From assembly GCA_017620635.1 (NCBI GenBank), contig JAGAUV010000003.1:1-49164 (forward strand): a stretch of 49,164 nt of DNA, in the 5' to 3' direction. Made by a program: the position numbers and the translations under genes. Position 1 is the first letter of the stretch. Every line of letters starts with the position of its first letter. The notes below the pieces were generated by a model that was given only the letters and a program-made list of their open reading frames with translations, ran no database searches and had not been told where the DNA came from. Below are positions 1-49,164 of the stretch, one piece after another. The DNA comes from Muribaculaceae bacterium. Its GTDB lineage: Bacteria > Bacteroidota > Bacteroidia > Bacteroidales > Muribaculaceae.

Positions 1-1
1 C

Positions 2-379
2 GAAGGCAAGGCCTTCTCGGGTACTGCGGTCTATACTACATCTTTTGACTTGCCGGATAAGGCTCAGGGTGTGAACTACACTCTTGATCTCGGCGATGTC
101 GACATGGTGGCTGTGGTAAAGATCAATGGAGAGACTGTACGTACTCTCTGGACGCCGCCGTTCAGCGCGGATATTACCGATTATGTATGCGATGGACGCA
201 ATGAACTCACGGTGGAAGTGACAAGTTCATGGTTTAACCGCCTGGCTTATGATGCCTCATTGCCCGAAAGCGAGCGTAAGACATGGGCAATCAAACGCCC
301 CGACCCGAAGGCTCCCCTGCGCTCCACCGGCCTCCTCGGCCCCGTTGTCCTTCGCACATCATCGCAAACAAATCATTGA
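2..379 (+). CDS. C-terminal fragment of a glycoside hydrolase (GH106/GH2-like sugar-binding domain)
   Basis: The frame is open from the window edge, so this is the 3' end of a larger gene. The visible 125 or so residues form a beta-rich, galactose-binding-like module. They include a stretch reading LDLGDVDMVAVVKINGE, then a TLWTPPF motif, and end in STGLLGPVVL. This pattern closes many Bacteroidetes secreted glycosidases, especially alpha-L-rhamnosidase-like (GH106) and GH2-type enzymes, where it forms an accessory jelly-roll domain. The catalytic domain lies outside the window, so the substrate cannot be inferred. A TTG at 50 is only an internal codon. The next gene follows after a 266-base regulatory region, so this fragment is probably the end of an unrelated transcript. 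Confidence 0.7.
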   Translation, partial: EGKAFSGTAVYTTSFDLPDKAQGVNYTLDLGDVDMVAVVKINGETVRTLWTPPFSADITDYVCDGRNELTVEVTSSWFNRLAYDASLPESERKTWAIKRPDPKAPLRSTGLLGPVVLRTSSQTNH

Positions 380-441
380 GCCCCTATACTCTGGCTGTAG
401 AACTTTCCGTGCGATATCGAAAAATTATTTTGACAAAATGT

Positions 442-472
442 TGTGGGATCAAAAATATTAGCTTATATTTGC
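442..472 (+). promoter_or_regulatory. Bacteroidetes-type promoter of the aromatic operon
   Basis: A -7 box TATATTTG lies at 465-472, with TTG of a -33 box at 442-444 and a 20-base spacer. This fits the Bacteroidetes sigma-ABfr consensus TTTG-N19-21-TAnnTTTG. Transcription should begin near 476-480, just before the leader peptide. The stretch 380-441 shows nothing else recognisable. Confidence 0.65.
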
Positions 473-480
473 CACGTCAA

Positions 481-573
481 ATGAATAATTGTATGACGAA
501 ACGATTTTACGCATATTATTTTTCTTACTTCTATTTTGCCGGAAAATGGGAGCGGAGAGTTGTATGCGCATAA
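481..573 (+). CDS. Phe/Tyr-rich leader peptide of the aromatic operon (candidate pheL-like)
   Basis: This short ORF has 30 codons from ATG 481, or 26 from ATG 493, which leaves a more normal 5' leader. It contains the run FYAYYFSYFYF (codons 505-537), in which nine of eleven residues are Phe or Tyr. It ends at TAA 571-573, between the predicted promoter and an intrinsic terminator just ahead of prephenate dehydratase. No protein family is recognised. The placement and composition match leader peptides whose translation senses charged tRNA-Phe and tRNA-Tyr, as in E. coli pheL. A TATGCGCATA palindrome spans the stop codon (563-572). The function is inferred; the codon content is seen directly. 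A chance ORF is possible but unlikely given the product of the next gene. Confidence 0.72.
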   Translation: MNNCMTKRFYAYYFSYFYFAGKWERRVVCA

Positions 574-614
574 CGACAGTCAGTCTATATCGATAATATA
601 ATCCCGCCGCTCCT
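548..614 (+). promoter_or_regulatory. candidate antiterminator helix
   Basis: GGGAGCGG at 548-555, just after the aromatic codons, is complementary to CCGCTCCT at 607-614 (seven Watson-Crick pairs plus one G-U). The second segment is the 5' arm of the downstream terminator, so the two structures exclude each other. A ribosome stalled on the Phe/Tyr codons would leave 548-555 free. One reaching the stop codon at 571 would partly mask it and favour termination. Confidence 0.65.
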
Positions 615-639
615 ATGAGTCCGACGGGATAATTTTTTT
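601..639 (+). terminator. intrinsic terminator (attenuator) upstream of pheA
   Basis: ATCCCG (601-606) pairs with CGGGAT (625-630). The stem continues through a C-A mismatch, CG/CG, and CTC/GAG with a two-base bulge, to a CTAT loop. Seven T residues follow at 633-639, only six bases before the pheA start. Such a terminator between a promoter and its own operon points to premature termination control. Confidence 0.75.
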
Positions 640-645
640 AATAAA

Positions 646-1515
646 ATGACAGACAAACAATCGACATCGCATCGACGGGTGGCCATACAGGGTGTGGCCG
701 GATGCTATCACGACGCTGCCGCGCATGCGTATTTTGCCGGCCGTGAGATAGAGACTTTGCCGTGCGACAGTTTCGGCCTTATGTTCGACGAGTTGTCGCG
801 CGACGCTTCTCTGCTCGGCATCATGGCTATAGAGAATACCATCGCCGGCTCTCTGCTTCAAAACCACGAGTTGCTGCGAGCCTCGTCGATGCAGATTGTG
901 GGCGAGTACAAGATGCATATATCGCATACGCTTGCGGCGCTTCCGGGGCAGACTATCGACAGTCTGTGCGAGGTAAACTCCCATCCCATGGCGCTGATGC
1001 AATGCGAGCAATACCTTCTGCGGCATCCCAACCTAAGAATGGTGGAGAAATTCGATACCGCAGGCAGCGCACGTGAGATAGCGGAGAAAAAGCTTGTGGG
1101 ACACGCCGCCATATGCGGAGAGTATGCCGCGCGACTATATGGCCTTGAAATACTCGATAGGGCAATAGAGACCAACAAGCGTAATTTTACCCGTTTCCTC
1201 ATCCTCGCCGATCCTCTGACCGCCGCAGAGGAAAAGCCCTGCGAGAAAGATATCGACAAATCATCGATAGTCTTTACTTTGCCGCACACACAAGGCGCAT
1301 TGTCGAAGGTGCTTACCATATTGTCGTTCTACGATATCAATCTTACCAAGATACAGTCGATGCCTATCATGGGGCGCGAGTGGGAGTACCGTTTCTACAT
1401 CGACCTCGCCTTCGACTGCTATTACCGCTACCGTCAGGCTGTCGATGCCGTGCGGCCTCTGACAAACGATTTAAGAATATTAGGCGAATACACCGCCTGC
1501 CAGAACGAGATTTAG
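646..1515 (+). CDS. pheA: prephenate dehydratase
   Basis: This 289-residue enzyme converts prephenate to phenylpyruvate, the committed step to phenylalanine in the cytoplasm. Residues from about 10 to 190 form the periplasmic-binding-protein-like dehydratase domain, ending in the catalytic NFTRF motif with T182-R183-F184. Residues from about 205 to 280 form an ACT domain with GALSKVL and TKIQSMPI followed by WEYRFYID. The usual phenylalanine-binding ESRP segment reads QSMP here, so feedback sensitivity may differ from the E. coli enzyme. No chorismate mutase is fused; that activity sits on the DAHP synthase two genes downstream. It is the first structural gene of a tightly packed operon (two bases to the next start) and lies directly behind the attenuator. 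Confidence 0.95.
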   Translation: MTDKQSTSHRRVAIQGVAGCYHDAAAHAYFAGREIETLPCDSFGLMFDELSRDASLLGIMAIENTIAGSLLQNHELLRASSMQIVGEYKMHISHTLAALPGQTIDSLCEVNSHPMALMQCEQYLLRHPNLRMVEKFDTAGSAREIAEKKLVGHAAICGEYAARLYGLEILDRAIETNKRNFTRFLILADPLTAAEEKPCEKDIDKSSIVFTLPHTQGALSKVLTILSFYDINLTKIQSMPIMGREWEYRFYIDLAFDCYYRYRQAVDAVRPLTNDLRILGEYTACQNEI

Positions 1516-1517
1516 CT

Positions 1518-2681
1518 ATGAAAGAGATAAGACCGGCCGACAGGGTACAGTCGGTGCAGGAATATTATTTTTCGCGCAAGCTGCGCGAGGTCGCACGACT
1601 CAATGCCGAGGGACGCGACATAATATCGCTCGGCATTGGGTCGCCCGACCGCATGCCGGCCGCCGATGTGATAGATACTTTGTGTGAAAACGCGCGACAG
1701 CCCGGCTCGCACGGCTATCAGCCATATGTAGGCATACCGGAGCTAAGGCAGGCGATGGCACGTTTCTACAGCCGCCATTATGGAGTGGAGCTCGACGCCG
1801 GCAGCGAGATACAGCCGCTCATAGGCTCGAAAGAGGGCATACTCCACGTGTCGATGGCCTTCCTCAATCCCGGCGACGGCGTGCTGGTGCCCGACCCAGG
1901 CTATCCTACCTACACTTCGGTAAGCCGTCTCGTGGGCGCCGAGATATTCAATTATGATCTCACGGCCGAAAACGGCTGGCAGCCCGACTTCGAGGCTCTC
2001 GAGCGACAGCCGCTCGACAGGATAAAGCTCATGTGGGTTAACTATCCTCACATGCCCACCGGTGCGCCGGCTACATTAGAGCTATTCGAAAAGCTCGTCG
2101 ATTTCGGCCGTCGGCACGGTATCGTCATCGCCCACGACAACCCCTACAGCTTTATTCTCAACGGCAAACCGCTGAGTCTGCTGCAGATACCGGGCGCAAA
2201 AGAAGTGGCGATAGAGATGAACTCGCTCAGCAAGAGCCATAATATGGCAGGCTGGCGCGTGGCGATGCTGGCTTCCAATCCCGATTTCATACAATGGGTG
2301 CTCAAAGTGAAGAGCAATATCGACTCGGGCCAGTTCAGGCCGGTCATGCTTGCCGCCGCCCGGGCCCTCGACGCTCCCAACGAATGGTATGCCGGGCTCA
2401 ACGAGGTGTATGCGCGCCGCCGCGACATAGCCATGAAGATAATGGACATCTTAGGCTGCAAGGTGGCCGAGGGCAGCACCGGCATGTTCCTGTGGGGGCG
2501 CATACCCGACAGCGAAGCGTCGTCGGAGGAAATGGCCGACAGGATACTCTACGGCTCACGGGTCTTTGTGACGCCCGGTTTTATCTTCGGCGTCAACGGC
2601 GAGCGCTACATCCGCATCTCTCTTTGTGCCAACGAAGAAAAACTATCGGAGGCTCTGGAACGTATTAAAGAAACATACTAA
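1518..2681 (+). CDS. class I/II aminotransferase, probably aromatic
   Basis: This 387-residue PLP-dependent, fold-type I aminotransferase belongs to the aspartate / LL-diaminopimelate aminotransferase group. SLSKSHNMAGWR contains the Schiff-base lysine (K239), and the PDPGYPTY and HDNPY motifs of the PLP pocket are present. The ATG at 1518, two bases after the pheA stop, is preferred; the frame is open upstream to 1380 but that part lies inside pheA. Its position between prephenate dehydratase and DAHP synthase suggests that it transaminates phenylpyruvate and 4-hydroxyphenylpyruvate to Phe and Tyr. The substrate is inferred from context only. Confidence 0.88.
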   Translation: MKEIRPADRVQSVQEYYFSRKLREVARLNAEGRDIISLGIGSPDRMPAADVIDTLCENARQPGSHGYQPYVGIPELRQAMARFYSRHYGVELDAGSEIQPLIGSKEGILHVSMAFLNPGDGVLVPDPGYPTYTSVSRLVGAEIFNYDLTAENGWQPDFEALERQPLDRIKLMWVNYPHMPTGAPATLELFEKLVDFGRRHGIVIAHDNPYSFILNGKPLSLLQIPGAKEVAIEMNSLSKSHNMAGWRVAMLASNPDFIQWVLKVKSNIDSGQFRPVMLAAARALDAPNEWYAGLNEVYARRRDIAMKIMDILGCKVAEGSTGMFLWGRIPDSEASSEEMADRILYGSRVFVTPGFIFGVNGERYIRISLCANEEKLSEALERIKETY

Positions 2682-2692
2682 AGAAGAAAGTT

Positions 2693-3766
2693 ATGAAAGA
2701 TATACAGTCGCTTTTCCCGTCGGAACTCAACGAACATCCACTTGTGATCGCCGGCCCGTGCAGCGCCGAAAGCGAGGAGCAGGTGCTCAATACGGCCCGT
2801 CAGCTCGCACGCAACGGTGTCAAAATCTTCCGCGCAGGCATATGGAAACCTCGGACCAAGCCGGGCGGTTTCGAAGGCGTGGGCAGCGTAGGTTTTCCCT
2901 GGCTTGCCAAGGTAAAGGAGGAGACAGGCATGCTCACTGCCACCGAGGTGGCCAACCGCCAGCATGTGGAGGTCGCCCTCGAGGCCGGTGTGGATATTCT
3001 TTGGATAGGCTCGCGCACGTCGGCTAATCCTTTTGCAGTGCAGGAGATCGCCGATGCGCTGAGCAGCTCGGGCTGCGATATTCCTGTCCTGGTAAAGAAT
3101 CCCGTCAATCCCGACCTCGAGTTGTGGATAGGCGCGCTGCAGCGCGTCTATAATGCCGGCATACACCGTCTGGGTGCCATACACCGAGGTTTCAGCGCCT
3201 ACGGCAAGCATATCTACCGCAATATGCCGCAGTGGCACATACCCATCGAGTTGCGCCGCCGCTATCCGAATCTGACCATGATATGCGATCCGAGCCACAT
3301 CGGCGGCAAGCGCGAGCTCATAGCGCCGCTGTCGCAGCAGGCTCTCGACATGGGCTTCGACGGCCTGATAATAGAGAGCCATTGCGACCCCGACTGCGCG
3401 TGGAGCGACAAGGCGCAGCAGATTACCCCCGAAGTGCTTGACGTCATACTCAATACCCTCGTGCTCCGCGAGAGTGTGGTCACAACCGAGAGCCTTGCCC
3501 TTCTCCGGCGTCAGATCGACAGCCTCGACAACGAACTCCTCGAGGTGCTCAACAAGCGTATGGCTGTGTCGCGCGAGATAGGCAAGTACAAGAAAGAGCA
3601 CAGCATGCCTGTGGTGCAGATCGGCCGCCACGACGAAATAATGCAGAACCGTGTGCGTGCCGCCGAGGATATGGGTATGGACGGCGACTTCATGCGCATT
3701 GTCCTCTCGGCGATACACGAGGAATCGGTACGGCAGCAGATAGAAATATTCAACGGCAAACAGTGA
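2693..3766 (+). CDS. bifunctional DAHP synthase / chorismate mutase
   Basis: This 357-residue fusion has an N-terminal type I-beta 3-deoxy-D-arabino-heptulosonate 7-phosphate synthase (about residues 10-255). It shows GPCSAES, KPRTKPGGFEG, and ICDPSHIGGKR. A C-terminal AroQ-type chorismate mutase follows (about 265-350), seen in LRRQIDSLDNELLEVLNKRM and the EIGKYKK helix. It thus supplies both the first step of the shikimate pathway and the branch step from chorismate to prephenate. In characterised relatives the mutase domain also gives allosteric control of the synthase by prephenate. No N-terminal regulatory ACT domain is present. It lies 11 bases after the aminotransferase. Confidence 0.95.
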   Translation: MKDIQSLFPSELNEHPLVIAGPCSAESEEQVLNTARQLARNGVKIFRAGIWKPRTKPGGFEGVGSVGFPWLAKVKEETGMLTATEVANRQHVEVALEAGVDILWIGSRTSANPFAVQEIADALSSSGCDIPVLVKNPVNPDLELWIGALQRVYNAGIHRLGAIHRGFSAYGKHIYRNMPQWHIPIELRRRYPNLTMICDPSHIGGKRELIAPLSQQALDMGFDGLIIESHCDPDCAWSDKAQQITPEVLDVILNTLVLRESVVTTESLALLRRQIDSLDNELLEVLNKRMAVSREIGKYKKEHSMPVVQIGRHDEIMQNRVRAAEDMGMDGDFMRIVLSAIHEESVRQQIEIFNGKQ

Positions 3767-3768
3767 CT

Positions 3769-4542
3769 ATGAAGATACTTATTATAGGAGCCGGCAAGAT
3801 GGGCTCGTTTTTCTGCGATATTCTTTCCGACAAACACGATGTGGCCATGATCGACACCGATCCGCGCCGGCTGCTGTTTACCTACAACTGCCGTCGTTTC
3901 GGTTCGCTCGACGAGGTGGACGCTTTCGCCCCCGATATGGTAATCAACGCCGCCACGGTAAAATATACCCTCGACGCCTTCCGCTCGGTCCTGCCGCATG
4001 TGCCCGAGGGGTGTATACTGAGCGACATTTCTTCGGTCAAGACAGGCCTGCCCGAGTTTTATGCCACATGCGGCCATCCTTTCGTATCGACGCATCCGAT
4101 GTTCGGCCCCACCTTCGCCTCGCTGAGCAATCTGGCCAACGAGAACGCCATTATAATAAGCGAGGGCGATCATCTGGGCAAGGTGTTCTTCAAGGATATA
4201 TACAGCAGCCTTGGGCTGCATATAGAGGAATATACCTTCGACGAACACGACAAGACGATAGCCTACTCACTGTCGGTGCCCTTCGCCTCGTCGCTCGTCT
4301 TCGGGGCGTGCATGAAGCACCAGTCGGCACCCGGCACGACTTTCAAGCGCCACAAGGCAATCGCCGACGGCCTTATGAGCGAGGACGATTTCCTGCTGAG
4401 CGAGATTCTGTTCAATCCCAACACTCCGGCGCAGCTCGAGAGCATACGGAGCAAGCTCGCCGAGCTGCAGGATATAGTCGAGCGCCGCGACACGGGTGCA
4501 ATGAAGTCCTTCCTCGAAAGAGTGAGGGAGAATCTGAGATAA
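3769..4542 (+). CDS. tyrA: prephenate dehydrogenase
   Basis: This is a 257-residue NAD(P)-dependent enzyme converting prephenate to 4-hydroxyphenylpyruvate for tyrosine. The N-terminus carries a Rossmann motif (IIGAGKMGSFF) with an acidic residue at the end of the second strand (MIDTD). SDISSVKTGL and STHPMFGP mark the substrate site of the TyrA family. No chorismate mutase or ACT domain is attached, so it is shorter than many relatives. ATG 3769 is preferred to the overlapping GTG at 3763; it begins three bases after the preceding stop. It closes the operon ahead of a strong terminator, so one transcript carries both the Phe and the Tyr branch, matching the mixed Phe/Tyr leader peptide. Confidence 0.93.
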   Translation: MKILIIGAGKMGSFFCDILSDKHDVAMIDTDPRRLLFTYNCRRFGSLDEVDAFAPDMVINAATVKYTLDAFRSVLPHVPEGCILSDISSVKTGLPEFYATCGHPFVSTHPMFGPTFASLSNLANENAIIISEGDHLGKVFFKDIYSSLGLHIEEYTFDEHDKTIAYSLSVPFASSLVFGACMKHQSAPGTTFKRHKAIADGLMSEDDFLLSEILFNPNTPAQLESIRSKLAELQDIVERRDTGAMKSFLERVRENLR

Positions 4543-4578
4543 AACAAAAGCGCCGACGATGAGCCGGCGCTTTTGTTT
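4542..4578. terminator. bidirectional terminator between tyrA and the monooxygenase gene
   Basis: A perfect 14-base-pair stem (4542-4555 with 4565-4578, core AAAAGCGCCG/CGGCGCTTTT) has a nine-base loop. A and T tracts sit at the outer ends, so it can terminate the convergent transcripts on both strands. Confidence 0.9.
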
Positions 4579-4593
4579 GGTACACGTGTGGTA

Positions 4594-4872
4594 TCAGAAA
4601 GTGAATTTCTCGAGTTTCATGGGAGCGATCTGTTCGATCTGAGGCACGAGGCTCGTGAAGTGGGGTGCGGCCATGTGGGCTGCGAGGTCTTCTTCGCTTG
4701 CCCATGTCTCGCAGATCATAAGGTTGGCCGGTATGGTGGTCGATTCGAACATGTCGTAGGCCACGCAGCCTTTATCCTTGCGCGATGCGGCCACGAGTTC
4801 GGCTCCTAACTTCTTTACGGTTTCTTTCGCTTTGTTGTCGGCGACAGCGAGGAATACGTTGAGTCTGATCAT
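4594..4872 (-). CDS. antibiotic biosynthesis monooxygenase-family protein (YgiN-like)
   Basis: This 92-residue protein is a single ferredoxin-like alpha/beta ABM domain, recognised from the N-terminal strand IRLNVFLAVADNK, the central YDMFESTTIP segment and the ICETWASEEDLAAHMAAPHF stretch typical of the family. Members include quinol monooxygenases and small heme- or cofactor-free oxygenases acting as dimers, but many have no known substrate. No signal peptide is seen, so it is probably cytoplasmic. It starts 12 bases after the nagB stop on the same strand and probably shares its transcript. The exact reaction cannot be assigned. Confidence 0.82.
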   Translation of the reverse strand: MIRLNVFLAVADNKAKETVKKLGAELVAASRKDKGCVAYDMFESTTIPANLMICETWASEEDLAAHMAAPHFTSLVPQIEQIAPMKLEKFTF

Positions 4873-4884
4873 TTTTTGTGGATA

Positions 4885-5694
4885 TTATAATTGGGTTTCA
4901 GGATCGAGGTTGGCGCTTTCGATATCTTTGAAGTAGCGGTATGTCGATACTTTGAGCTCCGCGCAAGCGTCCTCGTCGGCGATGATGAGCGCCTTGGGGT
5001 GCATCTGCAGGGCTGATATCGTCCACATCTGACTCACACCGCCTTCTACACCGTGGTGGAGGGCACGGGCCTTGTTGTGGCCGTTGACGATGAGCATGAC
5101 CGAACGGGCGTCCATCACGGTGCCTACACCTACAGTGAGCGCAGTTTTGGGCACGAGGTCGGTGTTGCCTTCGAAGAAGCGCGAGTTGGCTATGATGGTG
5201 TCCTGGGTAAGAGTCTTTACTCGTGTACGCGAGGTAAGCGACGAGCCCGGCTCGTTGAACGCGATGTGCCCGTCGGGGCCTACACCGCCCATGAAGAGTT
5301 CGATGCCGCCGTAGGAGGCGATCTTTTCTTCGAAGCGGCGGCACTCGGCGGCGAGGTCGGCGGCGTTGCCGTTGAGTATGTTCACGTTCTCGGGTTTGAT
5401 GTCGATGTGGCTGAAGAAGTTGTTCCACATAAACGAGTGGTAGCTCTCGGGGTGTTCCTGCGGCAGACCTACGTATTCGTCCATGTTGAATGTTACCACG
5501 TTGGCAAACGATACCTTGCCTTGCTTGTTAAGCTCGATGAGGTGGCGGTACATGCCTAATGGCGAGCTGCCGGTGGGGCAGCCGAGCACGAAGGGGCGAT
5601 CAGCGGTGGGCTTGAACGCATTGATCTGCGCTGCCACATAGTTTGCGGCCCAGAGTGAAACGTCGGTGTAGTCTTTTTCGATTATGAGTCTCAT
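4885..5694 (-). CDS. nagB: glucosamine-6-phosphate deaminase
   Basis: This 269-residue enzyme converts glucosamine 6-phosphate to fructose 6-phosphate and ammonia, the last step of amino-sugar catabolism. Length and residue numbering match the E. coli enzyme. D72 lies in FNMDEYVG, and D141, H143 and E148 lie in [15 protein letters not shown], so the full catalytic set is present. No nagA or transporter gene lies beside it here. The upstream outer-membrane protein gene is on the same strand 47 bases away, and no promoter was recognised between them, so read-through is possible. Confidence 0.97.
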
Positions 5695-5741
5695 GTAGAG
5701 TATGTATTTAAGCTAAAAGTTATCAGGTTAGCTGCGTTGTG

Positions 5742-6371
5742 TCAGAAAAGCCATGCCGCTGTCACGGTCCAGTAATTGTTTTTGCCCTCGATGGGATTGG
5801 TGTTGTCGGATATGCCGACAAATTCCACTGTCTTGTTGAGACCGATGCCATAGGAAGCCGCAACCTGAAGGTGGTTGAAGAGCTGCACGCCGAGACCGAA
5901 ATTCCAGGCTACGTCGAAAGTCTTGTTGCGGTAGGCGGCTGTGATGGCGCGTTTGGAGGTAAGCATCGAGAAGCTCGGGCCGGTAAAGAGGTAGGGGCTG
6001 ATGATCTTGCCTACGATCGGCAGGCCTATCTTATATTTGAAGTTGAGGGGTATCTCGATATAGTCGCGGTTCTTGAAACGGGAGCTCGACACGAGGCCCT
6101 GGTTGTCGGGGTTGTTGTTGATCGATTCGCTGTCGCTGACGCGGTGTACGTACATGAGCGAGAGGTCGAATCCGATGCCAACGACAGGAACGGTAAACTC
6201 ACAGGTCAGACCACCCGTGAATCCGGCACGGTTGTCGTTGTTGAATATCGATTTGTCGAGGCGCATTGAGTTGATCTCGGCGCCGAAGCGCGGACCCCAG
6301 CGGAATTGGGCGCTTGCCGGTACGGCGACGGCCAGGGTCAGGATGAGAATGAGACTTTTCAGATTTTTCAT
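5742..6371 (-). CDS. outer-membrane beta-barrel protein (PorT/OMP_b-brl family)
   Basis: This 209-residue protein has an N-terminal signal peptide (MKNLKSLILILTLAVAVPASA, cleavage after residue 21). The mature part begins QFRWGPRFGAEINSM and alternates short hydrophobic strands with polar turns, ending in an aromatic residue (WLF). These are marks of an outer-membrane barrel. The pattern fits the small Bacteroidetes porin/PorT-like family, whose roles are mostly unknown. It is first in a possible three-gene unit with nagB and the monooxygenase, behind its own promoter. Confidence 0.82.
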   Translation of the reverse strand: MKNLKSLILILTLAVAVPASAQFRWGPRFGAEINSMRLDKSIFNNDNRAGFTGGLTCEFTVPVVGIGFDLSLMYVHRVSDSESINNNPDNQGLVSSSRFKNRDYIEIPLNFKYKIGLPIVGKIISPYLFTGPSFSMLTSKRAITAAYRNKTFDVAWNFGLGVQLFNHLQVAASYGIGLNKTVEFVGISDNTNPIEGKNNYWTVTAAWLF

Positions 6372-6395
6372 ATTATTATGTTGTTAGTTGTGAGG

Positions 6396-6426
6396 CAAAA
6401 TTACATAAATTTCTCAATCTGCACAA
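6396..6426 (-). promoter_or_regulatory. promoter of the outer-membrane barrel gene
   Basis: On the minus strand, TAATTTTG (6396-6403) is preceded after 20 bases by TTG (6424-6426). This leaves a leader of about 20 bases before the start at 6371. Confidence 0.6.
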
Positions 6427-6614
6427 GAATAGGTCGCCCGGCCCTTGAAAGGAGGCAAATTTTTTTGAATATTTTTATGCAAGCGAAGAATCGGGGCGGC
6501 GGTAGGCGGATGGAGGGTCTGCTTGCAAAGTGTAAGCATTTATAAGGCTACAGCAGGCAATTAACAGAAATTTTGTTTTTTTTTTTTTTTAGTCGCGCCC
6601 GATTTTTATAAATA
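6427..6614. other. intergenic region with a T15 homopolymer
   Basis: This lies within the 321-base divergent gap between the barrel gene and the AraC-type gene. Apart from the two outward promoters it holds an uninterrupted run of 15 T residues at 6576-6590 and AT-rich flanks. No ORF or strong hairpin was seen. Confidence 0.5.
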
Positions 6615-6645
6615 TTTGTAAATAGGGATAAAAGGTGTACCTTTG
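6615..6645 (+). promoter_or_regulatory. promoter of the membrane-anchored AraC-type gene
   Basis: TTTG (6615-6618), a 19-base spacer and TACCTTTG (6638-6645) give one of the best consensus matches in the window. The start codon is at 6693. Confidence 0.75.
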
Positions 6646-6692
6646 CAGTTGCTAAGTGTTTTATAACTTCTTGGTTTCACTCATATCTTATT

Positions 6693-7187
6693 ATGGCTCT
6701 GAAAATACTGATGATAAGCGATACTGCGCAGGCTGTCATTGTGGCAGCCCTTGCTGTCTGTGCGATCATCGGTATATGTGTGTTGAGATGTTGCTGCGTA
6801 AGGCGGAAAAAGAAAATGGAATCAGCCGACGACGAAGGCTTCAGGACCCGTATTCCGCGCTATGCTTCAGTGATAAGGACATGGCTCGAAAACGAGCGCC
6901 CTTATCTCGACCGCTCCTTCAAACTCATCGATGTATCGGCTGTGGTGCCGCTCAACCGCACATATCTTTCCCGTATATTCAATGAAGGCCTCGGCGAGAG
7001 CTTCAGCGACATGGTCAGCCGTCTGCGTATGGAAGAGGCCAAACGCCTTCTTGCAGAGTCGCCCGACACGTCTATCTCCGAGATCGCCGAACGCTGCGGC
7101 TTCGCGAGCCATTCGAGTTTCCACCGCGCTTTTGTAAGATCGGAGGGAATGAAGCCGGGCGACTATCGCCAGCAGCACATGATATAG
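6693..7187 (+). CDS. membrane-anchored AraC-type DNA-binding protein
   Basis: The protein has 164 residues. Residues 11-33 form one hydrophobic helix (AVIVAALAVCAIIGICVL), followed by a Cys/basic stop-transfer patch (RCCCVRRKKK). Residues from about 60 to 158 are an AraC/XylS-type double helix-turn-helix, with RTYLSRIFNE in the first half and ISEIAERCGFASHSSFHRAF in the second. No cupin, sensor or multi-helix domain is present, so it is much shorter than the usual membrane-bound AraC proteins of Bacteroidetes. It would sit in the inner membrane with its DNA-binding domain in the cytoplasm. The target and signal are unknown. It stands alone between a divergent and a convergent gene. Confidence 0.85.
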   Translation: MALKILMISDTAQAVIVAALAVCAIIGICVLRCCCVRRKKKMESADDEGFRTRIPRYASVIRTWLENERPYLDRSFKLIDVSAVVPLNRTYLSRIFNEGLGESFSDMVSRLRMEEAKRLLAESPDTSISEIAERCGFASHSSFHRAFVRSEGMKPGDYRQQHMI

Positions 7188-7197
7188 GCTCGAATCT

Positions 7198-7234
7198 CCG
7201 GGCTCGCGGCTTTGGTTTGCAGCCGCGAGTCCGG
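7198..7234. terminator. strong hairpin between convergent genes
   Basis: A 14-pair stem joins CCGGGCTCGCGGCT (7198-7211) to AGCCGCGAGTCCGG (7221-7234), with one G-U pair and a nine-base loop. No long T-run follows directly on the plus strand, so termination may be partial. It lies between convergent stops. Confidence 0.6.
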
Positions 7235-7243
7235 GATGTCGGG

Positions 7244-7636
7244 TCATTCTTCTTTTTCGAGACCTACGTAAGCCTGCCAGATAGAGCCGAGAACCATCTT
7301 TATGCAGTTCTCTACGATGTACTCTTTCGATACTTCCTCGTCGAGCAGGAAAGAGCACTCCATGCGTATATTGCCGTCGCGTACGACTGCTGTAGGCATA
7401 TTGCGGCGGCAGTTGTGGCGGTTGGCAAGGAAGAATGGATCGGCGTCGGGAGCGTAGCCGGGAGCACCGGCGACATAGCTGAGCCGGTTGTTGTTGACCA
7501 TCACGAAGATTACCACATCATGGCCGAAATCGTCGTCGGCACTCTGTACGATTACCATGTCGCCGTCGTCGTCGATGCGTGTCGATATGTTGAGTTCGTC
7601 GAGATAGCTGCGGATAAGGTTCTTGTCTATTGTCAT
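7244..7636 (-). CDS. YbjN-like protein, copy 3 of a tandem set
   Basis: This 130-residue soluble protein matches the YbjN / type III secretion chaperone-like fold. It has an N-terminal helix (LIRSYLDEL), paired acidic strands (IDDDGDMVIVQSADD) and the shared core GAPGYAPDADPFFLANRHNCRRN. There is no signal peptide. Members often bind partner proteins, but the role is unknown in Bacteroidetes. It lies 12 bases downstream of its closest paralogue and is the last gene of a three-gene unit. Sequence similarity to the other two runs the full length, with the ANRHNCRR-type motif kept in each. Confidence 0.78.
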   Translation of the reverse strand: MTIDKNLIRSYLDELNISTRIDDDGDMVIVQSADDDFGHDVVIFVMVNNNRLSYVAGAPGYAPDADPFFLANRHNCRRNMPTAVVRDGNIRMECSFLLDEEVSKEYIVENCIKMVLGSIWQAYVGLEKEE

Positions 7637-7648
7637 GTCGGTATGGGG

Positions 7649-8041
7649 TTATTGATTGTCTGTATCTTTTTCGAAATCTACGAAGGCCGACCATATGCCT
7701 GTTATCGTGTTGCTGATGCAGTCGGTTATATATTGGTCGGACACTTCCTCTGTGATGAGAAAGGAGTATTCCATTTTTACTTCGCCGTCGCGCACTACGG
7801 CGGTGGGGAAGTTGCGGCGGCTGTTGCTGCGGTTTGCCAGCGTGAGCAGATCGCCGGAGGGCCGGTAGGCAGGGGCGGTCCCGATAAACGAGAGCCTGAT
7901 GTCTTTTTCGACGAGCACCCACACCATCACATCGTGGGCGAAATCGCCGTCGGCGTCGAGACATATCAGGAGGCTGCCGTCGATAAGTCGCGAAGGTATG
8001 CCCATGCGGTCGAGAATGCCGCGTATTTGTTCATTATTCAT
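7649..8041 (-). CDS. YbjN-like protein, copy 2 of a tandem set
   Basis: ATG at 8041 is preferred to an in-frame GTG at 8047; it gives 130 residues, the same length as copy 3. The layout is the same: helix (IRGILDRM), acidic strand pair (LICLDADGDFAHDVMV), then TAPAYRPSGDLLTLANRSNSRRNFPTAVVRDGEVKMEYSFL. The last part is almost identical to copy 3 (PTAVVRDGNIRMECSFL), pointing to recent duplication. The start overlaps the end of copy 1 by a few bases, so translation is probably coupled. Function unknown. Confidence 0.78.
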   Translation of the reverse strand: MNNEQIRGILDRMGIPSRLIDGSLLICLDADGDFAHDVMVWVLVEKDIRLSFIGTAPAYRPSGDLLTLANRSNSRRNFPTAVVRDGEVKMEYSFLITEEVSDQYITDCISNTITGIWSAFVDFEKDTDNQ

Positions 8042-8471
8042 TCTCACTGCTGTTTATACGGGCCTCGAGCTCGCTGTCGCTAAGCTCGAAATTCATAAAT
8101 GCCCCGATGGGTATGTGGATCGACGGGCTCACTACATTCTCGAGTATGTATTGCGGCGAGACTTCCGAGTCGATCACAAAGCATCTGTCCATCACTATCT
8201 CGCCGTCGCTGTCGATGTGGCAGCATGGTGTGTGGCAGCGGCAGTTGTGGCGGTTGGCCATTTCGAGCAGGTCGCCATCGGGATGATAGCCCGGAGCCCG
8301 TGAGCTGAACGACACCATGCGCTCGTTGTCCACTTCGATAAAAGTCACTATCTGATAGTCGAAAGCGCCTTCGTCATCGAAGAAGCCGACAGCGAGCAGG
8401 CCGTTGTCCAGCTCGTCGTAGTTGAACTCGAGTATCTCGAGGCATTCCTTTATTATATCTTTGCTTATCAT
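8034..8471 (-). CDS. YbjN-like protein, copy 1 of a tandem set
   Basis: This 145-residue protein is the first and most diverged of the three paralogues. It keeps the helix (IIKECLEILEF), the SSRAPGYHPDGDLLEMANRHNCRCH core and the SEVSPQYILENV segment, but has extra Cys residues (CRCHTPCCH) not present in the others. The tail is acidic and polar. It is cytoplasmic by absence of a signal. It is transcribed from a promoter that overlaps the region just beyond the AraC gene end. Confidence 0.78.
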   Translation of the reverse strand: MISKDIIKECLEILEFNYDELDNGLLAVGFFDDEGAFDYQIVTFIEVDNERMVSFSSRAPGYHPDGDLLEMANRHNCRCHTPCCHIDSDGEIVMDRCFVIDSEVSPQYILENVVSPSIHIPIGAFMNFELSDSELEARINSSENE

Positions 8472-8488
8472 GTGCGAGTGCTGTGCCG

Positions 8489-8523
8489 CCGGCCGTCGGC
8501 CGGGCTTTGTGTCTTCAAAGTTA
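8489..8523 (-). promoter_or_regulatory. promoter and 5' hairpin of the YbjN cluster
   Basis: Minus-strand -7 box TAACTTTG is at 8516-8523; no good -33 box is seen. Immediately downstream in the leader, CCGGCC (8489-8494) and GGCCGG (8498-8503) form a tight six-pair hairpin. Confidence 0.45.
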
Positions 8524-8546
8524 GCGAAAAAAACTGAATGACGAAA

Positions 8547-9416
8547 CTAATCGTGCTTGGTGTTGCGGTACTGGGTGGGCGACATCTTGAACTCGCGAGT
8601 GAATACACGTGTGAAATGGGGCGCGTCGCTGAAGCCTACATGATATGCCACCTGGCTGACATACAGATCGGTAGACCGCAGGAGCCTCGCGGCCACCTGG
8701 AGCCTGTAGAGGGTAAGGAAGCGCACGAAAGTCATGCCCGTCGACGCCTTGAAGGCGTTGCAGAACGCTGTCGGATTCATGCCTACCACCGAGGCGGCCT
8801 CGCTCAGCGGTATGTGGCGCGAGTAGTTTTCGGTAACAAGACGGTTGATGGCGAAGAAGCGGTTGTGGGCGCGGCTGTCGTCGGTCTCGTTGACCGCCGG
8901 GCTGCCTATCAGTTCGTAATCTTTATTGTCGTAAATTGTGGTAAGGAGAGTGAGCAGCTGGCATAATTTTAGCGGTTCCGAGAAGTTCTGGAACTTATGG
9001 AAGAGTTGCAGTACTTTCTGTGCCGCCGGCCCCGTGATCTTGAGCGCTTGTTTTAAATTTAGGTAGAAATCGGCCACGTTCTTGAACTCCGGAAAAGAGC
9101 TGCCCATACGCGATATCAGCCCACGTTTGAAGTGGGTCCAGCTGTTGAAAAAAACTTTGTCGCCGCGCGGCACCACCTCGTCTACTTTCCATCCGTGGGG
9201 AATGCCTCCGGGGATGAAGATAACATCGTTATTCTCAAACTGTTCGATATGTTCGTTTATCATCCTGCTGCCGTTGACACAGTCCATCGCCATGAGCTCC
9301 ATCTCGGGGTGCACATGGTACTCATATCCTTGGTATCCACTATATTCGTTATCGCATCCGAACGATAGTGTGCTGTTGTCGTCAATGAAGGTGTTCTCGT
9401 TGACAATTTTCCTCAT
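8547..9416 (-). CDS. AraC-family transcriptional regulator with cupin sensor domain
   Basis: The protein has 289 residues from ATG 9416. The frame is open to 9464, but that start would overlap the promoter -7 box. The N-terminal half is a cupin-type sensing domain, with YEYHVHPEMELMAM and the conserved turn VIFIPGGIPHGW. The C-terminal third is an AraC double helix-turn-helix (IPLSEAASVVGMNPTAFCNAFK and YVSQVAYHVGFSDAPHFTRVF). It is transcribed away from the oxidoreductase/Tat operon and is the likely regulator of that operon, responding to a small sugar-like ligand. The same divergent arrangement precedes the B. thetaiotaomicron BT2160-BT2156 operon, as recalled. Confidence 0.9.
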   Translation of the reverse strand: MRKIVNENTFIDDNSTLSFGCDNEYSGYQGYEYHVHPEMELMAMDCVNGSRMINEHIEQFENNDVIFIPGGIPHGWKVDEVVPRGDKVFFNSWTHFKRGLISRMGSSFPEFKNVADFYLNLKQALKITGPAAQKVLQLFHKFQNFSEPLKLCQLLTLLTTIYDNKDYELIGSPAVNETDDSRAHNRFFAINRLVTENYSRHIPLSEAASVVGMNPTAFCNAFKASTGMTFVRFLTLYRLQVAARLLRSTDLYVSQVAYHVGFSDAPHFTRVFTREFKMSPTQYRNTKHD

Positions 9417-9452
9417 GCGTGGATAATATTTATGGCTATCGTGAATTTTCGA

Positions 9453-9460
9453 CAAAGATA
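9453..9460 (-). promoter_or_regulatory. -7 box of the AraC gene
   Basis: Minus-strand TATCTTTG lies 37 bases ahead of the chosen start at 9416. The -33 region is only T-rich. It supports rejecting the longer start at 9464. Confidence 0.5.
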
Positions 9461-9496
9461 ACAAAAAAACGCCATAGATAAAAATGAAATAAGCGA

Positions 9497-9504
9497 TAAT
9501 TTTG
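9497..9504 (+). promoter_or_regulatory. -7 box of the sugar-oxidation/Tat operon
   Basis: TAATTTTG at 9497-9504 lies 52 bases before the start at 9557. No -33 TTTG is seen at the usual distance, as expected of a promoter needing an activator such as the divergent AraC protein. Confidence 0.5.
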
Positions 9505-9556
9505 CAATACCAAAAAATTTAGTATCACGAATAATAGGCAAAGTACAATAATACCA

Positions 9557-10636
9557 ATGAAAATTCTAAAAGTAGGAATAATAGGCTTGGGTCGCATGGG
9601 CGGATTCTTCCTTAATGAATTTTTGAAATCCGATCGATGGCAGGTAACCAAGATCTGTGAGCCTGACACCACTCGTCATGAAGAGATCGCCAAACGTGCC
9701 CCCGAGGCCGAACTGGTTGTAGATGAAGACGATGTTCTTACCGATCCCGAGGTTGATGTAGTGGTTCTTTCTGCTCTCGCCGACACCCGTCTGAGGCAGA
9801 TTGAGAAGGCCGTTTCCTATAACAAGCACATCATTTCAGAGAAACCTATCGGCGACACTCCCGAAAACGAGTGGAAAGCCGTGGAACTGGTCGAAAACGC
9901 GCCTATTCGTGCTACTGTAAACCTCTATCTGCGTAACTCCTGGTATCTTCAGGAACTTATAAAAGTCGCCGACTCGGGCGAGCTTGGCGAGATCGCCGTG
10001 GTGCGCCTCTGCCACAACACACCGGGTCTGTCGCCGGGCGAAGGCCACGAGGCCGAGGGACCGGCATTCCACGACTGCGGCATGCACTACTGCGACGCCG
10101 CTCACGCGATAGTAGGCTCTGACTTCAAGACCTATCACGCTCAGGCAGTGCGCTTCTGGGCTTACAAGGATCCGTGGTGGCTCGAGGCTCACGGCACATT
10201 CGAGAACGGTGTGGCCTTTGATATCACTCAGGGTCATGTCTACGGACAGCTCTCTGCCGTGCAGACACACAACTCCTATATGGAGATTATCGGTACAAAA
10301 GGTATCGCACGCATGACTCACGACTTCAAGACTGCCGTTGTCGATATCCACGGCGTGACACGCACCGAACGCATCGAGCGTCCCTATGGCGGCAAGAACA
10401 TCGACAAGCTCATCGAGCTGATGGCCGACTCTATTGAGAGCGGCGTGCGCAGCCGTCATCTGCCTACATTCCGCGAGGCTGCGATGGCTTCGGAATTTGC
10501 ATGGAAATGCCTCGACAACGCCCGTCAGAACGACCTCCCCGTTCGCGGCACAGCCGAAGAGCTTGAGCAGATACATCAGCGTCGTGCCACCATGACCGAC
10601 GGATATGGTCTCCTGCGCAAACAGACCACTCATTAA
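9557..10636 (+). CDS. Gfo/Idh/MocA family oxidoreductase (cytoplasmic)
   Basis: This 359-residue NAD(P)-dependent sugar dehydrogenase-type protein has an N-terminal Rossmann domain (VGIIGLGRMGGFF, then CEPD at the second strand) and the family EKP motif in IISEKPIGDTP. The C-terminal alpha/beta domain contains HDCGMHYCD, supplying the usual catalytic His/Asp region. No signal peptide is seen, so it acts in the cytoplasm, unlike the Tat-exported paralogue two genes on. In the related Bacteroides operon such enzymes interconvert glycosides and 3-keto sugars. The precise substrate here is inferred. It is the first gene of the operon, 19 bases before tatA. Confidence 0.9.
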   Translation: MKILKVGIIGLGRMGGFFLNEFLKSDRWQVTKICEPDTTRHEEIAKRAPEAELVVDEDDVLTDPEVDVVVLSALADTRLRQIEKAVSYNKHIISEKPIGDTPENEWKAVELVENAPIRATVNLYLRNSWYLQELIKVADSGELGEIAVVRLCHNTPGLSPGEGHEAEGPAFHDCGMHYCDAAHAIVGSDFKTYHAQAVRFWAYKDPWWLEAHGTFENGVAFDITQGHVYGQLSAVQTHNSYMEIIGTKGIARMTHDFKTAVVDIHGVTRTERIERPYGGKNIDKLIELMADSIESGVRSRHLPTFREAAMASEFAWKCLDNARQNDLPVRGTAEELEQIHQRRATMTDGYGLLRKQTTH

Positions 10637-10655
10637 ACACCTAATATTCAAATAT

Positions 10656-10859
10656 ATGACTAATCATCTCCTATTTCTCGGCAATCTCGGCGGCGGTGAG
10701 ATCATCATCATAGCCCTCATTGTCCTGCTGCTTTTCGGCGGCAAAAAAATCCCTGAACTGATGCGCGGCATCGGCAAAGGAATCCGCTCATTCAAAGAAG
10801 GTGTCAACAATATCGAAAAAGATATAGAGAACGCCGGACAAGAAACTGAGAAAAAATAA
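10656..10859 (+). CDS. tatA: twin-arginine translocase subunit TatA
   Basis: This 67-residue protein starts at ATG 10656; an upstream in-frame start at 10605 lies within the preceding gene and is rejected. It has a short N-terminal membrane helix (EIIIIALIVLLLF), the FGGKKIPELMRGIGKG hinge and amphipathic helix typical of TatA/E, and a charged tail. TatA oligomers form the passage for folded proteins across the inner membrane together with TatC. The partner tatC is four genes downstream in the same unit, and a Tat-signal protein begins 33 bases after this gene. TatB is not seen, as usual for minimal TatAC systems. Confidence 0.93.
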   Translation: MTNHLLFLGNLGGGEIIIIALIVLLLFGGKKIPELMRGIGKGIRSFKEGVNNIEKDIENAGQETEKK

Positions 10860-10892
10860 CCAATATACACCAATCATCTAAACCACGAACTT

Positions 10893-12368
10893 ATGTCAGG
10901 AATTTCAAGACGTCAGTTTCTGAAGACAGGTGCCACAGCCGCTTTGGGTCTCTCTATCGTTCCCAACACGGTATTAGGCAAGAGCTTCGGACATGTCGCT
11001 CCCAGCGACAAACTCAACATTGCAGCCGTAGGTATCGGCGGCATGGGTCATGCTAATATCAACGCAGTAAAAGGCACAGAAAACATCGTAGGTCTCTGCG
11101 ACGTAAACTGGGCTTATGCAAAGGGCGTGTTCGACGAGTTCCCCAAAGCTAAACGCTACTGGGACTATCGCAAGATGTTCGACGAAATGGGCAACGAAAT
11201 CGATGCCGTTATCGTCGCTACTCCCGACCATACTCACGCTATCGTTACAGCCGATGCCATGACAATGGGCAAAGGCGTATACTGCCAGAAACCTCTTACA
11301 CACTCGGTATACGAGTCGCGTCTCCTTACCCGCCTTGCCGATTCTACCGGCGTTCCCACTCAGATGGGTAACCAGGGTGCTTCCGGCGACGGCACACAGA
11401 CCGTTTGCGACTGGATCTGGAACGGCGAAATCGGTGAAGTATACAAAGTAGAATGCGCTACCGACCGTCCTATCTGGCCCCAGGGTCTCAACGCTCCCGA
11501 AAAGGTCGACAAAGTGCCCAAGACTCTTGACTGGGATCTCTTCTCGGGTCCTGCAAAAGTAAACCCCTATAGCTCACTCTACGAGCCCTGGAACTGGCGC
11601 GGTTGGTGGGACTACGGTACAGGTGCCCTCGGCGATATGGCCTGCCACATCCTCCATCAGCCCTTCAAAGCCCTCAAGCTTGGCTATCCTACCAAAGTTG
11701 AAGGCTCGTCGACACTCCTTCTCAACGCTTGCGCTCCCCAGGCTCAGCACGTTAAGATGATCTTCCCGGCCCGTGAGAACATGCCGAAGATCGCTATGCC
11801 CGAGGTTGAAATCCACTGGTACGACGGCGGCATGATGCCCGACCGTCCCGAAGGCTTCCCCCAGGGTCGTCAGCTCATGCAGTCAGGCGGTGGTCTTACC
11901 ATCTTCCACGGCACCAAAGATACCCTTATCTGCGGTTGCTACGGCAATGATCCCTGGCTCCTCTCCGGCCGCGTGCCCAACGCTCCCAAGGTTGCCCGTC
12001 GTGTCAAAACCAGCCACGAAATGGACTGGGTCGGCGCTTGCAAGGAAGACAAATCGAGCCGCCGTCAGCTTACATCGACATTCCAGGAGGCCGGTCCTTT
12101 CAACGAAATGATCGCTATGGGTGTACTCGCAGTACGTCTCCAGGCCCTCAACAAAACCCTCGAATGGGATGGCAACAACATGAAGTTTACAAACATCGGT
12201 CCCGACGAGACTATCCGCACTGTCGTAAAAGACGGCTTCAAGATCCACAACGGTCACCCCACTTTCGACAAGACCTGGACAGATCCCGTAAATGCACAGG
12301 AATTTGCTGCCGAGCTGATCAACCACACCTATCGTCCCGGCTGGAAACTTCCCGATATGCCTGCATAA
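10893..12368 (+). CDS. Tat-exported Gfo/Idh/MocA family oxidoreductase
   Basis: The protein has 491 residues. The N-terminus has a twin-arginine signal (SRRQFLKTGATAALGLSIVP). Then comes a Rossmann domain (NIAAVGIGGMGHAN, followed by GLCDVN), the KP motif in YCQKPLTH, and a long C-terminal domain with WNWRGWWDYGTGALGDMACHILH. Enzymes of this type hold their nicotinamide cofactor tightly and are exported folded, which explains the need for Tat. A periplasmic role in oxidising glycosides at C3, feeding the neighbouring DUF1080 hydrolase, is inferred from family and context. The gene sits directly after tatA. Confidence 0.92.
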   Translation: MSGISRRQFLKTGATAALGLSIVPNTVLGKSFGHVAPSDKLNIAAVGIGGMGHANINAVKGTENIVGLCDVNWAYAKGVFDEFPKAKRYWDYRKMFDEMGNEIDAVIVATPDHTHAIVTADAMTMGKGVYCQKPLTHSVYESRLLTRLADSTGVPTQMGNQGASGDGTQTVCDWIWNGEIGEVYKVECATDRPIWPQGLNAPEKVDKVPKTLDWDLFSGPAKVNPYSSLYEPWNWRGWWDYGTGALGDMACHILHQPFKALKLGYPTKVEGSSTLLLNACAPQAQHVKMIFPARENMPKIAMPEVEIHWYDGGMMPDRPEGFPQGRQLMQSGGGLTIFHGTKDTLICGCYGNDPWLLSGRVPNAPKVARRVKTSHEMDWVGACKEDKSSRRQLTSTFQEAGPFNEMIAMGVLAVRLQALNKTLEWDGNNMKFTNIGPDETIRTVVKDGFKIHNGHPTFDKTWTDPVNAQEFAAELINHTYRPGWKLPDMPA

Positions 12369-12390
12369 CATAAAACAAACCAATACTAAA

Positions 12391-13257
12391 ATGAAAAAAC
12401 TTCTTTTAATTGCACCTCTTGCAGTGGCATTGTTAGCATCTTGCGGCCAGAAAAAGGCTGCTGACGCAGAAGCAGCTGAGGCAGCTGACTCTGTAGCAAC
12501 ACCCGCCTACACCGTCCTCGAGAACGAGCAGATCGATATCACATCGCTTCCTCAGGACGCAGAAGGCTACTATGTACTCTTCGACGGCAAGACCCTCAAT
12601 GGCTGGCGCGGCTATGGCCGTGACACCGTTCCCGGTCGCTGGGTTGTTGAAGATGGCGCCATCAAGTTCAACGGTGCAGGCGGCGGCGAAGCCCAGACTG
12701 GCGACGGCGGCGACCTTATCTTCGCTAAGAAATTCAAAGACTTCGAACTCGAACTCGAATGGAAGGTTTCTAAGGGTGGCAACTCCGGTATCTTCTATCT
12801 TGCTCAGGAAGTAGCTACTAAGAACGACAAGGGCGAAGATCAGCTCGAGCCCATCTACATCTCGGCTCCCGAGTATCAGGTACTCGACAATGCCAACCAC
12901 CCCGACGCCAAGCTCGGTGTTGACGGCAACCGTCAGTCTGCTTCTCTCTACGACATGATCCCTGCCAAACCCCAGAACCAGAATCCCGCAGGCGAATGGA
13001 ACAAGGCTAAGATCCTCGTATATCAGGGTACTGTTGTTCACTCTCAGAACGGCGAGAACGTGGTTGAATACCACCTCTGGACTCCCCAGTGGACCGAACT
13101 CCTCCAGAACAGCAAGTTCAGCGAAGAGAAATGGCCCCTCGCTTTCGAGCTCCTCAATAACCTCGGCGGTGAAAACCACGAAGGTTATATCGGTCTCCAG
13201 GATCATGGTAACGATGTTTGGTATCGCAACATCCGCATCAAACCCCTCGGTGAGTAA
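12391..13257 (+). CDS. DUF1080 (3-keto-disaccharide hydrolase-type) lipoprotein
   Basis: This 288-residue protein is a lipoprotein: the signal ends LLASC with lipidated Cys18, followed by an Ala/Glu-rich linker. The DUF1080 / 3-keto-glycoside hydrolase domain (PF06439), a concanavalin-like beta sandwich, begins at about residue 57 (YYVLFDGKTLNGWRGYG). It contains FELELEWKVSKGGNSGIFY and the C-terminal GYIGLQDHGNDVWYRNIRIKPL. Recent work on gut Bacteroidetes shows such proteins cleaving 3-keto-glycosides made by Gfo/Idh/MocA partners, consistent with the two oxidoreductases upstream. It is likely anchored in the periplasm or at the cell surface. A perfect hairpin lies 21 bases downstream. Confidence 0.9.
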   Translation: MKKLLLIAPLAVALLASCGQKKAADAEAAEAADSVATPAYTVLENEQIDITSLPQDAEGYYVLFDGKTLNGWRGYGRDTVPGRWVVEDGAIKFNGAGGGEAQTGDGGDLIFAKKFKDFELELEWKVSKGGNSGIFYLAQEVATKNDKGEDQLEPIYISAPEYQVLDNANHPDAKLGVDGNRQSASLYDMIPAKPQNQNPAGEWNKAKILVYQGTVVHSQNGENVVEYHLWTPQWTELLQNSKFSEEKWPLAFELLNNLGGENHEGYIGLQDHGNDVWYRNIRIKPLGE

Positions 13258-13277
13258 TTAATCAAACAGAACTTCTG

Positions 13278-13311
13278 GCGGGATTTAAAAACGACGTGTT
13301 TTAAATCCCGC
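13278..13311 (+). terminator. mid-operon terminator-like hairpin
   Basis: A perfect 13-pair stem joins GCGGGATTTAAAA (13278-13290) to TTTTAAATCCCGC (13299-13311), with an eight-base loop and then TATTTTT. It lies between two functionally linked genes, so it is more likely a partial terminator or mRNA-stabilising hairpin than the end of the operon. Confidence 0.7.
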
Positions 13312-13329
13312 TATTTTTCTTAATCAGTC

Positions 13330-14241
13330 ATGTTTAAATCAGTCAAAGTATTAGCACTCGGCGCCATCGCCCTCATGTCGCTGGCTTCGTGCAACATCAG
13401 CAGTGCTCCCGAGAAGAAAGATGTAGGCATACAGCTTTACTCCATGCGTCAGCTCCTCGAGCCCGGCCAGGCTTATGAAAACAACCTGCCGGCACTCCTC
13501 GACACCCTGGCCAAGATGGGTTACACTCAGGTAGAGGCTGCAAATTACGACAACAACAACGGCACATTCTACGGCCTTACCCCCGAAGAGTTCAAAGCCG
13601 CTGCCGATGCCGCCGGCATCAAGGCTCTGTCGTCGCACACCGGCCGCACACTCTCTCCTGAGGAAATTGCATCGGGCAACACCGAGGACTTCTACAAATG
13701 GTGGGACAAGACACTTGCCGACCACAAGGCCGCCGGTATCGAATATGTCGTTGTGCCCTGGTCGAATGTTCCCGACAGCCTTTCTACACTCAAGACTATC
13801 TGCGAATCCTACAACGAAGTAGGCCGTCGCGCTGCCGAGATGGGTCTCAAGTTCGGTTACCACAACCATTCACACGAGTTCCAGCAGGTAGAAGGTCAGA
13901 CCATGCTCAACTACATGATCGAAAACACCGATCCCGACAAGGTATTCTTTGAGATGGATGTGTACTGGACCATGATGGGCCATGCAGCTCCCGTTGATCT
14001 CTTCAACAAGTATCCCGGCCGCTTCCACCTCCTTCATATCAAGGACCGCCGCGAAATCGGTCAGAGCGGTATGGTAGGCTTCGACGCTATCTTCAAGAAT
14101 GCCGACAAAGCCGGTATGGAGAACTTCTTCGTAGAGATCGAAGAGTTTACCGACGGTGCAGAGAAAGGAGCTAAAGAAAGCGCCGATTATCTCATCAACG
14201 CACCTTTTGTTAATGCCAAATATCCTGTCGCAGCAGAGTAA
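13330..14241 (+). CDS. sugar phosphate isomerase/epimerase-type TIM-barrel lipoprotein
   Basis: This 303-residue protein has a lipoprotein signal ending SLASC (lipidated Cys21). It is followed by an AP-endonuclease-2/xylose isomerase-like TIM barrel starting VGIQLYSMRQ. Likely metal ligands are in KFGYHNHSHEF, FFEMDVYW, FHLLHIKD and NFFVEIEEF. The family contains 3-keto-sugar and inosose isomerases and epimerases. A secreted member beside DUF1080 and Tat-exported oxidoreductase genes suggests action on oxidised sugars in the periplasm. In the B. thetaiotaomicron operon recalled for glucosinolate activation a homologue occupies the same place. The reaction is not proven. Confidence 0.88.
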   Translation: MFKSVKVLALGAIALMSLASCNISSAPEKKDVGIQLYSMRQLLEPGQAYENNLPALLDTLAKMGYTQVEAANYDNNNGTFYGLTPEEFKAAADAAGIKALSSHTGRTLSPEEIASGNTEDFYKWWDKTLADHKAAGIEYVVVPWSNVPDSLSTLKTICESYNEVGRRAAEMGLKFGYHNHSHEFQQVEGQTMLNYMIENTDPDKVFFEMDVYWTMMGHAAPVDLFNKYPGRFHLLHIKDRREIGQSGMVGFDAIFKNADKAGMENFFVEIEEFTDGAEKGAKESADYLINAPFVNAKYPVAAE

Positions 14242-14265
14242 TAGCGACGGCAAATAAACTTACAA

Positions 14266-14298
14266 GGCAGGGCGTCGGTTACGCGCCGGCACCCTGCC
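14266..14298 (+). other. hairpin between the isomerase gene and tatC
   Basis: GGCAGGG (14266-14272) pairs with CCCTGCC (14292-14298), and an inner GTCGG/CCGGC helix follows after one mismatch. There is no T-run, so a processing or stability role is more likely than termination. Confidence 0.5.
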
Positions 14299-14314
14299 AT
14301 AATCTCCCCAACCT

Positions 14315-15151
14315 ATGTCAACACAAGATACAGAAATGACGTTTTGGTCGCACCTCGAAGCCCTGCGCTGGGTGCTGATGCGCGTCGTGTTAGTGTACCT
14401 CGTCCTCGCTATCGCTTGCTTCTGCGTGATGCCCTATCTGTTCAATAACGTCATACTGGCACCTACGACAAGCGACTTTATCCTATACCGCTGGCTCAAC
14501 GGGCTGGGCGGCGACGGTACTTTCTTCCCCGACTTCAGCAGCGACTTCTCTGTCGATATCATCAACGTGAAACTTGCTTCGCAGTTTACCACTCATATCA
14601 GTACGTCGTTCTGTCTCGCCTTTCTCCTCATATTCCCCTATCTGATTACCGAACTGTGGTATTTTATACGCCCGGCGCTGTATGAAAACGAGCGTCGAAG
14701 CGTGGTGGTACTTCTCGCCTTCGGCGTGCCTATGTTCTACATGGGCTGCGTACTCGGTTATTTCGTCGTATTCCCCTTTACATTCCGCTTCCTCGCGCAG
14801 TACGACCTGAGCTCGGAGATTACCAATATGATTTCACTTAACTCGTATATCGACAACTTCCTGATGCTCATATTCATTATGGGCCTCGTGTTCGAGCTGC
14901 CCTTCGTGGTGTGGGTGCTTTCGCGCCTCGGCCTGGTAACAGCCGACTTCCTGCGCAGCTATCGCCGTCAGGCCGTTGTCGGATTACTTGTCCTGTCGGC
15001 ACTCATTACCCCGACAGGCGATCCGTTTACCCTCGCTGTGGTATTCGTACCTATATATCTGCTCTTCGAGCTTAGCGTGTTGCTGGCACGTAACCGCAAG
15101 CCCGACGATGAGGAGGAGACAGACAATACGCCTATGATCCCCGAGGCTTAA
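14315..15151 (+). CDS. tatC: twin-arginine translocase subunit TatC
   Basis: This 278-residue polytopic inner-membrane protein recognises twin-arginine signals. The N-terminal MTFWSHLEALRW matches the TatC FxxHLxELR signature. Six hydrophobic segments follow, with FLLIFPYLITELWYFIRPALYENE as the conserved second helix and cytoplasmic loop, and ALITPTGDPFT near the end. A loop of about 30 residues between helices 1 and 2 (FILYRWLNGLGG and following) is longer than in E. coli. The C-terminus is acidic. It completes the TatA/TatC pair flanking the three secreted sugar-oxidation proteins. Confidence 0.94.
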   Translation: MSTQDTEMTFWSHLEALRWVLMRVVLVYLVLAIACFCVMPYLFNNVILAPTTSDFILYRWLNGLGGDGTFFPDFSSDFSVDIINVKLASQFTTHISTSFCLAFLLIFPYLITELWYFIRPALYENERRSVVVLLAFGVPMFYMGCVLGYFVVFPFTFRFLAQYDLSSEITNMISLNSYIDNFLMLIFIMGLVFELPFVVWVLSRLGLVTADFLRSYRRQAVVGLLVLSALITPTGDPFTLAVVFVPIYLLFELSVLLARNRKPDDEEETDNTPMIPEA

Positions 15152-15177
15152 GCCGACGGATTTAATATAAGCTCTTT

Positions 15178-15210
15178 CCGGCTGCGGATTTATCTGCAGT
15201 CGGCTTTGTT
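15178..15210 (+). terminator. terminator after tatC
   Basis: CCGGCTGCGGAT (15178-15189) pairs with ATCTGCAGTCGG (15192-15203) with two G-U pairs, followed by CTTTGTTT. It ends the sugar-oxidation/Tat operon. Confidence 0.65.
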
Positions 15211-15264
15211 TCAGTGCCTTATAAAATAATGTCTCAAAAACTTTTTATTATTGTAGCTTTTTTG

Positions 15265-15272
15265 TAACTTTG
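15265..15272 (+). promoter_or_regulatory. -7 box upstream of the M28 lipoprotein gene
   Basis: TAACTTTG lies 19 bases before the start at 15292. Only T-rich sequence occupies the -33 region. Confidence 0.5.
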
Positions 15273-15291
15273 CCTTGCAAATATCGTAGCT

Positions 15292-16305
15292 ATGAAAAAA
15301 TGGACCGTCATAATAGTCGGGGCAATGTTGGTCTGCACCCTGTCTTTTGCTTGCACTAAATCCAAGACTACCCGGACAATTGAAGAGGCCACCGACCCCA
15401 CCGAACTGATCTTAGGCCAGTTCAATGCCGACAGTGCCTATAACTTTATAAAACAGCAGGTAGATTTCGGCCCCCGTGTGCCGGGTTCAGCCGCTCACAA
15501 AGCTTGCCGTAATTATCTCATCGATAAACTCAGGTCGTATAATCCCGACTCGATGATAATACAGGATGCGACCGTTACCGCTTTCAACGGCGACGTCCTG
15601 CCCATTACCAATATCATTGCCGGATGGAACACCAATGCAGCCCGGCGTGTGCTTCTTGTAGCGCATTGGGACACTCGTCCGTGGAGCGACGAGGAGACCG
15701 ACGCCGAGGCCCGTATGCTTCCCGTCGACGGTGCCAATGACGGCGCTTCGGGTGTCGCTGTCCTGCTTGAGATCGCCCGTAACATGGCGCTTCGCGAGCC
15801 GAACATAGGCATTGATATCATGTTTGCCGATGCCGAGGACTACGGCGACAACAGCACCTTCGACCAGAGCGAAAGCACATGGTGTCTGGGCACTCAGTAC
15901 TGGATCAAGTCGGGCATGCCCCCGTACCGTCCTGGCAATATGCCTGTCTACGGCATTCTGCTCGATATGGTGGGTGGACGCAACGCCCGTTTCCACTACG
16001 AGTATTATTCACAGCTCGACGCCCGTACACCCACGATTAAGGTGTGGTCGGAGGCAAGCAATCTGGGATATAGCGATGTCTTTGTCCGCAGGGTCGGAGC
16101 TGCCGTTACCGATGATCATATTTTCATTACCCGTGCCGGCATACCGACTACAAACATCATCGAAAACCTCAACGAGCAGACTCAGTCATTTGCTCCCACA
16201 TGGCATACAAACAGTGACAATCTTGAGAATATCGACCGCAACAGCCTCAAGGCTGTCGGAGAGACTGTCCTCAATGTAATTTATAAAGAGAAACAATACG
16301 AATGA
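15292..16305 (+). CDS. M28-family lipoprotein, glutaminyl-peptide cyclotransferase type
   Basis: This 337-residue zinc-dependent protein has a lipoprotein signal ending SFAC (lipidated Cys21). Motifs follow the glutaminyl cyclase (QC) branch of M28 rather than the aminopeptidases. These are VDFGPRVPGSAAH, VAHWDTRPW, DGANDGASGVAVLLEIAR with D150 as probable zinc ligand, DAEDYG with E182, DDHIFITRAGIP, and a final WHTNSDNLENID supplying the third ligand (His). Such lipoproteins convert N-terminal Gln of exported proteins to pyroglutamate, a common modification in Bacteroidetes periplasmic proteins. Its stop overlaps the sufE start by four bases, so the two are translationally coupled. Confidence 0.87.
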   Translation: MKKWTVIIVGAMLVCTLSFACTKSKTTRTIEEATDPTELILGQFNADSAYNFIKQQVDFGPRVPGSAAHKACRNYLIDKLRSYNPDSMIIQDATVTAFNGDVLPITNIIAGWNTNAARRVLLVAHWDTRPWSDEETDAEARMLPVDGANDGASGVAVLLEIARNMALREPNIGIDIMFADAEDYGDNSTFDQSESTWCLGTQYWIKSGMPPYRPGNMPVYGILLDMVGGRNARFHYEYYSQLDARTPTIKVWSEASNLGYSDVFVRRVGAAVTDDHIFITRAGIPTTNIIENLNEQTQSFAPTWHTNSDNLENIDRNSLKAVGETVLNVIYKEKQYE

Positions 16306-16724
16306 CAATAGAAGAAAAGGAGAGAGAACTTATCGACGAGTTCGACGGTATCGACGACTGGATGGACCGCTATGCCTGTATAATCGACATGGGCAACAGT
16401 CTCCCGGCATTGCCAGAGAATCTTAAGACTCCCGACCGGCTCATCGAAGGCTGCCAGAGCCGCGTGTGGCTCGATGCAGAGCTGGATGCCGACGGCAAGG
16501 TAGTGTATCGCGCCGATTCCGACGCCATCATAGTGAAAGGCATTATATCTATGCTTGTCGATGTGCTGTCGGGTCATACTCCCGACGAGATCCTTGAGGC
16601 CGACCTCCATTTTATCAACGATATCGGCCTGGCCGAGCATCTTTCGCCTACACGCAGCAACGGCCTCGTGGCCATGCTGAGGCAGATGCGAGCTTATGCG
16701 GCGGCCTTCAGGCTCCGCGGCTGA
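16302..16724 (+). CDS. sufE: SufE-family sulfur acceptor protein
   Basis: This 140-residue cytoplasmic protein accepts persulfide sulfur from the cysteine desulfurase SufS for iron-sulfur cluster assembly. The key segment is IEGCQSRVWLDAEL, with the acceptor cysteine at C51. The N-terminal helix (EEKERELIDEFDGIDDWMDRY) and the C-terminal RSNGLVAMLRQMRAYA complete the fold. Length is normal for the family. No other suf gene is in the window; it is paired only with the overlapping M28 lipoprotein gene. Confidence 0.95.
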   Translation: MTIEEKERELIDEFDGIDDWMDRYACIIDMGNSLPALPENLKTPDRLIEGCQSRVWLDAELDADGKVVYRADSDAIIVKGIISMLVDVLSGHTPDEILEADLHFINDIGLAEHLSPTRSNGLVAMLRQMRAYAAAFRLRG

Positions 16725-16742
16725 AAAGACTGCAAAAACTTA

Positions 16743-16788
16743 AATCGGGCAGACGATCATTCAACAGATCATCTGCCCGATTCTTTTT
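16743..16788. terminator. bidirectional terminator between sufE and the SulP gene
   Basis: AATCGGGCAGA (16743-16753) pairs with TCTGCCCGATT (16772-16782), with additional pairing inside and CTTTTT following. It lies between convergent genes. Confidence 0.85.
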
Positions 16789-16803
16789 GCGGATGCTTGC
16801 CGC

Positions 16804-18534
16804 TTATTTCTTCAGAGCTATCTGATTGGCCACTTTTACAGCCTTGGTTATGTGGTCGCAGATATATTCGGAGCCTATCAGGCCGTCGATGCCTGCGTGC
16901 TCGAGCGACTGGCGTACGTTCTCTTTCACGCCCGAAAGCACAATCTGTATGCCTTCTTTCTGCGACGAGCGTATGAGCACCTCGAGGTTGTGCAGGCCGG
17001 TAGCGTCGATAAACGATACCTTACGCATGCGTATGATTCGTACGATAGGCTTGTCGGCGAGTGCCGAGCGCATCATCTCGTCGAATTTGGTAGCTACGCC
17101 GAAGAAGAACGGGCCGTCGATTTCGTAGACGCTCACGCCCTTGGCGACGTCGAGCACTTCGTGCTGGCTAAGATCCGTACCCTCGGCCACGTCAAGCTGC
17201 TCGGAGTATACTTTTATCTCGGTATTCTCGGTCACGCGGCGCAGGAAGAGCACTACAGCAAGCAGCAGGCCTATCTCTATCGCGATTGTAAGGTCGAATA
17301 TTACCGTGAGTATGAATGTGACAAGAAGTACCGATATGTCGCTCTTGGGCGAGTGGAAGACCGATACTACAGTGCGCCAGCCGCTCATGTTATAGGCCAC
17401 TACCATAAGCACTGCGGCGAGGGTAGCCATGGGCACATAGTTGATCAGCGGCATGGCGAAGAGGAATATCAGCAGAAGCACCAGGGCGTGAACGATGCCG
17501 GCCACGGGGGTACGGCCGCCGTTGGTAATGTTTGTCATGGTGCGGGCGATAGCGCCTGTCACGGGTATGCCGCCGAAGAACGGAACTGTGATATTGGCTA
17601 TGCCCTGGCCGATGAGCTCGGTGTTGCTGTTGGTATGCGAGCCGGTAACACCGTCGGCCACGGTGGCCGACAGAAGGCTCTCGATGGCTCCTAACACTGC
17701 TATGGTAAAGGCCGACGGCAACAGCATGTTGATGGTGGACATGTTGAGTTTGAAGCCGTGAGGCGTGGGTATGTCGGTGGCCATTGTGCCGAAGCGGTCG
17801 CCGATGGTCTCTATGTCGTACCAGTCGAAGGCCATCTTCATGAAGTAGGACGCCGCCGTGACGACTATTATCGCTATCAGGGCGCCGGGAAGGCGTTTCG
17901 ATACCTTAGGCGTGAGTATGATGATAAACAGCGACACGAGGGCCGTCGCGAGCGTTGTCAGCGATATGCCGGACAGCGACTGGAAGTAAAGACCCCATTT
18001 GGGTATGAACTGGCCCGGTATGTCACGCAGGCCGAGACCAAGGAAGTCGTTGACCTGTGTGGAGAAGATAGTCAGCGCGATACCGGCGGTAAAGCCTACT
18101 ACGATAGGGTAGGGGATGAACTTGATTACTGTGCCGAGACGGAAGAGACCCAAGAGCACAAGTATCACACCGGCCATGAAAGTGGCTACGGCGAGACCGT
18201 GAAGGCCGAACTGCGCGATTATGTTGTACACTATGATGATGAACGCGCCTGTAGGGCCGCCGATCTGCACGGAGTTGCCGCCGAAGAACGACACCATGAA
18301 TCCGCCGATGATGGCTGTCACAAGGCCTATTGTCGGGCTGACGCCGGAGGCTATACCGAATGCGATTGCAAGAGGAAGTGCTACGATACCGACGACGATA
18401 CCTGCGATGATGTCGGTCTTGAGTCTTGCCGCCGTGTAGTGGCGCAGTGCACTGAAGAGTTTGGGGTGGAAATCTACGGCCTTTCGCATGGCGCGGCCTG
18501 CGATTTCACTGCCCGTTGCTGGACTGAATGACAT
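16804..18534 (-). CDS. SulP-family anion transporter with STAS domain
   Basis: This 576-residue inner-membrane carrier has about a dozen hydrophobic segments in the N-terminal 430 residues. They include DIIAGIVVGIVALPLAIAFG and the conserved GGNSVQIGGPTGAF. A cytoplasmic STAS domain covers about residues 445-560, with IDATGLHNLEVLI. SulP members carry sulfate, bicarbonate, chloride or other anions, and the substrate is not evident here. A downstream in-frame ATG (MRKAV) is an alternative start. It is transcribed alone, from a promoter embedded in the terminator of the upstream protease gene. Confidence 0.93.
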   Translation of the reverse strand: MSFSPATGSEIAGRAMRKAVDFHPKLFSALRHYTAARLKTDIIAGIVVGIVALPLAIAFGIASGVSPTIGLVTAIIGGFMVSFFGGNSVQIGGPTGAFIIIVYNIIAQFGLHGLAVATFMAGVILVLLGLFRLGTVIKFIPYPIVVGFTAGIALTIFSTQVNDFLGLGLRDIPGQFIPKWGLYFQSLSGISLTTLATALVSLFIIILTPKVSKRLPGALIAIIVVTAASYFMKMAFDWYDIETIGDRFGTMATDIPTPHGFKLNMSTINMLLPSAFTIAVLGAIESLLSATVADGVTGSHTNSNTELIGQGIANITVPFFGGIPVTGAIARTMTNITNGGRTPVAGIVHALVLLLIFLFAMPLINYVPMATLAAVLMVVAYNMSGWRTVVSVFHSPKSDISVLLVTFILTVIFDLTIAIEIGLLLAVVLFLRRVTENTEIKVYSEQLDVAEGTDLSQHEVLDVAKGVSVYEIDGPFFFGVATKFDEMMRSALADKPIVRIIRMRKVSFIDATGLHNLEVLIRSSQKEGIQIVLSGVKENVRQSLEHAGIDGLIGSEYICDHITKAVKVANQIALKK

Positions 18535-18595
18535 AAAGATTTGAATTGTACCTACTTAACGGGGCTTGGAATATGGTTGCCCCTCAAATTTTTAG

Positions 18596-18627
18596 CAAAA
18601 TTAGCTATAAATCCTCAAAAATGCAAA
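18596..18627 (-). promoter_or_regulatory. promoter of the SulP gene
   Basis: Minus-strand TTTG (18624-18627), 20 bases, TAATTTTG (18596-18603). The -33 box lies inside the T-run of the preceding gene's terminator. Confidence 0.65.
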
Positions 18628-18673
18628 AAAATGTTAGCCGGACAGCTCTGAGCAGGTCTCAGGGCTGTCCGGC
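18624..18673 (-). terminator. terminator of the S41 protease gene
   Basis: A 16-pair stem (18637-18652 with 18658-18673, core GCCGGACAG/CTGTCCGGC) with a five-base loop is followed on the minus strand by seven T residues (complement of 18624-18630). Confidence 0.88.
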
Positions 18674-18693
18674 CGATGTCGTTTTGTGTCGGT

Positions 18694-21600
18694 TTATTTC
18701 TTGGTCTTCTCCATCAGATGGCGTACGGCGCCTTCGAGCTGAGCGTCTATTCCCTTCTCCACATCTGCCGGTTTATTGTAGATGATGATGTCGGGTGTGA
18801 GCTGATGATTCTCGAGCACAGTGCCGTCGTTGGCAACACTTGTTACCTGAGGTATGCCGAATATGATCGTCGGGTCGATCTGTGTCTCCCACCATACGGC
18901 GGTCATGGTGCCGGGTACGGGGGTGCCGATAACCTCGCCTATGCCAAGTGTCTGGTATACGAAGGGCGATCCGTGCGCGTCGCTGTAGTTGCTTTCGTTG
19001 ACGAGCATCGCCGAGGGCTTGGTCCATTGAGCGAAGGGCTCGATGCCTATCTCCTGGCCGCGCGGTGCGAAGGTCACATACTTGTGGCCGCCAAGCAGTA
19101 TGGCCAGGTCGTTGTGGAGCCAGCCGCCTCCGTTATGGCGTGTGTCCACCACGATGGCGTCGCAGTTGCGGTATTTGCCGAGTATACGGTCGTAGACTGT
19201 CTGATAGCTGTCGCCGTTCATGCCGCGGACATGTACATAGCCTATGCGTCCGTTCGACAGGCTGTCGGCTATGTGCTCGTTGCGTTCTACCCAGCGCTGA
19301 TAAGCCATTTCCGATTCCGAGCCTGCGCCGGTGGCTTTTACCGTGCGGCGTACTAAAGAGCCGTCGGGCTTGCGGATCTCGAGCTTTACCTTCTTGCCGC
19401 TCTTGCCTTCGAGCAGGGGATAATAGTCGGTTTCGGGCAATATCTTCTCGCCGTCGATCGACAGGATGATATCGCCGGCCTTGATGTCGGCTGCCTTGCC
19501 CGAAAGAGGTCCGCGAGGGAATATCTCAGCTATCCTGAGGCCTTCGTCGGTGTAGTTCTCGTCGTAATATGCTCCGAGTGAAGCTGTCGACAGTGCCGGG
19601 CCGTAGCCGTAGTAGCGGCCGCCGGTGTGCGAGGCGTTGAGCTCGCCCAGGATTTCGCTCAGGAGGGTGGCGAAGTCGCGGTTGTTGTTGATATAGGGCA
19701 GGAACTCGCGGTAGTGGTCTACATAATATTTCCAGTCCACGCCGTGGAGCTTCTCGTCGTAGAACTTGTCCTCAACCTGCTTTGCCATGTGGTCGAAGAT
19801 ATAGGCGCGCTCGAGCGAGGGCCGGCGGTCATAAGGAGCGTCGAAGTTGACGTCCTTGATCTGTGAGTCCGACAGGCTGATCTTCTTGATGCCGTTGGTA
19901 ATGGTAAAGAGGTTCTCGCCTTTCTTGTCGGGCACGAGGGCTCCGCCTACACCTTTGAGCAGCACGTAGGTGTTGCCTTTCTTGATTTCCTTTACCACGA
20001 TGTCATAGCCGCCTGTGGTGGCTCCGGCGACGTAGTAGAGCTTGTCGCCCTTGGGCGAAAGGAAGAAGTCGCCCATGCTCGACGAGCGGTCGGTAAGGCG
20101 GACGGTACGGTAGCGGCGGTTGGCGAGGTCAAATTCTGTCGCCTTGCTCTCCTCCTTCGCAGCCTTGTCGTCTTTCTTGTCTTTTTTCTTATCCTTCTTC
20201 TTGTCTTTGTCGTCCTTGGCCTTTTCTTCGGCTTCTTTCTTTTCCTTTTCAGCCTTTTCGTTGAGTACTTCCTCCTCTTCGGTAAAGTTGAACTTCTCCC
20301 ATGTCTCCGGGTCGAGCACCATCAGCATCACATCCTCCTGATTGCCCCAGGAGCCCTGCGATTTCATGCCGTACTTCGATGTGGAGTATGCGATGGCCTT
20401 GCCGTCGAGCACCCACTGCGGATTGCCGTCGGAGTGGCCGCTTTCGGTAAGATCGACATACTCGCTGCCGTCGGCCTTGACAAGTGCTATGTCCCTGTTG
20501 TTCCATCCGCCTTCGCCTATGGTGCTTACCAGGAGCCACTGGCTGTCGGGATTCCATGTGAAGGGCACGTCGCCGTCGGTATATGAATAATTGTACTTGC
20601 CGTCGAGGGCCGTTGTCACTTTCTTGCTGTCTACGTCGATCACCTTAAGCTCCGTGCGGTTCTCGAGGAAGGCCACTTTCTTGCCGTCGGGCGAGAACAC
20701 CGGCTGCTGTGCCGAGGTCGAGCAGGAGTAGAGAGGCTCTGTTATGATATCGCCGGCGTAGGCAAATTCTTTCTCGTTGTCGTCCTTGATCTTGGCGATG
20801 AACAGCTGCCAGTGGCCGTCGACATCGCTGTCGAAGACTATGCTGCGGCCGTCGGGCGAGAACGACATGTTGCGTTCCTGCGACGGTGTGTCGGTAATGC
20901 GTTTGGTCGTGTTGTACTCGGTGGAGGTAACATAGATGTCGCCTCGGAGTGTGAAGGCCACTTCCTTGCCTTCGGGCGATACGGCTATCGATGAAGCGCC
21001 GCTGTTGACATATCTTTTTACCAGATCGGAGTCGTAATTGTCGGTATTGACACTTACTGTGAGTTTGGTCGGCTGTGCTCCGGGGCGGAGGGTGTAGATG
21101 TCGCCGTCCCATGTAAAGGCCAGTGTGCCGTTCTGTGCCGACGTGAGCGAACGTACGGGGTGCTGAGTAAAATTTGTCAGCTGTTTGGCTCCCTTGGAGC
21201 CTATTGAGCCCTGATATACGTTGAGTGTGCCGTCGGCCTCGCTTACAAAATAGTAAGTGTCGCCGTTGCCCCATACGGGTGACTGGTCGGCGCCGTTGAA
21301 GTCGGTAAGCTGTGTGTATGTGCCATTGTCGTAGAGCCACACGTCGGCTGTGACGGCCGAGCGCTCATGCTTGCGCAACACGTCCTCCACGCCCTTGCGG
21401 TCCTGATAGAGCAGCTTGCCCTGATTGTTGGCGTTGGCGCTTACCACGGGCAGCGACAGGAAGAGATGCGGCCGCGGATTGCTTCGGTCTACGTTGACCG
21501 AATATATCTGAGTCAGGAAGGGAGGCCTCGATGTATCCTTGCCTACGAGCCCTGCGGCATTGAAGAGCAGGGTGGAGTCGTTGATGAAGGTCAGTGGCTT

Positions 21601-21930
21601 CTCGCCGCCGCTGTTGGTGGTAATGCGTCGGGGAGTGCCGCCGGTGGCGTCGGTGATGAAGATATCGTCGGAGTCCTCGCGGTTGCTGACAAATACTATC
21701 CTACGGCTGTCGGGTGTCCATACGGGCACGCCGTCGTAGGCGCTGTGCGTGGTTATCTGCTTAGCTGCACCGCCGGCGACAGGCACTGTGAAGATGTCGC
21801 CTTTGTAGGAAAATGCTATTGCCGATCCGTCGGGAGATATTGCGGCATCACGCAGCCAGCGTGCATTTTCGGCTGCGCTGATCGATGTGGCGCTCGACAG
21901 GATCAGAAATGCGGCTAATACTTTTTTCAT
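18694..21930 (-). CDS. tricorn-like S41 protease with beta-propeller domains
   Basis: This 1078-residue exported protein has a signal peptide ending SATSISA. Two TolB-like propeller regions follow (about 20-320 and 320-700), with repeats such as ISPDGSAIAFS, WTPDSRRIVFVSN and FSPDGRSIVFDSD. Then come a helical segment, a PDZ domain (about 800-870, with IKAGDIILSIDGEKI), and a C-terminal S41 protease domain. The latter has IVVDTRHNGGG and the tricorn-type NESNYSDAHGSPF bearing the probable nucleophilic serine. A 45-residue, almost wholly Lys/Asp/Glu segment (about 555-600) interrupts the second propeller. The family degrades peptides in the periplasm. The gene begins 28 bases after neuB and may share its transcript. 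Confidence 0.92.
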   Translation of the reverse strand: MKKVLAAFLILSSATSISAAENARWLRDAAISPDGSAIAFSYKGDIFTVPVAGGAAKQITTHSAYDGVPVWTPDSRRIVFVSNREDSDDIFITDATGGTPRRITTNSGGEKPLTFINDSTLLFNAAGLVGKDTSRPPFLTQIYSVNVDRSNPRPHLFLSLPVVSANANNQGKLLYQDRKGVEDVLRKHERSAVTADVWLYDNGTYTQLTDFNGADQSPVWGNGDTYYFVSEADGTLNVYQGSIGSKGAKQLTNFTQHPVRSLTSAQNGTLAFTWDGDIYTLRPGAQPTKLTVSVNTDNYDSDLVKRYVNSGASSIAVSPEGKEVAFTLRGDIYVTSTEYNTTKRITDTPSQERNMSFSPDGRSIVFDSDVDGHWQLFIAKIKDDNEKEFAYAGDIITEPLYSCSTSAQQPVFSPDGKKVAFLENRTELKVIDVDSKKVTTALDGKYNYSYTDGDVPFTWNPDSQWLLVSTIGEGGWNNRDIALVKADGSEYVDLTESGHSDGNPQWVLDGKAIAYSTSKYGMKSQGSWGNQEDVMLMVLDPETWEKFNFTEEEEVLNEKAEKEKKEAEEKAKDDKDKKKDKKKDKKDDKAAKEESKATEFDLANRRYRTVRLTDRSSSMGDFFLSPKGDKLYYVAGATTGGYDIVVKEIKKGNTYVLLKGVGGALVPDKKGENLFTITNGIKKISLSDSQIKDVNFDAPYDRRPSLERAYIFDHMAKQVEDKFYDEKLHGVDWKYYVDHYREFLPYINNNRDFATLLSEILGELNASHTGGRYYGYGPALSTASLGAYYDENYTDEGLRIAEIFPRGPLSGKAADIKAGDIILSIDGEKILPETDYYPLLEGKSGKKVKLEIRKPDGSLVRRTVKATGAGSESEMAYQRWVERNEHIADSLSNGRIGYVHVRGMNGDSYQTVYDRILGKYRNCDAIVVDTRHNGGGWLHNDLAILLGGHKYVTFAPRGQEIGIEPFAQWTKPSAMLVNESNYSDAHGSPFVYQTLGIGEVIGTPVPGTMTAVWWETQIDPTIIFGIPQVTSVANDGTVLENHQLTPDIIIYNKPADVEKGIDAQLEGAVRHLMEKTKK

Positions 21931-21958
21931 TACAAAGATGTGGTAATATGTGGTTGGT

Positions 21959-22969
21959 TTAAAGTGTTATCAGTTCGTCGGGGGCGAAATCGCGCGTGGC
22001 GGCAAGGCCTATGACTTCGTCCCAGCGCATGGGCGATATGCCGTTGCCGGGGCGTTTGCACAGCAGGTTCTCCTCCGTGAATATTTCTCCGGCCCTGATG
22101 GCTCGTGCCGCTACTATGCTTTTGCGGGCTATGTCGATGTTGGGTCTCTCGGCCTCGGCAACGTCCTTGATGCCTGACCCGAGAGCCGACTCCGTATGGC
22201 GGACTGCCGACACAAGAGCGGCAAGATCGTCGGGCTCGAGGCTGGCTCTGTGGTCCGGTCCGGGCAGATTCCTGTCGAGTGTAAAATGTTTTTCTATTAT
22301 TCTTGCTCCACGTGCAACGGCGGCGACGGCTACTTCTGTGCCTATTGTATGGTCGCTGTAGCCCACGCCGGCGCATCCAAGCGAGGCGAGCGCGTCCATG
22401 GCCCGGAGATTTACCGATTCATAGGGTGCCGGGTACTGTGTGGTGCAGTGCAGCAGCCATATGTGGCTGCGTGGCGTGCCGGCGTGTTCGAGTATCTCCA
22501 CGGCGGTTTCCACCTCGGCCAGCGTGGCCATGCCTGTCGACATGATTATCTTGCCGCCGAGAGCGCCTATCTTGCGCAGATAGGGCAGATTGGTAATCTC
22601 GCCCGAGGGTATCTTCCAGTAGTCCATGCCTATGGCGGCGAGGCAGTCGATCGATACGAGGTCGAAGGGCGTGGACATAAAGCCTATGCCTTCGGCCCGG
22701 CAAAGCTCGGCAAGCCCGGCGTAGTCGCTCAGCGGCAGGTGGATAGCCTTGCACATCTCGAGCTGGCTCTGATCGCTGCCTGTCGTTTCCTTCTGGTATT
22801 CGGCTTTAGGAGCGAATGTCGATATTACCAGCTCGGGCACGGCGGTCTGAAACTTGACATAGTCGGCGCCTGCGCGTCGGGCTTCACGCACCATCTGACG
22901 CGCCATGTCGAGATCGCCGTTGTGGTTGACTCCGGCCTCGGCTATGATTATCACTTTGTCTTGGTTCAT
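21959..22969 (-). CDS. neuB: N-acetylneuraminate/legionaminate synthase family protein (NeuB-like)
   Basis: This 336-residue enzyme condenses phosphoenolpyruvate with an amino-hexose to form a nine-carbon nonulosonic acid. The N-terminal TIM barrel shows IIAEAGVNHNGD, ADYVKFQT, WKIPSGEITNLPYL, IMSTGMATLAEVE and GYSDHTIG, followed by IEKHFTLDRNLPGPDH. The C-terminal antifreeze-like SAF domain covers about residues 280-336 (RKSIVAARAIRAGEIFTEENL). The association with a LegB-like dehydratase suggests the legionaminic branch rather than sialic acid; residues alone do not settle this. The start overlaps the ATP-grasp gene by four bases. Confidence 0.92.
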   Translation of the reverse strand: MNQDKVIIIAEAGVNHNGDLDMARQMVREARRAGADYVKFQTAVPELVISTFAPKAEYQKETTGSDQSQLEMCKAIHLPLSDYAGLAELCRAEGIGFMSTPFDLVSIDCLAAIGMDYWKIPSGEITNLPYLRKIGALGGKIIMSTGMATLAEVETAVEILEHAGTPRSHIWLLHCTTQYPAPYESVNLRAMDALASLGCAGVGYSDHTIGTEVAVAAVARGARIIEKHFTLDRNLPGPDHRASLEPDDLAALVSAVRHTESALGSGIKDVAEAERPNIDIARKSIVAARAIRAGEIFTEENLLCKRPGNGISPMRWDEVIGLAATRDFAPDELITL

Positions 22970-23949
22970 TTCTCTTCAGGATAAAATACGACGTCCTCGA
23001 GGTATCTCACAGTCTCTACGCCGGGTATTGCATGTAGCTCGGGCAGGTCCTGGCCGAGCGCGTCGGCGATGATGAGATCGGGCAGATCTACCCCAGCGTG
23101 TACCGATGCGACAGCGCCGCCGCCGAGTCGGGGATTGATCTCCATGATCATGAGATGGCCGGTGTCGAGATCGCGAAGGAGCTGCACCGTCACGGCTCCT
23201 CTGAGGCCGGTGGCTACAAGCGTACGCCGTATGAGCGCCTCTGCCTCTGGGTCGGAGATGGTTATGGTGCGCACTACTTCGCCGCCCGATACTTCGCCGC
23301 GGCGTCGCGGACTTATGGCGGCTATCTTTCCTGTGTGCATGCCCACGTAGCAGTCGGCCGTTATTTCTTCGCGCTTGTCGAAGCGCTGCTGTATCAGGTA
23401 TTTGTCGTCGCCGCGGCCTATTATCTGATAGAGGTCGTGCAGATTGTCGATCTTCTCGAGGCCTTTCGACGCCGAGCCGAAGCGCGGTTTGGCGATAAGG
23501 TGGCCGCATGGTGCCCCGTGTTTCCATGTGGGTGGTATGGGCAGGCCGAGACGCTCGAAAAGGTCGGCGGCTGTGATCTTGTCGAACATACATTCAGTCC
23601 GTCGCCTTTCGCTTACCGGGGCGAAGACACTGCCGCCGGCATACTCTGAGGCCGCGAAGTCGGCGGCTACGCTTACAGCGCTGTCGACAAAGGGAAGTAC
23701 GATGTCGATGCCGTTTTCATCGGACACTCGTCCGAGATCGGCGAGAAGTCCGGGGTCGTCCCAGCGGAGACCTTCGGTAATTTTGCCCTCGCACGACAGT
23801 GCCGAACGTGAGCTCAGCTCATAGCCTGTGATGCTGCACTCGAGGCCGCGGCGGCGTGCGGCGTCCTTGAACATACGCGCCATCGCCACTCGCTTGGCTC
23901 CTCCGAGAAACAGAAGGCTGACTCGTCCTTTTTGTCTGAATGTGTTCAT
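22966..23949 (-). CDS. ATP-grasp enzyme linked to nonulosonic acid genes
   Basis: This 327-residue cytoplasmic protein is a carbamoyl-phosphate-synthase-like ATP-grasp ligase. It begins with a Rossmann-like region (VSLLFLGGAKRVAMARMF). The ATP-binding part contains IAKPRFGSASKGLEKI, and the metal-binding MIMEINPRLGGGA segment lies near the C-terminus. Such enzymes join a carboxylate to an amine or thiol, and related ones sit in many surface-sugar loci, often in place of or beside pseudaminic and legionaminic acid genes. Substrates are unknown here. Four-base overlaps with both neighbours (legB upstream, neuB downstream) show one tightly coupled unit. Confidence 0.85.
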   Translation of the reverse strand: MNTFRQKGRVSLLFLGGAKRVAMARMFKDAARRRGLECSITGYELSSRSALSCEGKITEGLRWDDPGLLADLGRVSDENGIDIVLPFVDSAVSVAADFAASEYAGGSVFAPVSERRRTECMFDKITAADLFERLGLPIPPTWKHGAPCGHLIAKPRFGSASKGLEKIDNLHDLYQIIGRGDDKYLIQQRFDKREEITADCYVGMHTGKIAAISPRRRGEVSGGEVVRTITISDPEAEALIRRTLVATGLRGAVTVQLLRDLDTGHLMIMEINPRLGGGAVASVHAGVDLPDLIIADALGQDLPELHAIPGVETVRYLEDVVFYPEEK

Positions 23950-24935
23950 CGGTTATAGATATCGACTTTGTATTTGGCAAGGTTTTCGGGCTTCACAAAC
24001 CATTCGATGGTCTTTTCGAGGCCTTCTTCGAGTGTGTGACGCGGCCGCCAGTCGGTAAGACTTGTTATAAGTGTGTTGTCGCCCAGGAGGCGGTTGACCT
24101 CGCTCTTTGCCGGGCGCAGACGTTCGGCATCTGTTACTTCCTCCACCTCGCGGCCCATGAGCCGTGCGATGGTCGCGAGAGTCTGTGCCATAGACACTTC
24201 GCGCCCGGTGGCGATGTTGATGTCGCGGCCTTCTATGCCGGGAGTCTCGCCCAAGGCGATGAATCCTTCGGCTGTATCGGCTACGAAATTGAAATCGCGC
24301 GTGGGGCTGAGGTCGCCGAGATGTATCTTGTCTCTTCCGGCTGCTATCTGGGTAATGATGGTCGGTATTATGGCGCGGGCGCTCTGGCGAGGACCGTAGG
24401 TGTTGAACGGTCGGGCGGTAACGACAGGCAGATCGAAAGCGTTGTAGAAGCTCTGGGCTATAGCGTCGGCGCCGATTTTTGTGGCCGAGTAGGGCGACTG
24501 CGGCTGGCGCGGATGCTTTTCGTCGATAGGCACATATTGCGCCGTGCCGTAGACTTCGCTTGTCGATGTCACGACAATACGTCGGCAGGAGGCATCGCGC
24601 GCAGCCTGGCACATGTTGAGGGTCCCTTTTATGTTGGTGTCGACGTAGCTGTCGGGGGCCATATAGCTGTACGGTATGGCTATGAGGGCCGCTAAGTGAT
24701 AGACCGTGTCGATGCCTCTGCAGAGTTCACGGCAGAAGTCGGGATCGCGCACATCGCCGCATACAATCTCGAGGCCTTCGCGCGGTGCTATGTCCTCGAG
24801 CCAGCCCCAGTTGTTGAAACTGTTGTATAGAGCGAGAGCACGTACTTTATATCCTTTGTTAAGAAGAGCTTCCGTGAGGTGTGAGCCGATGAAACCGTCG
24901 GCTCCCGTCACGAGCACTTGCTTGTCTGCTGTCAT
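23946..24935 (-). CDS. legB: LegB-like NAD-dependent nucleotide-sugar 4,6-dehydratase
   Basis: This 329-residue extended SDR enzyme starts at ATG 24935; the frame runs open to 24992, across the promoter, and that start is rejected. It has VLVTGADGFIGSHL for cofactor binding, HLAALIAIPYSYMAPDSY, STSEVYGTAQYVPIDE, and the catalytic YSATK (Tyr-x-x-x-Lys). These closely follow the LegB family, which makes the 4-keto-6-deoxy intermediate of GDP- or UDP-GlcNAc for legionaminic acid. The aminotransferase, hydrolysing epimerase and CMP-transferase of the pathway are not in this window. It is first in the operon legB / ATP-grasp / neuB. Confidence 0.88.
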   Translation of the reverse strand: MTADKQVLVTGADGFIGSHLTEALLNKGYKVRALALYNSFNNWGWLEDIAPREGLEIVCGDVRDPDFCRELCRGIDTVYHLAALIAIPYSYMAPDSYVDTNIKGTLNMCQAARDASCRRIVVTSTSEVYGTAQYVPIDEKHPRQPQSPYSATKIGADAIAQSFYNAFDLPVVTARPFNTYGPRQSARAIIPTIITQIAAGRDKIHLGDLSPTRDFNFVADTAEGFIALGETPGIEGRDINIATGREVSMAQTLATIARLMGREVEEVTDAERLRPAKSEVNRLLGDNTLITSLTDWRPRHTLEEGLEKTIEWFVKPENLAKYKVDIYNR

Positions 24936-24961
24936 TTGTCTGTTCTTTTGTTTTTGTAGTG

Positions 24962-24993
24962 CAAAGATACGGATAAGTCGAGCGCAAAGCAAA
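24962..24993 (-). promoter_or_regulatory. promoter of the legB operon
   Basis: Minus-strand TTTG (24990-24993), 20 bases, TATCTTTG (24962-24969): a near-perfect consensus. Transcription should begin about 20 bases before the chosen legB start. Confidence 0.75.
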
Positions 24994-25025
24994 ATAAATT
25001 TTGCTTTGCCGAGCGTGAGTATCTT

Positions 25026-27437
25026 TCAGCGCTTGAGGTAGGTGCGTTTTACTCGCGGACCGACAGAAGTGAGTATTTCGTAGGGTATGGTGTCGAGCGC
25101 GTCGGCCAGGCGTTCTACCGTTTGCCGGAGGCCGAATACCTCTACCTGATCGCCTACCTTGACACCGCGCACGTCGGTAACGTCGATCATACACTGATCC
25201 ATACAGATATTGCCTATTGTCGGGCAGTACACGCCGTTCACAATGAATCCGGCCTTGCCGCGTCCGAGGTGGCGGTTGATGCCGTCGGCATAGCCTATAG
25301 GGATGGTGGCGATTATGCTGTCGCGGCATGTCATGCCCTTGCAGCCGTAGCCTACGGGTGTGTCGGCCGGCCAGTGCTTCAGCGATATTATGCGTGTGCG
25401 CAGAGCCGCTACAGGCTGCAGCCGCTCGCTTTCGGGCCCGGAGTAGGGTAATATGCCGTAGAGCCCTATGCCGAGACGTGCCATATCGTAGTCGCCGCCG
25501 GTGGCAAAGCGCATCATGCCGGCGGTGTTGAGATAGTGGCGCTTTATCCGATAGCCGATAAGCTCCTCGAGGCGCGAGGCCGCACGGGCAAAAGTATCGA
25601 TCTGCCGGGCGGTATAGTCGTCCATGTCGAGGCAGTCGGCGGTGGCGAGGTGGGTAAACACAGACACCACGTGAAGCTCGTCCTGGCTTTTGAGCACTGA
25701 TGCGAGTGCCGCTATATCGTCTTCTATAAAGCCGACGCGGTGCATGCCGGTGTCGATCTTGATATGTATGGGGTAATTCTTTACGCCTGTCCCGGCGGCT
25801 TCGCCGCGCAATGTGTTCAGCTCGCCTAACGAGAATACCGTCGGCTCGAGGCGGTGTGTGAAGAGCGAGCGGTGCCTGTTGGTAATAGGATTGAGTACCA
25901 TTATCGGCATTGTCACGCCGGCATCGCGCAGGGCTATGCCTTCGTCGGCCACGGCCACGGCGAGATATGCCGCGCCCTGGTCCTGGAGGGTCTTGCCTGT
26001 CTCCACGGCTCCTACACCGTAGCCCGACGCCTTTACCATGGCTATAATGCCTGTGCCGGGTTTCACAAGGTGGCGGTAGTGGTTGTAGTTGTGGATAAGG
26101 GCGTCAAGATCTACCTCGAGCACCGTGTCGTGGTCGGCGCTCTCGAGAGCATTGAGGTAAGGGCTTACCGACCCTTCGCCGAAGACGAGGATGTCGCTGT
26201 CGTGCCATGCCTCGCCGGCTTCGATGGATGTTATGAGCGCGTTGTCGGCGAATACCACTCCCGGCGAATCAGGCAACAGAGGCGCTATCCGGGAGGCATC
26301 ATAGCCGGTAAATACTATCTCGTCTACACCATACTGTCGGGCCTCGCCTATGACCCTCATATACAGGCCGAGACATGCATTGTCCGACTTGTCGGTAGTG
26401 AGCAGGTCGCCCGTAATGAGTACTTTGTGACGGCCACGGTTGCTGTGTCGCCTGAAAAACATGAGGGCATCGCACAGCGACCGGTAGTCGGGCGTGAAGA
26501 GGTCGCGGATTATATTGTTGCCGTTTCCGGCGGCGCTGATGCGGCGGCGCATATCCACGAGCTCCTGCATCATAAGCAGCTGTGAACTCTCGTGGGGCAT
26601 ATCCGTGAGGCCGCACACCGTGTCGGCCAGGGCATGGAATATCGACGGATATCTGTCGCCCGGCGAGGGCACGGACACTGCATATAGCTCGGTACCCTGC
26701 AGCTGCTCGAGCTGGCGGCGCAATTCAGGATCGGTGTCGGCGAATACTATCTTGCGGCAGTTCCTTACTATGTCGACCTTCTCTTTAACCTTGTCGGCAT
26801 GACTTGCAAAAGCCTCGTCGTGCTCGTCGGTAACAGGACATATCACACCGATATGATGTGAGTTGGATAGCAACCGGGCCATTTTCACGCCCTGTCCGGG
26901 GCCGTCGATGGCAACTTCGGTTATCACGTGGTCGGGCTTGCCGTCGGCGATGGTCATGTCCCAGATGGCCAGAGGCACGCCGATGGCACTGTTCCAGCTT
27001 CGGGGGCTGCGGCGTGTGTCGCTGTGGCTGAGCAGGGCGCGGTAGATGAGTTCCTTCGTCTTGGTCTTGCCGTGGCTGCCGGTCACGATTATTCCGTTCT
27101 CATTGCCTCGTATGCGTGCATATGCAATGCGATGCAGAGCCTCCTCCACACTCGCTACGACTATGAATGTGGCGTCGAGCGCCCAGAGCTCTTCCGGCAG
27201 ATGTTCTACGATAAAAACCTTGACACCCTTGCCGAACAGTTCGGGGATATATCTGTGCCCGTCGTTGACGCCTGTGCGCACGGCGGCAAAGGCTGTCATG
27301 CCCGGATCGGAAACGGTACGGCTGTCGGTGGTAAGATACAGTATCTTATGCTCTCCGCATGGGTCGGAGCTCGCATATCTTATCTCGTCGGGAGATATAT
27401 TGAGGTGTGATAGATCGTTTGCTGAGATAGTTCTCAT
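25026..27437 (-). CDS. bifunctional MurF ligase / alanine racemase
   Basis: This 803-residue fusion is typical of Bacteroidetes. Residues 1 to about 430 are UDP-N-acetylmuramoyl-tripeptide:D-Ala-D-Ala ligase, with the ATP loop GSHGKTKT (K124) and WNSAIGVPLAI. From about 437 comes a fold-type III alanine racemase starting LEVDLDALIHNYNHYR. Its PLP lysine K469 lies in MVKASGYGVG, followed by HIKIDTGMHRVGF and GYGCKGM with the second catalytic tyrosine. One protein therefore supplies D-alanine and uses the dipeptide for cell-wall precursor synthesis. It overlaps the GSCFA gene by four bases and ends the OmpA / GSCFA / MurF-Alr unit. Confidence 0.95.
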   Translation of the reverse strand: MRTISANDLSHLNISPDEIRYASSDPCGEHKILYLTTDSRTVSDPGMTAFAAVRTGVNDGHRYIPELFGKGVKVFIVEHLPEELWALDATFIVVASVEEALHRIAYARIRGNENGIIVTGSHGKTKTKELIYRALLSHSDTRRSPRSWNSAIGVPLAIWDMTIADGKPDHVITEVAIDGPGQGVKMARLLSNSHHIGVICPVTDEHDEAFASHADKVKEKVDIVRNCRKIVFADTDPELRRQLEQLQGTELYAVSVPSPGDRYPSIFHALADTVCGLTDMPHESSQLLMMQELVDMRRRISAAGNGNNIIRDLFTPDYRSLCDALMFFRRHSNRGRHKVLITGDLLTTDKSDNACLGLYMRVIGEARQYGVDEIVFTGYDASRIAPLLPDSPGVVFADNALITSIEAGEAWHDSDILVFGEGSVSPYLNALESADHDTVLEVDLDALIHNYNHYRHLVKPGTGIIAMVKASGYGVGAVETGKTLQDQGAAYLAVAVADEGIALRDAGVTMPIMVLNPITNRHRSLFTHRLEPTVFSLGELNTLRGEAAGTGVKNYPIHIKIDTGMHRVGFIEDDIAALASVLKSQDELHVVSVFTHLATADCLDMDDYTARQIDTFARAASRLEELIGYRIKRHYLNTAGMMRFATGGDYDMARLGIGLYGILPYSGPESERLQPVAALRTRIISLKHWPADTPVGYGCKGMTCRDSIIATIPIGYADGINRHLGRGKAGFIVNGVYCPTIGNICMDQCMIDVTDVRGVKVGDQVEVFGLRQTVERLADALDTIPYEILTSVGPRVKRTYLKR

Positions 27438-28288
27438 AGAATTTGTCTATGTTGGCCGGCCCGGTATCGGCGACGGTTTTCCGCTGCCGATTCCTGTGTC
27501 TGCACGGTCGTGTAGGTGTTGAGGAAAAAATCGTAGATGTAGTCTGCAGCCACATCCGAGGGGTGTTTCATGTCGGCCGCATAAAATCTGTAGTCGCGCA
27601 GATCGTCGACCATAATCTCGTAAGAGGGGAAATATTCGGCCCGGCCTGCATGGCTGCGGCAGATTTGCTCGACTGCGAGCAATAGCGTGGACTTGCTTAT
27701 GGTGTTGCCGTGGAGACCGTCGGCAAGATGCCTTATCGGGCTCACGGTAAAGATTATATGTATATTGTCGGGCAAGGATGCTATGAGTGATGTCCATAGC
27801 TCTGTAATCTCGCTTACCGACAGCAGGCGGCGGCAGAACTCCGAGGCCGGGAATTTGTGGCAGTTGCCTACCACCTCGCCGTGGCGTTCGAAGACGAAAG
27901 CGGAGCCGAAAGTGATGATAAGTGTGTTGGCACCGGGCCTGCCGAGGCGTTCGGCAACGGCCGAGAAATCATCGTTGACATGCGATACGATAGCCTCCGG
28001 GTCTGATCCGCTGTAGCGCGAGGCATAATCGAGGCAGTGATAGCCATTGGGGCCTTCTGTGAGATCCGCGCCGCTGTAGCGATACTTCTTCAGTGCGCGG
28101 CCTATACATGCGGCTATCGAGACCGGATTGTAGAGCGGCCCCAGAGGATTGTGACACACGTCGAAACCGTCGATGTCGAGCCTGGCGCCGATGTTGTCGG
28201 TAAAGCACGAGCCGAGCATGAGCACCGGCTCGCCGTGACGTATGCGGTAAGTCGACTTTACGGCTTCTATTTCAGTACGGAATTTCAT
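27434..28288 (-). CDS. GSCFA-family protein
   Basis: This 284-residue protein has the family's naming motif as GSCFTDNIG near residue 27, then DVCHNPLGPLYNPVSIAACI and TFGSAFVFER, with the final HPSDVAADYIYDFF. GSCFA proteins are thought to be SGNH-hydrolase-like esterases or transferases, with Ser and the late Asp/His (MKHPSD) as likely active-site residues. They are common in Bacteroidetes and often precede MurF-Alr, which hints at cell-envelope chemistry. No signal peptide. It overlaps the OmpA-family stop by one base and the MurF-Alr start by four. Confidence 0.9.
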   Translation of the reverse strand: MKFRTEIEAVKSTYRIRHGEPVLMLGSCFTDNIGARLDIDGFDVCHNPLGPLYNPVSIAACIGRALKKYRYSGADLTEGPNGYHCLDYASRYSGSDPEAIVSHVNDDFSAVAERLGRPGANTLIITFGSAFVFERHGEVVGNCHKFPASEFCRRLLSVSEITELWTSLIASLPDNIHIIFTVSPIRHLADGLHGNTISKSTLLLAVEQICRSHAGRAEYFPSYEIMVDDLRDYRFYAADMKHPSDVAADYIYDFFLNTYTTVQTQESAAENRRRYRAGQHRQIL

Positions 28289-30258
28289 CAGTACATGTTG
28301 TATTCAATCGAAAGCACCTGGAACTCGGTACGCCTGTTTATCTGGTCGGCTATTTCCTGATCGCTCTCGGGGAGCGCGAGTATATACTCTTCGGTAAGCA
28401 CATCTCCTTCCTTGAACTGCGGGAACTGACGGGCAAGTTTCTTCGTGATGGCCTTGGGCCGCGTCTTGCCGTAGCCGTGGCTCTGCAGGCGTTCGGGCGC
28501 GATGCCTACCGATATCAGATAGTCGATTACCGACTGTGCGCGTCGGCTCGACAGCTTGATATTGTATTCCTCCGAGCCTATGCGGTCGGTATGCGAAGCC
28601 ATCTCGATTGTCACGTTGGGGTTGTCGCGCAGCACCTGTGCCATGGAGTCGAGAGCGACTTTCGATTCAGGCCGCAGCGTGGCCTTGTCGAAGTCATAGA
28701 AGATATTGTCGATCACTACAGGCTTTGTGATGGATGCCAGGATAAAGTCGACGTTGTACTCGGCGTCCTCCTCGGCGATGTCGCTCGTAAACTCCTGCTT
28801 GGCGTTGAGATAGCCCTTGGCTCCGGCAAGCATGACATAGCTCACGCCCCTGTCGAGGGGGAACGAGAATGTGCCGTCGGGCTTCGCCACCTGTTTCTGG
28901 TTCGAACCGTCATTGCCCACGATACGTATCACGGCATTGGGCACGGGTTCTTCGTCGCGGTCGAGCACCCACCCCGAGATCTGTATCTTGAGCTCGGGGA
29001 GCTCGAAGGAATAGATATGGTCGTAACCTCGGTTGTCGCCTCGGTTCGATGTGAAAAATCCGGTCTCTTTCTCGCCGAAGGTAATGCCGAAATCATCGCT
29101 GGACGAGTTGACGGGGCGACCCATGTTGGAAACCTTCCAGCCGCCCGATTTTGTCTGCTCGGCGCGGAATATGTCGAGGCCGCCGAAGCCGGGATGGCCG
29201 TCGGAAGCGAAATAGAATACTGAATCGGACCTGAAGGTAGGGAACATCTCGTCGCCGGGAGTGTTGATCCACTCTCCGAGGTTCTCGAGCGAGCCGGCCC
29301 GCTCCTTGAGGTTTATGCGCCATATGTCGCGGCCGCCGAAGCCGCCGGGCATGTCGGAGGTAAAGTAGAGCCAGTTGCCGTCGGGCGATACCGCCGGATG
29401 GGCGTAGCTCGACAGTGTGTCGGCTGTGATTTCAAATTTTACGGGAGCGCTCCATTTGGCATCGCTGCGCTGGCTGGTGTAGATCTCCACACCGGTGTTG
29501 GAGTTGGGCTCGCGACGGGCGCGGCTGAGGTACATGGTCTGTCCGTCAGGCGTAAATGCCGGGGTACCTTCGTCAAATTCGGTATTGAGCTCGCCCTCCA
29601 CGGGTTCGGGTCGTTTCCATTCCCCACGCTCGTTTTTTGTGGCAAACCATATGTCGCCCTTCTTCATGCCTGTGATCTCGCTGTGTTTTGTGCCGGTCGA
29701 TTTCTCGGTGGTGGTAGTGAAGTACAGCTGATCGAGCGAACGGTCGAGATACATGGGCGAATAGTCGGCGCGACGGGAGTTGAAAAGCTTGGCGTTACGC
29801 ACTATGTAGCGTGTCTGCAGTTCTTTGGCAAGGCCCATTTTTGCTCCGGCCAGCGAGTTCTCGGCCAGGCGGTCGCCGGGTTTCCATGCCAGGTAATCTT
29901 CGAGAGCCTTTACGGCAGCCGCGTATTTGCCCTCCGCCATGAGTGTGCGCCCCAGGTGGAGGTAGAGCGTGGAGTCGGCGTAGCCGTAGCGCGCTGCGTT
30001 CTGGTATGCTGCCGATGCACGGGCGTACTGGTTGAGCCTGCGGTGGCACTCGGCCATCTTGAAGGCCACTTCGCCGCGCAGCGGACGCTCTTCGCGCTTG
30101 GTCAGTTTGTTGTAGATTTTACGGTATGTCTTGGAGGCGTCGAAGTACTCTCCGCGCTCCATCTGCTCGTTGGCGGTAGCGAGTTTCGGTCCGCGGCACG
30201 ACCCGAGCACGCATATGGCCAGAAGGCATATAATCAGATTACAAAATAGCTTTTTCAT
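28288..30258 (-). CDS. OmpA-family lipoprotein with TPR and PD40 repeats
   Basis: The protein has 656 residues from ATG 30258 (an ATG directly before it is equally possible). The lipoprotein signal ends VLGSC (lipidated Cys21). TPR repeats follow to about residue 150, then PD40/WD40-like beta-propeller blades (TPAFTPDGQTMYLSR, HPAVSPDGNWLYFTSD, GGRDIWRI). A carboxypeptidase-regulatory-like domain covers about 425-510 and a C-terminal OmpA domain about 530-650, with SHTDRIGSEEYNIKLSSRRA. The last binds peptidoglycan. The architecture resembles PorE-like envelope proteins of type IX systems and similar Bacteroidetes proteins; no other type IX gene is nearby, so the role is structural or unknown. 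Confidence 0.9.
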   Translation of the reverse strand: MKKLFCNLIICLLAICVLGSCRGPKLATANEQMERGEYFDASKTYRKIYNKLTKREERPLRGEVAFKMAECHRRLNQYARASAAYQNAARYGYADSTLYLHLGRTLMAEGKYAAAVKALEDYLAWKPGDRLAENSLAGAKMGLAKELQTRYIVRNAKLFNSRRADYSPMYLDRSLDQLYFTTTTEKSTGTKHSEITGMKKGDIWFATKNERGEWKRPEPVEGELNTEFDEGTPAFTPDGQTMYLSRARREPNSNTGVEIYTSQRSDAKWSAPVKFEITADTLSSYAHPAVSPDGNWLYFTSDMPGGFGGRDIWRINLKERAGSLENLGEWINTPGDEMFPTFRSDSVFYFASDGHPGFGGLDIFRAEQTKSGGWKVSNMGRPVNSSSDDFGITFGEKETGFFTSNRGDNRGYDHIYSFELPELKIQISGWVLDRDEEPVPNAVIRIVGNDGSNQKQVAKPDGTFSFPLDRGVSYVMLAGAKGYLNAKQEFTSDIAEEDAEYNVDFILASITKPVVIDNIFYDFDKATLRPESKVALDSMAQVLRDNPNVTIEMASHTDRIGSEEYNIKLSSRRAQSVIDYLISVGIAPERLQSHGYGKTRPKAITKKLARQFPQFKEGDVLTEEYILALPESDQEIADQINRRTEFQVLSIEYNMY

Positions 30259-30291
30259 CATATAATTAACGACCTCGAAGCATCGATATTG

Positions 30292-30299
30292 CAAAGTTA
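30292..30299 (-). promoter_or_regulatory. -7 box of the OmpA-family operon
   Basis: Minus-strand TAACTTTG lies 33 bases before the start at 30258; no clear -33 box. Confidence 0.5.
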
Positions 30300-30315
30300 C
30301 GATTTTAGCGGCACT

Positions 30316-30350
30316 TTTGTCGCATTATTCGGATTATTGAGCTAAATTTG
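30316..30350 (+). promoter_or_regulatory. promoter of the histidine phosphatase gene
   Basis: TTTG (30316-30319) and TAAATTTG (30343-30350) are separated by 23 bases, slightly long. The start codon follows at 30406. Confidence 0.5.
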
Positions 30351-30405
30351 CAGTGTCAAGCACATCGGAAGTGAGCATTTTCGGTGTGTTAATTGTTATA
30401 CAGTT

Positions 30406-31683
30406 ATGAAAACGTTCAGACTTTTATCGATCGCGGCATCCCTCGTTTTTGTTTTTTCCAGTGTTTCGGGAGCAGTTCCCGAGGTGCCGGACTATACTTA
30501 TCGTCAATGCGAGGGGTCGCTGATGCCATACGTGGAGCCTGACCATCCTGTCGAGTTCCCCGACTCGCTGGAGCCGGTGTTTATCAATCATGTAGGCCGT
30601 CACGGCGCCCGTTTCCCGGCTTCGTCGTCCAATTGTCTCGCTCTGCGCAAGGCTCTCGAAAAGGCCGACTCGCTCGGCACTATCACTCCTCTGGGCCGCA
30701 AACTCGCCAGACTCAACGAGGAAGTGATACGCAGGAGCACTGACCGCTGGGGCGCCCTCGACTCGCTCGGTATGGCCGAGCAGCAGGGTATAGCCACCAG
30801 GATGTTTATGGCTTTTACGGAAGTGTTCAGTCAGGGCGGTGTGGTAGAGGCTATGTCGTCGTATTCCCCCAGGGCGATGATGAGCATGTATTCGTTTACC
30901 CATCAGCTCGACAGGCTCAACAACCGCATGACATTCACTACTTCCACCGGCCGCATCAACTCGCGCCTACTGCGTCCGTTTGACCTTGTGGAGTCGTATC
31001 TGGAGTTCCGCCGCGATAAGGTGGCGACGCCCACCTACGACGCCTTTGTCGAGTCGACATGCCCTGTGACGGCGATAAAGAGAGCTCTCGGCGAACGTTT
31101 CCCCTTTGCCGATGCCGACAATGAGCGTCAGCTCGCCCTGTCGGAGTATTATGTTGTGGCCGGGCTTGAGGCTATGGGTATGCCCTCGGCTATGGCTACA
31201 TATTTTTCGAGGGACGAGGCCCAGGCCTTGTGGAGCTGTTTCAATATGCGGCAGTATCTTCAGCGCACGGCCACTACCTTGTCGACCGTGCCGGCGGATA
31301 TAGCGGCTGATCTGGTCGTGAATCTTATCGAGACTACCGACGCCTACATTTCGTCGCCCGACAAGTCGCCGCGTGCCGTGCTGCGTTTCGGCCATGCCGA
31401 GACCCTGATGCCCCTGCTGTCTTTGCTGAGGATCCCCGGCTGCTACTATATGACAAACTATTTCGACACCGTGGCAGGGCACTGGCGCGACTTCGACGTA
31501 GTGCCTATGGCGGCAAACATACAGTTCGTACTTTTCAAATCACGGCTCTCGGGACGATATTACGTGCGTGTGGATCTCAATGAGCGCCCCGTCAATCTGC
31601 GGCAGGGCGACGATTCGATATATTATCAATGGGGAGAACTGAGGCGTTTCATGATGAATGCCGTTCCATTGTATGCTCAATAA
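30406..31683 (+). CDS. histidine-type phosphatase, MINPP-like (inositol polyphosphate phosphatase)
   Basis: This 425-residue exported protein has a Sec signal peptide ending SSVSGA. The branch-2 histidine phosphatase signature is GRHGARFP, with the nucleophilic H66. The proton-donor motif is H330-A331-E332, the HAE form that marks multiple inositol polyphosphate phosphatases (MINPP) rather than the HD of E. coli-type phytases. It probably releases phosphate from phytate (InsP6) or related inositol phosphates in the periplasm or on vesicles, as described for a B. thetaiotaomicron homologue. The lipoprotein gene 20 bases downstream likely shares the transcript. Confidence 0.9.
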   Translation: MKTFRLLSIAASLVFVFSSVSGAVPEVPDYTYRQCEGSLMPYVEPDHPVEFPDSLEPVFINHVGRHGARFPASSSNCLALRKALEKADSLGTITPLGRKLARLNEEVIRRSTDRWGALDSLGMAEQQGIATRMFMAFTEVFSQGGVVEAMSSYSPRAMMSMYSFTHQLDRLNNRMTFTTSTGRINSRLLRPFDLVESYLEFRRDKVATPTYDAFVESTCPVTAIKRALGERFPFADADNERQLALSEYYVVAGLEAMGMPSAMATYFSRDEAQALWSCFNMRQYLQRTATTLSTVPADIAADLVVNLIETTDAYISSPDKSPRAVLRFGHAETLMPLLSLLRIPGCYYMTNYFDTVAGHWRDFDVVPMAANIQFVLFKSRLSGRYYVRVDLNERPVNLRQGDDSIYYQWGELRRFMMNAVPLYAQ

Positions 31684-31703
31684 TTACGAAAACATATTAC
31701 GCT

Positions 31704-32528
31704 ATGAAACTGAAATTACATCTTGCCGCATTTGCGGCTGCAGGTCTCGGCGCGGCGGCTGTGCTATGCCTCGGCGCTTGTGGCCGGCAGGCTGCGACAG
31801 AGGCCGACAATCTGTCGTTTAAACGAGTCAATACAGGTGTTGTATATCGTCTGGTCGGCTCTGCCAAGGACTATGATACTTCATCCGATCTCAGCTTTGA
31901 GTGCAAGGCCGACCTGCTCATGCCTGTCGCTATATACGGTCACGACGTGTCGGCGCTGCGCGACTCTATCATGAAGTTCGCCTTTGACACCGTCGCTCCC
32001 GATCACAGTGTGGCGATAAAGGATATCTTCCGTCACAATGTATCGTCGCTCGGCTATGCTGTGGCTGATACTGCCGTGGCCGACAGCTCATACGACGGAC
32101 TCTGCAGCGTGACAGGCTCGGTAGAGTCGCTCACGGCAAAGGTGCTTTCTTATGGCGTGACGGCGTCGAGCTATATACCTCGTGCGGCTCACGGCATGTA
32201 CACCACCTTCTATATCAACTACGATGCCGTTTCGGGCAAGGTGTTTACTGTCGGCGACCTCTTTACGAAGGATGGCCTCGAGAAGCTGCCCGAGACGCTC
32301 AAATCGGCGGCTGCGGATATGCGCGGATTCATCGGGCCGACCGAGATCGACGGCATTCCTCATGGCGGCAATTTCTGCATCAGTGCCGACGGCGATATCG
32401 TGTTTGTATATCAGCCTTATGAGGTGGCAAGTTATGCGCAGGGCGAAATTCGTATCCCCATCGCGCCCTATGTCCTTTCTTCATATCTGACCGAGTACGG
32501 CACCCGTATCCTCTTGGGCGCAGATTGA
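31704..32528 (+). CDS. RsiV/DUF3298-family lipoprotein
   Basis: The protein has 274 residues from ATG 31704; an open frame back to 31629 lies inside the previous gene. The signal ends CLGAC (lipidated Cys26). The rest resembles the DUF4163/DUF3298 pair of B. subtilis RsiV. It has YIPRAAHGMYTTFYINYDA, then TVGDLFTKDGLEKLPE, and a C-terminal ADGDIVFVYQPYEVASYAQGEIRIPIAPYV-type segment. In RsiV this domain binds lysozyme, but free-standing lipoproteins of this type in Bacteroidetes have no known role. No sigma factor gene accompanies it. Confidence 0.8.
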   Translation: MKLKLHLAAFAAAGLGAAAVLCLGACGRQAATEADNLSFKRVNTGVVYRLVGSAKDYDTSSDLSFECKADLLMPVAIYGHDVSALRDSIMKFAFDTVAPDHSVAIKDIFRHNVSSLGYAVADTAVADSSYDGLCSVTGSVESLTAKVLSYGVTASSYIPRAAHGMYTTFYINYDAVSGKVFTVGDLFTKDGLEKLPETLKSAAADMRGFIGPTEIDGIPHGGNFCISADGDIVFVYQPYEVASYAQGEIRIPIAPYVLSSYLTEYGTRILLGAD

Positions 32529-32557
32529 TGTCAGCTTGCTGATAAGGCACAAAATAT

Positions 32558-32591
32558 AAGCGGCCGCACCTTTCGACGGGTGCGGCCGCTT
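32558..32591. terminator. bidirectional terminator between the RsiV-like and Wzc-like genes
   Basis: A perfect 13-pair GC-rich stem (32558-32570 with 32579-32591, core GCGGCCGCACC) has an eight-base loop and lies between convergent genes. Confidence 0.85.
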
Positions 32592-32610
32592 CGTTCTTTA
32601 CGATTATCTG

Positions 32611-35097
32611 TTATCCTTTGTCGTTGTCTTTGTCGCCGTTGTTGGAGTGGTAGCCGTAACCGTAACCGTAACCATAACCGTAACCGTAACCGTAGTTGTA
32701 GCCATAGCGGTAGCCGTGCGATCCGGCAAGACCCATGGCGGTGGTACCGTTGAGGATCAGCGACATGGCGTGGTACTTCTTCTGCTGGTAGAGTTTCTCG
32801 ACCTCCGGCAGCATGGTGCGCACGAAGAGACCGGCGCGGATAACGAATATTGTGCGGTCGACATACTGGTCGATGATCTGCGCGTCGGCGACAATCTCGA
32901 TAGGCGGACAGTCGATGATGATATAGTCGAATACCTTGCGCAGTTCTTTGAGCATGTTCGGGAAGGTCTGTGTCTCAAGAAGCTCGGTGGGGTTCGGGGG
33001 GAATTTACCTGTAGGAAGGATACCGAGCTTGGTGGAGCCGTCGACCGGACGGATAAGGGATGCCAGATCTTTTATCGAGCCGTTGAGATAGTCGGCGAGA
33101 CCGTGCGAGGGGCTGTTGATGAAGCTCGATGACGAACCGTGGCGAAGGTCGCCGTCGATGATAAGCACGCGTTTGCCTTTGAGGGCGAGGGCGTTGCCGA
33201 GGTTCATACTTATGTAGCTCTTGCCCGAGTGGGGGTTGAACGAGGTCATGGCCAGCACGTAAGCGTCTTTCTGGTCGTGGGGCTTCATGAACTCGAGGTT
33301 GGTACGGAGCACGCGGAATGCCTCGTTGGTAATGTCGCGGTTGCCTTCGCGTACGGCAAGCACGTTGTTCTCGTTCGGGTTCTTGCTTGCCTTGTAGTCG
33401 GCGCTGAGAGGTATCTCGCCGAGGAATGGCAGTGAGAGCTTGTCCAAGTCCTTGCGGCCGCGGATTCTGGTATTGCTTATCTCCTGTACGTATGTCACGC
33501 CGAACGGTATGGCCAGGCCGAATACGAATGCCAGCAGGAAGATATTGCGGTTGATGGGCTTGGGGGGTACTCCCGAAGGACCGGGGCGTGTGATTATACG
33601 GGTGTTGTAGGCGGTAAATGCCTGCGACAGTTCGTTGTCCTCACGTTTCTGAAGGAGGAAGAGGTAGAGCGACTCTTTCACTTTCTGCTGACGTCCGACA
33701 CTGGTAAGGTACTTGGCCTGGGTAGGACTGGTGGAGATTCGTGAAATGGTCTGTGCCTCGCTGCGCTGCAGACCTTTGATCTGTGTCTGGATCTCGATGA
33801 TCTGGTTGTCGACGGTCTGTATGATGGCGTTGCGCTGTGCTTTGAGCTGCTCGGCAAGGCTCTGTACGAGGGCGTTGCGCTCCGACGATTTCTTGATAAG
33901 GTCGTTGCGCTGGAGCACCATCTTGTTGTACTCGCCTATCTGGGTCGACAGTGTGGCGTTGGTGTCGCCCGAGTTTGCCGGCAGAAGCTGGTCGAGTGAG
34001 TTCTCGGCGGTAAGGTAAGAGCGGATGTAGCGCATCATCGACAACTGGTTGTTGAGTTCGACGATTGCGGCGGCTGTTTTCTGGCTCTCGCTCATGTACA
34101 GTGATGAGGCTGCGTCGACATCAGGCACGAGGTGCTCGCTCTTGAACGACGATATGTCGCTGTCGACGTCGCCGAGCTCGCTTTCTATCACGCCGAGACG
34201 CTCGTTGATGAAGTTGCTCGTCGAGACGGCCATCTGGTTTTTGTCGCGTATCCATGATTCGTTGTATACGCCGATAATAGACGACAGTATTTCATCGGCA
34301 CGTTGGGGCGACTGATCGGTAATGGTCAGGTTGATCACGTTGCCCTGTTTGTCCTTCTGCTTTACGTCGAGACGTCGGGTAAACACTGCGATAGCATCGC
34401 TGACAGACTGTTTGACGAGCTTGATGCTTGTGTTGCCCTTGGACTCTTTTTCGTCCTGTTTGTATTTCGACTGCAGCGTGTTATCGTCCTCTACGTAGAA
34501 ATTGGGGTTGGGGCGTACGATGATGGTGCCGATAGGCGATTCGATGCTGTCGTTCATCAGGCCCTCTACAGTTGCGTCAAATTCCTCGTCGAAGGCTTTG
34601 ATCTTGCTGACCTTGACGATGCCTTCAGGTGTGACCTCGACGTTGAGGCTCAGCTTGTCCTCGGCCGAGATGTCGGGAAGGCTCACGATTATGGGCAGGT
34701 TGCTGCCGTAGAGCAGCAGATCGTGGAAGGTGCCGCTCTTGTAGTAGCTGTAGTCAAGATTGAGGCGGCTCACTACTTCTGCCACAAGATCCTTCGACTG
34801 GATGGTAAAGATTTCGTCGATCACATTTGTCTTGCTTGACATGAAGCCTAACTCGGCGAAATCTTCGATACTGGCGGTCTGGCCTTTCGAGAGGTCCTTG
34901 ATCATGATCTCGGCCGACCGGGTGTACACCTTGGGTGTGCACAATATATAGAGGCCGGCCAGGGCGAGGCATACGAATACCGACAGGATGATCCACGGCC
35001 AGCGGCGCAGGGTCATATACACGATATCGATGATCGGGGTGCCGGTGTTGATGCTTTCGCTGTCGTTGCTTTCTTTTATGTCTGTTGTCTCTGCCAT
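32611..35097 (-). CDS. Wzc-like polysaccharide co-polymerase / tyrosine autokinase
   Basis: This 828-residue inner-membrane protein controls export and chain length of a surface polysaccharide. It has an N-terminal membrane helix (about 33-52) in the Wzz domain, a long periplasmic coiled-coil region, a GNVR-type segment, a second helix (about 520-540) and a cytoplasmic BY-kinase domain. The kinase shows SFNPHSGKSYISMNL (Walker A), VLIIDGDLRHG (Walker A') and FDYIIIDCPPIE. The C-terminus is a run of alternating Gly and Tyr with 11 tyrosines, the expected autophosphorylation cluster. It follows the Wza-like gene by six bases. Confidence 0.95.
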   Translation of the reverse strand: MAETTDIKESNDSESINTGTPIIDIVYMTLRRWPWIILSVFVCLALAGLYILCTPKVYTRSAEIMIKDLSKGQTASIEDFAELGFMSSKTNVIDEIFTIQSKDLVAEVVSRLNLDYSYYKSGTFHDLLLYGSNLPIIVSLPDISAEDKLSLNVEVTPEGIVKVSKIKAFDEEFDATVEGLMNDSIESPIGTIIVRPNPNFYVEDDNTLQSKYKQDEKESKGNTSIKLVKQSVSDAIAVFTRRLDVKQKDKQGNVINLTITDQSPQRADEILSSIIGVYNESWIRDKNQMAVSTSNFINERLGVIESELGDVDSDISSFKSEHLVPDVDAASSLYMSESQKTAAAIVELNNQLSMMRYIRSYLTAENSLDQLLPANSGDTNATLSTQIGEYNKMVLQRNDLIKKSSERNALVQSLAEQLKAQRNAIIQTVDNQIIEIQTQIKGLQRSEAQTISRISTSPTQAKYLTSVGRQQKVKESLYLFLLQKREDNELSQAFTAYNTRIITRPGPSGVPPKPINRNIFLLAFVFGLAIPFGVTYVQEISNTRIRGRKDLDKLSLPFLGEIPLSADYKASKNPNENNVLAVREGNRDITNEAFRVLRTNLEFMKPHDQKDAYVLAMTSFNPHSGKSYISMNLGNALALKGKRVLIIDGDLRHGSSSSFINSPSHGLADYLNGSIKDLASLIRPVDGSTKLGILPTGKFPPNPTELLETQTFPNMLKELRKVFDYIIIDCPPIEIVADAQIIDQYVDRTIFVIRAGLFVRTMLPEVEKLYQQKKYHAMSLILNGTTAMGLAGSHGYRYGYNYGYGYGYGYGYGYGYHSNNGDKDNDKG
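32650..32712 (-). repeat. hexanucleotide Tyr-Gly codon repeat in the Wzc-like tail
   Basis: Seven consecutive Gly-Tyr codon pairs, mostly GGTTAC, preceded by Gly-Tyr, Arg-Tyr, Gly-Tyr and Asn-Tyr pairs. The unit is six bases, so copy-number change would alter tyrosine count without a frameshift. Confidence 0.85.
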
Positions 35098-35103
35098 GAG
35101 TGC

Positions 35104-35943
35104 TTATCTTGTGAGTGTTACGATGAGGGTAGCGATTGATATGCCGAGTGAGCCGATGGTTACCCAGAAAGAGGGGGTATAGACAACGTTACCGCTCGCG
35201 GTGGTGTCGCGTTTCTTCTTGTCGTTGGGCTCTACATATATCACATCGTTCTGCTGGAGATAGTAGACGGGCGAGTTTGTGATGGCGCCCATATTGGTAA
35301 GGTCTACCTTGTAGGTGGTCTGTTTGCCTGACGCGTCCTCACGGATTACAAGCACGTTCTCGCGAAGACCGAAGGGGGTAAGGTCGCCTGCCATTGCGAG
35401 AGCGTCGATTATGTTGAGGCGGTCCTTGTTGAAGTCATAACGGCCGGGGTGTGAGACCTCGCCGATAATGGAGATGCCGGTGTTGACAAATTCTACAGTA
35501 ACGACAGGATCCTGCAGCTGGCCCTGCTGTATGAGTTCCTTCTCTATGTATTCGGCCACCTCGGCTCTGCTCATGCCTGCGATATGCATTTTGCCAAGGC
35601 TCGGGAAGTTGATGTCGCCTTCGGGGCTGACGGTATAGAAGCTCATGCGGCCGTCGGTGGTGCCTGAGCCGCTGAATACTGCCGATGAGGTACTGCTGGT
35701 AAGACGTGTCTGCTGCTGTACCAGGTTGAACTGGGCGGCAAGTGTGGGGTCTGACGAGTATACAAGTATGGCCAGTTTATCTTCCGGCTTTACTTTGATG
35801 TCGAGCTGTTCGTTCGGGCTTATCTGGCTCCCGTATGAAAGGTCTTGAAAATAGGTTATGTCCTTGGGCGTGCCGCAGGAGACAAGCGTAAGGAGCCCGA
35901 CAATCAATAAATTTCTGGTAAGTTTGGTTATCAGCTGTATCAT
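35104..35943 (-). CDS. Wza-like polysaccharide export lipoprotein (SLBB)
   Basis: This 279-residue outer-membrane lipoprotein has a signal ending LTLVSC (lipidated Cys23). It is followed by the polysaccharide export domain (ITYFQDLSYG, then LDIKVKPEDKLAILVYS, and VSPEGDINFPSLGKMHIAG) and an SLBB domain (ISIIGEVSHPGRYDF with LNIIDALAMAGDLTPFG). A C-terminal hydrophobic helix (WVTIGSLGISIATLIVTLT) resembles the helix that closes the Wza pore. It forms the outer-membrane channel working with the Wzc-like kinase downstream. The start is 11 bases after the phosphatase stop. Confidence 0.93.
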   Translation of the reverse strand: MIQLITKLTRNLLIVGLLTLVSCGTPKDITYFQDLSYGSQISPNEQLDIKVKPEDKLAILVYSSDPTLAAQFNLVQQQTRLTSSTSSAVFSGSGTTDGRMSFYTVSPEGDINFPSLGKMHIAGMSRAEVAEYIEKELIQQGQLQDPVVTVEFVNTGISIIGEVSHPGRYDFNKDRLNIIDALAMAGDLTPFGLRENVLVIREDASGKQTTYKVDLTNMGAITNSPVYYLQQNDVIYVEPNDKKKRDTTASGNVVYTPSFWVTIGSLGISIATLIVTLTR

Positions 35944-35954
35944 AATTGTTACTG

Positions 35955-36662
35955 TTATATCAGTTTTGACAGTTGGGAGAAATGCTTTTTGGGCAATTCC
36001 AGCTTGCGGAGCATCTCTATCTGCCTGCTTCTGTGCAGGTCGGTGCCTACGCAGTCGTACATCCCGGCGGTAAGGAGCTTGAACGCTTTGTCGCGCGCCA
36101 CAGGGCCGTAGTGGCCGCCGAGCGACAGGAGGTTGAGCTGCAGACGGGCGCCGAGCTCTTTCCAGCGGCGGTAGGTCTGCATGTCAGGCACATAGAAATA
36201 GCGTTCGGGATGTGCGATGAGGGGGAAATATCCTTTGCTTTTGATCGCGTTAAGTGTATCGGTCATGCCCATGGGGGCGTTGAAGTAGGATGTCTCCACC
36301 AGCAGTGTGTCGGCATTGTCGCCTATAGGCAGCACATCGTTGGCCTCAAGGCGTTCGGCAAAGAGATTGTCGAGCATGTTCTCGGCGGCGAGGTGCAGCT
36401 CGATGTTGCCCTTGTAGGCGGCTTTGAGCTCTTCGAAGCGCTTGCGCAGATCGGCGGTCTCGTTAGGCATGTCCTCCATGATATGCGGAGTGAGCCATAC
36501 AGTCCTGATGCCTGCCTGTTCGTACTGTGACAGGATTGAAAGTGAATCTTCTAATTTCTGTACGCCATCGTCGACACCCGGTAGGATGTGGCAATGCCAG
36601 TCTGTCGAGCCGCTGAGGCTTACAGGTATGTCGGAGCTGAATATTTTCGAGAATATCGACAT
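35955..36662 (-). CDS. PHP-type tyrosine-protein phosphatase (CpsB/YwqE-like)
   Basis: This 235-residue cytoplasmic, metal-dependent phosphatase has a TIM-like PHP fold with metal-binding motifs DWHCHILPGVDDG (H23, H25), TPHIM, ETSYF and IAHPERYFY, and a final CVGTDLH. In capsule loci it removes phosphate from the tyrosine tail of the Wzc kinase, cycling polymer assembly. It is first in the three-gene unit phosphatase / Wza-like / Wzc-like, so the kinase and its likely phosphatase are made together. No glycosyltransferases or Wzx/Wzy genes lie in this window. Confidence 0.93.
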   Translation of the reverse strand: MSIFSKIFSSDIPVSLSGSTDWHCHILPGVDDGVQKLEDSLSILSQYEQAGIRTVWLTPHIMEDMPNETADLRKRFEELKAAYKGNIELHLAAENMLDNLFAERLEANDVLPIGDNADTLLVETSYFNAPMGMTDTLNAIKSKGYFPLIAHPERYFYVPDMQTYRRWKELGARLQLNLLSLGGHYGPVARDKAFKLLTAGMYDCVGTDLHRSRQIEMLRKLELPKKHFSQLSKLI

Positions 36663-36728
36663 CAGAAGTTTTGGTTCGAGTAGTCGGTAATGAAGCGAGT
36701 GAGGCCTGTTTCAGTTGATTTCGGACTG

Positions 36729-36758
36729 CAAAATTAAACAAAATTTTTCATTCCCAAA
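36729..36758 (-). promoter_or_regulatory. promoter of the polysaccharide export operon
   Basis: Minus-strand TTTG (36755-36758), 18 bases, TAATTTTG (36729-36736), about 67 bases before the phosphatase start. Confidence 0.6.
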
Positions 36759-36796
36759 AGGAAATATCTATTTTTCAGTAGAGTAATTGCGTCGGA

Positions 36797-36828
36797 TTGG
36801 CTGTTGTGAGTATTATTTTGTAATTTTG
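36797..36828 (+). promoter_or_regulatory. promoter abutting the AspT/YidE-type transporter start
   Basis: TTG (36797-36799), 21 bases, TAATTTTG (36821-36828). The ATG begins at 36833, only four bases later, which predicts a leaderless or nearly leaderless mRNA. Confidence 0.6.
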
Positions 36829-36832
36829 CAGC

Positions 36833-38494
36833 ATGGAATGGATAGAAGATATATTAGTCGACCATAATCCGCTGCAGGCGGTAATAGTGCTGTCGTGCAT
36901 AATAGCGTTGGGCCTTGCCCTCGGCAAAATCAGGCTGTGGGGCATATCGCTCGGCGTCACGTGGGTGTTCTTTGCCGGCATCCTTGCCGGTCATCTGGGA
37001 TTCTCCATCGATCCGGCCATGCTCTACTGCCTCGAGAGTTTCGGCCTTGTGCTGTTCGTGTATGAGCTTGGCCTTAAGGTCGGTCCGGGTTTTTTCAGTT
37101 CCTTCAGGAAGGGCGGCGTGAAGCTCAACCTGCTCGGGCTCGGCACGGTGCTTGTCGGCACGGCTATGGGCATTGTCATGAGTTTCGGCATCGGAATACC
37201 TATGGCCGATATGGCAGGCATAATAGCCGGTGCGACAACAAACACGCCCTCGCTCGCGGCCGCCCAGCAGGCTCTTCAGCAGCTCGGCATGTCGGCGAAC
37301 GGCGCCGCGCTGAGTTGCGCCGTGACTTATCCCTTGGGCGTGGTAGGCGTGATAATAGCGATTATACTGATGCGCAAGCTATTCGTGAAGCCGACTGATA
37401 TAGATGCCGGCAGCCACGATGACGACGACCAGACTTTCATTGCCACATTCCAGGTCTGCAATCCGGCCATTTACGACAAGAATATCAGGGAGATAGCATC
37501 GTTTTCGCCCCATGACTTCGTCATATCCAGGCTGTGGCGCAACGGAGAGGTCAGCGTGCCCAATTCGGAGACCGTGATTCGCAAGGGCGACCGCATGATG
37601 ATAATCACTACCGAGGCTCATATGGAGGCTCTGACGGTGCTCTTCGGCGCTCATGAGAGCTACGACTGGAACACCGGCGACATAGACTGGAACAAGATCG
37701 ACTCGAGCCTGACTTCGAAGCATGTCTTTGTTACCAAGGCTGAGATAAACGGCAAACGCCTGGGCTCGCTGCACCTTCGCAATACATATGGCGTGAATAT
37801 CACTCGCGTGATGCGAAGCGGTGTCATGCTGCTGGCCACACCTAAGCTCGTACTGCAGCTCGGCGACAGGCTTACAGTCGTCGGCAAGGACTCTCAGATC
37901 GACAAGGTGGCCAAGGTAGTAGGCAATTCGGAAGGTCAGCTCGAGGACCCCAATCTGGCCGTGATATTCGTCGGCATAGTGCTCGGACTACTCATCGGCT
38001 CGCTGCCTATCGCTTTGCCGGGCATTTCGGCGCCGGTCAAGCTGGGCCTCGCCGGCGGTCCTATTATTGTCGGTATACTCATGGGCCGTTTCGGCCCGAG
38101 GCTGCATGTGGTTACCTACACCACGCGCAGCGCCAATCTCATCCTCCGTGGCATAGGCCTGTCTTTGTTCCTTGCCTGCCTCGGCCTTGACGCCGGAGCG
38201 CATTTCGTCGACACCATAATGCGTGGCGACGGATTCGTATGGATCGGGACAGGCTTCGCTATCACGGTGGTGCCGGTAATTATCATGGGTCTTGTCGCGC
38301 TGCGTTTCTCTCATCTCGATTTCGGCTCTGTGTGCGGCATGCTGTGCGGCTCTATGGCGAATCCTATGGCGCTCAGCTATTCTAACGACACTCTGCCCGG
38401 CGACAACCCGGCTGTATGCTATGCCACCGTCTATCCTCTTTCGATGTTCGCCCGTGTGGTTATAGCTCAGATACTCGTGCTCGTGTTCATGTAG
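36833..38494 (+). CDS. AspT/YidE-type transporter with two TrkA-C domains
   Basis: This 553-residue inner-membrane protein belongs to the aspartate:alanine exchanger (AAE) group. Hydrophobic helices occupy about 15-185, opening with LSCIIALGLALGKIRLWGISLGV. Two cytoplasmic TrkA-C (RCK_C) domains lie at about 205-370 (SVPNSETVIRKGDRMMIITT and MLLATPKLVLQLGDRLTVVGK). A second helix block covers about 385-553. The repeated GA/AGATTNTPSLAAAQ and CGSMANPMALSYSN segments are the duplicated membrane motifs. Substrates are unknown for most members; RCK_C domains suggest gating by a small ligand. The first Met fits the family N-terminus. Confidence 0.9.
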   Translation: MEWIEDILVDHNPLQAVIVLSCIIALGLALGKIRLWGISLGVTWVFFAGILAGHLGFSIDPAMLYCLESFGLVLFVYELGLKVGPGFFSSFRKGGVKLNLLGLGTVLVGTAMGIVMSFGIGIPMADMAGIIAGATTNTPSLAAAQQALQQLGMSANGAALSCAVTYPLGVVGVIIAIILMRKLFVKPTDIDAGSHDDDDQTFIATFQVCNPAIYDKNIREIASFSPHDFVISRLWRNGEVSVPNSETVIRKGDRMMIITTEAHMEALTVLFGAHESYDWNTGDIDWNKIDSSLTSKHVFVTKAEINGKRLGSLHLRNTYGVNITRVMRSGVMLLATPKLVLQLGDRLTVVGKDSQIDKVAKVVGNSEGQLEDPNLAVIFVGIVLGLLIGSLPIALPGISAPVKLGLAGGPIIVGILMGRFGPRLHVVTYTTRSANLILRGIGLSLFLACLGLDAGAHFVDTIMRGDGFVWIGTGFAITVVPVIIMGLVALRFSHLDFGSVCGMLCGSMANPMALSYSNDTLPGDNPAVCYATVYPLSMFARVVIAQILVLVFM

Positions 38495-38515
38495 AAAATC
38501 TTATCATACAAAAAC

Positions 38516-38547
38516 AACGCGCCGGAGACCTGTGCCTCCGGCGCGTT
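38516..38547. terminator. bidirectional terminator between the transporter and lipoprotein genes
   Basis: A perfect 12-pair stem AACGCGCCGGAG (38516-38527) / CTCCGGCGCGTT (38536-38547) with an eight-base loop; AT-rich on both sides, between convergent genes. Confidence 0.88.
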
Positions 38548-38567
38548 TGTTAATGTATTGTCACTGC

Positions 38568-41534
38568 TTATTTGGCAGGATAGATCTCTATCTTGTTGAT
38601 GTGTACCTGGCCGCGTTTCGATGCGCCGTCGCTGCCGAGGGTAGCGTCGTGGCCTACAGTAAATGTTATCTTGCCTGCGTCGCCGGTCCAGGTTATCGAC
38701 TCGTCGCCGGCGGCCTGAGTGCCGACACTGCCGGTGCTCGGTGTGAAGGTGGTGTAGCGCTTGGAGCCGGTGGCGGTGTTGATGCTGAATACGATCTTGG
38801 CGATTGCCGCGCCTTCTATCGTGAAGGTGTTGTCGGCATAGAGGCGGAGTGTGCCTGCTCCGTTGTATTCATTGTAGACCGGTGCTGTGGCGCCGCTGCC
38901 CTTGGATACGGTAAATTTGTAGCCGTCCTCGGTCACGGAGGTGTTCATCACGAAGCCGCCGCTTGCAGTCTGATCGCTCTTGAACGGGGTAAGGTCGATG
39001 TTGATGGCATCGCCCGGAGTGGCAGGTGTATCTCCGCCGGGATTATCTCCGCCGGGAGTGTCGCCACCGGGATTATCGCCGCCGCTCTCACCGTCATAGC
39101 TTACTATCTGGTTGCCGGTGGTAAGCTGGGGTGTATTGCCCTTGTAGTTGACCAGCTTGCCTTTGACCACTACCTTGCCGCCGACCTTGATCTGATTTTC
39201 CGAAGTAAACTTTTCGCCGTTGAGCCAGTAGCCGCGGAATACGCCAAGTACGGTTGAGCCGCCTTCGTCGGTAATGCTGTAGGTGGCGTTGCCGAAGCTT
39301 GTGCTTACTTCCTTGATGGCCGAAATGACGCCGGCTACATATACTTCGTCGGATTCTACGTCAGCACCGAGGCCGTCGATCACTTGCATAGCCTTGGCTA
39401 CATTGTAGGGGCTTTCGGCTGTGCCCGCGCCGGTGGCATCGCCGCCGGGAGGTGTGGGAGTGTCGCCGCCCTGGCCGTTGAGGCTGACAATCTTGCCGCC
39501 CTGGGCCATCTGGGGTGTGTTGCCCTTGTAGTTGACGAACTTACCGCATACCACCACTTCGTCGCCGACCTTGAGCTGGTCGGTAGAGCTGAATTTCTCG
39601 CCGTTGAGATAATAGCTGCGGAAGATATCGAATGCCACATTGCTGCCGGCGCTGGTTATCGAGTATGTGCCGTTGCCGAATTGTGTGCTGATCTCCTTGA
39701 TTGAGCTTACCACACCTTTGACGTAGTACTCTTTGTCGGTGGTCACGTCGGCTGCGAGTGCTTTGGTCATCTCGAGAGCCTTGACGCTGTTGAAGGGGCT
39801 TTCGGCCGTGCCTTCGCCCTCGGGATTGCCCACGGGAGTGTCGGGTACGTCGGGTGTGTCGCCGCCTTCGAGCTTGTAGTCAGACGGATTCTTTACACCG
39901 GGAGCTCCGCAGTACTTGATGAGGTCGCCTTTTATGGAAAGGAGCTTGCCGAGGTTGCCGGGATGATCCATAAGGTTGACTGCAGAGCGTACGGCGCTGC
40001 CGCTGACAAGCTGTACGGGGATACAGAGCGAAGGATCGGTGCAGTCGGGAGTCGGCGCGAGCACAATGTTGCTGGCTATGGCGCCGTCGGTGCCGAATAC
40101 GGTGTAGGGCAGGGTAGTGGATGCTCCGCCGGTGGGGATGAAGCCTACGATATAGCCTTTGACCCACTGGCCCGGCTCATTGACCGACGAGCCCTTGCCT
40201 ACAACCTGTGATACATTGTACGGGCTGTTCTCCTGGCCGTCGCCATCGGCTACTTCGCCGGTGTCGACTGTCACGCCCTCGATCTCGAACTGGTCGGGCT
40301 TGCCGTTGTTGCCGGTAATGCCGGGCGTACCCATGAACCTGACGAAGTCGCCCTTGACGAGTATCTGCTTGCCGAGGTTGCCGGGATTGGCGCGGAGGTT
40401 GCCTACCTCCTGGAATTTACTGCCTGAAGGCAGCTGTACCACCAGGCACTGTGCGATTTCCTTGCATGAGGGATCGGGTGCCACTACGAGGGTAGAAGCA
40501 AGCACGGTGGGTGCGCTCCACTCGATATCGCTGTTCGACGATACTTCTTCCACCTCGGGGGCTACCGCGCCTACGATATAGCCTTTTACCCAGCCGTTGA
40601 CTGTGATACCGTCTGTGATCTCCTGGATAGCGCCGGGCACATCATAGGGTTTGTCCTTGTCTCCGGGCATCTCTACTGCCGGCATCACGCCTTCATAGTC
40701 GATCATAAGTATCTGCCATGAGTCATTGTAGTAGCTCATGATACCCACAAGGTCGATGACGCCTACAGGCAGACGTTTCTCACACCAGGTGGCATAGCCG
40801 CTTGTGCGGACGATCAGTGTGCTGCCGTTGCGGTCTACAAGCGTGCGGTTCTGCTCCTCGTTGACCTTTGTGTGGTATACCGAGAAGTTTTTCTGTCCGC
40901 CGTCGGCGAAGTACACGTTTCTGAACCGTACGAGCTGGCTCTGATACTTCTGAAGACCGTCTACATCGTTGGGTATGTCGGCGAATGTGTTGATTGTGAG
41001 GGTGTCGATCTTGGCTATGTCGGGCATGCCGTTGAGCTTGGCTTTGGTCTCGAAAGTCTCGTAGGGCATGAAGCTTACCTGCCAGGTCTTGCCGTTGGCA
41101 TACCACGATTTGTGGCCCATCTGCTCCAGTCCGGCATATTTGCCTATGGTCATGCCGGTAACGTCCAGCACGATTTCCTGGCCTCGGCGATAGTTGAGGT
41201 AGAGGTTGTATGAGTCGATCGAGAATGCGAGGGCGGCTGTACCGTCGGCGATGATGAGGCTCTTGAAGATATTGCCTTCCTTGTCGGAGGATATTACGCG
41301 GCCCTTGATGATGAAGCGGCGGTCGGCGTTGCTCGGATCATAGATGCTGTCGGCATAGTTCTTTTCGTCGCTCCAGAATTCTTTCTTGAGGTCGAGAATG
41401 GTCATGTTGGCCTCGATACCGGCCTCGGGGATGACGGGCGCCGGTGCGTCGACGTCGTCCTGACAGGCGCTGAAACCTATGCTCAGAGCTATGGCAGCGG
41501 CGAGTCCTGTGATATATGTCTTAATCTTTTTCAT
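38568..41534 (-). CDS. large modular DUF5689/OB-fold surface lipoprotein
   Basis: The protein has 988 residues with a signal ending GFSAC (lipidated Cys24) followed by acidic residues (QDD). Such residues after the Cys are common in surface-exposed Bacteroidetes lipoproteins. An N-terminal DUF5689-like region (about 40-290) contains FIIKGRVISSDKEGNIFKSL. Two related modules follow (VNGWVKGYIVGAVAP and WVKGYIVGFIPTGG), then two OB-fold modules (EYYVKGVVSSIKEIST and EVYVAGVISAIKEVST), a Gly/Asp/Pro-rich linker, and a C-terminal beta domain. Its modules match those of the lipoprotein encoded two bases upstream. It probably sits with the TonB-dependent receptor at the surface; the ligand is unknown. 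Confidence 0.85.
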   Translation of the reverse strand: MKKIKTYITGLAAAIALSIGFSACQDDVDAPAPVIPEAGIEANMTILDLKKEFWSDEKNYADSIYDPSNADRRFIIKGRVISSDKEGNIFKSLIIADGTAALAFSIDSYNLYLNYRRGQEIVLDVTGMTIGKYAGLEQMGHKSWYANGKTWQVSFMPYETFETKAKLNGMPDIAKIDTLTINTFADIPNDVDGLQKYQSQLVRFRNVYFADGGQKNFSVYHTKVNEEQNRTLVDRNGSTLIVRTSGYATWCEKRLPVGVIDLVGIMSYYNDSWQILMIDYEGVMPAVEMPGDKDKPYDVPGAIQEITDGITVNGWVKGYIVGAVAPEVEEVSSNSDIEWSAPTVLASTLVVAPDPSCKEIAQCLVVQLPSGSKFQEVGNLRANPGNLGKQILVKGDFVRFMGTPGITGNNGKPDQFEIEGVTVDTGEVADGDGQENSPYNVSQVVGKGSSVNEPGQWVKGYIVGFIPTGGASTTLPYTVFGTDGAIASNIVLAPTPDCTDPSLCIPVQLVSGSAVRSAVNLMDHPGNLGKLLSIKGDLIKYCGAPGVKNPSDYKLEGGDTPDVPDTPVGNPEGEGTAESPFNSVKALEMTKALAADVTTDKEYYVKGVVSSIKEISTQFGNGTYSITSAGSNVAFDIFRSYYLNGEKFSSTDQLKVGDEVVVCGKFVNYKGNTPQMAQGGKIVSLNGQGGDTPTPPGGDATGAGTAESPYNVAKAMQVIDGLGADVESDEVYVAGVISAIKEVSTSFGNATYSITDEGGSTVLGVFRGYWLNGEKFTSENQIKVGGKVVVKGKLVNYKGNTPQLTTGNQIVSYDGESGGDNPGGDTPGGDNPGGDTPATPGDAINIDLTPFKSDQTASGGFVMNTSVTEDGYKFTVSKGSGATAPVYNEYNGAGTLRLYADNTFTIEGAAIAKIVFSINTATGSKRYTTFTPSTGSVGTQAAGDESITWTGDAGKITFTVGHDATLGSDGASKRGQVHINKIEIYPAK
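39080..39430 (-). repeat. OB-fold module, near-identical to 42035-42385
   Basis: This segment encodes a module from AESPYNVAKAMQVIDGL to GNTPQLTTGNQIVSYDG. A copy differing at few residues lies in the next gene at about 42035-42385, and a more diverged copy at about 39470-39815. The DNA is also close, for example the shared TTGCCTTTGACCACTACCTT. Confidence 0.75.
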
Positions 41535-41536
41535 GA

Positions 41537-43267
41537 TTACTCAGCTTTGAAGAGTTGAGGCAATTTGTATTCGGCAGGTTCTTTTGCCGGTGCCATATTG
41601 GTGTAATATGTGCCCTCGTTGCCTTTGCTTACACATACGAAGCAATTGGTGTTGAGCGCGTTGGTAATCTTGACCTTGCCGTCGGCGAACTCTATTGTCC
41701 AGTAGCTGCCGTCCTGCGGTGTGTCGAAGATCTGGAATGTTGTAAAGTGGCTGTCGTCCATGCTCAGGTAGCGGCCCGAGTGGTCGGTCATGGTGTAGCC
41801 CTTGCCGTCGACCATTTTCAGCACGAAAGCTGCCTCCGACGGGCCGGTAAAGCTGTTGTCGGAGATGCTGGCGTCGGTAAGGTTGAAGCGGCCGTAGCTT
41901 GATGTCGAGGCAATGGCGGCGCCGTATTGGCCGTCGACTACGAGAACATACGAGGCGCCGGAGCTAACTTCGTTGACAAGCGAATACTTGATTTCCTCGC
42001 CCGGTGCAGGCGGTGTCACAGGCTCGTCGCCTCCTCCGGTCTCGCCGTTATAGCTCACAAGCTGGTTGCCGGTCGTGAACTGGGGTGTATTGCCTTTGAA
42101 GTTGATCAGCTTGCCTTTGACCACTACCTTGGCGCCTGTCTTGAGCTGGTCGGCCGAGGTAAACTTATCGCCATTGAGCCAGTAGCCGCGGTATACGCCG
42201 AGCACCTGGTTGCCGCCTTCGTCGGTAATGCTGTAGGTGGCGTTGCCGAAATCGGGGCTGACTTCCTTGATGGCCGAAATGACGCCGGCTACATATACCT
42301 CGCCCGATTCTACATCGGCGCCGAGGCCATTGATTACCTCGAGGGCTTTGACCACGTTATAGGGGCTCTCGGCTGTGCCTTCGCCCGACGGGGTGGTGCC
42401 GGGGCCGGGTTCGGGAGCGACGCCGTCGAAGCCGATGCAGCCTGCCTTGTCGATAAGAAGCAGCTGCCAGTCGCTCTGATAGTAACTGAGGATACCTACT
42501 ACCGAGCCGGTGCCGTAGGGCAGGATGGCGTCGGAGAAGTCGGAATATGAGCTGTTGCGCACGTTGAGGCGGTTGCCTTCAGCGTCGGTAACATAGCGGT
42601 CGGCGGTCTGCTTGCCGGCGAACTGCTGGCCTGCGTCCTGGAAGCTAACGCCGTCGACACGTACGAGGCGGCTCTGCCACATCATCAGGTCTTTGTCGTT
42701 CGATTTGGCGGCTACGATCTCCTTGAGGCTTGCTACGGTGGTGTCGACTTTGGCAGGCTCGGGGAATGCGTTCTTGTTGCGGAACACGTGGGCGGTAAAG
42801 ACTGCCTCGTCCATGAAGGTCATCTGGTCTCCGTTGACAGAGCCGAACTGCAGAAGCTTGCGGTAGGGGCCGATGTTGAGGCCGGTGGCATAGATAGCTA
42901 CTTCCTGGCCGAAGGGGAAGAGCTCGTAGATGTCGTTGCGGTTGACCGAGAACGACAGTGCTATCTGATTGCCCTCGGCGTCGTGCGACTGCACCACGAC
43001 ATTCTTGTAGATATTGCCCGACTGGTCCGACGAGCACACGCGGCCGGTTATGATGATTGAATCGCCTGACTCGGTCATGCCGATAGCTGCCGGGCCCGAC
43101 TGTACGGTGCTCCAGTATTGAGCCTTGAAAGCCTCGGTGGTCATTGTCGGCTCGATTGAGAGCGTCTCGGGGAGTACGAGCGGCGGACGGGTAAAATCGT
43201 CGTCGCACGAGCTCAATGCCGTCACGCCAAGCAACGCTGCTGCTATATATGTTAATGTCTTTTTCAT
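41537..43267 (-). CDS. DUF5689/OB-fold lipoprotein
   Basis: This 576-residue lipoprotein has a signal ending TALSSC (lipidated Cys21) followed by DDDF, consistent with surface export. The N-terminal DUF5689 region has SIIITGRVCSSDQSGNIYKNV and EVAIYATGLNIGPYRKLLQ. A single OB-fold module follows at about residues 290-410 (EVYVAGVISAIKEVSPDFGN). A C-terminal domain (ISDNSFTGPSEAAFVLKMVDG, then GRYLSMDDSHFTTFQIFD) resembles a beta-trefoil or Ig-like binding module. It lies 19 bases after the TonB-dependent receptor and is the first of two related lipoproteins, in the place a SusD would hold in a glycan-uptake locus. No SusD signature is seen. The ligand is unknown. Confidence 0.85.
   Translation of the reverse strand: MKKTLTYIAAALLGVTALSSCDDDFTRPPLVLPETLSIEPTMTTEAFKAQYWSTVQSGPAAIGMTESGDSIIITGRVCSSDQSGNIYKNVVVQSHDAEGNQIALSFSVNRNDIYELFPFGQEVAIYATGLNIGPYRKLLQFGSVNGDQMTFMDEAVFTAHVFRNKNAFPEPAKVDTTVASLKEIVAAKSNDKDLMMWQSRLVRVDGVSFQDAGQQFAGKQTADRYVTDAEGNRLNVRNSSYSDFSDAILPYGTGSVVGILSYYQSDWQLLLIDKAGCIGFDGVAPEPGPGTTPSGEGTAESPYNVVKALEVINGLGADVESGEVYVAGVISAIKEVSPDFGNATYSITDEGGNQVLGVYRGYWLNGDKFTSADQLKTGAKVVVKGKLINFKGNTPQFTTGNQLVSYNGETGGGDEPVTPPAPGEEIKYSLVNEVSSGASYVLVVDGQYGAAIASTSSYGRFNLTDASISDNSFTGPSEAAFVLKMVDGKGYTMTDHSGRYLSMDDSHFTTFQIFDTPQDGSYWTIEFADGKVKITNALNTNCFVCVSKGNEGTYYTNMAPAKEPAEYKLPQLFKAE
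42035..42385 (-). repeat. OB-fold module, near-identical to 39080-39430
   Basis: It encodes AESPYNVVKALEVINGL through GNTPQFTTGNQLVSYNG, the partner copy of the module in the downstream lipoprotein; the two are direct repeats about 3 kb apart. Confidence 0.75.
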
Positions 43268-43286
43268 TGTTGTTGTCGGTTATGAA

Positions 43287-46073
43287 TTAGAAACGAACGC
43301 CGATGTTGAGGAAGGCGCGGATACCCTGTGCGTAGTTGTAGCGGTTGGGGTAACGGTTGCGGTTGTAGTCCTTGGTGTCAAGACGGCCCTGCTGGTAGGC
43401 GTATGTGACAACGTCGCGGTTGTTGAGGATGTTGTTGACGTTGAGGTTGACATTCAGCGACACTTTACGGTTGATATAGATTACCTTGCCGATCGAGGCG
43501 TTGAGCGTAAATGCGTTCTTGAGTTTGTCCTGGGCTGAGAGCTCTATGATTTTGTCCATGAGCTGCTCTTTGGTGTAGTCGGGATACTGCTCTGCAAGAC
43601 CCGGCAGTACCTCGTGGTAGCGCGGTGCGAGATTCACGTAGGCGTCGCCCTGGAATGTGCCGTTGATGTTGAAGAACCAGTTGTTGGGAGCGGCCCAGTC
43701 GATGCCGATGTTGGCGGCGTACTGGGGTGTCGAGCCGAGGTAGTAGTTCTTGAGATAGACGGTCTGTGTGGTGTCAGGGTACATGCCGTTTTCAAACGAG
43801 CGTGTGCCTTCGGGGTTGCTCTTGTACTGGAATCGGGCATATGTGCCGGCGAATGTGGCTGTAACGCTCGGTGTGATCTTGTAGGCCATGCCGAGCTCTA
43901 CGCCTTTGTACACGCGGCGTACGCCTGTCATCACATAGTTGTTGTAGGTCTGGTAGCTTTCGTCGTAGAAGCCCGAGCGCTCGATGGCATTGCTGGTGTT
44001 GGTGTAGAAACCTGTCAGGCTGCCACGGAAGCGGCGGTAATTCCAGATATAGCCGAGGTCGCCCGAGAAGTCACGTTCGTTCTCTATATTATCTACCACT
44101 GCGTTGCCGATACGGGGCGAGATGAATACCTGGTCGAAGAGTGGTGCGCGTGTGCCGTAGCTGAGGTGGGCGGCAAACTGGTTGCGGCCGTCGAGCTTGT
44201 ATACTGCGCCGGCTTTCACGCTCACGTTGTCGAAGCTGAGTGTACGGCTCTTGCCGAGCGAATTTTGAGGAGCGCGGCCGTTGCGCATGTGGCCGTCGCG
44301 GTAGTACTGCGTGTGGCTGATCTGCATGGCGTAGTTCACATCCCACTTGGGCAGGTTGATGACGTTCTGCAGCCAGGCCTCGGCGCGCCATGCGTGGATG
44401 TCATAGTCGTAGCCGAAACGGTCGCCCTTGACTACGCGGCGGTTGGGGTTGTCGAGGTCGTTCTGGAGGTTGTCGGGCTTCACGGAGATTTCACGGTCGC
44501 TGAAGGGGTCGATGTCAAGCCAGAACTCGCCGCCGAGAAGGTCGCGGACGGTCTTGTAGTTGGAGCTCTTGGTATAGTTCATCGACACACCGCCCTGAAG
44601 GCTCATCCATGAGTTCAGACGGGTGTTGACATAGCTGTTGAATACGCCCACGAGCTGGTGGTTGGTGCGGTTCTCCATTATGTACGACGAGCCTTGCTTC
44701 TGCGCGTCGGGGAGATTGGCGTTCTGGGCGTTGTTGAGGTAGTTGATGCTGTAGAGGTCATCCCACTTTACCTGACGGAACGACTCGTCGTTCTCCCAGA
44801 GCCAGGTGTAGTAGTCGAATGCCTCGGGATTGTTCTTGTTCTCGTCAGAGTTGCTCATAAAGTACGAAGGCAGGTACTTGTAGTAGGTAGGGTTGGGGTC
44901 GAGTGCCTTGTAGTAGTTGAGCGCTGTGCGGTTGTAGTAAACCGAACGGAAGGTAAGCGAGGTGTTGAGCGATGTCTTTTCGTTCTTGAAGAGCCAGTTG
45001 AGCATCACTGTGGGGTCGAATGTCTCGGTAATGCGCGACGAGCGCTTCTTGCCGTCCTGATAGCCCCAGTCGGGATTATAGAGGTTGGAGCCGGCGAGGT
45101 CGTAGGCTTCCTGTACGGTCGGGCGGCCGGTGGCGCGCTGTGTCGGACCGCCGAATGCGGTAAGCACGAGGTCGTTCTGGGCGTTGATGCGCTTCTGGAG
45201 CGACAGGAACACACCTCCCGAATTATAGAATGTGCCTTCCATCACGCCTTCTTTGGCATAGCGGCCGATTGCGCTCACGGTCATGGCCCAGCCCTTGTCG
45301 TTGAGACCGGTGGCATATGTTACGAGGCCGCGCATCATGTAGTTGGAGTTTGTGAACGCTACAGAACCGTTGAACCCGGGTGCATAGAGGTCGGTGGTGG
45401 TGTTGTAGTTGACACTGCCTGCTATATCGCCGTAGGCATAGTTGCTGGCCTCCATGCCGATGCTTGTGGTCTTGTTGCGGAAGGCGCGGCTTGTCATGCC
45501 AAGAAGGGTGGAGAAGCTGAACGATCCGCGTACGAGGTCATTCATTCTCACACCGTTGATATATACGCTCTGGTACTGGTTGTCCATGCCGCGGAAGCGG
45601 AAGTACATGGGGCCGAAGTTGTACGACGCTGTGTTGTAATAGATGTTGTCGTTGGCGCCCGTAAGAGCTGCCACGCTTTGAGATGAACCCTCGTCGTTTT
45701 CGAGAGCTGTCTCGTCGAAGATAAGATCGTCGAGATCTCCGTACATTTCTGTTCCTGTGTTGACAGGATTGAGACGGATCTCGCCTAAATTGACAGTCGA
45801 CTTGGCGTCGCTGACCTCGACACTGTAGCTTTCGAAGCCGTCGCACATCACTACAACGAAATCGTCGGTGCCGTCGGGTGCGGTAATACGGAACTGTCCG
45901 TTAAAATTAGTCATGGTCTGAGCGTTCTGCCCTCGAAGCACTACGGTAGCGCCGCTGAGGGGGCTGCCGTTAGAACTGTCGACCACGACGCCAAGTATTG
46001 TCGCCGCCGACGCTCCAAGCGCCGGTATCAACGTTACAAGGCATAGAAGTAAAAACAGTCTTGTTTTCATCAA
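43287..46073 (-). CDS. TonB-dependent receptor
   Basis: This 928-residue outer-membrane protein has a signal peptide ending ALGASA. A carboxypeptidase-regulatory-like domain follows (about 25-105, with VVDSSNGSPLSGATVVLRG), then a plug domain (about 130-235, with MYFRFRGMDNQYQSVYINGVRMND) and a 22-strand barrel to the terminal aromatic FLNIGVRF. It takes up a ligand with energy from TonB-ExbBD. The partners are two DUF5689/OB-fold lipoproteins instead of SusD, so the ligand is unlikely to be a simple glycan. It leads the operon behind a good promoter; MM at the N-terminus leaves two adjacent start choices. Confidence 0.93.
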   Translation of the reverse strand: MMKTRLFLLLCLVTLIPALGASAATILGVVVDSSNGSPLSGATVVLRGQNAQTMTNFNGQFRITAPDGTDDFVVVMCDGFESYSVEVSDAKSTVNLGEIRLNPVNTGTEMYGDLDDLIFDETALENDEGSSQSVAALTGANDNIYYNTASYNFGPMYFRFRGMDNQYQSVYINGVRMNDLVRGSFSFSTLLGMTSRAFRNKTTSIGMEASNYAYGDIAGSVNYNTTTDLYAPGFNGSVAFTNSNYMMRGLVTYATGLNDKGWAMTVSAIGRYAKEGVMEGTFYNSGGVFLSLQKRINAQNDLVLTAFGGPTQRATGRPTVQEAYDLAGSNLYNPDWGYQDGKKRSSRITETFDPTVMLNWLFKNEKTSLNTSLTFRSVYYNRTALNYYKALDPNPTYYKYLPSYFMSNSDENKNNPEAFDYYTWLWENDESFRQVKWDDLYSINYLNNAQNANLPDAQKQGSSYIMENRTNHQLVGVFNSYVNTRLNSWMSLQGGVSMNYTKSSNYKTVRDLLGGEFWLDIDPFSDREISVKPDNLQNDLDNPNRRVVKGDRFGYDYDIHAWRAEAWLQNVINLPKWDVNYAMQISHTQYYRDGHMRNGRAPQNSLGKSRTLSFDNVSVKAGAVYKLDGRNQFAAHLSYGTRAPLFDQVFISPRIGNAVVDNIENERDFSGDLGYIWNYRRFRGSLTGFYTNTSNAIERSGFYDESYQTYNNYVMTGVRRVYKGVELGMAYKITPSVTATFAGTYARFQYKSNPEGTRSFENGMYPDTTQTVYLKNYYLGSTPQYAANIGIDWAAPNNWFFNINGTFQGDAYVNLAPRYHEVLPGLAEQYPDYTKEQLMDKIIELSAQDKLKNAFTLNASIGKVIYINRKVSLNVNLNVNNILNNRDVVTYAYQQGRLDTKDYNRNRYPNRYNYAQGIRAFLNIGVRF

Positions 46074-46122
46074 GTATGTATTTTGGGTTATGTTTAGTTA
46101 GCTATTCATTCATAAAAAGCAT

Positions 46123-46155
46123 CAAAATTAATAAATTTTATCGTTTCCGACCAAA
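46123..46155 (-). promoter_or_regulatory. promoter of the TonB-dependent receptor operon
   Basis: Minus-strand TTTG (46152-46155), 21 bases, TAATTTTG (46123-46130). The leader to the start at 46073 is about 45 bases. Confidence 0.7.
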
Positions 46156-46198
46156 GGAAAGTGTCGTATAACATAAAATTAACATTTTAAATGTCGGT

Positions 46199-46600
46199 TT
46201 AGTTTTCATCAAGGGCCTTTTCGTAGAACTCAATCGGCAGTCCGTCGGGGTCCTTGAAAAATACAAATCGCCTGCCGCTGTATTCGTCGGTGCGGATCTC
46301 CTCGTGGGCGACGCCCTTGGCCTCGAGTTCGTCTACGGCCTCGTCGATATTATCTACCTCAAACGCCAGGTGGCGCAGGCCGGCAGCCTCGGGATGTGTG
46401 AGTCGCCGGGGAGGATCGGGAAACGAGAAAAGCTCTATTACATACTCCTCGCCGAGAGCGAGGTCGGTTTTATACGATTGCCGCTCCTTGCGATAGTTCT
46501 CCGATAATATTCTAAGACCCAATATATTGGTGTAGAAATCAAGACTCCGCTCATAGTCGGAACATATCACGGCGATATGGTGTACTTTATTTAGTTTCAT
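46199..46600 (-). CDS. VOC-family protein (YaeR/SMU1112c glyoxalase-like)
   Basis: This 133-residue cytoplasmic metalloprotein has two beta-alpha-beta-beta-beta modules. The likely metal ligands are H8 (KVHHIAVICSD), E56 (YVIELFSF), H77 (GLRHLAFEVD) and E124 (LPIEFYE). The set and length match the SMU1112c/YaeR branch, close to glyoxalase I (gloA2), but substrates of that branch are unproven. It starts 13 bases after the truncated ATPase remnant and has no obvious promoter of its own. Confidence 0.92.
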   Translation of the reverse strand: MKLNKVHHIAVICSDYERSLDFYTNILGLRILSENYRKERQSYKTDLALGEEYVIELFSFPDPPRRLTHPEAAGLRHLAFEVDNIDEAVDELEAKGVAHEEIRTDEYSGRRFVFFKDPDGLPIEFYEKALDEN

Positions 46601-46613
46601 TGATTGTTGTTCT

Positions 46614-46997
46614 CTATCTCGGAAGAATGGTTGAAGCCCAGTTGGGAAGCTCCTCTACATAATGTTTTACAAGTTCTCCGTCACTCAGTCGGAACAAAAG
46701 ACGCGCTTCTGCATCCTCGATTGAATTGTCGTAGACATAGAGCCTGTCGACTATCGAGGATAGGATTTTGCAGTTGGCAATGGACTTGTCGTAGCGTGAT
46801 ATGATTTTGGGGATAGGTACATCATGACCGCCATTCAACACACGGTTCGCTACTCGCTTCGCATTGATTGTCGGAGATTCGGTGGAAACGAAGAGTAGGC
46901 GTATGAAGAATCCGGCGTGCTTCGCTCTGAGAATGTAATCGACCTTATCGGCAGCTGACATCACAGTCTCAAAGATATGGTTTTTGCGTTCGGCAAG
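46614..46997 (-). pseudogene. C-terminal remnant of a zeta-toxin-like AAA/kinase gene
   Basis: About 128 residues, from LAERKNHIFETVMS to the stop, match the second half of zeta-toxin-family ATPases. They include HAGFFIRLLFVSTESPTINAKRVANR and GGHDVPIPKIISRYDKSIANC. The P-loop half is missing. The recognisable part begins at about 46997, immediately after recognisable RhuM sequence ends in another frame. The longer frame to 47120 is a shadow of the RhuM gene. The base composition is AT-richer than the neighbours, suggesting acquired DNA. It is probably not functional. Confidence 0.75.
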
Positions 46998-47012
46998 ACA
47001 TCTTTCTCTCCA

Positions 47013-47502
47013 TTTGATAGAACCGCCGCTCACTGAGACGAATCTCACGTATCTCAGCCAACAGATGCTCGAAATAGTCGATATTAAGGACCGCCCCGTT
47101 TTCCATCCGTTTCTTGTCAATCACGTATCCTCGGATAGCAAACTGACGCAAGATGAAAGTACACCACTGTCTGAATTGGGTGGCACGGGTACTGTTCACG
47201 CGATAGCCGACGCTGATAATGGCATCGAGATTATAGAAAGTCGTATTATACGTTTTCCCATCCGATGCAGTTGTTTCCATTTTGGAAATAACTGAATCCT
47301 CCGAAAGCTCTCCGCTCTCAAATATATTCTTAAGATGCTTGCTTATAGCAGGCACTCCCACATCAAATAGTTCTGCCATAGCCTTCTGCGTGCACCACAC
47401 TGTTTCATCGTGGTACACTACCTGCACGCCTGATTCTTTCCCTTCAATCTGAAAGATCAGGAACTCTGCCGTGCTGTTTCGTATCTCATACTTCCTTGCC
47501 AT
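47013..47502 (-). pseudogene. truncated RhuM-family gene
   Basis: Starting at ATG 47502 (MARKYEIRN), about 163 residues match RhuM-type proteins. They show VQVVYHDETVWCTQKAMAELFDVGVPAISKHLKNIFESGEL, then YNLDAIISVGYRVNSTRATQFRQW, and IDYFEHLLAEIREIRLSERRFYQ. The family normally continues for well over a hundred residues. Here it runs into an unrelated frame (the zeta-like remnant) and stops at 46969. A deletion joining two genes is the simplest explanation. RhuM genes travel with mobile and defence islands, and their role is not firmly known. The N-terminal helix-turn-helix-like part could still be made. Confidence 0.8.
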
Positions 47503-47565
47503 AATCAATTGCAAATACGGTATCCCGGTTTAACGCCGACCTTTTATGTAAAGCTCGCTCAGTCG

Positions 47566-47573
47566 CAAAATTA
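47566..47573 (-). promoter_or_regulatory. -7 box upstream of the RhuM remnant
   Basis: Minus-strand TAATTTTG lies 64 bases before ATG 47502 and just downstream of the dnaK-unit terminator; no clear -33 box. Confidence 0.4.
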
Positions 47574-47574
47574 C

Positions 47575-47610
47575 AAAAAAAGTGTGGAAACATATCGCTC
47601 CCACACTTTT
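47575..47610 (-). terminator. terminator of the dnaK / small-protein unit
   Basis: AAAAGTGTGG (47578-47587) pairs with CCACACTTTT (47601-47610); on the minus strand the hairpin is followed by T residues (complement of 47575-47581). Confidence 0.85.
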
Positions 47611-47626
47611 ATTAGATGTTTTAGTC

Positions 47627-47803
47627 TTATGCGAGTACGTATTTGCAGCGGACGGGAGATGTGATTGTACCGTCTTTTTTAAGCTGTGCGAATACTTTGT
47701 CGACAACTTTCTTGTCAAGGCCTGTCAGCTCGGCCACCTTGGTGGCGTTTACCGGTTCGCCGGCCTTGCGCATTGCTTCGATTATGGTGTTTCTTTCGTC
47801 CAT
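47627..47803 (-). CDS. 58-residue winged-helix-like protein downstream of dnaK
   Basis: This small ORF was found by reading the minus strand after dnaK. It starts ATG 47803, 15 bases past the dnaK stop, and ends at 47627 before a strong terminator. The sequence (MDERNTIIEAMRKAGEPV, then NATKVAELTGLDKKVVDK, FAQLKKDGTITSP, VRCKYVLA) reads as three helices and a short wing. That is a minimal winged helix-turn-helix like those in MarR/DprA-type domains. It could bind nucleic acid or be a protein-interaction module. The tight spacing and shared terminator suggest co-transcription with dnaK. Function unknown. Confidence 0.82.
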   Translation of the reverse strand: MDERNTIIEAMRKAGEPVNATKVAELTGLDKKVVDKVFAQLKKDGTITSPVRCKYVLA

Positions 47804-47818
47804 AGTGGTAAGTGTTTG

Positions 47819-49164
47819 TTACTTCACTTCCTCGAAGTCTACGTCGGTCACATGGTCGTCAGGATTGCCGCCCTGCTGTGCGCCGGGGTTGGCACCTGCC
47901 TGCTGCTGGGCCTGCTGAGCCTGGGCATTGAGGATGTCCTGCTGAGCGGCGCCGAATGTAGCCTCGATCTCCTTGATGGCGGCGTCGATAGCTGCGAGGT
48001 CGGCGTTCTTGTGGGCTTCTTTGAGCTTGCTTACAGCGCCCTCGATAGCAGAGCGTTTGTCGGCAGGTATCTTGTCGCCCAGTTCGCCGAGCTGTTTCTC
48101 GGTCTGGTGGATGATAGCCTCTGCCTGGTTCAGTTTGTCTACGCGCTCTTTCTCGCGTGCGTCGGCTTCGGCGTTGGCAGCAGCCTCATCTTTCATTCGT
48201 TTGATTTCAGCGTCGGTAAGACCGCTCGATGCTTCGATGCGGATGCTCTGTTCCTTGCCTGTAGCCTTATCTTTGGCCGATACATTGAGGATACCGTTGG
48301 CGTCTACCTCGAATGTCACTTCGATCTGAGGTATGCCACGCGGAGCGGGAGCGATGCCGTCGAGGTGGAATTTGCCCAGCAGTTTGTCGTCTTTCGCCAT
48401 GGGACGCTCGCCCTGGAGTACGTTGATCTCTACTGAAGGCTGGTTGTCGGCTGCGGTAGAGAAGGTCTCGCTCTTACGGGTAGGAATGGTGGTGTTGGCT
48501 TCGATAAGCTTTGTCATCACGCCGCCGAGAGTCTCGATACCTACACTCAGAGGCACAACGTCGAGAAGGAGCACATCCTTCACATCGCCTGAGAGCACGC
48601 CGCCCTGGATGGCTGCGCCGATGGCTACTACCTCGTCGGGGTTAACGCCCTTGGAAGGTGCTTTGCCGAAGAACTTCTGCACTTCTTCCTGGATGGCCGG
48701 AATACGGGTCGAACCGCCCACGAGGATCACTTCATCGATGTCGGATGCTTTCAGACCGGCGTCGCGCAGAGCCTCCTCGCAAGGCTTGATTGTAGCGTGG
48801 ATAAGCTTGTCGGCAAGCTGCTCGAATTTGACGCGTGTCAGTGTCAGCTGCAGGTGTTTGGGGCCTGTGGCGTCGGCTGTGATGTAGGGCAGGTTGATTT
48901 CGGTCGATGTTGCGCTCGACAGCTCGATCTTGGCCTTCTCGGCTGCGTCTTTGAGGCGCTGGAGGGCCATGGCGTCTTTGCGCAGGTCGATGCCTTCTTT
49001 CTCGAGGAAAGTGTCGGCAAGATAGTCGATGATCACGTGGTCGAAGTCATCGCCGCCCAGATGGGTGTCGCCGTTGGTGCTCTTCACTTCGAAGACCCCG
49101 TCGCCAAGTTCGAGGATGGAGATATCGAAAGTACCGCCGCCGAGGTCGAATACGGCGATCTTGC
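47819..49164 (-). CDS. dnaK: molecular chaperone DnaK, C-terminal part
   Basis: The gene runs off the window, and about 448 residues are visible. They include the second ATP-binding phosphate motif [15 protein letters not shown], then [26 protein letters not shown], and [15 protein letters not shown] of the nucleotide-binding domain. The [18 protein letters not shown] linker, substrate-binding domain, helical lid and a Gln/Ala/Gly-rich tail ending DVDFEEVK follow. The cytoplasmic Hsp70 folds nascent and stress-damaged proteins with DnaJ and GrpE, neither of which is in the window. A 58-residue gene follows directly. Confidence 0.98.

Follow-up and report, generated by a model that had tools for sequence, protein, structure and literature searches.

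A putative Phe/Tyr leader-peptide attenuator upstream of pheA in Muribaculaceae and other Bacteroidales

The DNA analysed here (hereafter the window, 49,164 nucleotides from a Muribaculaceae bacterium) opens within the final part of a glycoside-hydrolase-like gene (ORF 50-379, which scores 25.7 in Pfam where the cut-off is 27), beyond which an aromatic amino-acid operon is encoded on the forward strand. Its genes follow an intrinsic terminator in the order pheA, prephenate dehydratase (646..1515; PF00800, E 1.4e-49), a class I/II aminotransferase (1518..2681; PF00155, E 1.5e-62), a DAHP synthase-chorismate mutase fusion (2693..3766; PF00793 and PF01817) and tyrA, prephenate dehydrogenase (3763..4542; PF02153, E 6.5e-09). 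The detection by Pfam of both pheA and tyrA downstream of the leader agrees with an earlier reading of this DNA, the first-pass annotation, in which the operon was said to make both Phe and Tyr. Convergent with the operon lies nagB, for glucosamine-6-phosphate deaminase (4885-5694, minus strand; TIGR00502 above cut-off). Between the upstream ORF and pheA, a Bacteroidota-type promoter can be placed at 441..471 on the forward strand. The promoter had been called previously and the call stands for its -7 box (TATATTTG, 464-471), which is good, and less well for the -33 side (TTG, 441-443), which by eye is weak.

Downstream of this promoter, the forward strand carries a leader peptide ORF (493..573) of 26 codons plus stop, which encodes MTKRFYAYYFSYFYFAGKWERRVVCA. 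A second in-frame ATG is present ahead of it at 481, and position 493 was chosen as the start because the ORFs of relatives begin there; both start and frame are kept in relatives. The tiny ORF with nine Phe/Tyr in eleven codons that had been described at this locus is indeed there, its control codons (505..537, forward strand) reading FYAYYFSYFYF (4 Phe and 5 Tyr). No other stop-free run of 11 codons with at least eight Phe/Tyr was found in the 49-kb window, nor was any in 40 Markov shuffles. A search of the 2.2-Mb genome for the exact pattern of aromatic codons returned one match, and the reversed control also returned one, so that the pattern search by itself is weak evidence.

The RNA of this region can form three alternative helices. 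Segment 1 (510..537, forward strand), which overlaps the control codons, pairs with segment 2 (543..568, forward strand) at -22.9 kcal/mol through 510-516/562-568, 518-524/554-560 and 528-537/543-552, and none of 1000 shuffles was as good. Segment 2 competes between this helix 1:2 and the antiterminator helix 2:3 (-23.6 kcal/mol; 11 of 1000 shuffles as good), in which 546-555 pairs with 607-616 and 559-564 with 597-602. Segment 3 (597..616, forward strand) provides the 3′ strand of the antiterminator and overlaps the 5′ side of the intrinsic terminator, helix 3:4 (601..639, forward strand; -11.5 kcal/mol; 22 of 1000 shuffles as good); helices 2:3 and 3:4 both covary in relatives. Compared with shuffles, helix 1:2 stands out most among the three. 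The terminator had been located correctly, as a hairpin (601-630) followed by seven T residues (633-639) six bases before the ATG at 646. The previously proposed complementarity of 548-555 to 607-614 holds as 8 bp including one G-U (GGGAGCGG with CCGCTCCT), within an antiterminator that is longer than had been stated. The statement that there is no strong 1:2 helix was wrong. Since a strong 1:2 helix exists, the classical set of helices 1:2, 2:3 and 3:4 is complete, and the full set of parts of ribosome-mediated attenuation claimed in the first-pass annotation is present, including the helix that it had missed. In the fold predicted for the whole leader (475-641), helices 1:2 and 3:4 are formed, so that the untranslated state is predicted to be off. 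The AA between the stem and the T-run is a feature of the window terminator, which was missed by an automatic terminator scan and by the terminator rule applied to relatives.

For the comparison with relatives, pheA was located by protein search at the level of genus, family, order, class and phylum, with a match in 19 of 49 genus genomes, 100 of 149 family genomes and 80 of 198 order genomes. The loci read comprised 19 at genus level, 87 further ones at family level and 48 further ones at order level; the family pheA matches left out were those of G122, G097, G049, G174, G150 and G095 and, at contig edges, those of G160, G158, G061 and G161. With a leader defined as an ORF in which 7 or more of 11 codons specify Phe or Tyr, one preceded pheA in 129 of the 154 Bacteroidales loci read (16/19 at genus, 70/87 at family and 43/48 at order level, the last being 25/28 plus 18/20). 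Named carriers include Barnesiella sp. WM24 (L050) and Duncaniella muris DSM 103720 (L098), whose leader is MKRFYAYSYFYYFYFDKK. Control windows of 510 nt were tiled fully on both strands. Such an ORF occurred in 2 of 760 windows from genomes without a pheA match, where a single ORF (L377) was counted twice through overlap, and in none of 1008 windows located 600-3000 nt upstream of pheA (56 loci), which makes one ORF with at least 7/11 Phe/Tyr in 1,768 overlapping windows. The Phe/Tyr leader arrangement before pheA is confirmed as real and not a product of chance.

The elements surrounding the leader ORF recur with it. A hairpin of -7 kcal/mol or better before a T-run was detected between leader and pheA in 120 of the 129 leaders; the terminator rule missed six (L001, which is the window, L005, L021, L031, L032 and L186) and returned implausibly weak hairpins for L014, L190 and L169, that of L190 being a proper one on inspection. 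For 119 of 127 leaders a box of the form TAnnTTTG, which we take to be the consensus of the -7 element, lies at most 90 nt 5′ of the ATG, where shuffles would give 5.6%, and the median distance from the G of the box to the ATG is 25 nt. Motifs resembling a Shine-Dalgarno sequence precede only 7 of 129 leaders.

The leader also extends beyond the order. Among class-labelled loci, 11 of 26 carried it, three of the 26 being same-order genomes that have the leader; class loci outside the order carried it in 22 of 40 cases (8/23, and 14/17 in a second batch) and loci outside the class in 5 of 24, shares that come mostly from best-scoring pheA matches and are not random samples. In one family outside the order, four loci (L241, L244, L247 and L255) show short ORFs upstream of pheA reading TYFWFYP or TYFWYYP, in which Phe, Tyr and Trp codons occur together, and strong hairpins before T-runs. 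Trp is found in several further leaders from outside Bacteroidales, and the TYFWFYP/TYFWYYP leaders possibly sense all three aromatic amino acids. Four loci under the titles Lachnospiraceae, Pseudoflavonifractor, Paenibacillus and Clostridium (L055, L058, L093 and L095) have a Muribaculaceae-like pheA, 74-76% identical, and look like misnamed metagenome bins; the leader is present in the first three, and L095 has a poorer one. In the window's own genus (g1), 30 of 49 genomes lack a match to the window PheA and 48 of 49 have a DAHP synthase-chorismate mutase, so that the genomes without a PheA match have either a Phe auxotrophy or a different PheA.

The negatives within the order amount to 25 of the 154 loci. 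Six of them reach 5-6 Phe/Tyr in 11 codons, of which L007, L134 and L227 resemble poorer leaders, with the usual terminator in L007 and L227 and a hairpin lacking the T-run in L134; L036, L164 and L210 are unlike leaders, L164 being F- and G-rich. L038 and L217 are cut by contig ends, and the terminator of L038 is still present. The first-pass annotation had regarded relatives that keep the hairpin and lack the aromatic ORF as evidence against its reading. Among the 25 negatives one clear case of this kind was found, L149 (G073), in which the TATATTTG box and an AATCCCG...CGGGATT terminator are present and the leader ORF is missing; it is possible that this locus is a decayed attenuator. On reading the pheA upstream regions of the remaining negatives of the order, no Phe/Tyr leader was seen. 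In genus g20, the negatives (G087, G106, G124, G139, G164 and G176) have pheA and DAHP synthase on separate contigs, and none of these six genomes showed a leader with at least 7/11 Phe/Tyr upstream of pheA. In genus g26, no leader precedes pheA in L036, L037 or L129. The region upstream of pheA in L036 and L129 shares a TGATAATGATTATTATTG stretch, and L037 encodes the same DYYCFAFIHI reading. We take the shared stretch to resemble a Fur box.

The alignment of relatives' pheA leaders that the first-pass annotation had proposed revealed, besides the aromatic ORFs in 129 of 154 loci, compensatory changes in both helices for which it had been suggested. It contained 54 leaders, the window and 53 picked by hand from the 74 that, out of 129, passed a length and 85% identity filter. 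The terminator helix 3:4 was paired in 93.8% of cells, with changes on both sides in 9 of 11 pairs and a covariation of 0.306, compared with 0.070-0.135 in slid controls. For the antiterminator helix 2:3, 79.3% of cells were paired, both sides had changed in 11 of 14 pairs and the covariation was 0.251, compared with 0.086-0.113. The observed covariation values were reached by 0 to 6 of 500 shuffles, a control that ignores relatedness. Because helices 2:3 and 3:4 share segment 3, the sequence has changed without loss of either pairing, as in the compensated variants CGGGATT/AATCCCG and CAGGATT/AATCCTG. Similarly, the flanks of 78 leaders contained 400 pairs, compared with 334 (sd 7) after partners were swapped between genomes, a value reached in 0 of 2000 permutations that likewise ignore relatedness. 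When individual leaders were compared with their shuffles, no more than 5 of 100 matched helix 2:3 in 103 of 120 leaders; the corresponding count for helix 1:2 was 76 of 120, and in the other 44 it was matched by at least 6 of 100. The ORF itself bears a coding signature. Across 116 distinct aromatic cores, T occupies the first codon position in 85%, A or T the second in 83% and T or C the third in 89%. Phe is encoded 518 times and Tyr 505 times, followed in frequency by Ser and Ala.

The position of segment 2 relative to the control codons was analysed in the 78 of 120 leaders in which a TCCCG-like anchor has a partner that matches it perfectly over 5 bp, the search for this partner running from 3 nt ahead of the last aromatic codon to 45 nt beyond it; the 42 leaders without this arrangement were dropped, and the window leader, missed by the terminator rule, was unscored. 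In these 78 leaders the core of segment 2 starts 10-22 nt (median 15) 3′ of the last aromatic codon. With ribosome footprints of -12/+15 or -15/+12 around the P site, assumed from general knowledge, a modelled ribosome on the last aromatic codon leaves the core uncovered in all 78 scorable leaders, and a modelled ribosome on the stop codon covers at least 80% of the core in 65 or 66 of 78, depending on the footprint, against 35% for uniformly placed stops. The stop codons form two groups, one ending 9-15 nt (29 leaders) and the other at least 24 nt (49 leaders) beyond the last aromatic codon. In 72 of 78 leaders, pairing of the core with segment 1 has a probability above 0.5. In the window, the stop-codon ribosome placed by hand would cover about 553/556-580/583. 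Most of 548-555 is thereby left bare, so the off state of the window would lean on the inner 1:2 hairpin 528-537/543-552. The first-pass annotation had suggested that the off state may rely on masking of 548-555 by the terminating ribosome; such masking need not act alone, given the strong 1:2 helix, and in the window it would be partial.

A covariance model of the leader (R1), searched in the 149 family genomes, matched 87 of them with E values of 0.01 or lower. With the limit set at 4.4e-4 there were 84 matches, and 79 of these lay 2-85 nt upstream of a pheA match on the same strand. The five others comprised three in G158, G160 and G161, where the pheA match is near the edge of one contig and the leader match lies on another, a second match in G169 that resembles a terminator, and one in G187. 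Eight of the 13 weaker matches (E above 4.4e-4), as well as the second one in G169, look on inspection like plain terminators without an aromatic leader, the weak matches outside the inspected set being two in G180 and one each in G044, G145 and G075. At 40 loci upstream of DAHP synthase in genomes without a pheA match, a few of them truncated where the contig stops (L411 and L415 are about 800 nt long), R1 gave a single match, with an E value of 0.98. The leader thus seems to be usually absent where pheA is absent.

The exceptions are informative about the codon mix. G187, a 96% complete genome that is not among the 100 family genomes with a pheA match, has a leader directly preceding the aminotransferase, DAHP synthase-chorismate mutase and tyrA. 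This leader reads MKRYCSYYYSVSYFYPE, with 6 Tyr to 1 Phe, and its Phe share is below that of every one of the 129 pheA leaders (lowest there 3/10). Among the 93 leaders with long enough loci, pheA is followed by an aminotransferase or DAHP synthase in 91. Two leaders stand before a solitary pheA: L201 (G205), with seven Phe and no Tyr, and L190 (G214), with nine Phe and two Tyr, both Tyr in the tail. No other leader of the 93 has a Phe share as high as theirs (Mann-Whitney p 0.016); L220 (G304), with tyrA linked and a locus too short for the 93, has ten Phe and two Tyr, a share of 0.83 that is just above the 0.82 of L190. No TyrA match was obtained in G205, and the tyrA of G214 is on another contig. 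When 46 genomes were divided by linkage of tyrA to pheA, the Phe share did not differ between the groups (0.59 against 0.63, p 0.44), a comparison that missed distant TyrA proteins could blur. Judging from three draft genomes, noticed post hoc, the codon mix of the leader appears to follow the genes served.

We consider, with a probability of about 0.9, that the element is a ribosome-mediated transcription attenuator sensing charged tRNA-Phe and tRNA-Tyr. This is also how the first-pass annotation had read it, and the conserved leaders and compensatory changes in relatives support that reading. The parts, their exclusive pairings, the covariation, the geometry and the match of codons to genes in the three exceptional genomes are features of the sequences, from which we infer that, in the cell, transcription and translation are coupled, ribosomes stall and transcripts terminate. 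Transcription would begin just past the TAnnTTTG box, and a ribosome would translate the leader behind RNA polymerase. If either charged tRNA were scarce, the ribosome would stall on the aromatic codons of segment 1, block helix 1:2 and leave segment 2 free just ahead; segment 2 would then pair with segment 3, the terminator would not form and the pheA, aminotransferase, DAHP synthase-chorismate mutase and tyrA genes would be transcribed. With both charged tRNAs plentiful, the ribosome would reach the stop codon and either cover part of segment 2 or be released so that 1:2 forms; in either case helix 3:4 could form and the transcript would end near 639. When the leader is not translated, the predicted fold, 1:2 plus 3:4, would correspond to the off state. 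A slow ribosome on the leader would thus, very probably, turn the aromatic pathway on.

Other explanations of the same features have to be weighed. The ribosome might be stalled by the aromatic peptide in its exit tunnel, perhaps together with the free amino acid, as is known for TnaC, and not by tRNA scarcity. The start of the peptide is often kept as MTRFYAY, which is more than codon counting alone needs; the order and ratio of F and Y nevertheless vary, and peptides such as MRRNSFRFFFFFAFFF or MKRYCSYYYSVSYFYPE share little but their aromatic content. As this content also matches the genes served in the three exceptional genomes, and the offset of segment 2 from the last aromatic codon is narrow, nascent-peptide arrest is improbable. 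It is still less probable that a pyrimidine-rich stretch is kept only for pairing in helix 1:2 and that the ORF is incidental. Segment 1 does pair with a purine-rich segment 2, which favours T-rich sequence, but base use varies with codon position in a strongly periodic way, the start codon and the frame are conserved, and the Phe and Tyr shares of three genomes differ in keeping with their gene content.

The remaining candidates concern the terminator. Riboswitches, T-boxes and protein-binding RNAs also combine a terminator with an alternative antiterminator, and one of them might govern the hairpin before pheA. This is very improbable, as no Rfam covariance model reached its gathering score anywhere in the window, the three matches obtained within 400-700 at E up to 10 were at chance level, and conservation outside the ORF is mostly confined to the pairing strands. 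The least probable of all is that the hairpin, which does sit between two co-directional genes, merely terminates the glycoside-hydrolase-like ORF that ends at 379: a promoter box (464-471) lies in between, such a box being present in 119 of 127 leaders, and a hairpin with a T-run separates leader and pheA in 120 of 129.

In Escherichia coli, pheL/pheA has a leader rich in codons for the product, three alternative helices and a terminator before pheA, and the present element is alike in all three respects. It differs from pheL/pheA in that Phe and Tyr codons are mixed about equally and serve one operon for both amino acids, in its TAnnTTTG box, in the rarity of SD-like motifs (7 of 129 leaders) and in having no Rfam leader match. 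Attenuators of the trpL/hisL type follow the same 1:2, 2:3, 3:4 logic, with control codons inside segment 1 as here, for other amino acids and in another phylum. The features of pheL/trpL found here are a product-codon ORF, a terminator, mutually exclusive 2:3 and 3:4 helices, a 1:2 helix over the control codons and a modelled stall that leaves segment 2 free. The Bacteroid-trp RNA motif (RF01692), which we take to be a trp attenuator, is a family separate from the pheA leader; it was not found in this genome and was unmatched in the window. The text consulted lists this motif for Bacteroidetes (PMC2864571). For the Flavobacteriaceae, PMC9723704 reports that a structured 5′ element in front of pheA is conserved, and it sees 'strong clues' that amino-acid operons of F. 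psychrophilum are attenuated through leader peptides. The claim that no well-characterised aromatic case is known in Bacteroidetes has to be tempered to this extent, as a pheA 5′ element is not wholly unreported. That element shares with ours the gene, the phylum, a transcribed 5′ region without an Rfam match and the suggestion of attenuation; the text consulted mentions neither Phe/Tyr codons nor helices, and no occurrence in other families (PMC9723704). The window leader is likely to be the same element. Short ORFs reminiscent of leader peptides have been described in long 5′ UTRs of B. thetaiotaomicron, in a main text that does not contain the word 'phenylalanine' (PMC7366714), and a Phe-codon uORF before aroF in one that does not contain 'Bacteroid' (PMC8632094). 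According to PMC2965389 (2010), no demonstrated leader-peptide system was known to its authors beyond Proteobacteria and Actinobacteria until their own case in Firmicutes. Among the literature matches listed, no title or start of an abstract describes a Phe/Tyr leader in Bacteroidales, and an earlier prediction is possible in the comparative attenuation work of the Gelfand and Lyubetsky groups (2004 and 2010). On the comparative evidence, the pheA leader would work like the pheL and trpL attenuators, and its order-wide Phe/Tyr form, geometry and tracking of gene content are undescribed among the matches listed.

The distribution of the leader raises the idea, which we hold tentatively and at slightly less than even odds, of one ancestral attenuator across Bacteroidia, an either-or sensor of Phe and Tyr in which evolution adjusts the mix of codons each time the operon acquires or loses a branch to one of the end products. 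Genomes that lack a branch would then be natural experiments on the amino acid sensed: a lone pheA with a leader of only or nearly only Phe codons, and a tyrA operon without pheA with a Tyr-rich leader. Since attenuation needs a ribosome close behind RNA polymerase, a conserved case offers a direct way to test whether transcription and translation are coupled in Bacteroidota. If the idea of one ancestral attenuator holds, its wide conservation would mean that ribosomes follow RNA polymerase closely throughout a phylum in which Shine-Dalgarno initiation is largely lacking. For Bacteroidales, major bacteria of the gut, the leader would provide a concrete, testable switch of aromatic amino-acid synthesis.
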